A model generated the notes under the pieces. That model saw only the letters and a program-made list of their open reading frames with translations. It did not search any database and was not told the DNA's origin. The position numbers and the translations under genes are program-made. Below, one piece after another: positions 1-64,000 of a stretch of DNA of 64,000 bases (position 1 is the stretch's first letter; the number at the start of each line of letters is the position of its first letter). The DNA lies in assembly GCF_007655135.1 (NCBI RefSeq), contig NC_045127.1, positions 17,021,699 through 17,085,698 of the forward strand, given 5' to 3'. Origin of the DNA: Punica granatum (taxonomy: Eukaryota; Streptophyta; Magnoliopsida; Myrtales; Lythraceae).

Positions 1-187
1 ATTCCGGCATGAACTGGAAACTTGGCCTCAAGTTGTCTCATCCTAAAAATACAGATAACACTATCACTGCACCAAAGTACGGCTACACCGCACAAAAAAT
101 ATCTGCCAGCATCAAATCATCGAGTGTGTGCGTGCGTGTGTCTCAGTGAGTGCGTGCGTGCGTGTGTGAGAGAGAGAGAGAGAGGAC

Positions 188-397
188 CTGAGCTTCCTTA
201 GCGGGAGCCAAGGGCTCCCACTGGCGTCTGGAGTCTGTGTCATTGATAGCTGCAATAGAGAACTGAAGCACACGAACAATCAGATACATTAGCAGACGAA
301 GATGATGCAAAGCATGAACGAGAATGCATCCAGAAGCTTGAATCCGCGTCGATGAAGACGCATTGCTCAATCACTGAGAAGAGAATCGCCGTACCAT
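188..397 (-). CDS. CABIN1: CABIN1-like gene, exons 1-2 of the upstream copy (partial)
   Basis: Plant homologue of CABIN1, a TPR scaffold of the HIRA histone H3.3 chaperone complex in the nucleus. Only the 5' end is in the window. Exon 1 ends with the start codon itself (397-395), directly followed by a GT donor. Exon 2 is 262-188 (25 codons, beginning FSIAAINDTD and ending PAKEAQ), between a CAG acceptor and a GT donor. The same two exons occur without visible change at 24,408-24,406 and 24,273-24,199. The remaining exons should lie left of position 1. Because this copy precedes the duplication join, it is the one expected to keep the native 3' end. The family assignment rests on the better-sampled second copy. 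Confidence 0.88.
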
Positions 398-450
398 TGT
401 CGAATTGGAGGAGCTGATGCCTTGTAGTCCTTCTCGGTCTGATGAGCTTA

Positions 451-459
451 TTAGGGTTT
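451..459 (-). promoter_or_regulatory. telo-box in CABIN1 5' leader (copy A)
   Basis: AAACCCTAA on the minus strand, about 55 bp upstream of the start codon. Telo-boxes are common near transcription starts of plant growth and replication genes. The motif is seen; its function here is inferred. Confidence 0.45.
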
Positions 460-701
460 CGGTGATTGAATGGAAATTACTCCCGGGAGAGGAGAGTAGA
501 GCTCTCGGAACCTGAAACCATCGTCGGTCACCGGCGACGGCGGAGGAGGTGGTCGTTTCAACGCAGACAAAGAGGCGGCAAAGCGACGGGTAAAGCGATC
601 ATCGGTTTTCCGCTTCAACCGACCCGACGGGTAAAATGAAAAAGAAAAAAACCGTAACAAATTGATACAGACCGTTTCAAACTAATGAAAAAAAAAAAAA
701 A

Positions 702-1569
702 GGTAAACACTGGTGGTTCAAAATATTTTATAAATATTACATGATGTTCAAAAAGTTTTTTTCGTTACATGATGGTATAAAATGTTTCAAAGTTGTTTTA
801 TCATGGTACAAACCGTCAATTGGTTCTGACGCCGTTAACATTTTACTGACGTGGCGCGTTCTATGTGTCACTTATGTTATTTGAAACCAATCATAGTGCG
901 CCACGTCATTTAAGAGAAAATAAAATTTTAAAAAGTCCAAAAAAATACAAAAAATAATTAAAAAAAATACAAAAAAGAGTAAAATTTTCAAAAAAATAAA
1001 AAAATATTTTAAAACTTTCAAATTTGAAAATTATTTTTTTAAAATATAAAAAAATTTAATTTTTTTAAAAAAATATAAAAAATAATAAAAAAAATACAAA
1101 AAAGAGTACAAATTTAGAAAAAAAATAAAAAATTAATTTTAAAATTTTTAAAATTATTTTGAAAAAATTTAAATTTTAAAATTATTTTTCAAAAATTTAA
1201 ATTATTTTTTAAAATTTTCTTAAAAATTTTTTAAATTTTTTTCTAATTTTTAAAATTTTAATAAATTTATAAAAATTAATATTTAATATTTAAATTATTT
1301 TTAAATTTTAAATTAAAAAGTTTAAAATTATTTTAAAATTTTTTAAAATTTTTTAAATTTTAAAATTTAAAATTTTTTGGCCACGTCAGTAAGGAGGTGA
1401 CACGTAGTAGCCACGTCAGTATCGACTTGACGGCGTCAAGCTCGAGTTGACGGTTTGTACCATCTTGAAACAGTTTTGAAACATTTTGTACCATCATGTA
1501 ACGAAAAAAACTTTTTGGACCATCATGTAACATTTGTAAAACATTTTGGACCACCAGTGCAATTTATCC
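702..1569. mobile_element. Mutator-like non-autonomous element with long inverted repeats, in the CABIN1 promoter (copy A)
   Basis: The left end (GGTAAACACTGGTGG at 702) and right end (complement GGATAAATTGCACTGGTGG, ending 1569) begin long, imperfect inverted repeats of roughly 200 bp. They share stretches such as TTTTTTTCGTTACATGATGG, ACAAACCGTCAA and the CCACGTCA boxes. The interior (about 930-1375) is almost pure A/T with no coding capacity. Poly(A) flanks both ends, which allows a 9-bp A-only target duplication but cannot prove one. Long terminal repeats with a non-coding core fit a MULE-derived element. It sits just upstream of the CABIN1 5' leader. Confidence 0.7.
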
Positions 1570-2472
1570 AAAAAAAATGTAACCAAATTTATATACAACT
1601 TTTTGAAGATGTTACAATACATTCATCCCGTCAAATTTTCAAATCATGAAATTAAAAATTTTAGAAACTTTAAAATAATGGGATTAAAAATGCATAATTG
1701 AAAAATTAAAAGTTTAAGAGAAATAAAAAAATTCAAAAAATAAAAGGAAATTTTAGAAAAACTAAGAGGCTTCAAAATTCAACAAATTTAAATAAATTAA
1801 AAATAATGAAATTAAAATAAAAAAATCGATGCTAAAGAAGTGGAGTGGGGTATCCTCGCTGGCCACCCACCCTTCGATTGAGGTCGCTGGCAGGCTCAGA
1901 CCACGCCGACGACCTCCATTGGGATGGTGGGTGGCCGACGGGGACGCCCTCCCCCCCTTCTAATTTGAGAGATCCTAATTGGTGAAATATCTAAAATTAG
2001 GGGAGTGGGGAGCCATCGCTGGCCACTCACTCCCAATTTGGGTTGTCAGCATGTTTTCAGCTCGCTGATGACCTCAGATGGTGGGTGGATACCTTAAATG
2101 GATGCCCCCATCCCTGTGACTTGAGAGATCCTACCGTTTGGGATCTCTCAGAGAGTGGGTAACCGGTTGGAACGCCTCTATTCCTTCTATACACTTTTTA
2201 TAATTTCATATTTAAAATTCTTTGAATTATATATTTTTTGAATTTGTCTTATTTTTTTATTTTTTAAAATTTTTAAGATTTTCCCTTACCATCATTTTTC
2301 AATTTTCTATTTTTTATGATTTTCTATATTTTTCAAGTTTTTATTTTAATTTTTTTTGAATTTCTATGAATTTAGAATTTTTTTCTTAATTTTAATTTAT
2401 TTTCAAATTTTTGTTCATGTTTTTGTTATTTTATAAAGTTTTGTTATTTTATGTGATTTTTATATTTTAGTT
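1570..2472. other. Non-coding spacer with a GC-rich block (copy A)
   Basis: AT-rich flanks surround a GC-richer block at 1826-2180, which contains repeated GGTCGCTGG and GGTGGGTGG-type words and partly self-complementary segments. No open frame looks coding. The equivalent block in copy B is 25,887-26,241. Probably the inside of an old transposon; family not recognised. Confidence 0.5.
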
Positions 2473-2818
2473 AGTGTCATAAAAAGCACGACCTTTTGCC
2501 AAATTTCTAATTCTAGTACAACCTTTTAGAAAATTGCACAAAAAGATACAATCTATCATTTTAGTTATACGACGTTAATTTTCTTGTCAGTTTTAACGAT
2601 AACAGCTGACACGAACTTAACCATTCCATGTGGTGTAGCTTGATTGGACAAGTGGACACAATAGTATTTTATTAACGCCGTTAATGGTCGGCTGTAAGGA
2701 CAAAATTGATAGACGAAAGCATAAAGTCGGCGGCATTTTTATGCCTATGAAAGGTTGAGGATGAAATTGATGGCCGGCTCAAACGTGAGGGATCAAATTG
2801 TTAGTTTACTCTTTTTTT
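2473..2818. mobile_element. Possible MITE/MULE-tip relic (copy A)
   Basis: Starts with AGTGTCATAAAAAGCACGAC and ends near GGGATCAAATTGTTAGTTTA, with TTAACGCCGTTAATGG and CAGCTGACACG inside. These words resemble the ends of plant non-autonomous elements. Clear terminal inverted repeats and a target duplication were not found. Copy B equivalent about 26,541-26,880. Confidence 0.3.
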
Positions 2819-3619
2819 GGTTACAAGGGAAGCCTGTTGACCTTGTACAATGAAATAAAAATCCTAATTAGCTAATAAAGGGGCAATGATACTTCCACTG
2901 CGTATTGAATTTGAAACCTTTTGATTATAGACGAGGACGTGCGCCATTGTATTACACTATTTTTTTAATATATATATAGTTTACTATTATTTCATTATCA
3001 TAAAAAGGAACTGAGATAGCATGGACAAAGAACAATGCAAAAGGATGATCTAGCCTTCAATGCCAAATTTCGTAGTCTTTCGACCTTTATGCCCAATATG
3101 GAGAAGCCATAAAACTCAATTTTCTGTGGTTGCATTTAATACGCTGAAATCGAGAGAATTTGAGTAAAATTGATATTTCATCATTTCTCTTTTTAATATC
3201 TCTTTTATAAATTGAAAAGTGCATTTTATTAAATTAATTTCTATCCTCCAACTTTATGAAATGATGTTTTCTTCCAAAGAAACTTTAAGTAATGTTCATT
3301 TCATCATTTGAATTAATTTTTATCCAACCATAATTATTTTCTTCGAGGTATAATATATGAATATACGTGGAGAGCGAAATCTCGATAAAATAAGTTCATC
3401 GGTTTTAATTATATTCCTCCATTTTTGTTGACACTAAAAACTTGCACTGTACGCTTTAGTTGTTTTGGGAAGCATGCCAAGTATCTGGCTCTTTCCTTAG
3501 AATAAGTAGGACTATATAATCCTGTACGATAGTAAGTTTTAGGGGACGACTCGATCAATCAACAACTCTATCTGATCGCTTGTTCAGTTACTTTACTTTT
3601 ATCTATACTTTTATTTTTC
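2819..3619. other. AT-rich non-coding spacer (copy A)
   Basis: No coding sequence, RNA gene or clear repeat recognised. The second duplication begins within the copy-B equivalent of this stretch, at 27,314. Confidence 0.5.
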
Positions 3620-6145
3620 AAGGAAGAGCTTCGTGCCTACCGACTGCACCTTTATCTTTCTCACAGAAGAGTTTCGAACCTACCGTTCCTCTACACCTGA
3701 AAATCTAAGTCCTTAAACCTTCTGGACAAGGTAAAAAATAGTGGAAAGAATCCAAGAGGCTATTTCCTCGAGCCTCGTCGAGTGTAAATATCGACAAGTT
3801 TGATCCGAACCCGGCAGCCAGTCTTGCAGAGCTACGAGCCTGTGGTACTACGCACTGACTAGAGGAGGACTATCGGTGTTGTTTGACAGATCTTACACTT
3901 GGGAGACAGCATCCCTAGCACGCCTAGGTGATTCCGTGGCATCTTCACGTCACGAACTTATCCACCAACTAGGAAGGGAAGCGTGGCTGTAAGATTTTGC
4001 AGCAAATAACGTTTTCTGGCACGCCCAGTGAGACCCACAGTGTAGAGGAAGAATGGAGCAACAATAGGAGAACGTCCAGGAGAAGCAAGTTTTGCCATAA
4101 GCCACTGAAAATCCACCGTGGCTGCACCAGCATGTCCGTAACGTTAACGAACTCATGGAGGATGAGGAAGTGGAAGGAGATCCACTCCAACACTTAGTAA
4201 GATACTTTGCCGATACTCTAGCTACAATGCAAGAATTGGCTCGCCATTTCCAAAACATGTGCGGTGAAATTGACAATTTTAGTGAAAGGATAAATGTTGA
4301 AGTTCAAACTGTAGAGCACAGTTCTTGACAATTAGGGGCCTTAATTGAGGCTAATCCTCAACATAATAGGCATTGGAATCAAGCAATCAGACAAGCCCAA
4401 GTTGTGGATCAAAGGCCTGTAGAACCTCGGCCTGTGTCAAGAGAGGAGGTAGCGCAAAACTTTCAGGCCAATAACTTGGGGGCTAATCCTCAACCGGACA
4501 GGTTCCTCTTCATAGGCCACCTGGCCAGCCGATCCAACCTAATCCACCTATCCCGCCAATTCCAACTGCAGCGCCAGTGTCACCACAGGCTTTTAGGCTA
4601 GTATCACCACCAAATCCACTGCTATTGGCCAGAGATATGAATAGGCTGGCACAAGCATACCAGTCGGTCGATATGAGAGTTCTACAAGATGTCATTTAGG
4701 ACATGTATGGGCCGATATTACGGCAGTTGATTGGCCAGTCTATAGGAAACCTTACCTGGAGTGGACAGACCAGACCTATGAGTTTCTTAGGGGGTTTAAA
4801 GTGCCAGGATTTACTTTATTTTCTGGAGATGGAACTCAGACATCCCTAGAACATATAGCCCTTCTACAAATCAATGTAGCGAAGTGGCGGGAATGACTAC
4901 TTGAAGCTGAGATTGTTCGGCAACTGTTTGACAGGTACGACTTTCAATTAGGACATTGAATTATCACTTAGTTCTGTTTTTGATTGGCAGGGCATGGAGG
5001 CCCAATTCCATACACAATTTTATCGTACCACACCAGAAGTCATGTAAGCCGATTTATCTCAAATCCTTCAAAAGCCTTGAAAGCCAATGGAGGACAATAT
5101 TGCAAGATTCAAGACTCAACAATAGGCCTGCTGGGTTGCATTGCCTGAATATGAATTTGTTAAATTGTGCAAGAAGGGTATGGAATGAGAGCTTGGAAAG
5201 AAGTTTGATGGTATGGACTCTCGGGATTTTATTGAATTGGCATCTAAGGCTGCAGGTTATGAAAGCTTGTTGAAGGCAGAGGCTGAATGAAAGCGGTGCC
5301 GGCATCCAATACATGTCATTTATGAAGATTTTGATAGTCCTGACTTCGAGGTTGATGCTGCCGAAATTATTATCGATCAGCCTGTGACCTACCCACCCTT
5401 GGCCAAGGCAAAAGGTGGTTGAGAGGAGGGGCCGAATTCTTACAACCAGTCTAAATACTACACCTTTGATGTATCTAAAACAGAGGAGGTCTTTTAACTT
5501 CTTGGTACAGGCCGGCTTGATGAAATTTGGGCCTGGCCACAAGCATCCATCACAGGAAGAGACCAAGAACTAGGTATTCTATAGATTTTCGTCCTGGAGG
5601 CACTCGACCAATGAGTGCATCACCTTGCGGAATGTGATTGAGGATAAGCTAGATCGGGGAATCTTGAATGTTCCTGAGAGGCCGATGAAAGTTGATACCA
5701 TACCTTTTCCATTGGCCAGTGCGAATGCAATGCGAGCTGACCTCGGGCCTCTTCTGACAAGGAGGAGAAATGAGGAAGAGGATGGACTCTAGAGGGTCGA
5801 AGGCCTAAAGAGCATCCTACAGAAGCTGTTCATTGAAGAAAGGCTTTGCGTGGCCTGCACAAGGATGATCCTCGAAGAAAGAACAAAGGAGTTGAGCACT
5901 CCTTGGCAGCACCAGTTCAGGCAAACATATTGGCCTATTGCTGCCGAAAGGTGGGTGCCTAGAAATATACCTCAGTGAAGTGGGCAGCAACATTTGAAGC
6001 CGCCAATATCACATGAGGATCGTACACCTGTGGCAACAATAGGACGAGCCAGGGGCTCATTAAATTCCAAGGGGGAGAAAGCACCTCTAAGGCCGAGAAT
6101 GGTCAAACCACCGGCTAACACATCCTCCGGAGTTTGGAAATGATC
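3620..6145 (+). mobile_element. Degenerate Ty3/gypsy retroelement: leader and gag remnant (copy A)
   Basis: A leader with a PBS-like stretch (TTCTGGCACGCCCAGTGAGA near 4014) is followed by gag-like coding sequence broken by stops and frameshifts. Readable fragments include VEPRPVSREEVAQNFQ (about 4420) and FKVPGFTLFSGDGTQTSLEH (about 4800), a block typical of plant Ty3 gag, then a C-terminal gag part (about 5380-5900). No protease, reverse transcriptase or integrase motif follows; coding similarity stops near 6,110. Related copies at 27.7-30.9 and 42.8-46.0 kb carry an extra 394-bp tandem duplication and a ~304-bp insertion that are absent here. Inactive remnant. Confidence 0.75.
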
Positions 6146-6163
6146 GACTCATCCAAAATTGTA

Positions 6164-6545
6164 TTAAAAATCATCAACTTTGCATGAACTTTCAAATGGA
6201 CCACGAACTTCAACTTTTAACACAAAAAATCAACTATTACTTAAGTTCCACATCTACCATCCATTAATTTTTCCGTCTATTTTTGTGGACATGGCAATGT
6301 ACATGGCCATTGCCACATCTACCGTCCATTTTTGCCATCAACTATTACTTAAGTTCTACAAATATTTCTTAAGTTCCACATCTACCGTCCATTTTTGCCA
6401 CGTACATTGCCACGTCAGGAAAAATGGACGGAAAAATGAATGGATGGAAGACGTGAAACTTAAGTAATAGTTGATGATTTTTTGTGCTAGAAGTTGAAAT
6501 TCGTGGTAGATTTGAAATTTCATGCAAAGTTCATGATTTTTGATA
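6164..6545. mobile_element. Foldback (long inverted repeat) element, intact in copy A
   Basis: The left arm has ATCATCAACTTTGCATGAAC, CTTCAACTTTTAACACAAAA, CTATTACTTAAGTTCCAC and TTTTTCCGTC. The right arm carries their complements in reverse order (GACGGAAAAA, AACTTAAGTAATAG, CTAGAAGTTGAA, TTTCATGCAAAGTTCATGAT). The arms are over 100 bp and the middle holds shorter internal repeats of TCCACATCTACCGTCC. No protein is encoded. Copies B and C keep only the outer tips (about 30,905-31,045 and 46,010-46,145). Confidence 0.75.
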
Positions 6546-7363
6546 AATTTACCCCTTTTCTAATTGGTTGGTTACTTTTTCAAATGGGTAATCAGATCAT
6601 TTCATAAACATTTATTTATTTTATATATTTTCAAGAATTCAAAAAATAGGAAATGCTTCTCTATTTATTATAGTAATAGATAAATACTAGAAGTAAATGT
6701 TTTTTTTATTAATTCATCGAATCGATGTTATATGACAAATTCTTGCATGATCCTATATCGTCAAGTGACGTGTGAAAATACCAATTAGTGCTAATCACTC
6801 AAGTAAATGTCATAATTGCTTTTCATTGAAGAAATCTTGTTGGTTTTTTTTTACTACATCTATGTGAGGTAGGATTTTTTAGATTTTCTCATATTATTAT
6901 TATTATTATTATATATATATATTAATTTGGATTACTTTCACATAATTATTCCTTTCTTGTGATGAGAGCATTCCACATGAGTATTCGTTCTGGTTGCCGC
7001 AGACCCCAATTGGAGGGGTGGTGGCTGCTAGCAGGGCCCCCACCGCAAAAATTGAAAGAACTCTAATTTGTCGTTATTTCAATTCTGACAATAGGGGCCC
7101 TAACGACGGCCATCACACTCGGCGGAACTGCAATCTTGATTTTAATTTAGTTTTTCATAAATTAAAAATTTTTAATTGGCTTAATGGGCCCCACTAATTT
7201 TGGGTGGAGTTTGAAAATTGAAATTCGTTAAAAGTTTTTGGTGGCAAAGTCAAGTGAATGTTCCAATTGAGAATTTAGTACTGAAAAATGAATTTAGGAT
7301 AATTCTTATGTCACACCAATCAATCATGTGTTTGAGTGAATTTTTGCTAAATATGCAAAGATA
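6546..7363. other. AT-rich spacer (copy A)
   Basis: Contains TAT/TA microsatellites (6,895-6,925) and a GC-richer patch (6,995-7,130). The short open frame over that patch shows no family likeness and is not retained in the other copies. Nothing else recognised. Confidence 0.45.
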
Positions 7364-8207
7364 ATGGCTAAAACCAACCCTGAACAAGTTCCAAGAGGGT
7401 TTACTTTCGACCAAGACTTGCCTCTCACTTTCCAGCAGACGCGAGAGGAGTTCATTGCACGGCTTGAGCGAGTGACCCAAGCCCTCGAGAGTTCCGGTGG
7501 AATAAGAAGACACCTATGGTTGCAGAGAGATTATCGCCCAAAGGGAATCCTAATTTTCAACAGAAGCTTGAGTACCGAGAAATTCTTGGCATGGATTTCG
7601 GATGTGGACCGATTCTTCGACTACTACGGCATTCCCAATGATGGAAGCCGAGTTGATCATGTTGTTTATCGCTTAAAAGATAAAGCTTCTACTTGGTGGC
7701 ACGAGTTACAAAGAAATCATATTGTAGCTGGAAAGAATCCGATCTTTACTTGGAGGCACATGAAACGACTTTTGAAGGACAGATTCTTGCCATTAGAGTG
7801 TGAGCAACAATTGTTTGAGCCTTCAAGTTATCTTCCGGAAACTGGCCTTCCTCTTGAAAAAGGAAAGTCAGATTATTGATGTTGTGATAGAAGATGAAAA
7901 AGTGCAGGTTGAAGACACAACTTCCAAGAGGGACAACTAAACAAAAGAGGAAGAAGACGTGGAGTCGAAGAACCAGACTATGCTGGAGCGAGATACACAT
8001 GTCTTAGTTATGAATGATTTATCTTTTGAGGAGAATATTTTGGAGGTACTAATTTCAAACTCCACGGAGCAAGTTCTGATTGAACCCACTTTAAATTCAC
8101 CCCAAGTGAAACTTCAAGATGAAATTGCCATTGAAGATTTGTTGATGGTGCTTCATCCAATCGAGGCAAAATTTGCCAAAGCATATACGACTCCACCGAG
8201 GAAGTAA
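7364..8207 (+). pseudogene. Ty3/gypsy gag-like pseudogene, gag-1 (copy A)
   Basis: Opens with an N-terminal helix-rich part (LTFQQTREEFIARLERVTQ), then a classic plant Ty3 Retrotrans_gag core: FLAWISDVDRFFDYYGIP, VVYRLKDKASTWWHELQ, MKRLLKDRFLP. The frame closes at 7,879. A shifted frame carries the rest from about 7,959 (LSFEENILEVLISNSTEQ) to 8,207. Compared with B and C, copy A has an intact core but a small deletion near 7,860. No zinc knuckle, protease or RT follows. It ends about 20 bp before the LTR at 8,227, so this LTR may also have served as its 3' LTR. Confidence 0.8.
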
Positions 8208-8226
8208 CAGTTCAGACAGGCGAATT

Positions 8227-9244
8227 TGATGAATATTTGAATGAAATTGTCTAGAACGTTTCTTCTATTTTCTTATCTAAACAAGTCCCTTGTTTAGTGG
8301 CGAAAACCCCGATTCTTATCGTTCTTCCTTGAGCGTGGCGAATCAACCTAACTTTTCTTACTCGTGGCGAGTCATCTTATCGAGTGAGTTTTGTTGATTC
8401 TACCCTCCACCATTCTTTCTTACCCAGTTCTGGTATGTGAGCTTATCATTTGATATCAGAGCGAAGGTTATGTTCTTGTTGGCCGATTGAAACACATGAG
8501 GGAGTGTACACACAAGTGTTTAGTGAGGAATCATTCTGGAAAATGCAATGGATGAGGAAAACGTCCATGAGGTTTTGAGGGGACTCACACTCAACCAAGC
8601 CAGTTCCTTGGATTCCAACAGGGGCAAGAAGAACTTTCTGTACGGCTTGATAAATTGACCCAAGTTGTTGAGCGATTGGCCTTGGCGCGTGTTGCTCCAC
8701 CATGTGCACATTGAGTTCCCAGACGGAATGTTCAAGTGGAAGATGAAGTTGACCGGGAGGATGAACTTCCTGAAGAAGAAGAGCAGCTGGTTCCACGACT
8801 GGAGCAAAGGAGTGTCGGTAACAACCTCAATCTGAAGATTCAACAATTCAAAGGCACTAGTTCCCCTGAAGAGTACTTCGAGTGGGTCCTGCGCATCGAT
8901 AAAGTGTTCGAATACTATGAGTACTCCGAAGCCCAGAAGTGTCAGCTTGCGGCCCTCGAGTTCACCGATTATGCGAATCTCTGGTGGGAAAACATAAAAG
9001 CACAACGAAGGAGAGATGGCGAGAATGAGATTCGTAGTTGGTGGGAGATGAAGAGACTTTGATGAATATTTGAATGAAATTGCCTAGAACGTTTCCTCTA
9101 TTTTTCTTATTTAAACAAGTCCTTTGTTTAGTGGCGAATCAACTCGACTTTTGTTACTCGTGGCGAGTCATCTTATTGAGTGAGTTTTGTTGGTTCTACC
9201 CTCCACCTTTCTTTCTTATCAAGTTCTGGTTCTTGAGCCTATCA
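8227..9244 (+). mobile_element. Compact LTR element carrying only gag (TR-GAG-like), copy A
   Basis: A 222-bp 5' LTR (8,227-8,448; TGATGAATAT...CTTATCA) is followed after 2 bp by a tRNA-iMet primer binding site (TGATATCAGAGC at 8,451; TGGTATCAGAGC in B and C). A single gag-like frame follows (8,736-9,062; RIDKVFEYYEYSEAQKC, YANLWWENIKA), then a purine-rich tract and the 3' LTR (9,060-9,244, shortened by an internal ~37-bp deletion). Total about 1 kb, with no pol. The LTRs differ at several percent of sites and no 5-bp target duplication is visible, so it is old. It matches the published idea of non-autonomous TR-GAG elements. Confidence 0.7.
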
Positions 9245-9299
9245 TTTGATTGAGGTTGCCGTAACATTTCATTTTCTCCAAAAGTAATATGACATTTGT

Positions 9300-9575
9300 A
9301 TTACTGAAAAGTAAAAGAGACTACTTAAATTGGTGAAATAATAAGACATACTAATGTCGCAAATAAAAGGAGACTATTTTTAAATTGGTGACCAATTGCA
9401 ATAGGTTTTTATACTTAAATTGTTGAAATAATAGGACATACTTATATCTCAAATAAAAAGAGACTACTTAAATTGGTAAAATAATAAGACATACTAATGT
9501 TGCACATAAAAGGAGACTATCTAAATTAGTGACCAATCGCAACAGGTTTTTATAATTAAACAAATAAATTGCTAT
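9300..9575. repeat. Degenerate tandem repeat (copy A)
   Basis: Two imperfect units of about 145 bp, each with GAGACTACTTAAATTGGT, AAGACATACTAATGT and GTGACCAAT.GCAA..GGTTT, plus a shorter partial unit between them. AT-rich and non-coding. Equivalents near 33,830-34,085 (B) and 48,940-49,195 (C). Confidence 0.6.
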
Positions 9576-10707
9576 AAAAAAAAAGGTACGGCACTTGCAT
9601 GTGGGAAAACTCATTCCACTAAAGGGAAATATTTCAATTTAAAAAAAATCATGATTGCAATATAATTATCTTAACTAGCCCAGGTAATTTTAAGTGGGAT
9701 AAGAAATTTATTAAAAGTATGAGAAGGTTATGGCGAAGTTAGCCCAATCGAGAATTAACCTCAGTTAATAGGTTAATATAATGATGTGTTTCACCAAAGA
9801 AAAAAATTAGGACATTTCTAACGTCACAATAATTTGTTAATAGATTGACGTAATTTTGTGTTTCACCAAAAAAAATTAAAATGTTTTCAATGTTACAAAT
9901 AAAAAGAAACTATTTAAATAAAGAAATTATAAAAATATACCGAATTTAAAATTATATAAAAAAAAAAGAGGTCCTGCTTGCTGGCGGACAAATCCATACT
10001 CGATTCCCATCATGCAAGATGGAACGAGTTTTAATTATATCTCCCGCCTGCAGGTGGGCAAACCCACCGTACTCGCTTCCATCATGCATTATGAGCACTC
10101 TCGAGAGAGGCTAGGTATCCAATAAGGTTCACGGGTCAGCTATACATGATTGACGATGAACATGTCTCAGGCCACACCATCTCTTCCGTTAATTATTTGG
10201 CCGCCCGACAAATATATTTTGCGGTCCCCACATCGATTAAATCAAAATCATATTTAAGGTTATCAATTGCAGAAATATTCAGCTGGCCTGATTTGGATCT
10301 TTATCGCTACCCCCCACTTAGAAGGGAAACCCGTGACACTCAAATATGTTCCATTCTGTTCTATTCTGCTTAATGTAATTATCTATGGCCGCACGGCCCT
10401 TCGGGTTTGCCCTCCTGTTACGATATTATCGACAAGCGCTGGACAATCACACCTCGTACTGTATAGATCATTGATTTCTGCATGCGCACTATTATGTGAA
10501 CTTGCAGACACAAAATTAAGATACCGAGAACATTCAAGTAGAAGATTAAGAAAGTACATTAATATTCAAACTCGAACAACTTTGGTTTTTCTTTCTTTTT
10601 CCATTGTCCGAATAGAAATTGAATTTATTTAGTGCAAACATATAGAGATATATGGAGCATTTCTTCCAGAGCAGCTATATATATAGCTTGGTGAAGAAGA
10701 TGATCAA
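9576..10707. other. Non-coding stretch downstream of the thionin-like gene (copy A)
   Basis: 9,576-9,965 is AT-rich, with two relatives of a GTGTTTCACCAAA..AAAATTA.GACAT word. 9,970-10,100 contains two related segments sharing GGCGGACAAA/GGTGGGCAAA and TCC.ATCATGCA. 10,146-10,640 is nearly unchanged between copies. It has open frames of 75 and 121 codons, but neither resembles a protein family, and the low divergence matches that of the neighbouring thionin-like gene rather than showing coding constraint. I do not call a gene here. Confidence 0.45.
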
Positions 10708-11236
10708 TCAGTGGTTGGAGCACATCCCTGAGCAAGACTCCACACAGCCACCCACTTCCTTTTCACCTATAACACAAAAATACACATCCATTAGGAAAAT
10801 AAATAAACTCGTATGAGCCGCATGTAATATGTCTATGGATCGGGAATTACCGCTCTCCGGTTGAATAAGCTCTATCAAAGTGTACGAGACGAGGAAATTA
10901 AGCATATTGAAATGGGAGAGAGTTATTACCGGGATTGGTTTTGGTGCTGAGGTTAGTGCACAGGGATGTGGAGCACCCGAGCTTGCAGAAGTAATCGGTG
11001 TCAACGCTGAGGGCACTGGCCGGCGAGGGGGGAGCCAAATGGACAAGACAATCCTTCAGGCACTTGAAAGAGCACTTGAAGGCGGTCTTCCAAGGCTTGA
11101 TGACACAGAGGACGAAGCAGGACTCGTAGCAAGTCGTGAAACTGGCCATGGACTGGTGAGCCCCCATTAACAGGCCCAACACCACACACACCATAGCAAG
11201 TGATGATGGCTTCACTGATGATCCTCTCCTCTCCAT
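10708..11236 (-). CDS. Thionin-like small secreted cysteine-rich protein, copy A (2 exons)
   Basis: Plant thionin-like family: small, secreted, disulfide-rich, related to antimicrobial thionins. Exon 1 is 11,236-10,930 (102 codons plus 1 base) and exon 2 is 10,766-10,708, with a 163-bp GT-AG intron; the product is 121 aa. The start is the ATG at 11,236, just before a basic N-region and a hydrophobic signal-peptide core (LAMVCVVLGLL), with cleavage likely near residue 31. The mature part has 12 cysteines, ending in a CVESC..MC motif in exon 2. Upstream in-frame codons belong to the 5' leader. It differs from copies B and C at nine residues, all between cysteines. The biological target is unknown. 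Confidence 0.88.
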
Positions 11237-11368
11237 TGCTAATTCTCTAGACGATTGGAAATTGACTCTGTGAAATTGACTTTGTTCTTCTGAGTGTGAG
11301 AGTGATGGGCGGAGCAAGTGAACAAGCCCTAGATATATGTGTGGGTCGGTGTGTATGTATTACATGTG

Positions 11369-11375
11369 TATATAT
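11369..11375 (-). promoter_or_regulatory. Putative TATA box of thionin-like copy A
   Basis: ATATATA on the minus strand, about 133 bp upstream of the ATG. That leaves room for a ~100-nt leader. It is the only good TATA candidate close to the gene, and it is absent from copy C. Confidence 0.5.
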
Positions 11376-12059
11376 GGGATAAAAGCTCATACTTTACTTA
11401 CTGTGAATGTGTTTATCATAATTTGACAATGAAATTAATGCTTTGTGTTAAAATGGTAAAGATTTGCTAAATAAAGTTGTAATTTCAGTAATTAGAGCAA
11501 TGCAATTGGTAGAAATTTAAGAGAGCGAATGATATTACAATCTATTTAATTAAGATAATACAGATAACCATTTTCCCAGAAAAAAACTAAGGAAATATTT
11601 CACTCGTGAAATATATATATATATATATATTTATATATATGTAAATGAATATAACAAAATACTATTCTTAAATATAATCACATTAGAAACTTATAATTAT
11701 TTAACTTAAAAATAGAATTTCTAAGAGTTATATGAACAAACTTTAATAAAACACGTCCAAAAGTATCAAAGAATAATGATAAAATTGAGTAATTTGATCT
11801 GATATAATTTGATAACATATTTTTTAATAAAATTAAACAATTGACTCAAACGATATAATGCTAGGCATTGTGAGTCCATGCATATTTTTTTTTGTTCTTT
11901 TGTAATTAAGTTAATCACATTGCACTCATAGTAGCACTATCATGTATATGTTTTTAAAATAAAATTTTGTACATAAATTACTAGTTCTCCTTGCAATATT
12001 ATTTGTATTGACAGCAAAAGAGGGGATTCAATTTCACTTCAACCTGATTAAATTTTATA
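11376..12059. other. AT-rich upstream region of thionin-like copy A
   Basis: Very AT-rich, with a TA microsatellite at about 11,610-11,640. No coding frame or named motif recognised. Presumably holds upstream control sequence for the minus-strand thionin-like gene. Confidence 0.4.
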
Positions 12060-12067
12060 GAATATCC

Positions 12068-12592
12068 TAGTGTTATTAAAACCGGACCGGACGCTGAACC
12101 GGTCGAGGTATGGGTTCACGAGATTTATGAGTCCAACCGGGGGTTCGATGGGTTGGATTGCACGTCTAATTAAATAATAAATAATGCATATAAAATTAAG
12201 AAAGACTATGATATATTAAATATATACACAATAATTCAAATAATTAAAATAATGAATGAAAGAATTTTTTTATGGAAGTTATTTTTTCCTTTGTTATGAT
12301 TAAAGAGATAAAGAATGATCAAAAGTAGAAAAATGTGGCTGTTGCCTAAATGGCTAATAGGTTAGTTAGGGAGGTTTGAGGTCTTTGGTTCAAGTCTTCA
12401 TGCATGCAATTTAATTTTTTAATAAAAGGAAATCCATAGAACCGGCCGGTTGGTATGGGTTCAGCAAAAAACCGTTCGGTTTAATGGGGTCCCCAGTCTA
12501 AAGGTGCAATTTCAGTTTTCCAAAGAACCCGACCGGACAGGGTGCCGGTTGCTGATCGGACCGGCCGGTCCGGTCCGGTTCTGATAACAAAG
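12068..12592. mobile_element. hAT-type MITE, copy A
   Basis: Flanked by a perfect 8-bp target duplication GAATATCC (12,060-12,067 and 12,593-12,600), as expected for hAT. Inverted ends: TAGTGTTATTAAAACCGGAC and, from the right, CTTTGTTATCAGAACCGGAC. The ends are rich in CCGG/GGTCCGG words; the middle is AT-rich and non-coding. Near 12,340-12,410 it holds GTTGCCTAAATGGCTAATAG and GGTTCAAGTCT, which resemble pol III A and B boxes. Sister copies at 36,595-37,108 and 51,605-52,127. Confidence 0.88.
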
Positions 12593-12600
12593 GAATATCC

Positions 12601-13356
12601 AACTACATCAATAACTATAATATTATAATATAAATTGAGTAACTTTTTCTGATTTTAATATAAATTCAAATGGTTATCTGATTGGCACTAATTAATACAT
12701 ATATTAAACACTGTCCTAAATAAAACATAAATATGCTCTAAATGATAGAAGTCTAAAGTAAAATATGAAATATTAATTTAAAGAAATGGATTCAAGTACA
12801 TTTCTTTTCTAGGAAGCATATTAGAACGAATAAAATTAGGAAAAGTAGGGCCAACAGAGATCTCGTCTGGGGCGGTGGTGACAAAATAGAGTTAGGAAGA
12901 AGAGCAGTGTTGGCCCACATTCAACCGCCACCACCGCAAGTGAGATTACTGGCTGACTTAGAGTCCAACGACTGTTCAATACTGCCCTTTCTCTTATTTT
13001 CTCTCTTTTCGAAGAGAGAAAGAAACAAAGGGTAGGGGCGGTAATGGCTCGAGGGATGGTAATGGCCAATCACCACCGCTCGAGGCAACTTCGTTGGAGG
13101 CCTTGCTCCTCTATCTTCGACCTTTTTTTTTATTTTTCTTTGATTTTTAAATTTGTATTTCTAAAATAAAAAAATATTTTTAAAATAAGGAAAGCCTTAT
13201 AAGAACATTTTATGCACATAATTTGATGGGTTATTCAATAATGTTAAATGTATGGCCTTAAGTAAAATAAACTCAAAAGTTATGGTCCAAATTAGTAATT
13301 GAGTCATAAGTCAAAGGTCTGGTAAAAGCAATCAATTGGGGCTACGTGCATAGTTT
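12601..13356. other. Non-coding spacer up to the duplication join (copy A)
   Basis: No gene recognised. A local inverted repeat (TCTCTCTTTTCGAAGAGAGAAAG, about 13,000-13,023) could form a hairpin. The short frames here are not conserved as proteins between the three copies. Confidence 0.4.
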
Positions 13357-13357
13357 A
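13356..13357. other. Join between tandem units (duplication 1)
   Basis: Left of this point the sequence follows copies B and C (GTGCATAGTTT, then TAGCAAATGG in those copies). Right of it lies CABIN1 intron/3' sequence. This marks the end of one unit fused to the start of the next. The uncertainty is a few bases, because shared T residues blur the break. Confidence 0.85.
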
Positions 13358-15957
13358 TGGCCAAATCAAATGTATGAAATGTAGGATCCCTATAATGGCA
13401 GGTAGTGAGTATAGTTCTATACACATCAGGCATCAAATCACAGAACCTTATAGCTGTGGTTGGATCTACATCTACATTTCTTATGATGCATACATCACCA
13501 CCATGTGTTTTGTAAGCTGGGCAACAAGAAATCACTTAACAATACAATATTCTTCCCCCTAATTCTGTTGTTAAAACCAGAAAGTATTCCAGTGTAATAC
13601 CCAGCGAATGGACAAAATTGACAGTTTGGCAAAAATCAGGAGCCATTTTAGGACAACTAAAAGAAAGGGGCATTGTTTTAGACCTGGCAAACAACCGTGC
13701 TCTACGAGTCTGATAAAGATCACTGATAGTTTCACATGCAAAATTATAGAAACAATGGTGAGGGATTTCAGCTTTACCTTGATGTTCTCTTCACAGTACT
13801 TTAAGACAGCTGAAATGTGGGCCCAATGCCCATGGACCAGTGTGTAGGCCCATAACAGAAGCTTTCTTGGAAGGCTAACATCAAGGACCTCAACTCCTCC
13901 GTCTATTGCCGTTTTAAGTTGCGGTTCCAGAGCTACCCCCTTTGGAGCCAAGTAAAGCTTAACCCATGTTGGGAGAGTTACACACGAGCTTTCCCTAAAA
14001 AAGTTGTAAGCACATCTCAGAAGAGTGTTTGCAGAATCTAAATTCTGATCTGAAGCTTTCCAGATTGCTGTATTCTTGATCTTGTTTAATACAGGAATCC
14101 ACTTTGTCTCCACTTGCTTCAGCTGGGTTGAGTCCTCGAATGAAGAATTCCAGAACTCATCTGTTTGAAGATCGACATACAGGAGCCTCTGGGCATTTTC
14201 TGATGCATTTTCTGATGCATTGTGGTTTTGTGCTTCAACTGATTGCTCAGATTGTAATGGTGTGATCAATGCCAAGGAAATAATAAGGGACCGGCACCAT
14301 GACACAGAAGCATGCCTGCAGACTTTGGCACAGCTACTGTTCGATAGCTTCGGGTTTTTGAAACGCTTCCGGACTTTCTCGTTGATTGCTTCAATAGTTT
14401 CAAGCTTTCCATTTCTCTCTAGATTACAAATGTGCTGGTGGAGACACCTGTGGAGGGGGGAAGAAGAAAACGTAAACCAATTGACATCTGCGTATAACTA
14501 TAAATGATGTTTCTAATGATACCAAACCAGAGAGAAAATGTGAGGAAGCAATTCTAATACAAGCTAATTAAGAACAGAGAGAACTTGCATACTCTCAATC
14601 TACCAAAAGTTTGCGTGATTCAACAGTGATGACTAATGGACCATTTGAATTAGCAAAAAAACGAATATCATCTGAAATTTGGTGAAAGATTTACATGGTT
14701 AGGAAAAAAGATTGTCAAGATTCCCCTCATCTTATGGCTGAGCAATTGTAGAGTTGTTCATAAGTCTTCCTAGTAAAGAAACTAGGTTACCCTTTTTCGT
14801 GGTGTACTGACACAGAAATGTGAGTCAATGAACAAAGCCAACATCTTCAACAGTAATCATGTCTTCATCATAATAAATGTATTTGTTTTTAAATGAGCAT
14901 CTCATGTCAAATTATATGCAATACATTATTGTAAGATTTAGGTTTTTTAGTATAATTTACCCATATAGGCTGCTTTCTGAAATCCCGCTGCACTTCATGT
15001 CCGGTAGGCTGCAAACATCAGCAAACAAATATCCTTGATCCATAAACAGAGCAAACAGCTTCTCCAGTATGTGCTCTGAATTGGTTCCAGCACCACTTCT
15101 GGGTTGGAGCATTGATGCCACTAAGGCTTTAATGTATCTTCCAAGTGCAATTGGAACAAGATCCTCAATGCATAAAGAGAACTGAAAAATAAAAACAATT
15201 TAAGTAACGTCTGAGAAATCTATACCAAGACAAAATATACAGACAAAGCTTCAAGAACATATAAAGCCCATAACAACTAGCGGGTTATGTTAAAACGATA
15301 TGTGCCTCTCCATTAGACCAAAAACTGACAATCCCAATTCAAATTTATCCTCAAGACCTTTATCCCCAACATACATTGGGCGGAAATACAGCTCCAAGGA
15401 CAAAATTATTTGGCCAACTGAAAAATCATTATTTGGATACAGGCTCAACTGATGCTTTCTGAATCCGAGAGTTTAAGATGCCTATATATTAACTAATAAT
15501 GGCAATAGCAATAATAATAAAACGAAGAGAAAGTTGACAGGAACTTTACTCTTTTATCTGCTCTTATAGATATAAGGGCCTTGTCAAGCGTATGGATATC
15601 TTTAGCCTCCAATAGTTTCAGGTAAAACAATAAATATTTCCTGATACAAGTAATGAACTTCCGAGAGCTTTCCGGCAAATGAACTTCGAGGACTTTCTTA
15701 TTTGCAGCCACACCAGGTGTCTTGCGTCTGTTATTAAAGGGGGGTGAAGGCAAAGAAACTTGTTCAAAACAGTCCATTAAATAAACTGAAAATCAGACGA
15801 AGAATCTCAGCGCTAATACAGGAAGGAAGGACATTATGAATGTGACCACATTAAATAGAAGTTCAATTTCCAACCACCAAGACATATGGAAAATGACAAC
15901 TATACTTCATTCACCGAATTAGTCAACTTCCAAGGCGTAAAGGATTCAAAAATGTTA

Positions 15958-16086
15958 AATCCTCCTAATTGACGTGCCTAAAGATCCACCTAATTCAAAA
16001 TCCCACTCACACCTATTAAATAGCCCTTGGATATGTGTAATCACAACTCATGATATTGTGAGTGGGATTTTGAAGTAGGAGGATTT
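15958..16086. repeat. Small inverted-repeat (foldback) element in CABIN1 intron 14
   Basis: Arms AATCCTCCTAATT / GTAGGAGGATT and TTCAAAATCCCACTCAC / GTGAGTGGGATTTTGAA are complementary around a ~47-bp loop. It resembles a short MITE. It lies in the intron between exons 14 and 15. Confidence 0.65.
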
Positions 16087-19000
16087 TTGGGTTGATTATT
16101 AGGAGAATATAGCAACACCCTACAGGATTTCAAAGATCCACTTTTGACCTGCATTTTATAACCAACGCAAACAATTTGGATTAACATTCCGCAATTTGCA
16201 CTACCAAATTACTTCTGAAACAGCTTAATGTAGAGATTCCTTCTTTACATCCAGCTTTCTCATGCCATCACATCCGCACTTTCTTTTGCACGGCCCATTA
16301 TGCTAATTTGGCTTCTCTCCTGAAGTATGGTTGCTCTCTATCAATGTTCAGCCCAAGTTCAGAGTCCTCAATAAATGTATTATAAATTCAAAACTCGGTA
16401 ATCCACAATTGAAAAAAAAAAAATTTCTCTCCTAATCAGTTAATTTGGTTTCTATCATAGTAGAAACCTACCACTGTACATTTCACTTATTTATTTGCAT
16501 ATAAGTATATTTGCAGATTCTACTAGGGAAAAGAACAAAGGCACAAACAAAAATCCTTGTTTCAAAAAAAGTACTAAGCCATACCTTCCTTTCTTAACCA
16601 TTCCATCAATCTCCCACATGTTTATTGTAAAGGAAGACCGAGATGATTTGAAACAGAAGGAGAGCTCATCTTTTGCTCTCTCCAAATCACCCTTCTGAGC
16701 CCTTTTATAGAAACCTTGAGCAAGCATATATCTTGCCTTGTGGAAGTGCTTTAGATCACCCTCGACACAAGTTTCAAGGGCAGATAAGCAGTCAGTATAA
16801 AGCATTTCCCACACCTCTTCCAGCTGTTTGGATTTCTCACATCTCCCCTCCAAATTCTTCTGAGCAATCATCTCTTTTAAATCCATTGATGCGGGCGAAA
16901 CTTCACAACTGATTTTACAAAGAATCTCAGCAACAGCAGCTTTCACTGTTTGACTAAAGCAGTAACCAGAAACAACCTGTATCATAAGCATGAAAGAGAA
17001 TATGATTAATAATACAATTGATCCACTAAAATTAAAGCCTATATGATAGCTATGGTCAATCATCAACTTCTGGGGGACTTGCAAAGAGAAAATGGGAGTT
17101 AATTATTCTAGTCAATTACTGCAAAATACAACATTAGTAAATCAGAACAGGAAGAACTAAAACTACTGCTAGATAAAAGGTTACAAGAATTCACCAGAAG
17201 AGGAAAAACGAACCTTTAAGACCTTCAGATCTTCTTTTCCATATTTACAGAGTAACTTTAAGCGCGAAGCGTGCATCCTATAGACTGAATCCACTGCTGA
17301 TGGATTCAAAGAAATGGCCTTATTATAGTAAGATAAGGACATTTCGTGCGAGTATTCCAGCTTTTCAGAGAGCTTTCCCATGTAAAATGCATGTGACCAG
17401 TCTTCTCTGCAGGAGAAAAGGCTCTAAAATTACAGCAATGGCCAGAAGGAAGATATAAAAACTTACAAAGGGAAGAAAGTCATACTTCTTTGCAAAAGCT
17501 TTCTGGAATTGTTTAAGAGAGTTCTCGCAAAATCTCATCCACACTGCATCTTTTATTGGAAGATTTGATCGCTGATCATAAAATGGTACCACATTCTGAA
17601 GGCTGTCATAGTACACTAGCGCCAGCAACTCATGAATTTCGCTCTGAAGTCATCAAAATATTTCAATAAAAGTAGCATTAAGATAAATAAAAAGAGGTCA
17701 CTACTATAATTAACGACAAGAAGAATTCTGCCAAAAGCTATATCATGCTAAAAGGAAGTTACCGCACAACGACCCAGGAAAAAGGGATAGTACTTCAATA
17801 TAAAATTGAAGAGAGGAGACAAGTCAAAATTATTTAATTTGGACTGCTAGTGCTAACAATACTACTAGATAAAGGAAATGATCCTTCAATAATAATTTAA
17901 AGGGGTTACTAGCAACCTATGACAGGAACTACACACTAGTTAAAAGGGGTTCTAAACAAGAAGTTTTTCATACTGCAGAAGGTAAAGTCAAATAATTTTA
18001 CTCCCATATAAAACTTTTGGACTTCTATATCATTGGTTAACTTCTTAATATGTGAAAATTTACTCAATAATAATACATATAAGTATAGCAGCCATAATTT
18101 TCAGTTAATTAGATAAAAGTATTTTGATCCCATAATAGAATACTGATAGGAAGAATAACCTGCTGATCTGGTGTCTTAGCCAAAGCCAAACTCATTATTA
18201 GACACCGCCGGCTTCTTCTTCGACTCGTCTCTACTCTCATCGGTAATGAAGCATTTTTCCTCCACCCCGCAACATTTATGTGCTTACTGCCATCATTTAG
18301 TAATAAGTCTACCTCCTGCTTCATTGTAACCACAAAGATTCCCTTAAAAGAAGAGTCCAGCCAAAACTTAAAAGAACAAAATTTAGCATTTATCTTTTTC
18401 CTATTCTTTTAATTCACAAAGATTGATTTCATGATTTAAGACTGACCTCATCATAAATATTTGCAAGTCGTTGCCAACTCTCAAATCGTAAAGGATTGTA
18501 CAACAAGTCATACTTAAAGAGGTTCGCATTTTGTTGCACAAACTCTTCCCCTTCCTTAGCAAGAACAAAGCCTGTCCATTTATCCGTGGCACTCATTTCC
18601 TCAGACTGTGCCATGTAAAAGAACAAGTTGCAATAAACATCCATATATGGCCCAGAGCTGCAGAAAGTTATAATAAGGATTCAGTGTCTCAAAAGTTAAA
18701 GCACTATGATTCTGAATCAAAAGTTGAGCACCAAACAGGGATCACCTCGCAACTAATGACTTCTTGTATTGCTTGATGCTTCCTTTGGTAGAGAATAAAA
18801 TCTTTGTCATGGTATGAAGAAACCCATCAGACCCGGCTTCCTCTGAGAGTTTATCTTCACTTAAATCAGCATCATCCAAGAATTTATCTATGACACTATC
18901 AGCTAAAACGTCTTCTGGTGGTTGAGGAAAATGTTTGCGGATTGCTCTTAGAACTCGGCGGAGTTTCACGAGGCCAGTTCTCTGTCACAAGTAGTATATT

Positions 19001-22000
19001 CCCAGTTCAAGAAAGGGGGAAAAAGTTTCAGAGAAGATGGGATGAACATTAAAAAGTTACTCACAGATGAGCCCCTTGCATAGGGGAGAATATACTGGAA
19101 AACATCCGCACATTGTTCTTTTGTCTGATAATCTCCACGACTGGTATTCCTGTGATTGGCTATCTCGTCCTCATAGGTTGAATCAGATCTCAGGTTTAGG
19201 CCGTACAAGCAGAAAAAACACTGGTCCAATGCATTATCAATCTGTAACTCAAGTTCCTCCCTTTCATCTTCAGACATTTCACCCCCACATTCCACTGACT
19301 TATTATCAACTCCATCCTTTCTGTCATGCCCACCACCAACCCTCTTTTGACATCCAACATCCATATGATCCTTCTCCTCGATTTTAGAAGATGAATCATC
19401 TTCTCCGGGAACAACATTTTCTGCAGCATGGGCTTCTGCAGGAACCATCTCTAGATCTGTTGTTCGTGAATTTGATTCCAAATGACCATCTTCAGAAGGC
19501 TGCTGATTTGACTGAGTTGCATCTTCATTTGAAGATGGAACGCTAGATTTAAGCTTCATGTCCAAAGCCAGGAGATGTTTTATCGCAAATTTAAGATATG
19601 TACCCTCCTCGTCTTCACCAACGCCTTCTCCCGCACAGCAGAGCCCATATTCAGCGAGCAAATCATGCATTGCCACTATCAAATCAACCTACGTAGGAAA
19701 CGATGTTGATATATTTTTTTTTTAATACAAAGAGAAAATCATATACTTAAAATAAAATCACGTCATGAAGAAATGTAGGAAAGACCATTCATGCTTCAAA
19801 TTCAAAAGATGACTAAAACAAAGACTTGATTTACTCACTTGAGTTTTAATGGTTATAGAGGGGTCGAGGTGCTGAAGTTTGCAGAAAGCAATGGCCGCAC
19901 TAACAAAGCAACTTCTTTGCTTTTGTTCATTAAGATCGACAGGTAGAGACCCAGCAGACTTCTTATTGGAAAGCATGCTCACTATTTTGCACATAGCTGC
20001 TAGCAGCAAAGACTGCATGTCACGAATGCTTTTTGGGGGGATGATATTCCCCTTCTGCAAGCATGTAATTTAATTAAACAAGGCACGGGCAAAAAATGTT
20101 TCACCAAATGCAACAGTAGACTACAGATTGACCAAACAATATCACAGATCCTGCATCTCATGACCAATTATGCAGTAAAGGAACAATTAATTGGGAACTC
20201 ACAAGATCTCCAGATTGATCAATATGGTTCTTGACTTTTGAGACACATTGAGAGATTGCCTTTACTTCTTCAGCAACCAGGCAGATCCACTGCTTGTCTG
20301 AGCTCCCTCTTAATTCTATTTCTGAAGCTGTAGATCCCAATTGCTGGACAGAGTTTCTGTGAAACAGGAAATTCACCTGTTCCAGCAGCACCGATCAGTA
20401 TCTGCAGCTTTCTTTGATGACAATTCAAACAGAGCTCAAGATCCTCTGGATCTGTCTTTTCACCAGCTTTGATTAGCAAGTCTAATGCCAATAGCTCAAC
20501 AGATGCAATCTTTTCAGATTTTCTACCTGCAGTTATAGGTAATAATGAAACATCTGGGTAAACATCCTTTGTACAGAAAAGAAGGGGAGCGAGCAAGCTG
20601 ATACAGTCCATGTACATCTCTTTCCCCATCATTTCAACAGAATCTTTCTCCATCAGAAAATCAACCTTCAGCATGTTAATTTCGTACAAAACCCTCTCAA
20701 GGGTTAACTCTTTGATAGTTTTGCAATGAGGCATAGGGACCAAAAAGGAATCATATTCATCATTCTTCTTGGACAAGATAGACAAGGAAATAGAGAATTC
20801 CTTGTGAGCTTTAGCCTTGTTATTGTCCATGACTGAGAGCCGTCCGCTTAACCAGAAAAACCTAACCCAGAAGGGGCTCTCACTGTTTACAAACGAGTTG
20901 ATCATCTCTGGGTTACTTAGGGAAGAGGAACTCTCAAAATTCACAGCACAAGAAGTGCTGAGGTGATGTTCGAGAGCAACTGATTCAATTACTTTGCACA
21001 AATGATAAGATGATTCGGATAAAAAATCAGACAGCTTAGAAGCATCAGAAGAAGTCAACCCAAAGTCATAATACAGCTCAGCCAGAAAAAGACTACATTC
21101 AGGGGTCCTCTCCTGCCCCCAGTCCCTAGTCAACTTGTCTAAGTCCAAGAATCTGATATATCCATCTCGGTATGTGAGTCTCCTCCTTGCAGCCTCTTGC
21201 AAGAGTAAATGAGAAACATGGTGAGCACCAAGATTTCCTGAACTTTCCCTCACAAATTTTGCAATCAGGCTGCATTCTGCCTCAGATGAATTAGTTTGTC
21301 CATGACATTTAGAACAATCTCTAGCAGCTTCATCAGACTCTCTGTCTCCTCCAAATGCACTGGCAATAAAAGGCTCCAGAAATTTGATCACAGCTGCTTG
21401 ATCTTTGGTGGTAGCGTAATCCGACTCTTCCTTCCCTGGTTTACGACTCCTCAGCCTCTCAAGGCGGGTGCTTCGCCTTTCCTGTGGCTGTTCCTCTGAA
21501 GAGGCCACTAATTTGTCCTTAAAAGCAGTTTCTCTTTCAGCACTAAAAATCGCCTTGAGACAAATCTTCACTAACACGATATACACTAAGCCCCCCATCT
21601 TCTAAAGCCAAGATAGGGTTTTCGGAAGAAGAGGGCAGTTTGATATCTAATTGGATATCTCCAGATCTCAAGTCCTTTTCGGTCATGTCAGAAGCACAAT
21701 TACTCATAGGGGCTAAAATGCTCAGAAGACTCCCTGCAAGAGCACACCAAGAGGTCTCTGGAAGAAGCAGCTCTACCTTCGTTTTCGCTCTCTTGAGAGG
21801 AGCATCATCCTCGGCAAACTCATCAGTAGCTTTTCTCTTGTCAGGAAATTTAAGCCGAACATGTTTCGGTTCCAGCCTATCTATCCCTCTAGGAGCAAAA
21901 GGGACAATCTCTGACTCTTCAATCACATTTTTGACATGCAAAGCACGAGAATGTGATGGCCAATGCCTCAGAATCATTTTTGCCACAGAGAAACATGCAA

Positions 22001-23590
22001 CTTCATCGCCTATAGCAATGAGAACCTCCAATAGCTTCTCCATACAATTCCCTGCAGATATTGACAGGAAAAGACTCAGAACCTCTCACGTGCTTTGAGG
22101 GGATTGATCATTGGAAGCAGACAAAATCATACAAATGCTGGAAGAGCTTTTAGAGACTAACAATTGCTAGGGCTGCACAACAGCCCTTGTTCAAAAGCCC
22201 AGCGAGAGATGCTGAGTAAGCCCATTGAGCATGATAATGTTCCCAACTGATTCCAAACAACAGAATCTTTGCCATCGATTTCTACGGCTTGAAGATAGCA
22301 CGGTAAGGCATTCTCATGATGTGCAGAACCTTGCTGCAGGAAGGTGTTTGCGAGGTTCTTCAGAGCCAAAAATCTGCAGGGTACTACAGAGGTTGTGCTT
22401 AGGTTTTTAATAACAGGCAAAAACAAGGAAGTCTGCAAACAGATCAGAGGGTTTCATTTTAATTTCTTAGCCATAAAGAGATTATTATAAGTGTAAAAGA
22501 AATACTTAAAACCATTCAAAAAGTGCTCCAAAAACTCTAATTTCTCAATGCAGAGATAGACACTTGATTTTCAATCAAATTCTAGAGGGGCACATGCCTA
22601 AACTCTAATTCTACTAGGTGCGACAGGAAACATGTGGGAAGCCTCCATTGCTTTTGGAAACGGTAAGGAAGATAGAAAGAGAAATGTTAAATCATAGGTG
22701 GCCCATCATAGATATAGTAAACATGGATTATGCATAACAATGTTATCTCAAATATAACAGTTAAAACAAGATCTCTCATAATGCATGTCCCACAAGCATT
22801 AAGTCATATTCAGAAACAATCAAAGATTCCAGAGAGAAGAAAGCATAGATGAGTATTAGAGTTCATTCATATAAACGAACCTGAGTTGCAAAAGATGATT
22901 GTCACTTGCACTATTATCCACCTGGCAGGAGGTAATACTTGAAGTTAATATTCATGGGCTGCAGTTCAGAAAATTCTATAAAAGCAGTGATACCTGCGCG
23001 CTAGAAATCAAGGGATCTCTTAGGACTGATTCCAATAGTTCACGGGCTTTTTCATATTCTTTAGCATGTAACTTGACAAGTCCTTCATGGTAAGTTTGTG
23101 AAAGATGAAATTCCTGGAACAACAACCAAGTAGCCAGAATAAGAATCATCAAAATCTATTTATATTCTTCCAGTTGTAAAGCAGACAAAAAACATCACTA
23201 GATGAATTCAGTGGCACACATCCTCCATTAAAACAACTCTCGTAGCAGAATATTACATTTATTACCAGCTTCCACACTGACACTGAACACATCAATTTTG
23301 CAGAAGATCAGCGCACATATGATATCCCAAAAGTAGCTTTGAACCGTTTTAAAAAGTGCTCTCATTTTCACCAAAATGGTCCCAGAGATAATGGATTAGA
23401 CAAAAGTACATTCACTGTACAGTACTGATTCAAAGGGAAGAAAGAAGAAAACGGGAGCACCACATCACATTGCCGTGTATAACCGAACATAATTCACTAG
23501 ACTTGTTTCCCAAACTAAAAGTTGCTCGAGCACTTTATTGTGAGATAACACAATCTACTATCCTTATCAATCTAACTAAAAGTTGCTGCA

Positions 23591-23745
23591 GCATTTAAGG
23601 TAATCCCTCCTGCGGCCTCTGTCCCAATAATTACATTAATAGGACGTAACTGTAAACAGCTTTAGAGCACTTAAGGTAATCCCTCCTGCAGCCTCTGTCC
23701 CTATAATTGCACGGTTAGTGGGACGTAACTGTAAACAGCTTCAGA
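23591..23745. repeat. 76-bp tandem duplication in CABIN1 intron 2
   Basis: Two units, starting at 23,591 and 23,667, share TTAAGGTAATCCCTCCTGC, GCCTCTGTCCC.ATAATT and GGACGTAACTGTAAACAGC. About 85-90% alike by eye. Non-coding. Confidence 0.75.
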
Positions 23746-24134
23746 TTCGTCAAATGCTCCACGAGTTTTTTAAAATAGCTCAGAATATTAACAAAGATAC
23801 CAGAGAAAACCATAGAAGTCACTGAACTCTCAACCAAAAGTTGCTCTAGCAATCGAGAATGGTCCCTAGGTTCATCCTCATTCCAGTCAGCACCGAGTTT
23901 ATGAAACGGAACCGTACCCAAATCTAGATTGATCTTATACTATAGAGATCTCCATACAGGTCAATTACGAACTGAATAAAGCAGAACAAAACTAGCTAGA
24001 ATGTGATAATCATTCCGGCATGAACTGGAAACTTGGCCTCAAGTTGTCTCATCCTAAAAATACAGATAACACTATCACTGCACCAAAGTACGGCTACACC
24101 GCACAAAAAATATCTGCCAGCATCAAATCATCGA

Positions 24135-24195
24135 GTGTGTGCGTGCGTGTGTCTCAGTGAGTGCGTGCGTGCGTGTGTGAGAGAGAGAGAGAGAG
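24135..24195. repeat. GT/GCGT/GA microsatellite beside the CABIN1 exon 2 donor
   Basis: GTGT-GCGT words followed by (GA)n end about 4 bp from the exon 2 donor at 24,198. Length change here could affect splicing. The same tract is at 124-184 in copy A. Confidence 0.6.
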
Positions 24196-24461
24196 GACCT
24201 GAGCTTCCTTAGCGGGAGCCAAGGGCTCCCACTGGCGTCTGGAGTCTGTGTCATTGATAGCTGCAATAGAGAACTGAAGCACACGAACAATCAGATACAT
24301 TAGCAGACGAAGATGATGCAAAGCATGAACGAGAATGCATCCAGAAGCTTGAATCCGCGTCGATGAAGACGCATTGCTCAATCACTGAGAAGAGAATCGC
24401 CGTACCATTGTCGAATTGGAGGAGCTGATGCCTTGTAGTCCTTCTCGGTCTGATGAGCTTA

Positions 24462-24470
24462 TTAGGGTTT
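24462..24470 (-). promoter_or_regulatory. telo-box in CABIN1 5' leader (copy B)
   Basis: AAACCCTAA on the minus strand, same place as 451-459 in copy A. Confidence 0.45.
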
Positions 24471-24712
24471 CGGTGATTGAATGGAAATTACTCCCGGGAG
24501 AGGAGAGTAGAGCTCTCGGAACCTGAAACCATCGTCGGTCACCGGCGACGGCGGAGGAGGTGGTCGTTTCAACGCAGACAAAGAGGCGGCAAAGCGACGG
24601 GTAAAGCGATCATCGGTTTTCCGCTTCAACCGACCCGACGGGTAAAATGAAAAAGAAAAAAACCGTAACAAATTGATACAGACCGTTTCAAACTAATGAA
24701 AAAAAAAAAAAA

Positions 24713-25630
24713 GGTAAACACTGGTGGTTCAAAATATTTTATAAATATTACATGATGTTCAAAAAGTTTTTTTCGTTACATGATGGTATAAAATGTTTCA
24801 AAGTTGTTTTATCATGGTACAAACCGTCAATTGGTTCTGACGCCGTTAACATTTTACTGACGTGGCGCGTTCTATGTGTCACTTATGTTATTTGAAACCA
24901 ATCATAGTGCGCCACGTCATTTAAGAGAAAATAAAATTTTAAAAAGTCCAAAAAAATACAAAAAATAATTAAAAAAATACAAAAAAAGAGTAAAAATTTT
25001 CAAAAAAATAAAAAAATATTTTAAAACTTTCAAAATTTTGAAAATTATTTTTTTAAAATATAAAAAAATTTTAATTTTTTTTAAAAAAATATAAAAAAAA
25101 TAAAAAAAATACAAAAAAGAGTACAAATTTAGAAAAAAAATAAAAAATTAATTTTAAAATTTTTAAAATTATTTTGAAAAAATTTAAATTTTTAAAATTA
25201 TTTTTCAAAAATTTAAATTATTTTTTAAAATTTTCTTAAAATTTTTTTAATATTTTTTTCTAATTTTTAAAATTTTTAAATATAATTTTATAAAAAATTA
25301 ATATTTAATATTTAAATTATTTTAAATTTTAAATTAAATGTTTAAAATTATTTTTAAAATTTTTTAAAATTTAAAATTATTTTTAAAAGTTTTTAAAATT
25401 TAAAATTATTTTTAAAATTTTAAAATTTTAAAATTTTTTGGCCACGTCAGTAAGGAGGTGACACGTAGTAGCCACGTCAGTATCGGCTTGACGGCGTCAA
25501 GCTCGAGTTGACGGTTTGTACCATCATGAAACAGTTTTGAAACATTTTGTACCATCATGTAACGAAAAAAACTTTTTGGACCATCGTGTAACATTTGTAA
25601 AACATTTTGGACCACCAGTGCAATTTACCC
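24713..25630. mobile_element. Mutator-like element in the CABIN1 promoter (copy B)
   Basis: Same element and insertion site as 702-1569. It is about 50 bp longer, mostly from homopolymer and A/T-run expansions in the non-coding core, so it was inserted before duplication 1. Not present in copy C, which begins further right. Confidence 0.7.
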
Positions 25631-27689
25631 AAAAAAATGTAACCAAATTTATATACAACTTTTTGAAGATGTTACAATACATTCATCCCGTCAAATTTTC
25701 AAATCATGAAATTAAAAATTTTAGAAACTTTAAAATAATGGGATTAAAAATGCATAATTGAAAAATTAAAAGTTTAAGAGAAATAAAAAAATTCAAAAAA
25801 TAAAAGGAAAATTTTAGAAAAACTAAGAGGCTTCAAAATTCAACAAATTTAAATAAATTAAAAATAATGAAATTAAAATAAAAAAATCGATGCTAAAGAA
25901 GTGGAGTGGGGTATCCTCGCTGGCCACCCACCCTTCGATTGAGGTCGCTGGCAGGCTCAGACCACGCCGACGACCTCCATTGGGATGGTGGGTGGCCGAC
26001 GGGGACGCCCTCCCCCCTTTCTAATTTGAGAGATCCTAATTGGTGAAATATCTAAAATTAGGGGAGTAGGGAGCCATCGCTGGCCACTCACTCCCAATTT
26101 GGGTTGTCAGCATGTTTTCAGCTCGCTGATGACCTCAGATGGTGGGTGGATACCTTAAATGGATGCCCCCATCCCTGTGACTTGAGAGATCCTACCGTTT
26201 GGGATCTCTCAGAGAGTGGGTAACCGGTTGGAACGCCTCTATTCCTTCTATACACTTTTTATAATTTCATATTTTAAAATTCTTTGAATTATATATTTTT
26301 TGAATTTGTCTTATTTTTTTATTTTTTTAAAATTTTTAAGATTTTCCCTTACCATCATTTTTCAATTTTCTATTTTTTTATGATTTTCTATATATTTTTC
26401 AAGTTTTTATTTTAATTTTTTTTGAATTTCTATGAATTTAGAATTTTTTTCTTAATTTTAATTTTATTTTCAAATTTTTGTTCATGTTTTTGTTATTTTT
26501 ATAAAGTTTTGTTATTTTATGTGATTTTTATATTTTAGTTAGTGTCATAAAAAGCACGACCTTTTGCCAAATTTCTAATTCTAGTACAACCTTTTAGAAA
26601 ATTGCACAAAAAGATACAATCTATCATTTTAGTTATACGACGTTAATTTTCTTGTCAGTTTTAACGATAACAGCTGACACGAACTTAACCATTCCATGTG
26701 GTGTAGCTTGATTGGACAAGTGGACACAATAGTATTTTATTAACGCCGTTAATGGTCGGCTGTAAGGACAAAATTGATAGACGAAAGCATAAGTCGGCGG
26801 CATTTTTATGCCTATGAAAGGTTGAGGATGAAATTGATGGCCGGCTCAAACGTGAGGGATCAAATTGTTAGTTTACTCTTTTTTTGGTTACAAGGGAAGC
26901 CTGTTGACCTTGTACAATGAAATAAAAATCCTAATTAGCTAATAAAGGGGCAATGATACTTCCACTGCGTATTGAATTTGAAACCTTTTGATTATAGACG
27001 AGGACGTGCGCCATTGTATTACACTATTTTTTTAATATATATATAGTTTACTATTATTTCATTATCATAAAAAGGAACTGAGATAGCATGGACAAAGAAC
27101 AACGCAAAAGGATGATCTAGCCTTCAATGCCAAATTTCGTAGTCTTTCGACCTTTATGCCCAATATGGAGAAGCCATAAAACTCAATTTTCTGTGGTTGC
27201 ATTTAATGCGCTGAAATCGAGAGAATTTGAGTAAAATTGATATTTCATCATTTCTCTTTTTAATATCTCTTTTATAAATTGAAAAGTGCATTTTATTAAA
27301 TTAATTTCTATCCTCCAACTTTATGAAATGATGTTTTCTTCCAAAGAAACTTTAAGTAATGTTCATTTCATCATTTGAATTAATTTTTATCCAACCATAA
27401 TTATTTTCTTCGAGGTATAATATATGAATATACGTGGAGAGCGAAATCTCGATAAAATAAGTTCATCGGTTTTAATTATATTCCTCCATATTTTTGTTGA
27501 CACTAAAAACTTGCACTGTACGCTTTAGTTGTTTTGGGAAGCATGCCAAGTATCTGGCTCTTTCCTTAGAATAAGTAGGACTATATAATCCTGTACGATA
27601 GTAAGTTTTAGGGGACGACTCGATCAATCAACAACTCTATCTGATCGCTTGTTCAGTTACTTTACTTTTATCTATACTTTTATTTTTCA
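25631..27689. other. Non-coding spacer (copy B)
   Basis: Equivalent of 1,570-3,619: GC-rich block at 25,887-26,241, possible MITE relic at about 26,541-26,880, then AT-rich sequence. The proximal breakpoint of duplication 2 lies at 27,314-27,318 (tccaa). Confidence 0.5.
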
Positions 27690-28292
27690 AGGAAGAGCTT
27701 CGTGCCTACCGACTGCACCTTTATCTTTCTCACAGAAGAGTTTCGAACCTACCGTTCCTCTACACCTGAAAATCTAAGTCCTTAACCTTCTGGACAAGGT
27801 AAAAAATAGTGGAAAGAATCCAAGAGGCTATTTCCTCGAGCCTCGTCGAGTGTAAATATCGACAAGTTTGATCCGAACCCGACAGCCAGTCCTGCAGAGC
27901 TACGAGCCTGTGGTACTACGCATTGACTAGAGAAGGATTGTCGGTGTTGTTCGACAGATCTTACACTTGGGAGACAGCATCCCTAGCACGCCTAGGTGAT
28001 TCCGTGGCATCTTCACGTCACGAACTAATCCACCAACCAGGAAGGGAAGCGTGGCTGTAAGATTTTGCAGCAAATAATGTTTTCTGGTACGCCCAGTGAG
28101 ACCCACAGTGTAGAGGAAGAATGGAGCAACAATAGGAGAACGTACAGGAGAAGCAAGTTTTGCCATAGGCCACTGAAAATCCACCGTGGCTGCACCAGCA
28201 TGTCCGTAACGTTAATGAACTCATGGACGATGAGGAAGTGGAAGGAGATCCACTCCAACGCTTGGTAAGATACTTTGCTGATACTCTAGCTA

Positions 28293-29036
28293 CAATGCAA
28301 GAATCGGCTCGCCGTTTCCAAAACATGTGCGGTGAAATTGACAATTTTAGTAAAAGGATAAATGTTGAAGTTCAAACTGTAGAGCACAGTTCTCGACAAT
28401 TAGAGGCCTTAATTGAGGCTAATCCTCAACATAATAGGCATTGGAATCAAGCAATCAGACAAGCCCAAGTCGTGGATCAAAGGCCTGTAGAACCTCGGCC
28501 TGTGCCAAGAGAGGAGGTAGCGCAAAACTTTCAGGCCGATAACTTGGGGGCTAATCCTCAGCCGGACAGGTTCCCCTTCATAGGCCACTTGGCCAGCCAA
28601 TCCAACCTAATCCACCTATCCCGCCAATTCCAACTGCAGCGCCAGAGTCATCATAGCCGATCTAACCTAATCCACCTATCTGGCAGCAATGCAAGAATCG
28701 GCTCGCCGTTTCCAAAACATGCGCGGTGAAATTGACAATTTTAGTGAAAGGATAAATGTTGAAGTTTAAACTGTAGAGCATAGTTCTCGACAATTAGGGG
28801 CCTTAATTGAGGCTAATCCTCAACATTATAGGTATTGGAATCAAGCAATCAGACAAGCCCAAGTCGTGGATCAAAGGCCTGTAGAACCTCGGCCTGTGCC
28901 AAGAGAGAAGGTAGCGCAAAACTTTCAGCTTGGGGGCTCAGCTAGACAGGTTCCCCTTCATAGGCCACCTGGCCAGCCGATCCAACCTAATCCACCTATC
29001 CCGCCAATTCCAACTGCAGCGCCAGAGTCACCACAG
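28293..29036 (+). repeat. 394-bp tandem duplication inside the gag remnant (copy B)
   Basis: CAATGCAAGAATCGGCTCGC occurs at 28,293 and again at 28,687. The following gag sequence is repeated with small changes (the second unit has a stop and lacks about 30 bp). Found likewise in copy C at 43,384 and 43,778; single-copy in A. Confidence 0.88.
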
Positions 29037-29193
29037 GCTTTTAGGCTAGTGGCACCACCAAATCCACTGCTACTGGCCAGAGATATGAATAGGCTAGCAC
29101 AAGCATACCAGCCGGTCGATAGGAGAGTTCTACAAGATGTCATTCAGGACATGTATGGGTCGATATTACGGCAGTTGATTGGCCAGTCTATAG

Positions 29194-29497
29194 TATCCCG
29201 TTTGATTTTGTAATCAAGTTTTTTAAATTTTAATTATAACTTTTAACTCTACTCACTACATAATAAAAATCAACAACACAATTATTATTTTTCCCTTTTT
29301 TTAATTAAACCATTTAATTAATACTAAATTTTGTTAACTATCCGTTATTTTTTTCACAATTCAACAATACAATCATTACTTTCTTTTAATTATTCATTAC
29401 TTTTTTACACTTTTTCTCATAATTCAACAACACAATCATTACAACCCAATTAAAATAAAAACTCAACTCTACTTAATTCTAAAATCAAACACACCTG
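29194..29497. mobile_element. ~304-bp AT-rich insertion, MITE-like (copy B)
   Basis: Interrupts the gag remnant between CTATAG and GAAACC, which are contiguous in copy A (4,740-4,750). Near its ends GTTTGATTTTGTAATCAAG and CTTAATTCTAAAATCAAAC are imperfect inverted repeats. The interior has repeated CAATTCAACAA.ACAATCATTAC words. No clear target duplication. Same insertion at 44,285-44,601. Confidence 0.6.
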
Positions 29498-30904
29498 GAA
29501 ACCTTACCCGGAGTGGACATACCAGACCTATGAGTTTCTTAGGGGGTTTAAAGTGCCAGGATTTACTTTATTTTCTAGAGATGGAACTCAGACATCGCTA
29601 GAACATATAGCCCTTTTACATATCAATGTAGCAAAGTGGCGGGAATGACTACTTGAAGCTGAGATTGTTCAGCAATTGTTTGATAGGTACGACTTTCAAA
29701 TGGTACATTGAATTATCACCTAATTCTGTTTTTGATTTGGAGGCCCAATTCCATACACAATTTTATCGTACCACGCCAGAAGTCATGTTAGCCGATTTAT
29801 CTCGAATCCTTCAAAAGCCTTGAGAGCCAATGGAGGACTATATCGCAAGAATCAAGACTCAACTATAGGCCTGCTGGGTTGCATTGTCTGAATATGAATT
29901 TGTCAGGTTGTGCGAGAAGGGTATGGAATGAGAGCTTAGAAAGAAGTTTGATGGTATGGACTTTCGGGATTTTATTGAATTGGCACTAACGCTGCAGGTT
30001 ATGAAAGTTTGTTGAAGGAAGAGGCTGAATGAAAGCGCGGCCGACATCCAGTTCACTCCATTTATGAAGAATTCGATAGTCCTGACCTCGAGGTTGATGC
30101 CGCCGAAATTATTATCGATCAACCTGTGACCTACCCACCTCTGGCCAAGGCAAAAGGTGGCCCGAGAGGAGAGGCCGAATTCCTACAACCAGTCTAAATA
30201 CTACACCTTTGATGTATCTAAAACAGAGGAGGTCTTTAACTTCTTGGTACAGGCCGGCTTGATGAAATTTGGGCCTGGCCACAAGCCTCCATCACAGGAA
30301 GAGACCAAGAACTAGGTATTCTATTGATTTTCATCCTGGAGTCACTCGACAAATGAGTGCATCGCCTTGCGGAATGTGATTGAGGATAACTAGATCGGGG
30401 AATCTTGAAGGTTCCTGAGAGGCCGATGAAGGTTGATACTATACCTTTTCCATTGGCCAGTGAGAATGAAATGCGAGCTGACCTCGGGCCTCTTCTGACA
30501 AGGAGGAGAAATGAGGAAGAGGATGGACTCCAGAGGGTCGAAGGCCTAAAGAACATCCTGCAGAAGCTGTTCATTGAAGAAAGGCTTTGCATGGCCTGCA
30601 CAAGGATGATCCTCGAAGAAAGAACAAAGGAGTTGAGCACTCCTTGGCAGCACCAGTTCAGGCAAACATATTGGCCTGTTGCAGCCGAAAGGTGGGTGCC
30701 TAGAAATATACCTCAGTCAAGTGGGCAGCAACATTTGAAGCCGCCAATATCACATGAGGATCGTACACCTGTGGCAACAATAGGACGAGCCAGGGGCTCA
30801 TTAAATTCCTAGGGGGAGAAAGCACCTCTGAGGCCGAGAATGGTAAAACAACCGGCTAACACATCCTCCGGAGTTTAGGAATGATCGACTCATCCAAAAT
30901 TGTA

Positions 30905-31045
30905 TTAAAAGCCATCAACTTTGCATGAACTTTCAAATGGACCAAGAACTTCAACTTTTAACACAAAAAATCATCAACTATTACTTACCCCTTTTCTATT
31001 TGAAATTTCATGCAAAGTTCATGATTTTTGATCAACTTACCCCTT
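30905..31045. repeat. Collapsed foldback element (copy B)
   Basis: Only the outer tips of the element at 6,164-6,545 remain (CATCAACTTTGCATGAACTT ... TTTCATGCAAAGTTCATGAT). The central ~240 bp is missing. The same collapsed form is in copy C (46,010-46,145). Confidence 0.7.
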
Positions 31046-31800
31046 TTCTAATTGGTTGGTTACTTTTTCAAATGGGTATCAGATCATTTCATAAACATTT
31101 ATTTTTTTTTATATTTTCAAGAATTCAAAAAATAGGAAATGCTTCTCTATTTATTATAGTAATAGATAAATACTAGAAGTAAATGTTTTTTTTTATTAAT
31201 TCATCGAATCAATATTATATGAAAAATTATTGCATGATCCTATATCGTCATGTAACGTGTGAAAATACCAAGTAGTGCTAATCACTCAAGTAAATGTCAT
31301 AATTACTTTTCATTGAAGAAATCTTGTTGGTTTTTTTTTTTACCACATCAATGTGAGGTATGATTATTTTAGATTTTCTCATATTATTATATATATTAAT
31401 TTGGATTACTTTCACATAATTATTCTTTTCTTGTGATGAGAGCATTCCACATGAGTATCCGTTCTAGTTGCCACCGACCCCAATTGGAGGGTTGGTGGCT
31501 GCCAGCAGGGCCCTCACCGCAAAAATTGAAAGAACTCTAATTTGTCGTTATTTCAATTCTAGCAATAGGGGCCCTGACGACGGCCATCACACCTGGCGGA
31601 ACTGCAATCTTGATTTTAATTAGTTTTTCATAAATTAAAAATTTTTAATTGGCTTAATGGGCCCCACTAATTTTGGATGGAGTTTGAAAATTGAAATTCG
31701 TTAAAAGTTTTTGGTGGCAAAGTCAAGTGAATGTTCCAATCGAGAATTTAGTACTGAAAAATGAATTTAGGATAATTCTTATGTCACACCAATCAATCAT

Positions 31801-32723
31801 GTGTTTGAGTGGATTTTTGCTAAATATGCAAAGATAATGGCTAAAAGCAACCCTGGACAAGTTTCAAGAGGGTTTACTTTCGACCAAGACTTGCCTCTCA
31901 CTTTCCAGCAGACGCGAGAGGAGTTCATTGCACGGCTCGAGCGAGTGACCCAAGCCCTCGAGAGTTCTGGTGGAATAAGAAGACACCTATGGTTGCAGAG
32001 AGATTATCGCCCAAAGGGAATCCTAATTTTCAACGGAAGCTTGAGTACCGAGGAATTCTTAGCGTGGATTTCGGATGTGGACCGATTCTTCGACTACTAC
32101 GGCATTCCCGATGATGGAAGCCGAGTTGATCGTGTTGTTTATCGCTTAAAAGATAAAGCTTCTACTTGGTGGCGCGGGTTATAAAGAAATCATATTGTAG
32201 TTGGAAAGAATCCGATTGGAGGCGCATGAAACGACTTTTGAAGGATAGACTCTTGCCATTAGAGTGTGAGCAACAGTTGTTTGAGCCTTCAAGTAATCTT
32301 CCGGAAACTGGCCTTCCTCTTGAACAAGGAAAGACAAATCTTGGTGATATGAAGATTATTGATGTTGTGATAGAAGATGAAAAAGTGCAGGTTGAAGACA
32401 CAACTTCCAAGAGGGATAACCAAACAAAAGAGGAAGAAGACGTGGAGTCGATGAACCAGACTATGCAGGAGCGAGATACACATGTCTCAGTTATGAACGA
32501 TTTATCTTTTGAGGAGAATATTTTGGAGGTACTAATTTCAAACTCCACAGAGCAAGTTCTGATTGAACCCACTTTAAATTCACCCCAAGTGGAACTTCAA
32601 GATGAAATTGCCATTGAAGATTTGTTGATGGTGCTTCATCCAATCGAGGCAAAATTTGCCAAAGCATATACGACTCCACCAAGGAAGCAACAGTTCAGAC
32701 AGGCGAATTTGATGAATATTTGA
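31801..32723 (+). pseudogene. Ty3/gypsy gag-like pseudogene, gag-1 (copy B)
   Basis: Same domain order as copy A. Here the core is cut by a stop just after KDKASTWWRGL (CAA to TAA) and by a 7-bp deletion before the MKRLLKDRLLPLECEQQ segment, which is read in another frame (32,166-32,723) and ends LVVL-free after RQQFRQ-like residues at the LTR. The stretch near 32,340 that A lost is kept here. Copy C shares the stop and the deletion, so both predate duplication 2. Confidence 0.8.
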
Positions 32724-33764
32724 ATGAAATTGCCTAGAACGTTTCTTCTATTTTCTTATCTAAACAAGTCCCTTGTTTAGTGGCGAAAACCCCGATTCTT
32801 ATCGTTCTTCCTTGAGCGTGGTGAATCAACCTAACTTTTCTTACTCGTGGCGAGTCATCTTATCGAATGAGTTTTGTTGGTTCTACCCTCCACCATTCTT
32901 TCTTACCCAGTTCTGGTTCGTGAGCTTATCATTTGGTATCAGAGCGAAGGTTAAGTTCTTGTTGGCCGATTGAAACACATGAGGGAGTGTACACACAAGT
33001 GTTTAGTAAGGAATCATTTTGGAAAACGCAATGGATGAGGAAAACGTCCATGAGGTTTTGAGGGGACTCACACTCAACCAAGCCCAGTTCCTTGGATTCC
33101 AGCAGGGGCAAGAAGAACTTTCTGTACGGCTGGATAAATTGACCCAAGTTGGTGAGTGACTGGCCTTGGCACGTGCTGCTCCACCATGTGCACATCGAGT
33201 TCCCAAACGGAATGTTCAAGTGGAAGATGAAGTTGACCGGGAGGATGAACTTCCTGAAGAAGAAGAGCAGCTGGTTCCACGACGGGAGCAAAGGAGTGTC
33301 GGTAACAACCTCAATCTGAAGATTCAGCAATTCAAAGGCACGAGTTCCCCTGAAGAGTACCTCGAGTGGGTCCTGCGCATTGATAAAGTGTTTGAATACT
33401 ATGAGTACTCCGAAGCCCAGAAGTGTCAGCTTGCGGCCCTCGAGTTCACCGATTATGCGAATCTTTGGTGGGAAAACATAAAAGCATAACGAAGGAGAGA
33501 TGGCGAGAATGAGATTCGTAGTTGGTGGGAGATGAAGAGACTTTGATGACTATTTGAATGAAATTGCCTAGAACGTTTCCTCTATTTTTCTTATTTAAAC
33601 AAGTCTTGTTTAGTGGCGAAAATCCCGATTTTTATTGTTCATCCTTGAGCGTGGCGAATCAACCCGACTTTTCTTACTCGTGGCGAGTCATCTTATTGAG
33701 TGAGTTTTGTTGGTTCTACCCTCCACCTTTCTTTCTTATCAAGTTCTGGTTCTTGAGCTTATCA
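32710..33764 (+). mobile_element. TR-GAG-like LTR element (copy B)
   Basis: 5' LTR 32,710-32,931 (222 bp), primer binding site TGGTATCAGAGC at 32,934-32,945 (matches tRNA-iMet), gag frame 33,166-33,489, 3' LTR 33,544-33,764 (221 bp). A stop interrupts the gag N-terminus before ALARAAPPCA. This copy shows the full element best. By eye the two LTRs differ at roughly 17-20 positions. Confidence 0.75.
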
Positions 33765-35224
33765 TTTGATTGAGGTTGCCGTAACATTTCATTTTCTCCA
33801 AAAGTAATATGACATTTCTATTACTGAAAAGAAAAAGAGACTACTTAAATTGGTGAAATAAAAGGACATACTAATGTCGCAAATAAAAAGAGACTATTTT
33901 TAAATTGGTGACCAATTGCAATAGGTTTTTATACTTCAATTGTTGAAATAATAGGACATACTTATATCTCAAATAAAAAGAGACTACTTAAATTGGTAAA
34001 ATAATAAGACATACTAATGTTGCAAATAAAAGGAGACTATCTAAATTAGTGACCAATCGCAACAAGTTTTTATAAATAAACAAATAAATTGTTATAAAAA
34101 AGGGTACGGCACTTGCATGTGGGAAAACCCATTCTACTAAAGGGAAATATTTCAATTTAAAAAAAAATCATGATTGCAATATAATTATCTTAAATAGCCC
34201 AGGTAATTTTAAGTGGGATAAGAAATTTATTAAAAGTATGAGAAGGTTATGGCCAAGTTAGCCCAATCGAGAATTAACCTCAGTTAATAGGTTAATATAA
34301 TGATGTGTTTCACCGAAGAAAAAAATTAGGACATTTCTAACGTCACAATAATTTGTTAATAGATTGACGTAACTTTGTGTTTCACCAAAAAAAATTAAAA
34401 TGTTTTCAATGTTACAAATAAAAAGAAACTATTTAAATAAAGAAATTATAAAAATATACCGAATTTAAAATTATATAAAAAAAAGAGGTCCTGCTTGCTG
34501 GCGGACAAATCCATACTCGATTCCCATCATGCAAGATGGAACGAGTTTTAATTATATCTCCCGCCTGCAGGTGGGCAAACCCACCGTACTCGCTTCCATC
34601 ATGCATTATGAGCACTCTCGAGAGAGGCTAGGTATCCAATAAGGTTCACGGGTCAGCTATACATGATTGACGATGAACATGTCTCAGGCCACACCATCTC
34701 TTCCGTTAATTATTTGGCCGCCCGACAAATATATTTTGCGGTCCCCACATCGATTAAATCAAAATCATATTTAAGGTTATCAATTGCAGAAATATTCAGC
34801 TGGCCTGATTTGGATCTTTATCGCTACCCCCCACTTAGAAGGGAAACCCGTGACACTCAAATATGTTCCATTCTGTTCTATTCTGCTTAATGTAATTATC
34901 TATGGCCGCACGGCCCTTCGGGTTTGCCCTCCTGTTACGATATTATCGACAAGCGCTGGACAATCACACCTCGTACTGTATAGATCATTGATTTCTGCAT
35001 GCGCACTATTATGTGAACTTGCAGATACAAAATTAAGATACCGAGAACATTCATGTAGAAGATTAAGAAAGTACATTAATATTCAAACTCGAACAACTTT
35101 GGTTTTTCTTTCTTTTTCCATTGTCCGAATAGAAATTGAATTTATTTAGTGCAAACATATAGAGATATATGGAGCATTTCTTCCAGAGCAGCTATATATA
35201 TAGCTTGGTGAAGAAGATGATCAA
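33765..35224. other. Non-coding stretch (copy B)
   Basis: Equivalent of 9,245-10,707: degenerate tandem repeat (about 33,830-34,085), AT-rich sequence, paired GGCGGACAAA/GGTGGGCAAA segments (about 34,490-34,610) and the little-changed block 34,663-35,150. No gene called. Confidence 0.45.
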
Positions 35225-35753
35225 TCAGTGGTTGGAGCACATCCCTGAGCAAGACTCCACACAGCCACCCACTTCCTTTTCACCTATAACACAAAAATAC
35301 ACATCCATTAGGAAAATAAATAAACTCGTACGAGCCGCATGTAATATGTCTATGGATCGGGAATTACCGCTCTCCGGTTGAATAAGCTCTATCAAAGTGT
35401 ACGAGACGAGGAAATTAAGCATATTGAAATGGGAGAGAGTTATTACCGGGATTGGTTTTGGTGCTGAGGTTAGTGCACAGGGATGTGGAGCACCCGAGCT
35501 TGCAGAAGTAATCGGTGTCAACGCTGAGGGCACTGGCCGGCGAGGGGGAAGCCGAATGGACAAGACAATCCTTCAGGCACTGGAAAGCGCACTTGAAGGC
35601 GGTCTCCCCAGGCTTGATGACACAGAGGACGAAGCAGGACTTGTAGCAACTCGGGAAACTGGCCATGGACTGGTGAGCCCCCATTAACAGGCCCAACACC
35701 ACACACACCATAGCAAGTGATGATGGCTTCACTGATGATCCTCTCCTCTCCAT
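35225..35753 (-). CDS. Thionin-like secreted cysteine-rich protein, copy B (2 exons)
   Basis: Exon 1 is 35,753-35,447 and exon 2 is 35,283-35,225; the intron is 163 bp and the product 121 aa with a signal peptide and 12 cysteines. Start chosen as in copy A. Signal peptide and exon 2 are identical to A, but nine residues in the first cysteine-rich stretch differ (for example W to G, E to K, K to E), all outside cysteines. The protein is identical to copy C. The promoter region with its TATA candidate is kept, so this looks like a functional gene. Confidence 0.88.
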
Positions 35754-35885
35754 TGCTAATTCTCTAGACGATTGGAAATTGACTCTGTGAAATTGACTTT
35801 GTTCTTCTGAGTGTGAGAGTGATGGGCGGAGCAAGTGAACAAGCCCTAGATATATGTGTGGGTCGGTGTGTATGTATTACATGTG

Positions 35886-35892
35886 TATATAT
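35886..35892 (-). promoter_or_regulatory. Putative TATA box of thionin-like copy B
   Basis: ATATATA on the minus strand, 133 bp upstream of the ATG at 35,753; same position as in copy A. Confidence 0.5.
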
Positions 35893-36586
35893 GGGATAAA
35901 AGCTCATACTTTACTTACTGTGAATGTGTTTATCATAATTTGACAATGAAATTAATGCTTTGTGTTAAAATGGTAAAGATTTGCTAAATAAAGTTGTAAT
36001 TTCAGTAATTAGAGCAATGCAATTGGTAGAAATTTAAGAGAGAGAATGATATTACAATCTATTTAATTAAGATAATACAGATAACCATTTTCCCAGAAAA
36101 AAACTAAGGAAATATTTCACTCGTGAAATATATATATATATATATATTTATATATATGTAAATGAATATAACAAAATACTATTCTTAAATATAATCACAT
36201 TAGAAACTTATAATTATTTAACTTAAAAATAGAATTTCTAAGAGTTATATGAACAAACTTTAATAAAACACGTCCAAAAGTACCAAAGAATAATGATAAA
36301 ATTGAGTAATTTGATCTGATATAATTTGATAACATATTTTTTAATAAAATTAAACAATTGACTCAAACGATATAATGCTAGGCATTGTGAGTCCATGCAT
36401 ATTTTTTTTTGTTCTTTTGTAATTAAGTTAATCACATTGCACTCATAGTAGCACTATCATGTATATGTTTTTAAAATAAAATTTTGTACATAAATTACTA
36501 GTTCTCCTTGCAATATTATTTGTATTGACAGCAAAAGAGGGGATTCAATTTCACTTCAACCTGATTAAATTTTATAGAATATCCCA
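35893..36586. other. AT-rich upstream region of thionin-like copy B
   Basis: Non-coding, with a TA microsatellite at about 36,127-36,160. Equivalent of 11,376-12,059. Nothing further recognised. Confidence 0.4.
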
Positions 36587-36594
36587 GTGTTATT

Positions 36595-37108
36595 AAAATC
36601 GGACCGGACGCTGAACCGGTCGAGGTATAGGTTCACGAGGTTTATGGGTCCAATCGGGGGTTCGATGGGTCGGACTGTACGTCTAATTAAATAATAAATA
36701 ATGCATATAAAATTAAGAAAGGTTATGATATATTAAATATATACACAATAATTCAAATAATTGAAATAATGAATGAAAGAATTTTTTTATGGAAGTTATT
36801 TTTTCCTTTGTTATGCTTAAAGAGATAAAGAATGATCAAAAGGAGCAAAATGTGGCTGTTGCCTAATGGCTAATAGGTTAGTTAGGGAGGTTTGAGGTCT
36901 TTGGTTCAAGTCTCCATGCATACAATTTAATTTTTTAATAAAAAGAAATCCATAGAACCGGTCGGTTGGTATGGGTTCAGTAAAAAATCGTTCGGTTTAA
37001 TGGGATCCCCGATCTAAAGGTGCAATTTCAGTTTTCCAGAGAACCTGACCGGACAGGGTGCCGGTTTCCGATCGGACTGGCTGGTTCGGTCCGGTTCTAA
37101 TAACAAAG
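36595..37108. mobile_element. hAT-type MITE, copy B
   Basis: Target duplication GAATATCC at 36,587-36,594 and 37,109-37,116. Left tip CAGTGTTATTAAAATCGGAC, right tip complement CTTTGTTATTAGAACCGGAC. Same site as in copy A. The many single-base differences from A are mostly C/T or G/A. Confidence 0.88.
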
Positions 37109-37116
37109 GAATATCC

Positions 37117-37845
37117 AACTACATCTATAACTATATTATTATAATATAAATCGAGTAACTTTTTCTGATTTTAATATAAATTCAAATGGTTATCTGATTG
37201 GCACTAATTAATACATATATTAAACACGGTCCTAAATAAAACATAAATATGCTCTAAACGATAGAAGTCTAAAGTAAAATATGAAATATTAATTTAAAGA
37301 AATGGATTCAAGTACATTTCTTTTCTAGGAAGCATATTCGAACGAATAAAATTAGGAAAAGTAGGGCCAACAGAGATCTCGTCTGGGGCGGTGGTGATAG
37401 AATAGAGTTAGGAAGAAGAGCAGTGTTGGCACACATTCAACTGCCACCACTGCAAGTGAGATTGCTGGCCAACTTAGAGTCCAACAACTGTTCAATACTA
37501 CCCCTTCTCTTCTTTTCTCTCTCTTCGAAGAGAGAAAGAAACAATCACCATCGCCCTAGGCAACTTCGTTGGAGGCCTTGCTCTTCTATCTTCGGCCATT
37601 TTTTTTTCTTTGATTTTTAAATTTGTATTTCTAAAATAAAAAATATTTTTAAAATAAGCAAAGCCTTATAAGAACATTTTATGCACGTAATTTGATGGGT
37701 TATTCAATAATGTTAAATGTATGGCCTTAAGTAAAATAAACTCAAAAGTTATGGTCCAAATTAGTAATTGTGTCATAAGTCAAAGGTCTGGTAAAAGCAA
37801 TCAATTGGGGCAACGTGCATTGTTTTAGCAAATGGGTTAAGTGTC
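37117..37845. other. Non-coding spacer, right end of copy B
   Basis: Equivalent of 12,601-13,356. Lacks about 45 bp (a GGGTAGGGGCGGTAATGGC-containing piece near 37,543) that both A and C keep. No gene recognised. Confidence 0.45.
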
Positions 37846-38245
37846 TTTTCCTCAAATCTCAAGTGAGATAATTGCATTTTACCTATTTAATTTCTTGCAG
37901 TGTTTTGCTTTTAAAAACTTTCAAAAAAAATTCGTCAAAAGTAAATATGTTTTATATGATTTTATTTCTCATATTTATAATTTTTTTTCTAAGGAAATGC
38001 CTAAACTAATCTACCATCGCTCCCATTAATCCTAGTTACGCTTGGTTTGGGAGTGCTAATGGTGATATAAATGTGTTGAAATATAATTCTAAAAAAATAA
38101 ATATTGATTTCAATAAGTTAAAGAGTTGTAGGAGGTAAATATTTAAAATTGTTGAAGTTAAAATTAATACTTAAAAAGAGAATAAGCATAAACAATTTTT
38201 ATAAGCACTTATTAACTCGCTGGAGAAAATCACTTTTCTAACTGC
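37846..38245. mobile_element. ~400-bp segment present in B and absent from C
   Basis: In C, GTTAAGTG joins directly to the TAGAAATGAACC sequence at 52,910. In B, about 400 bp of AT-rich sequence lies between, with words such as CTTGGTTTGGGAGTGCTAA. It may be a transposon insertion in B or a deletion in C. No clear ends seen. Confidence 0.4.
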
Positions 38246-38266
38246 AGAAATGAACCAAACAGTTAG

Positions 38267-38659
38267 GGATTGATTTTTGGACCCGACTCCTTATGGGTCG
38301 CGAAGGCTCGCGAAGCCCACAATGGGGCGAAGCTTGATTTGGCCCTGGTGATATGGAAGCTACTCAGGCAACAAGCATGGTGGGATTTATTTCCTAATTG
38401 ATCGAGGTATAACATTTGGCGAATATATCGAGAATTCCATGAAATAAGGTAATAGATACACTTGTGATCAATTATAAATATCGAGCTATGCCTACAGTTT
38501 ACAATTTAGATGTTATTTGCTCTCATAAGAACCCTTGTTGACTTGAGCGTTAGAGAGGAAAATTGGGCCACTACCCTAATCTTTCCTTTTTGCGGGTTAA
38601 TTGAGAACACGAGGATTGCACGTGGATTCAACCCAAATCACAGGTTCGTAACATTGACG
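38267..38659 (+). mobile_element. Ty3/gypsy LTR fragment (first copy)
   Basis: Has LTR-like promoter features: TTATAAATATCGAGC (TATA region), then CCTTGTTGACTTGAGCGT, a word frequent in plant gypsy LTRs around the transcript start, and GAGAACACGAGGATTGCACG near the U5 end. No gag-pol follows. Repeated at 52,931-53,322. Confidence 0.55.
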
Positions 38660-39104
38660 TAATACAATGCTCTCATTCTTTGAGGGAGAAAAGAGAATGT
38701 CCAAGATCAACAGCATCCTTCGAAATGTATCATCGTAAATTCTGTTAAGAATGATGATTAACTTTTCCATCAAATATCATAATACAAATCTCTTCAATAT
38801 ATATAAACTAAAGTCATGCTTACTCGTGAATACATGCTCATAGATTTCTTATTAACCTTAGGTTGAGCTCTAACCCTTTTCAACTGTTTGGTAACACTTG
38901 TCCCATATTTCCTCTTAGCTAGTATCGATACCCCCATTTATGGACTCTTCAAAGCTGGCTCGGGTTTATGAGACGTCTTCAAAACGGATCCATCTACATA
39001 ATTCAAATAATAAGATTAACAAAAACCATATCAAAAACTTAAGTATATGTCGTGCATACTTCCTTACAGTTCTCTTCGGCCACAGTTGCTACAGCCTAAT
39101 TTTG

Positions 39105-40345
39105 TCATATACTTTTAACGATATTTTCCTCATGAAAACCTTCATCTTCTTGGTGAATATGGTTCTCCCCAACAACATTAGGAAGTTCGTTCCCTATATC
39201 ATCCAACCTATCCTCTTGACCATGAGTGTCAACCTTTTCTCCGTGACTCGCAACCTCAACTTCCTCCATGTCCGGTGCTTCTTCCATTTTATCATTCATT
39301 ATCATCTCTCTAATACCAACCAATCTAGATGTATTCATTTCTTTAATCTCATGAATACTGCTCTCTCTCATCTGCTTCATCCAATTTGAAAATGCTGCTC
39401 TCAACTGCTTAATTTCATCCATAACTTATCCTTTCATTTCATAAATTGAAGCTGTTGTATTTGACATTTTCGACTTCATCTATTGTATATCTCCCTCAAT
39501 ACTCTCAAGCCTCTCATTGATGGACTAAAACAAAGAACATTGTCTGCATATGAATGCTATAATAAATAAACTACAGTTAAAAATCAACTTAATATATTTA
39601 GAATAGTTAATTACCCCATTATATTGCTCCTCATCACCGCTTGGTGCCTTCGATTGGCCATAAAGAGTAACCTACCAAATCAACGTCATACTGATCACAC
39701 AATACAAATTTCTTTCTATGCTACAATAAGAACAATTTATATGAGACTTACACTTTTCTCATCGACACCATCCATCTTCTTAATTATGTTGAGGAGTTAG
39801 ATAATATCACTCTTCCCCTAGTATTGAAGAAGTAGTAGGGTTTGTTTATTAAGCGAGACCACCAGCAATCCCAACCTAATATTGTCCACATACAATAACT
39901 AAAAAGCAATTCAGATGTTCATCTTCAATTAAAATACTTCTAAATTGCACAAATATATATACAATATTCAATTTCATAAAAGTTTTACATACCAACAAGA
40001 GAAATACACAACCGGTGATCCATTTCTAATTGACTTTCTTCAAATTTGTCACACCCTCATCAAGCTTCTCCAATACTAGTTTTGCACAATTACATGATCT
40101 TATCTTATCCACATCTACTATGCTATACAAATATTCCTTTGAAATTTTTGCGTTTGTAGTAGGATAACGAAGGGTCTTCGTAATCAAAAGTGCAATCATA
40201 CATTTAAAATTATCATCTACCTAGACATTAAGATCTACCAATTGTTTCTCTAAATCATTAAACTTAATTATTCCTAATCCCTGTGTGTCCCTTACTATCG
40301 GTAACATTTCATGCTCACTCCTCTTACGTGGAACATTTGGTCCTC
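39105..40345 (-). pseudogene. Degenerate plant transposon-type protein (DUF1985/Ulp1-associated?), first copy
   Basis: Minus-strand fragments with in-frame stops: about 40,060-40,345 reads GLGIIKFNDLEKQLVDLN, ISKEYLYSIVDVDKIRSC and CAKLVLEKLDEGVTNLKK; 39,105-39,470 reads ERLESIEGDIQ, then a charged helical segment starting MDEIKQLRAAF. The CAKLVLEKL.EGV block is reminiscent of plant DUF1985/Ulp1-like proteins carried by Mutator-type elements. The resemblance is by memory and weak. Clearly not functional. Confidence 0.4.
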
Positions 40346-42403
40346 TCCTATCAAGACCCAACAATTTCTCAACATCTTATATGTAACAACTTTGTGTAAC
40401 TCGTGAATAATTAGCTTCCTATTATCAAAGTCATAGATAGCATTTCAACAGGAAGATGCATAATTGTTGTTGCAGCTGCATGCAAGGAATATGCAATAAA
40501 CTCCCAAATCCTACATCAACAACAACCATCTTTTTTTTCTTATCAAATTTGCTAAACATGGTCGCCACTTGTTCGAGGGTGCATTGCGTTTTCAATGAAA
40601 CCAACGCATAATAAGATAAGATAACACCTTATACAACAAAAATAAAATTTACTCATAAATCATGAATTTATATGTCGTTGCATCATTATACATACATTTT
40701 CTCCGCTATCGGGACGGTCAATTACTTTCAGAGCATCTTCAACCGCTATACACTTCATTTACAACACATTTCGTTTGCTTTCCCATTAATGTTCCCTATG
40801 TACTACAATTACACTATCATTATCAACGCTAAAAAGGAGAAACAAGAAGTAAGAAAAAAAAGTCAATCCTTAAATAAAAATATAACTACACTAAATCGAT
40901 GCCACTTTTTCAAACATTACAGAAAATTTAAAATTTAATTGCACTTCACCTAAATTTAATTCATTACCACCATTTCTAGCATTTCAAAATAATCCAATTA
41001 TAACCAAAACAAAAACTTCAAAAATGAGATCTAACAATAAAATTAATTAATTTACCATTAATACTACCAAGTCAAGAACATCAATCTGTCCAAAATTTTC
41101 CATAAAAAATAATAATAAAATCATTTCAAATCAACCTCCCCTACAAGACTATCTCCAAAGCAACCAGAAACAACCTACCACGTTCAAATTATTTTTCATT
41201 TTTATTCTAACATCAGTTTTCATTAAAGGAATCATAATATTCTTTGAAATGAGATATTTTAATTAAGATAACAACTAAACTTCTATATTTGACATTCTAA
41301 CTCCAAGTCAACAAAATAGAATATTAAATCCTTATCGACTCATTCATAAAATTTCACATCAATATTTAATTAGACATTTGCAGCATAATCCCCTAACTCA
41401 TAGCAACTTATTCAACAAAAAGAATAACCTTCCATTCTCGGAATCCAATTATCATTGTTTTTTCAAAACTAACATAATAATATGAAAATGATAAGGTCTT
41501 CATTCATAATAATTTTATAGATATATATTCCTATTCAACTTGGACTTTTCGTCACAGTCGAAACAATTAAATTCATTTAATATATTAATAAAATTCACAC
41601 TACTATAAACTCTAAATAGTCATGTGCATGTCATCATTCACTTTAACATAAATCCTCCTCATTATATCCCTTCATTACACTTTAATTTCTAAAATATTGA
41701 TATTGTACTAACAATTGACTCTTCACATCAATATATGATGTGTTAATTCAATCAAAATAAACTTAAAGATAAAAATAAATCAACCATTCATAGTCATATT
41801 CCTCCCCAACATTAGCTCACAGACTAAATAAATAATTAAAATTTATTTCCTAACATTACCAAATTAGCACTAGAGTAACTTCCACAATGAGTACAATTTC
41901 CTTAAGATAAGTCCTCTCATTATATCCCAACTTTCTATAAAATGACTACACAAATGACTATTCAACTCTTCACCACGATAGTAGTTATCTATTCTATTTA
42001 TAAAAATGTTACATTCACAACCAAAACAATAATATCTCCAACTACATAACTTTAAGTCAAATTGTGCTCATTTGGAATATTTTCTCATTATACTTAATTT
42101 ATACAATGACAATATCCACACATCCATAAATCCCACGTTGCTCTAAATTAACTTTCTATTTAACAAATAAATTTCAACTTCTACAAACCAATATTTATGT
42201 ACAACAAAACATAATCTTTAACCTAAAATAAAATTCTCTTTAACAAATTAGATTACCAATTTTAGTAGAACATTTTGCGGCATTTTCAGCAAGGACTAAT
42301 TAATCTATTCCTTAAACCTTAAAATCTCCCACAAATTTAAATCCCTAAAATCCCTAAACACCACAACCAAATCCATATTCATTCAAAACGTCATATTCAA
42401 CAA
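40346..42403. other. AT-rich non-coding region (first copy)
   Basis: About 2 kb of AT-rich sequence, nearly identical to 55,010-57,079. No long frame, RNA gene or transposon end recognised. Probably the outer part of the same decayed element. Confidence 0.45.
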
Positions 42404-42408
42404 TCCAA
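42404..42408. other. Duplication-2 breakpoint with 5-bp microhomology
   Basis: tccaa is shared by the proximal end (27,314-27,318, followed by ctttatg), the join (42,404-42,408, preceded by caacaa and followed by ctttatg) and the distal end (57,080-57,084, preceded by caacaa and followed by tataaat). Confidence 0.92.
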
Positions 42409-42769
42409 CTTTATGAAATGATGTTTTCCTCCAAAGAAACTTTAAGTAATGTTCATTTCATCATTTGAATTAATTTTTATCCAACCATAATTATTTTCTT
42501 CGAGGTATAATATATGAATATAAGTGGAGAGTGAAATCTCGATAAAATAAGTTCATCGTTTTTAATTATATTCCTCCATATTTTTGTTGACACTAAAAAC
42601 TTGCACTGTACGCTTTAGTTGTTTTGGGAAGCATGCCAAGTATTTGGCTCTTTCCTTAGAATAAGTAGGACTATATAATCCTGTACAATAGTAAGTTTTA
42701 GGGGACGACTCGATCAATCAACAACTCTATTTAATCACTTGTTCAGTTACTTTACTTTTATATGTACTT

Positions 42770-45700
42770 TTATTTTTCAAGGAAGAGCTTCGTGCCTACC
42801 GACTGCACCTTTATCTTTCTCACGGAAGAGTTTCTAACCTACCGTTCCTCTACACCTGAAAATCTAAAGTCCTTAACCTTCTGGACAAGGCAAAAAATAG
42901 TGGAAAGAATCCAAGAGGCTATTTCCTCGAGCCTCGTCGAGCATCAATATCGACAAGTTTGATCCAAACCCGACAGCCAGTCCTGCAGAGCTACGAGCCT
43001 GTGGTACTACGCACTGACTAGAGGAGGACTGTCGGTGTTGTTCGACAGATCTTACACTTGGGAGACAACATCCCTAGCACGCCTAGGTGATTCCGTGGCA
43101 TCTTCACGTCACGAACTAATCCACCAACCAGGAAGGGAAGCGTGGCTGTAAGATTTTGCAGCAAATAACGTTTTCTGGTACGCCCGGTGAGACCCACAGT
43201 GTAGAGGAAGAATGGAGCAACAATAGGAGAACGTACAGGAGAAGCAAGTTTTGCCATAGGCCACTAAAAATCCACCGTGGCTGCACCAGCATGTCCGTAA
43301 CGTTAATGAACTCATGGACGATGAGGAAGTGGAAGGAGATCCACTCCAACGCTTGGTAAGATACTTTGCTGATACTCTAGCTACAATGCAAGAATCGGCT
43401 AGCCGTTTCCAAAACATGTGCGGTGAAATTGACAATTTTAGTAAAAGGATAAATGTTGAAGTTCAAACTGTAGAGCACAGTTCTCGACAATTAGAGGCCT
43501 TAATTGAGGCTAATCCTCAACATAATAGGCATTGGAATCAAGCAATCAGACAAGCCCAAGTCATGGATCAAAGGCCTGTAGAACCTCGGCCTGTGCCAAG
43601 AGAGGAGGTAGCGCAAAACTTTCAGGCCGATAACTTGGGGGCTAATCCTCAGCCGGACAGGTTCCCCTTCATAGGCCACTTGGCCAGCCAATCCAACCTA
43701 ATCCACCTATCCCGCCAATTCCAACTGCAGCGCCAGAGTCACCATAGCCGATCTAACCTAATCCACCTATCTGGCAGCAATGCAAGAATCGGCTCGCCGT
43801 TTCCAAAACATGCGCGGTGAAATTGACAATTTTAGTGAAAGGATAAATGTTGAAGTTTAAACTGTAGAGCATAGTTCTCGACAATTAGGGGCCTTAATTG
43901 AGGCTAATCCTCAACATAATAGGTATTGGAATCAAGCAATCAGACAAGCCCAAGTCGTGGATCAAAAGCCTGTAGAACCTCGGCCTGTGCCAAGAGAGAA
44001 GGTAGCGCAAAACTTTCAGCTTGGGGGCTCAGCTGGACAGGTTCCCCTTCATAGGCCACCTGGCCAGCCGATCCAACCTAATCCACCTATCCCGCCAATT
44101 CCAACTGCAGCGCCAGAGTCACCACAGGCTTTTAGGCTAGTGGCACCACCAAATCCACTGCTACTGGCCAGAGATATGAATAGGCTAGCACAAGCATACC
44201 AGCCGGTCGATAGGAGAGTTCTACAAGATGTCATTCAGGACATGTATGGGTCGATATTACGGCAGTTGATTGGCCAGTCTATAGTATCCCGTTTGATTTT
44301 GTAATCAAGTTTTTTAAATTTTAATTATAACTTTTAACTCTACTCACTACATAATAAAAATCAACAACACAATTATTATTTTTCCCTTTTTCTTCAATTT
44401 TTAAACCATTTAATTCAATTTTTAATACTAAATTTTGTTAACTATCCGTTATTTTTTTCACAATTCAACAATACAATCATTACTTTCTTTTAATTATTCA
44501 TTACTTTTTTACACTTTTTCTCATAATTCAACAACACAATCATTACAACCCAATTAAAATAAAAACTCAACTCTACTTAACTCTAAAATCAAACACACCT
44601 GGAAACCTTACCCGGAGTGGACATACCAGACCTATGAGTTTCTTAGGGGGTTTAAAGTGCCAGGATTTACTTTATTTTCTAGAGATGGAACTCAGACATC
44701 ACTAGAACATATAGCCCTTTTACATATCAATGTAGCAAAGTGGCGGGAATGACTACTTGAAGCTGAGATTGTTCAGAAATTGTTTGATAGGTACGACTTT
44801 CAAATGGTACATTGAATTATCACCTAATTCTGTTTTTGATTTGGAGGCCCAATTCCATACACAATTTTATCGTACCACGCCAGAAGTCATGTTAGCCGAT
44901 TTATCTCGAATCCTTCAAAAGCCTTGAGAGCCAATGGAGGACTATATCGCAAGAATCAAGACTCAACTATAGGCCTGCTGGGTTGCATTGTCTGAATATG
45001 AATTTGTCAGGTTGTGCGAGAAGGGTATGGAATGAGAGCTTAGAAAGAAGTTTGATGGTATGGACTTTCGGGATTTTATTGAATTGGCACTAACGCTGCA
45101 GGTTATGAAAGTTTGTTGAAGGAAGAGGCTGAATGAAAGCGCGGCCGACATCCAGTTCACTCCATTTATGAAGAATTCGATAGTCTTGACCTCGAGGTTG
45201 ATGCCGCCGAAATTATTATCGATCAACCTGTGACCTACCCACCTCTGGCCAAGGCAAAAGGTGGCCTGAGAGGAGAGGCCGAATTCCTACAACCAGTCTA
45301 AATACTACACCTTTGATGTATCTAAAACAGAGGAGGTCTTTAACTTCTTGGTACAGGCCGGCTTGATGAAATTTGGGCCTGGCCACAAGCCTCCATCACA
45401 GGAAGAGACCAAGAACTAGGTATTCTATTGATTTTCATCCTGGAGGCACTCGACAAATGAGTGCATTGCCTTGCGGAATGTGATTGAGGATAACTAGATC
45501 GGGGAATCTTGAAGGTTCCTGAGAGGCCGATGAAGGTTGATACTATACCTTTTCCATTGGCCAGTGAGAATGAAATGCGAGCTGACCTCGGGCCTCTTCT
45601 GACAAGGAGGAGAAATGAGGAAGAGGATGGACTCCAGAGGGTCGAAGGCCTAAAGAACATCCTGCAGAAGCTGTTCATTGAAGAAAGGCTTTGCATGGCC

Positions 45701-45990
45701 TGCACAAGGATGATCCTCGAAGAAAGAACAAAGGAGTTGAGCACTCCTTGGCAGCACCAGTTCAGGCAAACATATTGGCCTGTTGCAGCCGAAAGGTGGG
45801 TGCCTAGAAATATACCTCAGTCAAGTGGGCAGTAACATTTGAAGCCGTCAATATCACATAAGGATCGTACACCTGTGGCAACAATAGGACGAGCCAGGGG
45901 CTCATTAAATTCCTAGGGGGAGAAAGCACCTCTGAGGCCGAAAATGGTAAAACAACCGGCTAACACATCCTCCGGAGTTTAGGAATGATC
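42770..45990 (+). mobile_element. Degenerate Ty3/gypsy leader and gag remnant (copy C)
   Basis: Near-identical to 27,690-30,885, with the same 394-bp tandem duplication (43,384 and 43,778), the same MITE-like insertion and the same stops. An additional stop shortens the last fragment at 45,835. No pol genes. Confidence 0.75.
44285..44601. mobile_element. MITE-like insertion (copy C)
   Basis: Same insertion as 29,194-29,497, with about 13 bp more in an AATTTTTAA-type stretch. Shared by B and C, so older than duplication 2. Confidence 0.6.
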
Positions 45991-46903
45991 GACTCATCCA
46001 AAATTGTATTAAAAGCCATCAACTTTGCATGAACTTTCAAATGGACCAAGAACTTCAATTTTTAACACAAAAAATCATCAACTATTACTTACCCCTTTTC
46101 TATTTGAAATTTCATGCAAAGTTCATGATTTTTGATAAACTTACCCCTTTTCTAATTGGTTGGTTACTTTTTCAAATGGGTATCAGATCATTTCATAAAC
46201 ATTTATTTTTTTTTTATATTTTCAAGAATTCAAAAAATAGGAAATGCTTCTCTATTTATTATAGTAATAGATAAATACTAGAAGTAAATGTTTTTTTTAT
46301 TAATTCATCGAATCAATATTATATGAAAAATTATTGCATGATCCTATATCGTCATGTAACATGTGAAAATACCAAGTAGTGCTAATCACTCAAGTAAATG
46401 TCATAATTACTTTTCATTGAAGAAATCTTGTTGGTTTTTTTTTTTACCACATCAATGTGAGGTATGATTATTTTAGATTTTCTCATATTATTATATATAT
46501 TAATTTGGATTACTTTCACATAATTATTCTTTTCTTGTGATGAGAGCATTCCACATGAGTATCCGTTCTAGTTGCCACCGACCCCAATTGGAGGGTTGGT
46601 GGCTGCCAGCAGGGCCCTCACCGCAAAAATTGAAAGAACTCTAATTTGTCGTTATTTCAATTCTAGCAATAGGGGCCCTGACGACGGCCATCACACCTGG
46701 CGGAACTGCAATCTTGATTTTAATTAGTTTTTCATAAATTAAAAATTTTTAATTGGCTTAATGGGCCCCACTAATTTTGGATGGAGTTTGAAAATTGAAA
46801 TTCGTTAAAAGTTTTTGGTGGCAAAGTCAAGTGAATGTTCCAATCGAGAATTAGTACTGAAAAATGAATTTAGGATAATTCTTATGTCACACCAATCAAT
46901 CAT

Positions 46904-47826
46904 GTGTTTGAGTGGATTTTTGCTAAATATGCAAAGATAATGGCTAAAAGCAACCCTGGACAAGTTTCAAGAGGGTTTACTTTCGACCAAGACTTGCCTC
47001 TCACTTTCCAGCAGACGCGAGAGGAGTTCATTGCACGGCTCGAGCGAGTGACCCAAGCCCTCGAGAGTTCTGGTGGAATAAGAAGACACCTATGGTTGCA
47101 GAGAGATTATCGCCCAAAGGGAATCCTAATTTTCAACGGAAGCTTGAGTACCGAGGAATTCTTAGCGTGGATTTCGGATGTGGACCGATTCTTCGACTAC
47201 TACGGCATTCCCGATGATGGAAGCCGATTTGATCGTGTTGTTTATCGCTTAAAAGATAAAGCTTCTACTTGGTGGCGCGGGTTATAAAGAAATCATATTG
47301 TAGTTGGAAAGAATCCGATTGGAGGCGCATGAAACGACTTTTGAAGGATAGACTCTTGCCATTAGAGTGTGAGCAACAGTTGTTTGAGCCTTCAAGTAAT
47401 CTTCCGGAAACTGGCCTTCCTCTTGAACAAGGAAAGACAAATCTTGGTGATATGAAGATTATTGATGTTGTGATAGAAGATGAAAAAGTGCAGGTTGAAG
47501 ACACAACTTCCAAGAGGGATAACCAAACAAAAGAGGAAGAAGACGTGGAGTCGATGAACCAGACTATGCAGGAGCGAGATACACATGTCTCAGTTATGAA
47601 CGATTTATCTTTTGAGGAGAATATTTTGGAGGTACTAATTTCAAACTCCACAGAGCAAGTTCTGATTGAACCCACTTTAAATTCACCCCAAGTGGAACTT
47701 CAAGATGAAATTGCCATTGAAGATTTGTTGATGGTGCTTCATCCAATCGAGGCAAAATTTGCCAAAGCATATACGACTCCACCGAGGAAGCAACAGTTCA
47801 GACAGGCGAATTTGATGAATGTTTGA
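46904..47826 (+). pseudogene. Ty3/gypsy gag-like pseudogene, gag-1 (copy C)
   Basis: Same as copy B, with the stop after STWWRGL and the 7-bp deletion. One visible residue change in the core (SRFDRVV instead of SRVDRVV). Non-functional. Confidence 0.8.
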
Positions 47827-48869
47827 ATGAAATTGCCTAGAACGTTTCTTCTATTTTCTTATCTAAACAAGTCCCTTGTTTAGTGGCGAAAACCCCAATT
47901 CTTATCGTTCTTCCTTGAGCGTGGTGAATCAACTTAACTTTTCTTACTCGTGGCGAGTAATCTTATCGAATGAGTTTTGTTGGTTCTACCCTCCACCATT
48001 CTTTCTTACCCAGTTCTGGTTCGTGAGCTTATCATTTGGTATCAGAGCGAAGGTTAAGTTCTTGTTGGCCGATTGAAACACATGAGGGAGTGTACATACA
48101 AGTGTTTAGTAAGGAATCATTTTGGAAAACGCAATGGATGAGGAAAACGTCCATGAGGTTTTGAGGGGACTCACACTCAACCAAGCCCAGTTCCTTGGAT
48201 TCCAGCAGGGGCAAGAAGAACTTTCTGTACGGCTGGATAAATTGACCCAAGTTGTTGAGTGACTGGCCTTGGCACGTGCTGCTCCACCATGTGCACATCG
48301 AGTTCCCAAACGGAATGTTCAAGTGGAAGATGAAGTTGACCGGGAGGATGAACTTCCTGAAGAAGAAGAGCAGCTGGTTCCACGACGGGAGCAAAGGAGT
48401 GTCGGTAACAACCTCAATCTGAAGATTCAGCAATTCAAAGGCACGAGTTCCCCTGAAGAGTACCTCGAGTGGGTCCTGCGCATTGATAAAGTGTTCGAAT
48501 ACTATGAGTACTCCGAAGCCCAGAAGTGTCAGCTTGCGGCCCTCGAGTTCACCGATTATGCGAATCTTTGGTGGGAAAACATAAAAGCATAACGAAGGAG
48601 AGATGGCGAGAATGAGATTCGTAGTTGGTGGGAAATGAAGAGACTTTGATGACTATTTGAATGAAATTGCCTAGAACGTTTCCTCTATTTTTCTTATTTA
48701 AACAAGTCCTTTATTTAGTGGCGAAAACCCCGATTTTTATTGTTCATCCTTGAGCGTGGCGAATCAACCCGACTTTTCTTACTCGTGGCGAGTCATCTTA
48801 TTGAGTGAGTTTTGTTGGTTCTACCCTCCACCTTTCTTTCTTATCAAGTTCTGGTTCTTGAGCTTATCA
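47813..48869 (+). mobile_element. TR-GAG-like LTR element (copy C)
   Basis: 5' LTR 47,813-48,034, primer binding site TGGTATCAGAGC at 48,037-48,048, gag frame 48,269-48,592, 3' LTR 48,647-48,869. Structure as in copy B. Confidence 0.75.
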
Positions 48870-50330
48870 TTTGATTGAGGTTGCCGTAACATTTCATTTT
48901 CTCCAAAAGTAATATGACATTTCTATTACTGAAAAGAAAAAGAGACTACTTAAATTGGTGAAATAAAAGGACATACTAATGTCGCAAATAAAAAGAGACT
49001 ATTTTTAAATTGGTGACCAATTGCAATAGGTTTTTATACTTCAATTGTTGAAATAATAGGACATACTTATATCTCAAATAAAAAGAGACTACTTAAATTG
49101 GTAAAATAATAAGACATACTAATGTTGCAAATAAAAGGAGACTATCTAAATTAGTGACCAATCGCAACAGGTTTTTATAAATAAACAAATAAATTGTTAT
49201 AAAAAAAGGGTACGGCACTTGCATGTGGGAAAACCCATTCCACTAAAGGGAAATATTTCAATTTAAAAAAAATCATAATTGCAATATAATTATCTTAAAT
49301 AGCCCAGGTAATTTTAAGTGGGATAAGAAATTTATTAAAAGTATGAGAAGGTTATGGCCAAGTTAGCCCAATCGAAAATTAACCTCAGTTAATAGGTTAA
49401 TATAATGATGTGTTTCACCGAAGAAAAAAATTAGGACATTTCTAACGTCACAATAATTTGTTAATAGATTGACGTAACTTTGTGTTTCACCAAAAAAAAT
49501 TAAAATGTTTTCAATGTTACAAATAAAAAGAAACTATTTAAATAAAGAAATTATAAAAATATACCGAATTAAAATTATATAAAAAAAAAAGAGGTCCTGC
49601 TTGCTGGCGGACAAATCCATACTCGGTTCTCATCATGCAAGATGAAACGAGTTTTAATTATATCTCCCGCCTGCAGGTGGGCAAACCCACCGTACTCGCT
49701 TCCATCATGCATTATGAGCACTCTCGAGAGAGGCTAGGTATCCAATAAGGTTCACGGGTCAGCTATACATGATCGACGATGAACATGTCTCAGGCCACAC
49801 CATCTCTTCCGTTAATTATTTGGCCGCCCGACAAATATATTTTGCGGTCCCCACATCGATTAAATCAAAATCATATTTAAGGTTATCAATTGCAGAAATA
49901 TTCAGCTGGCCTGATTTGGATCTTTATCGCTACCCCCCACTTAGAAGGGAAACCCGTGACACTCAAATATGTTCCATTCTGTTCTATTCTGCTTAATGTA
50001 ATTATCTATGGCCGCACGGCCCTTCGGGTTTGCCCTCCTGTTACGATATTATCGACAAGCGCTGGACAATCACACCTCGTACTGTATAGATCATTGATTT
50101 CTGCATGCGCACTATTATGTGAACTTGCAGACACAAAATTAAGATACCGAGAACATTCATGTAGAAGATTAAGAAAATACATTAATATTCAAACTCGAAC
50201 AACTTTGGTTTTTCTTTCTTTTTCCATTGTCCGAATAGAAATTGAATTTATTTAGTGCAAACATATAGAGATATATGGAGCATTTCTTCCAGAGCAGCTA
50301 TATATATAGCTTGGTGAAGAAGATGATCAA
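48870..50330. other. Non-coding stretch (copy C)
   Basis: Equivalent of 33,765-35,224, with the degenerate tandem repeat at about 48,940-49,195. No gene called. Confidence 0.45.
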
Positions 50331-50859
50331 TCAGTGGTTGGAGCACATCCCTGAGCAAGACTCCACACAGCCACCCACTTCCTTTTCACCTATAACACAA
50401 AAATACACATCCATTAGGAAAATAAATAAACTCGTATGAGCCGCATGTAATATGTCTATGGATCGGGAATTACCGCTCTCCGGTTGAATAAGCTCTATCA
50501 AAGTGTACGAGACGAGGAAATTAAGCATATTGAAATGGGAGAGAGTTATTACCGGGATTGGTTTTGGTGCTGAGGTTAGTGCACAGGGATGTGGAGCACC
50601 CGAGCTTGCAGAAGTAATCGGTGTCAACGCTGAGGGCACTGGCCGGCGAGGGGGAAGCCGAATGGACAAGACAATCCTTCAGGCACTGGAAAGCGCACTT
50701 GAAGGCGGTCTCCCCAGGCTTGATGACACAGAGGACGAAGCAGGACTTGTAGCAACTCGGGAAACTGGCCATGGACTGGTGAGCCCCCATTAACAGGCCC
50801 AACACCACACACACCATAGCAAGTGATGATGGCTTCACTGATGATCCTCTCCTCTCCAT
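50331..50859 (-). CDS. Thionin-like secreted cysteine-rich protein, copy C (2 exons; promoter damaged)
   Basis: Exon 1 is 50,859-50,553 and exon 2 is 50,389-50,331. The predicted 121-aa protein is identical to copy B, with signal peptide and 12 cysteines. The coding sequence is intact, but the region from about 90 bp upstream of the ATG is rearranged: ~60 bp including the TATA candidate is gone. Expression may therefore be lost or altered; this is inference from sequence. Confidence 0.85.
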
Positions 50860-50945
50860 TGCTAATTCTCTAGACGATTGGAAATTGACTCTGTGAAATT
50901 GACTTTGTTCTTCTGAGTGTGAGAGTGATGGGCGGAGCAAGTGAA

Positions 50946-51045
50946 CAAGCTCATACTTTACTTACTGTGAATGTGTTTATCATAATTTGACAATGAAATT
51001 AAGTTAAAATGGTATTTGCTATAAAGTTGTGTAATTAGAGCAATG
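50946..51045 (-). promoter_or_regulatory. Thionin-like copy C promoter with clustered deletions
   Basis: GAACAAGC joins directly to TCATACTTTACT. In A and B about 60 bp containing ATATATA lies between, bounded by AAGC at both ends. Within the next ~100 bp at least four more small deletions (about 8, 4, 2 and 7 bp) are seen relative to A and B. Confidence 0.8.
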
Positions 51046-51596
51046 CAATTGGTAGAAATTTAAGAGAGCGAATGATATTACAATCTATTTAATTAAGATA
51101 ATACAGATAACCATTTTCCCTGAAAAAACTAAGGAAATATTTCACTTGTGAAATATATATCTATATTTATATATATGTAAATGAATATAACAAAATACTA
51201 TTCTTAAATATAATCACATTAGAAACTTATAATTATTTAACCTAAAAATAGAATTTCTAAGAGTTATATGAACAAACTTTAATAAAACACGTCCAAAAGT
51301 ACCAAAGAATAATGATAAAATTGAGTAATTTGATCGGATATAATTTGATAACATATTTTTTAATAAAATTAAACAATTGACTCAAACGATATAATGCTAG
51401 GCATTGTGAGTCCATCCATATTTTTTTTTTGTTCTTTTGTAATTAAGTTAATCACATTGCACTCATAGTAGCACTATCATGTATATGTTTTTAAAATAAA
51501 ATTTTGTACATAAATTTCTAGTTCTCCTTGCAATATTATTTGTATTGACAGCAAAAGAGGGGATTCAATTTCACTTCAACCTGATTAAATTTTATA
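51046..51596. other. AT-rich upstream region of thionin-like copy C
   Basis: Equivalent of 11,520-12,059. The TA microsatellite is shorter here and interrupted (about 51,153-51,177). Nothing else recognised. Confidence 0.4.
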
Positions 51597-51604
51597 GAAT
51601 ATCC

Positions 51605-52127
51605 CAGTGTTATTAAAATCGGACCGGACGCTGAACCGGTCGAGGTATAGGTTCACGAGGTTTATGGGTCCAATCGGAGGTTCGATGGGTCGGACTGCAC
51701 GTCTAATTAAATAATAAATAATGCATATAAAATTAAGAAAGACTATGATATATTAAATATATACACAATAATTCAAATAATTGAAATAATGAATGAAAGA
51801 ATTTTTTTATGGAAGTTATTTTTTCCTTTGTTATGCTTAAAGAGATAAAGAATGATCAAAAGGAGCAAAATGTGGCTGTTGCCTAATGGCTAATAGGTTA
51901 GTTAGGGAGGGTTGAGGTCTTTGGTTCAAGTTTCCATGCATACAATTTAATTTTTTAATAAAAAGAAATCCATAGAACCGGCCAGTTGGTATGGGTTCAG
52001 TAAAAAATCGTTCGGTTTAATGGGATCCCGATCTAAAGGTGCAATTTCAGTTTTCCAGAGAACCTGACCGGACAGGGTGCCGGTTTTCGATCGGACTGGT
52101 CGGTCCGGTCCGGTTCTAATAACAAAG
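51605..52127. mobile_element. hAT-type MITE, copy C
   Basis: Left target duplication GAATATCC at 51,597-51,604; the right one has mutated to TAATATCC at 52,128. Ends and content as in copies A and B. Confidence 0.87.
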
Positions 52128-52135
52128 TAATATCC

Positions 52136-52930
52136 AACTACATCTATAACTATAATATTATAATATAAATTGAGTAACTTTTTCTGATTTTAATATAAAT
52201 TCAAATGGTTATCTGATTGGCACTAATTAATACATATATTAAACACTGTCCTAAATAAAATATAAATATGCTCTAAATGATAGAAGTCTAAAGTAAAATA
52301 TGAAATATTAATTTAAAGAAATGGATTCAAGTACATTTCTTTTCTAGGAAGCATATTCGAACGAATAAAATTAGGAAAAGTAGGGCCAACAGAGATCTCG
52401 TCTGGGGCGATGGTGACAGAATAGAGTTAGGAAGAAGAGCAGTGTTGGCACACATTCAACTGCCACCACCGCAAGTGAGATTGCTGGCCAACTTAGAGTC
52501 CAACAACTGTTCAATACTACCCCTTCTCTTCTTTTCTCTCTCTTCGAAGAGAGAAAGAAACAAAGGGTAGGGGCGGTAATGGCTCGAGGGATGGTAGTGG
52601 CCAATCACCACCGCCCTAGGCAACTTCGTTGGAGGCCTTGCTCCTCTATCTTCGACCATTTTTTTTATTTTTCATTGATTTTTAAATTTGTATTTCTAAA
52701 ATAAAAAATATTTTTAAAATAAGGAAAGCCTTATAAGAACATTTTATGCACGTAATTTGATGGGTTATTCAATAATATTAAATGTATGGCCTTAAGTAAA
52801 ATAAACTCAAAAGTTATGGTCCAAATTAGTAATTGTGTCATAAGTCAAAGGTCTGGTAAAAGCAATCAATTGGGGCAACATGCATAGTTTTAGCAAATGG
52901 GTTAAGTGTAGAAATGAACCAAACGGTTAG
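52136..52930. other. Non-coding spacer (copy C)
   Basis: Equivalent of 37,117-38,266 without the ~400-bp segment. The TCTCTCTTCGAAGAGAGA hairpin is at about 52,535-52,555. No gene recognised. Confidence 0.4.
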
Positions 52931-53322
52931 GGATTGATTTTTGGACCCGACTCCTTATGGGCCGCGAAGGCTCGCGAAGCCCACAATAGGGCGAAGCTTG
53001 ATTTGGCCCAAGCGATATGGAAGCTACTCAAGCAACAAGCATAGTGGGATTTATTTCCTAATTGATCGAGGTATAACATGTGGCGAATATATCGAGAATT
53101 CCATGAAATAAGGTAATAGATACACTTGTGATCAATTATAAATATCGAGCTATGCCCACAGTTTACAATTTAGATGTTATTTGCTCTCATGAGAACCCTT
53201 GTTGACTTGAGCGTTGGAGAGGAAAATTGGGCCACTACCCTGATCTTTCCTTTTTACGGGTTAATCGAGAACACGAGGATTGCACGTGGATTCAACCCAA
53301 ATCACAGGTTCGTAACATTGAC
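52931..53322 (+). mobile_element. Ty3/gypsy LTR fragment (second copy)
   Basis: Copy of 38,267-38,659, with the same TATA region and CCTTGTTGACTTGAGCGT word. Confidence 0.55.
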
Positions 53323-53767
53323 GTAATACAATGCTCTCATTCTTTGAGGGAGAAAAGAGAATGTCCAAGATCAACAGCATCCTTCGAAATGTATCATCGT
53401 AAATTCTGTTAAGAATGATGATTAACTTTTCCATCAAATATCATAATACAAATCTCTTCAATATATATAAACTTAAGTCATGCTTACTCGTGAATACATG
53501 CTCATAGACTTCTTATTAACCTTAGGTCGAGCTCTAACTCTTTTCGACTGTTTGGTAACACTTTTCCCATACTTCCTCTTAGCTAGTATCGATACCCCCA
53601 TTTATGGACTCTTCAAAGCTGGCTCGGGTTTATGAGGCCTTTTCAAAACGGATCCATCTACATAATTCAAATAATAAGATTAACAAAAACCATATCAAAA
53701 ACTTAAGTATATGTCGTACATACTCCCTTACAGTTCTCTTCGGCCACAGTTGCTACAACCTACTTTG

Positions 53768-55005
53768 TCATATACTTTTAACGATATTTTCCTCATGAAA
53801 ACCTTCATCTTCTTGGTGAATCTGGTTTTCCCCAACAACATTAGGAAGTTCGTTCCCTATATCATCCAACCTATCCTCTTGACCATGAGTGTCAACCTTT
53901 TCTCCGTGACTCACAACCTCAACTTCCTCCATGTCCGGTGCTTCAACCATTTTATCATTCATTATCATCTCTCTAATACCAACCAATCTAGATGTATTCA
54001 TTTCTTTAATCTCATGAATACTACTCTCTCTCATCTCCTTCATCCAATCTGAAAATGCTGCTCTCAACTGCTTAATTTCATCCATAACTTATCATTTCAT
54101 TTCATAAACTGAAGCTGTTGTATTTGAAATTTTCGACTTCAACTATTGCATATCTCCCTCAATACTCTCAAGCCTCTCATTGATGGACTAAAACAAAGAA
54201 CATTGTCTGCATATGAATGCTATAATAAATAAACTACAGTTAAAAATCAACTTAATACATTTAGAATAGTTAATTACCCCATTATATTGCTCCTCATCGC
54301 TGCTTGGTGCCTTCGACTGGCCATAAAGAGTAACCTACCAAATCAACGTCATACTAATCACACAATACAAATTTCTTTCTATGCTACAATAAGAACAATT
54401 TATATGAGACTTACACTTTTCTCATCGACACCATCCATCTTCTTAATTATGTTGAGGAGTTAGATAATATCACTCTTCCCCTAGCATTGAAGAAGTAGTA
54501 GGGTTTGTTTATTAAGCGAGACCACCAGCAATCCCAACCTAATATTGTCCACATACAATAACTAAAAAGCAATTCAGATGTTCATCTTCAATTAAAATAC
54601 TTGTAAATTGCACAAATATATATACAACATTCAATTTCATAAAAGTTTTACATACCAACAAGAGAAATAAACAACCGGTGATCCACTTCTAATTGACTTC
54701 CTTCAAATTTGTCACACCCTCATCCAGCTTATCCAATACTAGTTTTGCACAATTACATGATCTTATCTTATCCACATCTACTATGCTATAAAAATATTCC
54801 TTTGAAATTTTTGCGTTTGCAGTAGGATAACGATGGGTCTTCGTAATCAAAAGTGCAATCATGCATTTAAAATTATCATCTACCTAGACATTAAGATCTA
54901 CCAATTGTTTCTCTAAATCATTAAACTTAATTATTCATAATCCCCGTGTGTCCCTTACTATCGGTAACATTTCATGCTCACTCCTCTTACATGGAACATT
55001 TGGTC
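53768..55005 (-). pseudogene. Degenerate plant transposon-type protein (DUF1985/Ulp1-associated?), second copy
   Basis: Copy of 39,105-40,345 with the same broken frames: CAKLVLDKLDEGV-like block near 54,710-54,760 and a MDEIKQLRAAFSDWMKEM segment at 54,085. Stops occur in both copies, so the decay preceded duplication 2 at least in part. Confidence 0.4.
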
Positions 55006-57079
55006 CTCTCCTATCAAGACCCAACAATTTCTCAACATCTTATCTGTAACAACTTTGTATAACTCGTGAATAATTAGCTTCCTATTATCAAAGTCATAGA
55101 TAGCATTTCAACAGGAAGATGCATAATTGTTGTTGCAGCTGCATGCAAGGAATATGCAATAAACTCCCAAATCCTACATCAACAACAACCATCTTTTTTT
55201 TCTTATCAAATTTGCTAAACATGGTCGCCACTTGTTCGAGGGTGCATTGCGTTTTCAATGAAACCAACGCATAATAAGATAAGATAACACCTTATACAAC
55301 AAAAATAAAATTTACTCATAAATAATGAATTTATATGTTACTGCATCATTATACATACATTTTCTCCGCTATCGAGCCAGTCAATTACTTTCAGAGCATC
55401 TTCAACCGCTATACACACTTCATTTACAACACATTACACTATCATTATTAACCCTAAAAAAGAGAAACAAGAAGTAAGAAAAAAAAAGTCATATCCTTAA
55501 ATAAAAATATAACTACACTAAATCGATGCCACTTTTTCAAACATTACAGAAAATTCAAAATTTAATTGCACTTCACCTAAATTTAATTAATTACCACCAT
55601 TTCTAGCATTTCAAAATAATCCAATTACAATCAAAACAAAAATTTCAAAAATGAGATCTAACAATAAAATTAATTAATTTACCATTAACGCTACCAAGTC
55701 AAGAACTTCAATCTGTCCAAAATTTTCCATAAAAAATAATAATAAAATCATTTCAAATCAACCTCCCCTACAAGACTATCTCCAAAGCAACCAGAAACAA
55801 CCTACCACCTTCAAATTATTTTTCATTTTTATTCTAACATTATTTTTCATTAGGAATCATTCATATTCTTTGAAATAATATTCTTTGAAATGAGATATTT
55901 TAATTGAGATAACAACTAAACTTCTATATTTGACATTCTAACTCCAAGTCAACAAAATAGAATATTAAATCCTTATCGACTCATTCATAAAATTTCACAT
56001 CAATATTTAATTAGACATTTGCAGCATAATCCCCTAACTCATAGCAACTTATTCAACAAAAAGAATAACCTTCCATTCTCGGAATCCAATTATCATTTTT
56101 TTTCAAAACTAACATAATAATATGAAAAGGATAAGGTCTTCATTCATAATAATTTTATGGATATATATTCCTATTCAACTTGGACTTTTCGTCACAGTCG
56201 AAACAATTAAATTCATTTAATATATTAATAAAATTCACACTACTATAAACTCTAAATAGTCGTGTGCATGTCATCATTCACTTTAACATAAATCCTTCTC
56301 ATTATATCCCTTCATTACACTTTAATTTCTAAAATATTGATATTGCACTAACAATTGACTCTTCACATCAATATCTGAAGTATGTGTTAATTCAATCAAA
56401 ATAAACTTAAAAGATAAAAATAAATCAACCATTCATAGTCATATTCCTCCCCAACATTAGCTCACAAACTAAATAAATAATTAAATTTTATTTCCTAACA
56501 TTACCAAATTAGCACTAGAGTAACTTCCACAATGAGTACAATTTCCTTAAGATAAGTCCTCTCATTATATCCCAACTTTGTTTCACAAAGCAAATCAATG
56601 ACTTTTATTTCTATAAAATGACTACACAAATGACTATTCAACTCTTCACCACGATAGTAGTTATCTATTCTATTTATAAAAATGTTACATTCACAACCAA
56701 AACAATAATATCTCCAACTACATAACTTTAAGTCAAATTGTGATCATTTGGAATATTTTCTCATTATACTTAATTTATACAATGACAATATCCACACATC
56801 CATAAATCCCACGTTGCTCTAAATTAACTTTCTATTTAACAAATAAATTTCAACTTCTACAAACCAATATCTATGCCCAACAAAACATAATCTTTTACCT
56901 AAAATAAAATTCTCTTTAACAAATTAGATTACCAATTTTAGTAGAACATTTTGCGGCATTTTCAGCAAGGACTAATTAATCTATTCCTTAAACCTTAAAA
57001 TCTCCCACAAATTTAAATCCCTAAAACCCCTAAACACCACAACCAAATCCATACTCATTCCAAACGTCATATTCAACAA
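55006..57079. other. AT-rich non-coding region (second copy)
   Basis: Equivalent of 40,346-42,403, with small indels (for example a GCAAATCAATGACTTTTATT-containing piece near 56,590 that is absent at 41,935). Nothing recognised. Confidence 0.45.
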
Positions 57080-57084
57080 TCCAA

Positions 57085-57563
57085 TATAAATAACAAACAA
57101 AATTTCAGTGGCCAACTTTAATACATTTACTGCTCCTTAAGATTGCGATTTCAGCGAAACAACTGCAGCAAAAATCCTAAAACAACACCTCCACTTCACC
57201 GGGATTTTGTTATCACACTTCCAAGAAACTTCTCATCCACTTTACAGTCTAAAACAAGAGATCAACAGGAGAAACTTAGAGCGTGTGAGCGCCGGCAGAG
57301 AGTGTCAAAGAGGGACAGAGAGGGTGACCCAAAATACAACAATATGCTGCAAATTGAAATCAGTGGCCAACATACATATCGTTAGTGGTCATCGAAGTTG
57401 TGATTTTGCTAAAATACTGAAACAACAACTCCAAAACACCGCATTGATTACGTTAGAAACTTCTCGTGACATTGTTGTCGAAACTTCTCATCCATCGAAC
57501 AGTCTTAGATAAAATAGAAACGAGAGATATTCAAAGTTGGAGATAGCGCAGCACAGAGAGAAC

Positions 57564-57602
<39 letters not shown>
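57085..57602. repeat. Degenerate direct repeat and GA microsatellite
   Basis: First sequence right of duplication 2. Segments at about 57,140-57,260 and 57,390-57,520 are related (both have a GATTTTG/GATTTC start and GAAACTTCTCATCCA near the end). A (GA)n tract lies at 57,565-57,602. The overlapping short frames are not protein-like. Confidence 0.5.
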
Positions 57603-57605
<3 letters not shown>

Positions 57606-58280
57606 AGAGAGCACACGAGACAGAGAGCGGGACACAAAATTGATTTTCAGCAAGCTTTCTGTAGAAGCTTTACAATATAATTTGGAAAAATATAAAATTT
57701 AAAAACCTGAGATCTGTTGAGTTAGTAAATTCGATCGAGGGTTGAGATTGAAAGCCCAAATCTAACGGTCTATAAAGGTGGCAAAACCATCATGCTAGCA
57801 GAATGGTAGAACTCCCTCAAGGTTAATGGACATAGTACGTTAAGGAGCTAATTGATATTAGCATTAAGGAGTTAGGGATTGAAGTGATGTTAAAACCGAA
57901 TAGGAGACTTAATTGATGTACAAAAAAGGATCCAGTTAATAGAAATCCTCTACAACCGTCGATAACTCACTCTTTCGTAACTCACAATCTATACAATCAC
58001 GAACAATGAACTGAATTGATGTAAAATATACTTTAAAGGTGAAATTGTTAATTTACGTTTTTTTTTTTTTATGCTGCCTACCGTTCGCCCCCTCACTGTC
58101 TTCTGTTAGTCGATTCTCTTTTTCGGTTATAAAGAAAATCTGCCGGCCAGTGCTATTTAATTGTTGATTAGGAATGTAGGATGGATGTTGATTACTGGTC
58201 CGGTTCGACAGCTGGTCCGGTTTGAAAAACACTAATACGGCCGGAACCTGAAAAAGAAAAACCCTATTTTATCCAAGTCT
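57603..58280. other. Intergenic region before BUD32
   Basis: No gene. GGTCCGGTTCGAC and GGTCCGGTTTGA near 58,197-58,225 look like a worn CCGG-rich MITE end. The BUD32 promoter is probably within the last ~300 bp, but no TATA box is convincing. Confidence 0.4.
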
Positions 58281-58904
58281 TCTTTCCCCAGTGCCTTCCC
58301 TTTCCTTTACGCAGTGTACGGACGCCATAACAGGAGCAGCCCTCTGCACTTCTGTTCTTGTCTTGTCTCTGGCCTATGTACCGCCGCTTTGTGTCTCTTC
58401 CTCATTGCTACTAGGTAGGACTTCTTCCCTCCTTATCCCCCCACCCTCTGTTCATTTGATTCATTGCCGTCCCGTTTCATCAATATCTGATTGTTTCGTT
58501 TCCCTCGCTGACCCAAGTGACCCTGCTTGTAGCTTATCTCGGGAAAGCAAGTGCTCTGTGGAGACCTGTTCGAGATTGAAACCTTCAATTCTGTGTTTCT
58601 CAGCTTTTTCATATGTTGGTTGATGATTGATTAGAGGGTAACTGTCACTGGAAGTGGAAAGAAAAAGTCTGAAACTTTGTGTTGATCAAAGGCCTTTACT
58701 TACTAGATGTGATGTGATGCTTCCCCCGTTTACTTAAACTTCCGATTTGACCATCTGTTTGAGTTTTTCGGAGATTGACATGATCGACATAATTAGGAGT
58801 TTTGAGTTCTTTTTTTTTTGCTGGGCAATTTCTTCTTTTCTTTTAAATCATAGAGTTCTCGCTTGCTACAGGCTCTTGCAACTGCTGTAAATCTGCAACT
58901 ATTG

Positions 58905-60871
<1,967 letters not shown>

Positions 60872-62400
60872 TCTTCCGTCTTGCCTGTAAGCGGCTTAGG
60901 GAATGTTTGTAAAAATGACTCCTATTTGTTTGCGAGAACTATGTGTGAAAAGCTGTTGTACCTGTATGTTTCTGTTTGACTAGTATGACCAGGTAGGTGG
61001 TTTGATTGTCGCATGAGAAATCATTGACAGAACTTTCCTGGTTCAGCAATCAGGAATAGAAATAGTATAGCTTTTCGATGATTACGTGCTTAATATACAT
61101 GCGGACATTATTAATTTATTTCCCCTCATTTTTATTGATGAGAAACTTGCAAGGATGCAAGGCCACGGAGAAGATACTATATATGAATGCACTGAATAGG
61201 ATTAGCCTTGGCCATTAACATGACTCATTCTTTACGGATACATTTCATTCCTTTCCTTTTCTTTTTTTTCTTTTCTTTTTCGGTGAATCAAAGGGAGCGG
61301 CAGCTCGAGCAGGACAAACATACAGAAAGGAAAAACAAGAAACTAAGCTAAACAAAAACGGGATAAGATGGTTCGAAAGATTTTTGCAGACGTAAAAGCA
61401 AAGTTATATGTGCTCCCTCGATTCTCTCACAAAATTGTAAATTCTGTCCTAGTTCATCGCATGTTTTACCCTTATGAGAGTGCTAATAGTTAATCAATTT
61501 TCTTTTGGGGTGTAGACTGGGAGTTCTTTGATGTTGTTGATGTTGTACAGGGTAAATGGTCTCTTGATATAAATCCTTTTGATTAATAAAAGTCTCTATC
61601 ATTTATCCAAAAAAATAAAAAAGGGATAAGAAGACCCTAATAGGATCGCTGAAGAGCAACGAATTGATAACGAATACTTGTTTTTCTTTTTTCATTTCTT
61701 TTCTTTGTGTAATACAGGGAAAGAAAGAAATGGAAGACGCATACAGGATTATCGGATGTCCTATTTTCATCTACCTAATATCACGAAGAGAGATGAAATC
61801 GGGGTTGATGGATGCGATTCGGACTTGAAATTGCAAAGAGAAGTTAAAGTCGGTGGTCGTCAGCTGTATGGATACGTGTGAGGGAAAACTAAGTAATATA
61901 GCCAATTCAAGAACATATATATAACTTGATATCTATCAGGACAAAAAGGTAGTTTTCGTGTCGATCCATGTAATGTAATATTGAGGGAATTTTGGTGTGC
62001 TTGTTAGCATATGGGAAGCGAGGTAAATAAATGAGCAAGTCCCTTAATTAATTAAGTACATACCTTGATAATTAATTATACGGAATAAGTAAGCTACGGG
62101 GCAATACGTATAAAATCGCAACTTGATTTTTGGGTGGTAGGTAACTCGATTACCCAAATTGTTCTTTATTCATTACGGAATGTTAGAAAAGCGAATACCG
62201 AAAAAATAAGAAATCGATGATCGTGGTTCATCATTACGTGATCTGATAAATTACTATGTAGGATTGTACCAAACTGATGGTGGATCATCGATGTGTATGA
62301 GATGAGATTATATTTGCTGTGTATTAATTTAGTCTCCATGCCATAGCACGAAACAGTATAGTGAGAAACATGATTAGCCACGTCCCTCCGCGATAATGAA
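60872..62400. other. Intergenic region between BUD32 and the Aurora kinase gene
   Basis: BUD32 3' UTR probably occupies the first ~200 bp. At 61,255-61,295 a CT-rich tract (a poly(A)-like tail on the minus strand) is followed by GGTGAATCAAAGGGAGCGG. At 61,560-61,625 GATTAATAAAAGTCTCTATC runs into A-rich sequence, like a LINE 3' end on the plus strand. A frame at 61,678-61,881 shows no family. No gene called. Confidence 0.4.
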
Positions 62401-62404
62401 ATTC

Positions 62405-62412
62405 GACCGTTA
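62405..62412 (-). promoter_or_regulatory. MSA-like mitotic element upstream of the Aurora gene
   Basis: TAACGGTC on the minus strand, about 110 bp before the ATG, contains the AACGG core of the mitosis-specific activator bound by R1R2R3-MYB factors at plant G2/M genes. A good fit to Aurora expression, but a single short match. Confidence 0.45.
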
Positions 62413-62463
62413 CACAATGTACAATTCAAATACAAAACGACGCCGTCAGCCCTCTTCCTTCCA

Positions 62464-62465
<2 letters not shown>

Positions 62466-62499
<34 letters not shown>

Positions 62500-62517
62500 C
62501 GTCTCTCTCTCTCTCTC
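62466..62517. repeat. CT microsatellite in the Aurora 5' leader
   Basis: (CT)n with small interruptions ends directly at the start codon. CT-rich leaders are common in plant genes. Length may vary between individuals. Confidence 0.7.
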
Positions 62518-63386
62518 ATGGCGATAGCAGCAGAGACCCAACCTCAAGAGCAGCAGCAGGTACCCATGGCGTCTCCACTCTCCAATTTCTGCTTTCTGCT
62601 TGATGCTGTTGAAGCTATAGTTAGTTGTCCGCTTCCTACTCCGTTCGTTACCTTGGATTTCGTGTGTTTCATGTCCTGATGCATATTTATACCTTCATTT
62701 TGTGAAGATGTCCTTTTAAACATGAAACGTGCAGAAATTTGCTGCTGTTTTAGTTAAAATTGGAGTAACTGAATTCGGAATTTCGAGTAAAACTGTGTCA
62801 ATTTTCGCCCTTTCTCGGAACTATTTCGAAGAGAAAAGAAATTGGTAACTTGCAGTCCTAGGTTTTGCGAGTTCAGGATCCCGACAATCAATCCTGGGAG
62901 AAATTGAAGTGCCCTAACTAGTCAACTGTTTGCGCGTCCGTAATTTTTAGGGTCGATTATAAGAGTTGTTGTAGTGATCCCAGCCGCAGGCTTTCGTTAG
63001 ATGAAGGCCATTATGGGATTTAATGAAATGGGAAGAAATGAATGCATAGGGCATAGAAATTCAGGCCCGTATTTCTGATAACAATCGAAACTTTTCAACT
63101 GTTCAGGAATCCAAAACTCTGTTGGAAGAAGGCAGGGTCTATTATTTGTTACTTTACATTAATAGCAATGAGACTGGTTGCTTGATTTCCCATCGAATCA
63201 ATTAGGCTGTATGGACACTTGCACATTCTGATTTCTAATGGCCTCTGTCCAATTTGTAATTTGCTCCAGCATTTTTCGGGGGCTTCAGATCCCACAAGGA
63301 AGAGATGGACATTGAATGACTTTGATTTCGGTAAACCTCTGGGACGAGGAAAGTTCGGACATGTTTACATGACGAGAGAGAAGAAG
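62518..63386 (+). CDS. AUR: Aurora kinase, first two coding exons (continues beyond window)
   Basis: Mitotic Ser/Thr kinase of the Aurora family, acting on histone H3 and the spindle or phragmoplast. Exon 1 is 62,518-62,559 (14 codons, [14 protein letters not shown]). Exon 2 is 63,270-63,386 (39 codons), with [20 protein letters not shown] leading into the glycine-rich loop GRGKFGHVY and ending TREKK before a GT donor. The RWTL.DF..GKPLG block immediately before the loop is the Aurora signature. The VAIK lysine and the rest of the kinase lie right of the window. The first intron (62,560-63,269) is large. The short N-terminus suggests a plant alpha-type Aurora (AUR1/AUR2), but this is not certain. 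Confidence 0.93.
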
Positions 63387-64000
63387 GTAATGCCTTCCCT
63401 CGAGCTTCCAGCTGTGTCTTTTACCAACAATTGTGTCCAATTATTTTAACATAGTAAACATGTTCAGCTGCTAGTTTAAACAGCGATACGCTTTAACTGG
63501 TTTGTTGAAGCAATTGTTGTTGGACTTAGGACTAATTGAGGTTGCTTTCATTTGCTTGGTCTTAAGATGCCCCCGGGCCCTTATAGAGGAATGTTACCAA
63601 GGGGTATAGGCGAGCCTAAATACTAGCAAGTTCTTTGGGATGTTTGTTTAAGGTTTCAGTTGAGCTCAACAATAACTCTTACAGGCCACGAGCCTGAATT
63701 GGCTTGCTAACAATCTCGACTATATCCCTCATATTAAGCAAGCCATACCGACATGGTCCATAGAGCCTTATGCTGACACACTAAAATCACATGCTTTCCA
63801 TATGGCTCTTCTCATGCAGTTTGTTCAATATAATGTTCTAAATTCCAATCCTCCTCGACTTCTCACTTTTCAAATCCCGATTGCACTAAACCTTACAACT
63901 GAGATGTCAAGGTGAGCCGGCTTGAGTTTTCCCCACTTGGTTCAGCTCAATGGCTCGGTTGCAACCCTGTTTAAATAATTGGTCATGGCTGATAAGCACG
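63387..64000 (+). other. Aurora intron 2 (incomplete)
   Basis: No further coding exon is seen before the window ends. 63,560-63,980 contains a segment with GAGCCTGAATTGGCTTGC and similar words that may be transposon-derived; not identified. Confidence 0.5.

Follow-up and report, generated by a model that had tools for sequence, protein, structure and literature searches.

An island of nine replacements in a tandem cysteine-rich peptide gene of Punica granatum, probably left standing when a neighbouring copy converted its surroundings

The window analysed here, a stretch of 64,000 nucleotides of the Punica granatum genome (C1:17,021,699-17,085,698, from a single assembly of 320.4 Mb taken without reads), contains three direct copies, A, B and C, of a gene for a cysteine-rich peptide, all on the minus strand. 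Copy A (10,708-11,236) has two exons separated by a GT-AG intron (10,767-10,929). Its exon 1 (10,930-11,236) encodes the signal peptide (codons 1-31, the cleavage site being a by-eye assignment) and the greater part of the mature protein, and its exon 2 (10,708-10,766) has the same sequence in A, B and C. Copy B (35,225-35,753; exon 1 35,447-35,753, exon 2 35,225-35,283), the probable donor of the conversion described below, and copy C (50,331-50,859; exon 1 50,553-50,859, exon 2 50,331-50,389) also possess a GT-AG intron and are identical to each other in coding sequence. The peptide that these two encode, 121 aa long, matches P0001, ‘thionin-like protein 2 [Punica granatum]’, at 100% identity.

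Just upstream of copy C, 59 bp are missing between 50,946 and 50,947; the counterpart of this segment, with TATA-like stretches, is present in A (11,324-11,382) and in B. Aligned with A (11,324-11,487), the region 50,946-51,030 of C lacks these 59 bp and, further up, another 8, 4, 2 and 7 bp, and on account of these upstream losses copy C may be weakly expressed. The unit of A also carries two retrotransposon gag-like open frames, at 7,340-7,879 and 8,715-9,062, which match Pfam Retrotrans_gag, the latter with a score under the curated cut-off, and this DNA recurs in the units of B and C, the Pfam run having been made on A's unit only. An open frame with a protein-kinase-like domain (59,592-60,008) lies downstream of the array.

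The peptide belongs to the eudicot ‘thionin-like protein 2’ family, with which it shares a 12-cysteine pattern that is nearly invariant among the relatives. The family search returned 186 proteins at E ≤ 0.1, and from the 120 listed, 83 were selected by eye, on length and mostly on a named source, and aligned; each of the 12 cysteines is conserved in at least 90% of them. Pfam Thionin is absent among the 19 families listed for these 83 members at E ≤ 1, and the peptide is thus not classed as a true thionin, ‘thionin-like’ being its database name. Copies A and B gave zero Pfam matches. Pfam Ole_e_6 is matched weakly by 3 of the 83 members (best E 0.01), P0001 not being among them, and the family profile matches Ole e 6 (PDB 1ss3) over the first module with an E value of 4.7e-4, the CX3CX3C segments being aligned. 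Ole e 6 is a pollen allergen made of two antiparallel helices, of unknown function according to PMC8198727; it has one six-cysteine module of about 50 residues, whereas the family has two. The AlphaFold2 model of P0001, built with the 83 aligned sequences and of moderate quality (mean pLDDT 70.5, pTM 0.55), exhibits predicted helices at residues 33-45, 52-67, 75-92 and 104-119, which can be read as two six-cysteine hairpins. In copy A the first predicted hairpin, together with the start of the linker, corresponds to 11,027-11,143 on the minus strand (codons 32-70, CX3CX3C-X10-CX3CX3C).

This segment holds all the differences that distinguish the A protein from the B/C protein. They lie in a patch of 106 bp, 11,032-11,137 (minus strand, codons 34-69), at 11,032, 11,037, 11,065, 11,071, 11,089, 11,092, 11,125, 11,133 and 11,137 in plus-strand positions. 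A previous sequence-only reading of this DNA had listed these nine sites, and all of them are borne out, B and C being the same at each. The spliced translations give, from B to A, the replacements P34T, S35T, K38E, G49W, E50K, A56S, Q58K, S67L and S69P, that is nine residue changes and zero silent ones, as that reading had counted. It was also right that no cysteine is touched, A keeping all 12, that the signal peptide and exon 2 do not differ between A and B/C, and that about three differences occur in 10,146-11,020, where the A versus B sites are 10,509, 10,537 and 10,814. Its chance of about 8% for nine replacements out of nine agrees with the 0.06-0.11 that we recomputed for transition biases from 3 down to 1. 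The nine sites do fall between cysteines, but their placement ‘all in loops’ does not agree with the AlphaFold2 prediction, in which six of the nine (34, 35, 38, 56, 58 and 67) are in helix and 49, 50 and 69 are outside. The patch is short, with sharp edges, and overlies the first predicted hairpin and the linker start, the second hairpin being unchanged. The mature net charge shows a small change, from 0 in B to +1 in A. By these nine changes, with Trp49, present in 0 of the 79 aligned rows that have a residue there, among them, copy A departs from the ‘thionin-like protein 2’ relatives.

The divergence of the whole duplicated unit was then considered, on an alignment of A, B and C that spans 3,201-13,370 of A and contains 9,722 ungapped columns. 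With the 512 columns of 3,201-3,719 excluded from the background, A and B agreeing against C there, the A-private background divergence is 266/7,087 columns, or 3.75%. A is the odd copy at 219/5,840 columns in 3,720-9,855 and at 47/1,247 in 12,068-13,370, and at 2/2,017 columns in 9,856-12,067 without the patch. The tract so delimited lies between A-private sites at 9,854 and 12,068, with outer limits of 9,855-12,067 and inner limits of 9,947-11,980. The rates private to the other copies show no significant change between the tract and the outside, neither for B (4/2,017 versus 29/7,087, P 0.21) nor for C (14/2,017 versus 41/7,087, P 0.52), and B and C diverge by 0.9% inside the tract against 1.0% elsewhere. 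A loses its private sites while the distance between B and C stays normal, which makes B the donor of the conversion and A its recipient.

The relationships of the copies change in the same place. In the tract A goes with B at 14 sites, with C at 4 and stands alone at 2, compared to 41, 29 and 266 outside, so that sites joining A to B or C against the third copy amount to 18/20 in the tract versus 70/336 outside. Fisher tests give 1e-26 for the loss of A-private sites and 3e-10 for the change in topology, values which are descriptive, as the tract limits were picked from the data beforehand. The four gaps of the tract, of 683, 629, 495 and 302 bp, are the longest runs free of A-private sites in the unit, the next being 213 bp. 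For A against B, the indels number 24 in the 6-kb stretch before the tract, 1 inside it and 1 in the 0.9 kb that follow; for B against C the same three stretches have 8, 9 and 1. Two features of interlocus gene conversion from B to A are found here: sites private to the recipient are locally depleted with the donor rate staying the same, and the relationships among the copies are locally reversed.

A Sawyer-type permutation was performed with our own script in the manner of GENECONV (not GENECONV itself), with 5,000 shuffles and mismatch penalties of 0.5, 1 and 2. When the nine patch sites were removed from the 366 variable sites, the A-B fragment 9,947-11,980 was reached in 0/5,000 shuffles with a penalty of either 0.5 or 1, whereas a penalty of 2 brought out another fragment, 3,732-3,807 (93/5,000). 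Keeping the patch sites shortens the top A-B fragment to 11,578-11,980, reached in 48 and 16 of 5,000 shuffles at the two lower penalties, and at penalty 2 it is again 3,732-3,807 (101/5,000). An A-C fragment, 12,566-12,743, was obtained at penalty 0.5 with 183/5,000. The test likewise picks up long fragments shared by B and C (20, 9 and 0 of 5,000), as expected because B and C are the younger pair.

Within the tract, the patch stands out by a divergence of 8.5%, which is 86 times the A-private rate of the tract (odds ratio 93, Fisher 7e-11). Compared with the array rate of 3.75% it is 2.3 times as high (Poisson 0.02), and of the overlapping 106-bp windows taken from the background, 6,396 in all, 4.3% contain at least nine A-private sites. 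At the array rate, the spared piece may be longer in both directions, by up to about 80 bp each, and not show it. The 20-fold clustering that had been pointed out earlier stands with respect to the immediate flanks (9/106 versus 2/2,017), but these flanks are not the normal background, which in the rest of the unit is 3.75%. Clustering had been presented as the stronger signal, and it is mostly produced by the homogenised flanks.

The direction of the changes was read from paralogue D, on C3, a distant relative of A, B and C with 76% DNA identity (76-81% across searches); a remoter paralogue, with 41% protein identity, lies 18 kb from D. D has the B/C state, not that of A, at 11,032, 11,037, 11,065, 11,071, 11,089, 11,092 and 11,137, the A state at 11,125, and neither at 11,133. 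As D agrees with B/C at 7 of the 9 sites, A is mostly the derived copy: seven sites are derived in A, one in B/C and one is without call (7:1, two-sided P 0.07), D being distant enough to allow some parallel change. A DNA search of the assembly with 401 bp around the patch matched only A, B, C and the distant paralogue D. The search with the patch itself likewise matched A, B, C and D, counts which are lower bounds, and showed no donor. Comparison with other loci, which had been suggested as a check, thus revealed none that carries A's patch, and the earlier proposal of a conversion from a diverged paralogue into the patch finds no sign in its favour in these searches, D having the B/C state at seven of the nine sites.

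Taken together, a recent conversion of A by B is well supported, and we infer that it passed over the patch, a remnant of older A sequence rather than new mutation or import; we consider the two jointly as probable. About 2.2 kb of A, comprising the promoter, the signal peptide, the intron, exon 2 and the flanks, would have been rewritten by B. The 106-bp patch would have been kept while B sequence overwrote its surroundings, either as one discontinuous tract or as two flanking tracts.

Several data bear on selection in the first hairpin of A. At the array rate 3.1 replacements and 0.9 silent changes are expected in the patch, against 9 and 0 observed (Poisson 0.005 for the replacements). A three-taxon codon model on 115 codons gives lnL values of −691.64 when branch A has its own omega, −693.57 with omega 1 and −695.00 with a common omega, i.e. 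2ΔlnL of 3.9 versus omega = 1 and of 6.7 versus one ratio (chi-square P of about 0.05 and about 0.01, read off by hand), under the assumption of a single tree, which conversion violates. With the mature codons only, the two values are 3.6 and 5.9. The omega of branch A runs to the upper range because there are zero silent changes. The diversifying selection put forward in the sequence-only reading is thus in line with the free branch omega and with the excess of replacements, with support that is only modest. The polarity from D, with A derived at seven sites and B/C at one, points the same way. Against selection weigh the 0.06-0.11 chance of nine replacements out of nine, the 4.3% of background windows that are as divergent and the two-sided P of 0.07 for that polarity. 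A peak of divergence at a coding target inside a converted region, as in conversion opposed by selection, is what is found at this locus, and the evidence taken together favours, short of proof, adaptive divergence of A's first hairpin. We lean, tentatively and short of even chances, to the explanation that the patch survived because this hairpin had diverged adaptively and conversions erasing it were selected against. The result would be a copy A with the upstream region and signal peptide of B and its own first hairpin. In the same tentative way, selection would hold the first hairpin apart from conversion and let it specialise, and the array would share a homogenised cassette for expression, regulation being concerted and the active face divergent, all within 2.2 kb.

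A second explanation, which shares the steps of conversion and escape, is that the uncopied piece fell by luck on the first hairpin and that the bias towards replacements is fortuitous and due to weak constraint on variable positions. The nine sites are indeed among the more variable positions of the family, with a mean entropy of 2.63, which exceeds both the 1.98 of random mature non-cysteine sites (P 0.011) and the 2.18 of random sites in module 1 (P 0.029); columns 67 and 69 consist almost wholly of gaps and count for little in this test. The D-B comparison yields an omega of 0.59 when the whole gene is taken and of 1.09 for the codons of the patch (11 replacement and 3 silent changes), so the first hairpin already evolves freely; the patch divergence is moreover inside the range of the array, as the 4.3% of windows indicates. 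Against such an accident are the replacement excess over the array rate, the one-sided polarity based on D and the fact that, in a tract of 2.2 kb, the patch lies where the mature peptide is encoded. We regard a chance hole as a serious alternative, somewhat less probable than survival by selection.

The remaining explanations dispense with an escaped piece of older sequence, or with conversion, and are improbable. Positive selection acting in a burst on A once the conversion was over would agree with nine replacements of which seven are derived in A, but it would have to place up to nine changes in 106 bp compared with 2 A changes in 2,017 columns of flank. At 86 times the rate of the tract, mutation after the conversion is therefore not credible, and we give this burst little weight. 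No greater weight is given to an assembly artefact, in which polishing would have made A's flanks B-like or the patch would be misassembled: near-identical tandem copies in a single assembly without reads speak for it, but the assembly resolves the divergence of about 4% just outside the tract, retains sites private to A and to B within it, and keeps the C-specific indels. The import of the patch into A from a diverged paralogue, which its shortness and sharp bounds could suggest, is the least probable, given the absence of a donor from the assembly search, the B/C state of D at most sites and the silent changes that a neutral donor should also have brought, as the 3 silent to 11 replacement changes between D and B illustrate.

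Probable conversion with an escaped patch would place the pomegranate array beside other systems. Innan reportedly described a two-locus model in which conversion is opposed by selection. In exon 7 of RHCE/RHD, a peak of divergence occurs at a selected exon within exchanging duplicates, as reported in Ohta's review PMC3966226. Like the patch, it is a short coding segment of fixed differences amid sequence exchange; population data separate fixed from shared sites there, whereas the present case is a plant secreted peptide in a single assembly, for which selection is a tentative reading. For Arabidopsis RPP8, PMC6771003 discusses exchange opposed by selection, with intergenic exchange among three loci. 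Like the array, these are duplicates of plant defence type that exchange sequence, a process which selection may counteract between tandem copies, but they are large NLR genes studied in a population sample, while the array encodes a 121-aa peptide and has one main tract. By analogy, the patch would at most be a further instance of a peak within exchange. The case shows that a cluster of replacements may mimic an extreme burst of selection where the real event would be the homogenisation of its surroundings. If selection spared the patch, the array offers a compact example from plants of selection opposing gene conversion at one disulfide hairpin, and it indicates which half of the peptide carries the specific function in a little-studied family.

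Two further regions deserve a description. At the start of the aligned unit, 3,201-3,719 of A, compared with B from about 27,270, shows A and B the same against C (35 C-odd and 5 A-odd sites), and C differs by 10.7% in 3,201-3,450; this stretch may be either another exchange tract or a duplication boundary. On C3, the paralogues L004/L008 and L009 (C3:4,435,865 and 4,453,737) are 18 kb apart. In the remoter one, the reading frame stays open beyond the cysteine region and enters a Lys-, Asn- and Asp-rich segment. P0002, the protein deposited from pomegranate for copy D, has a C-terminus that departs from the second exon, probably by a missed splice, although an intact exon 2 exists in L004.
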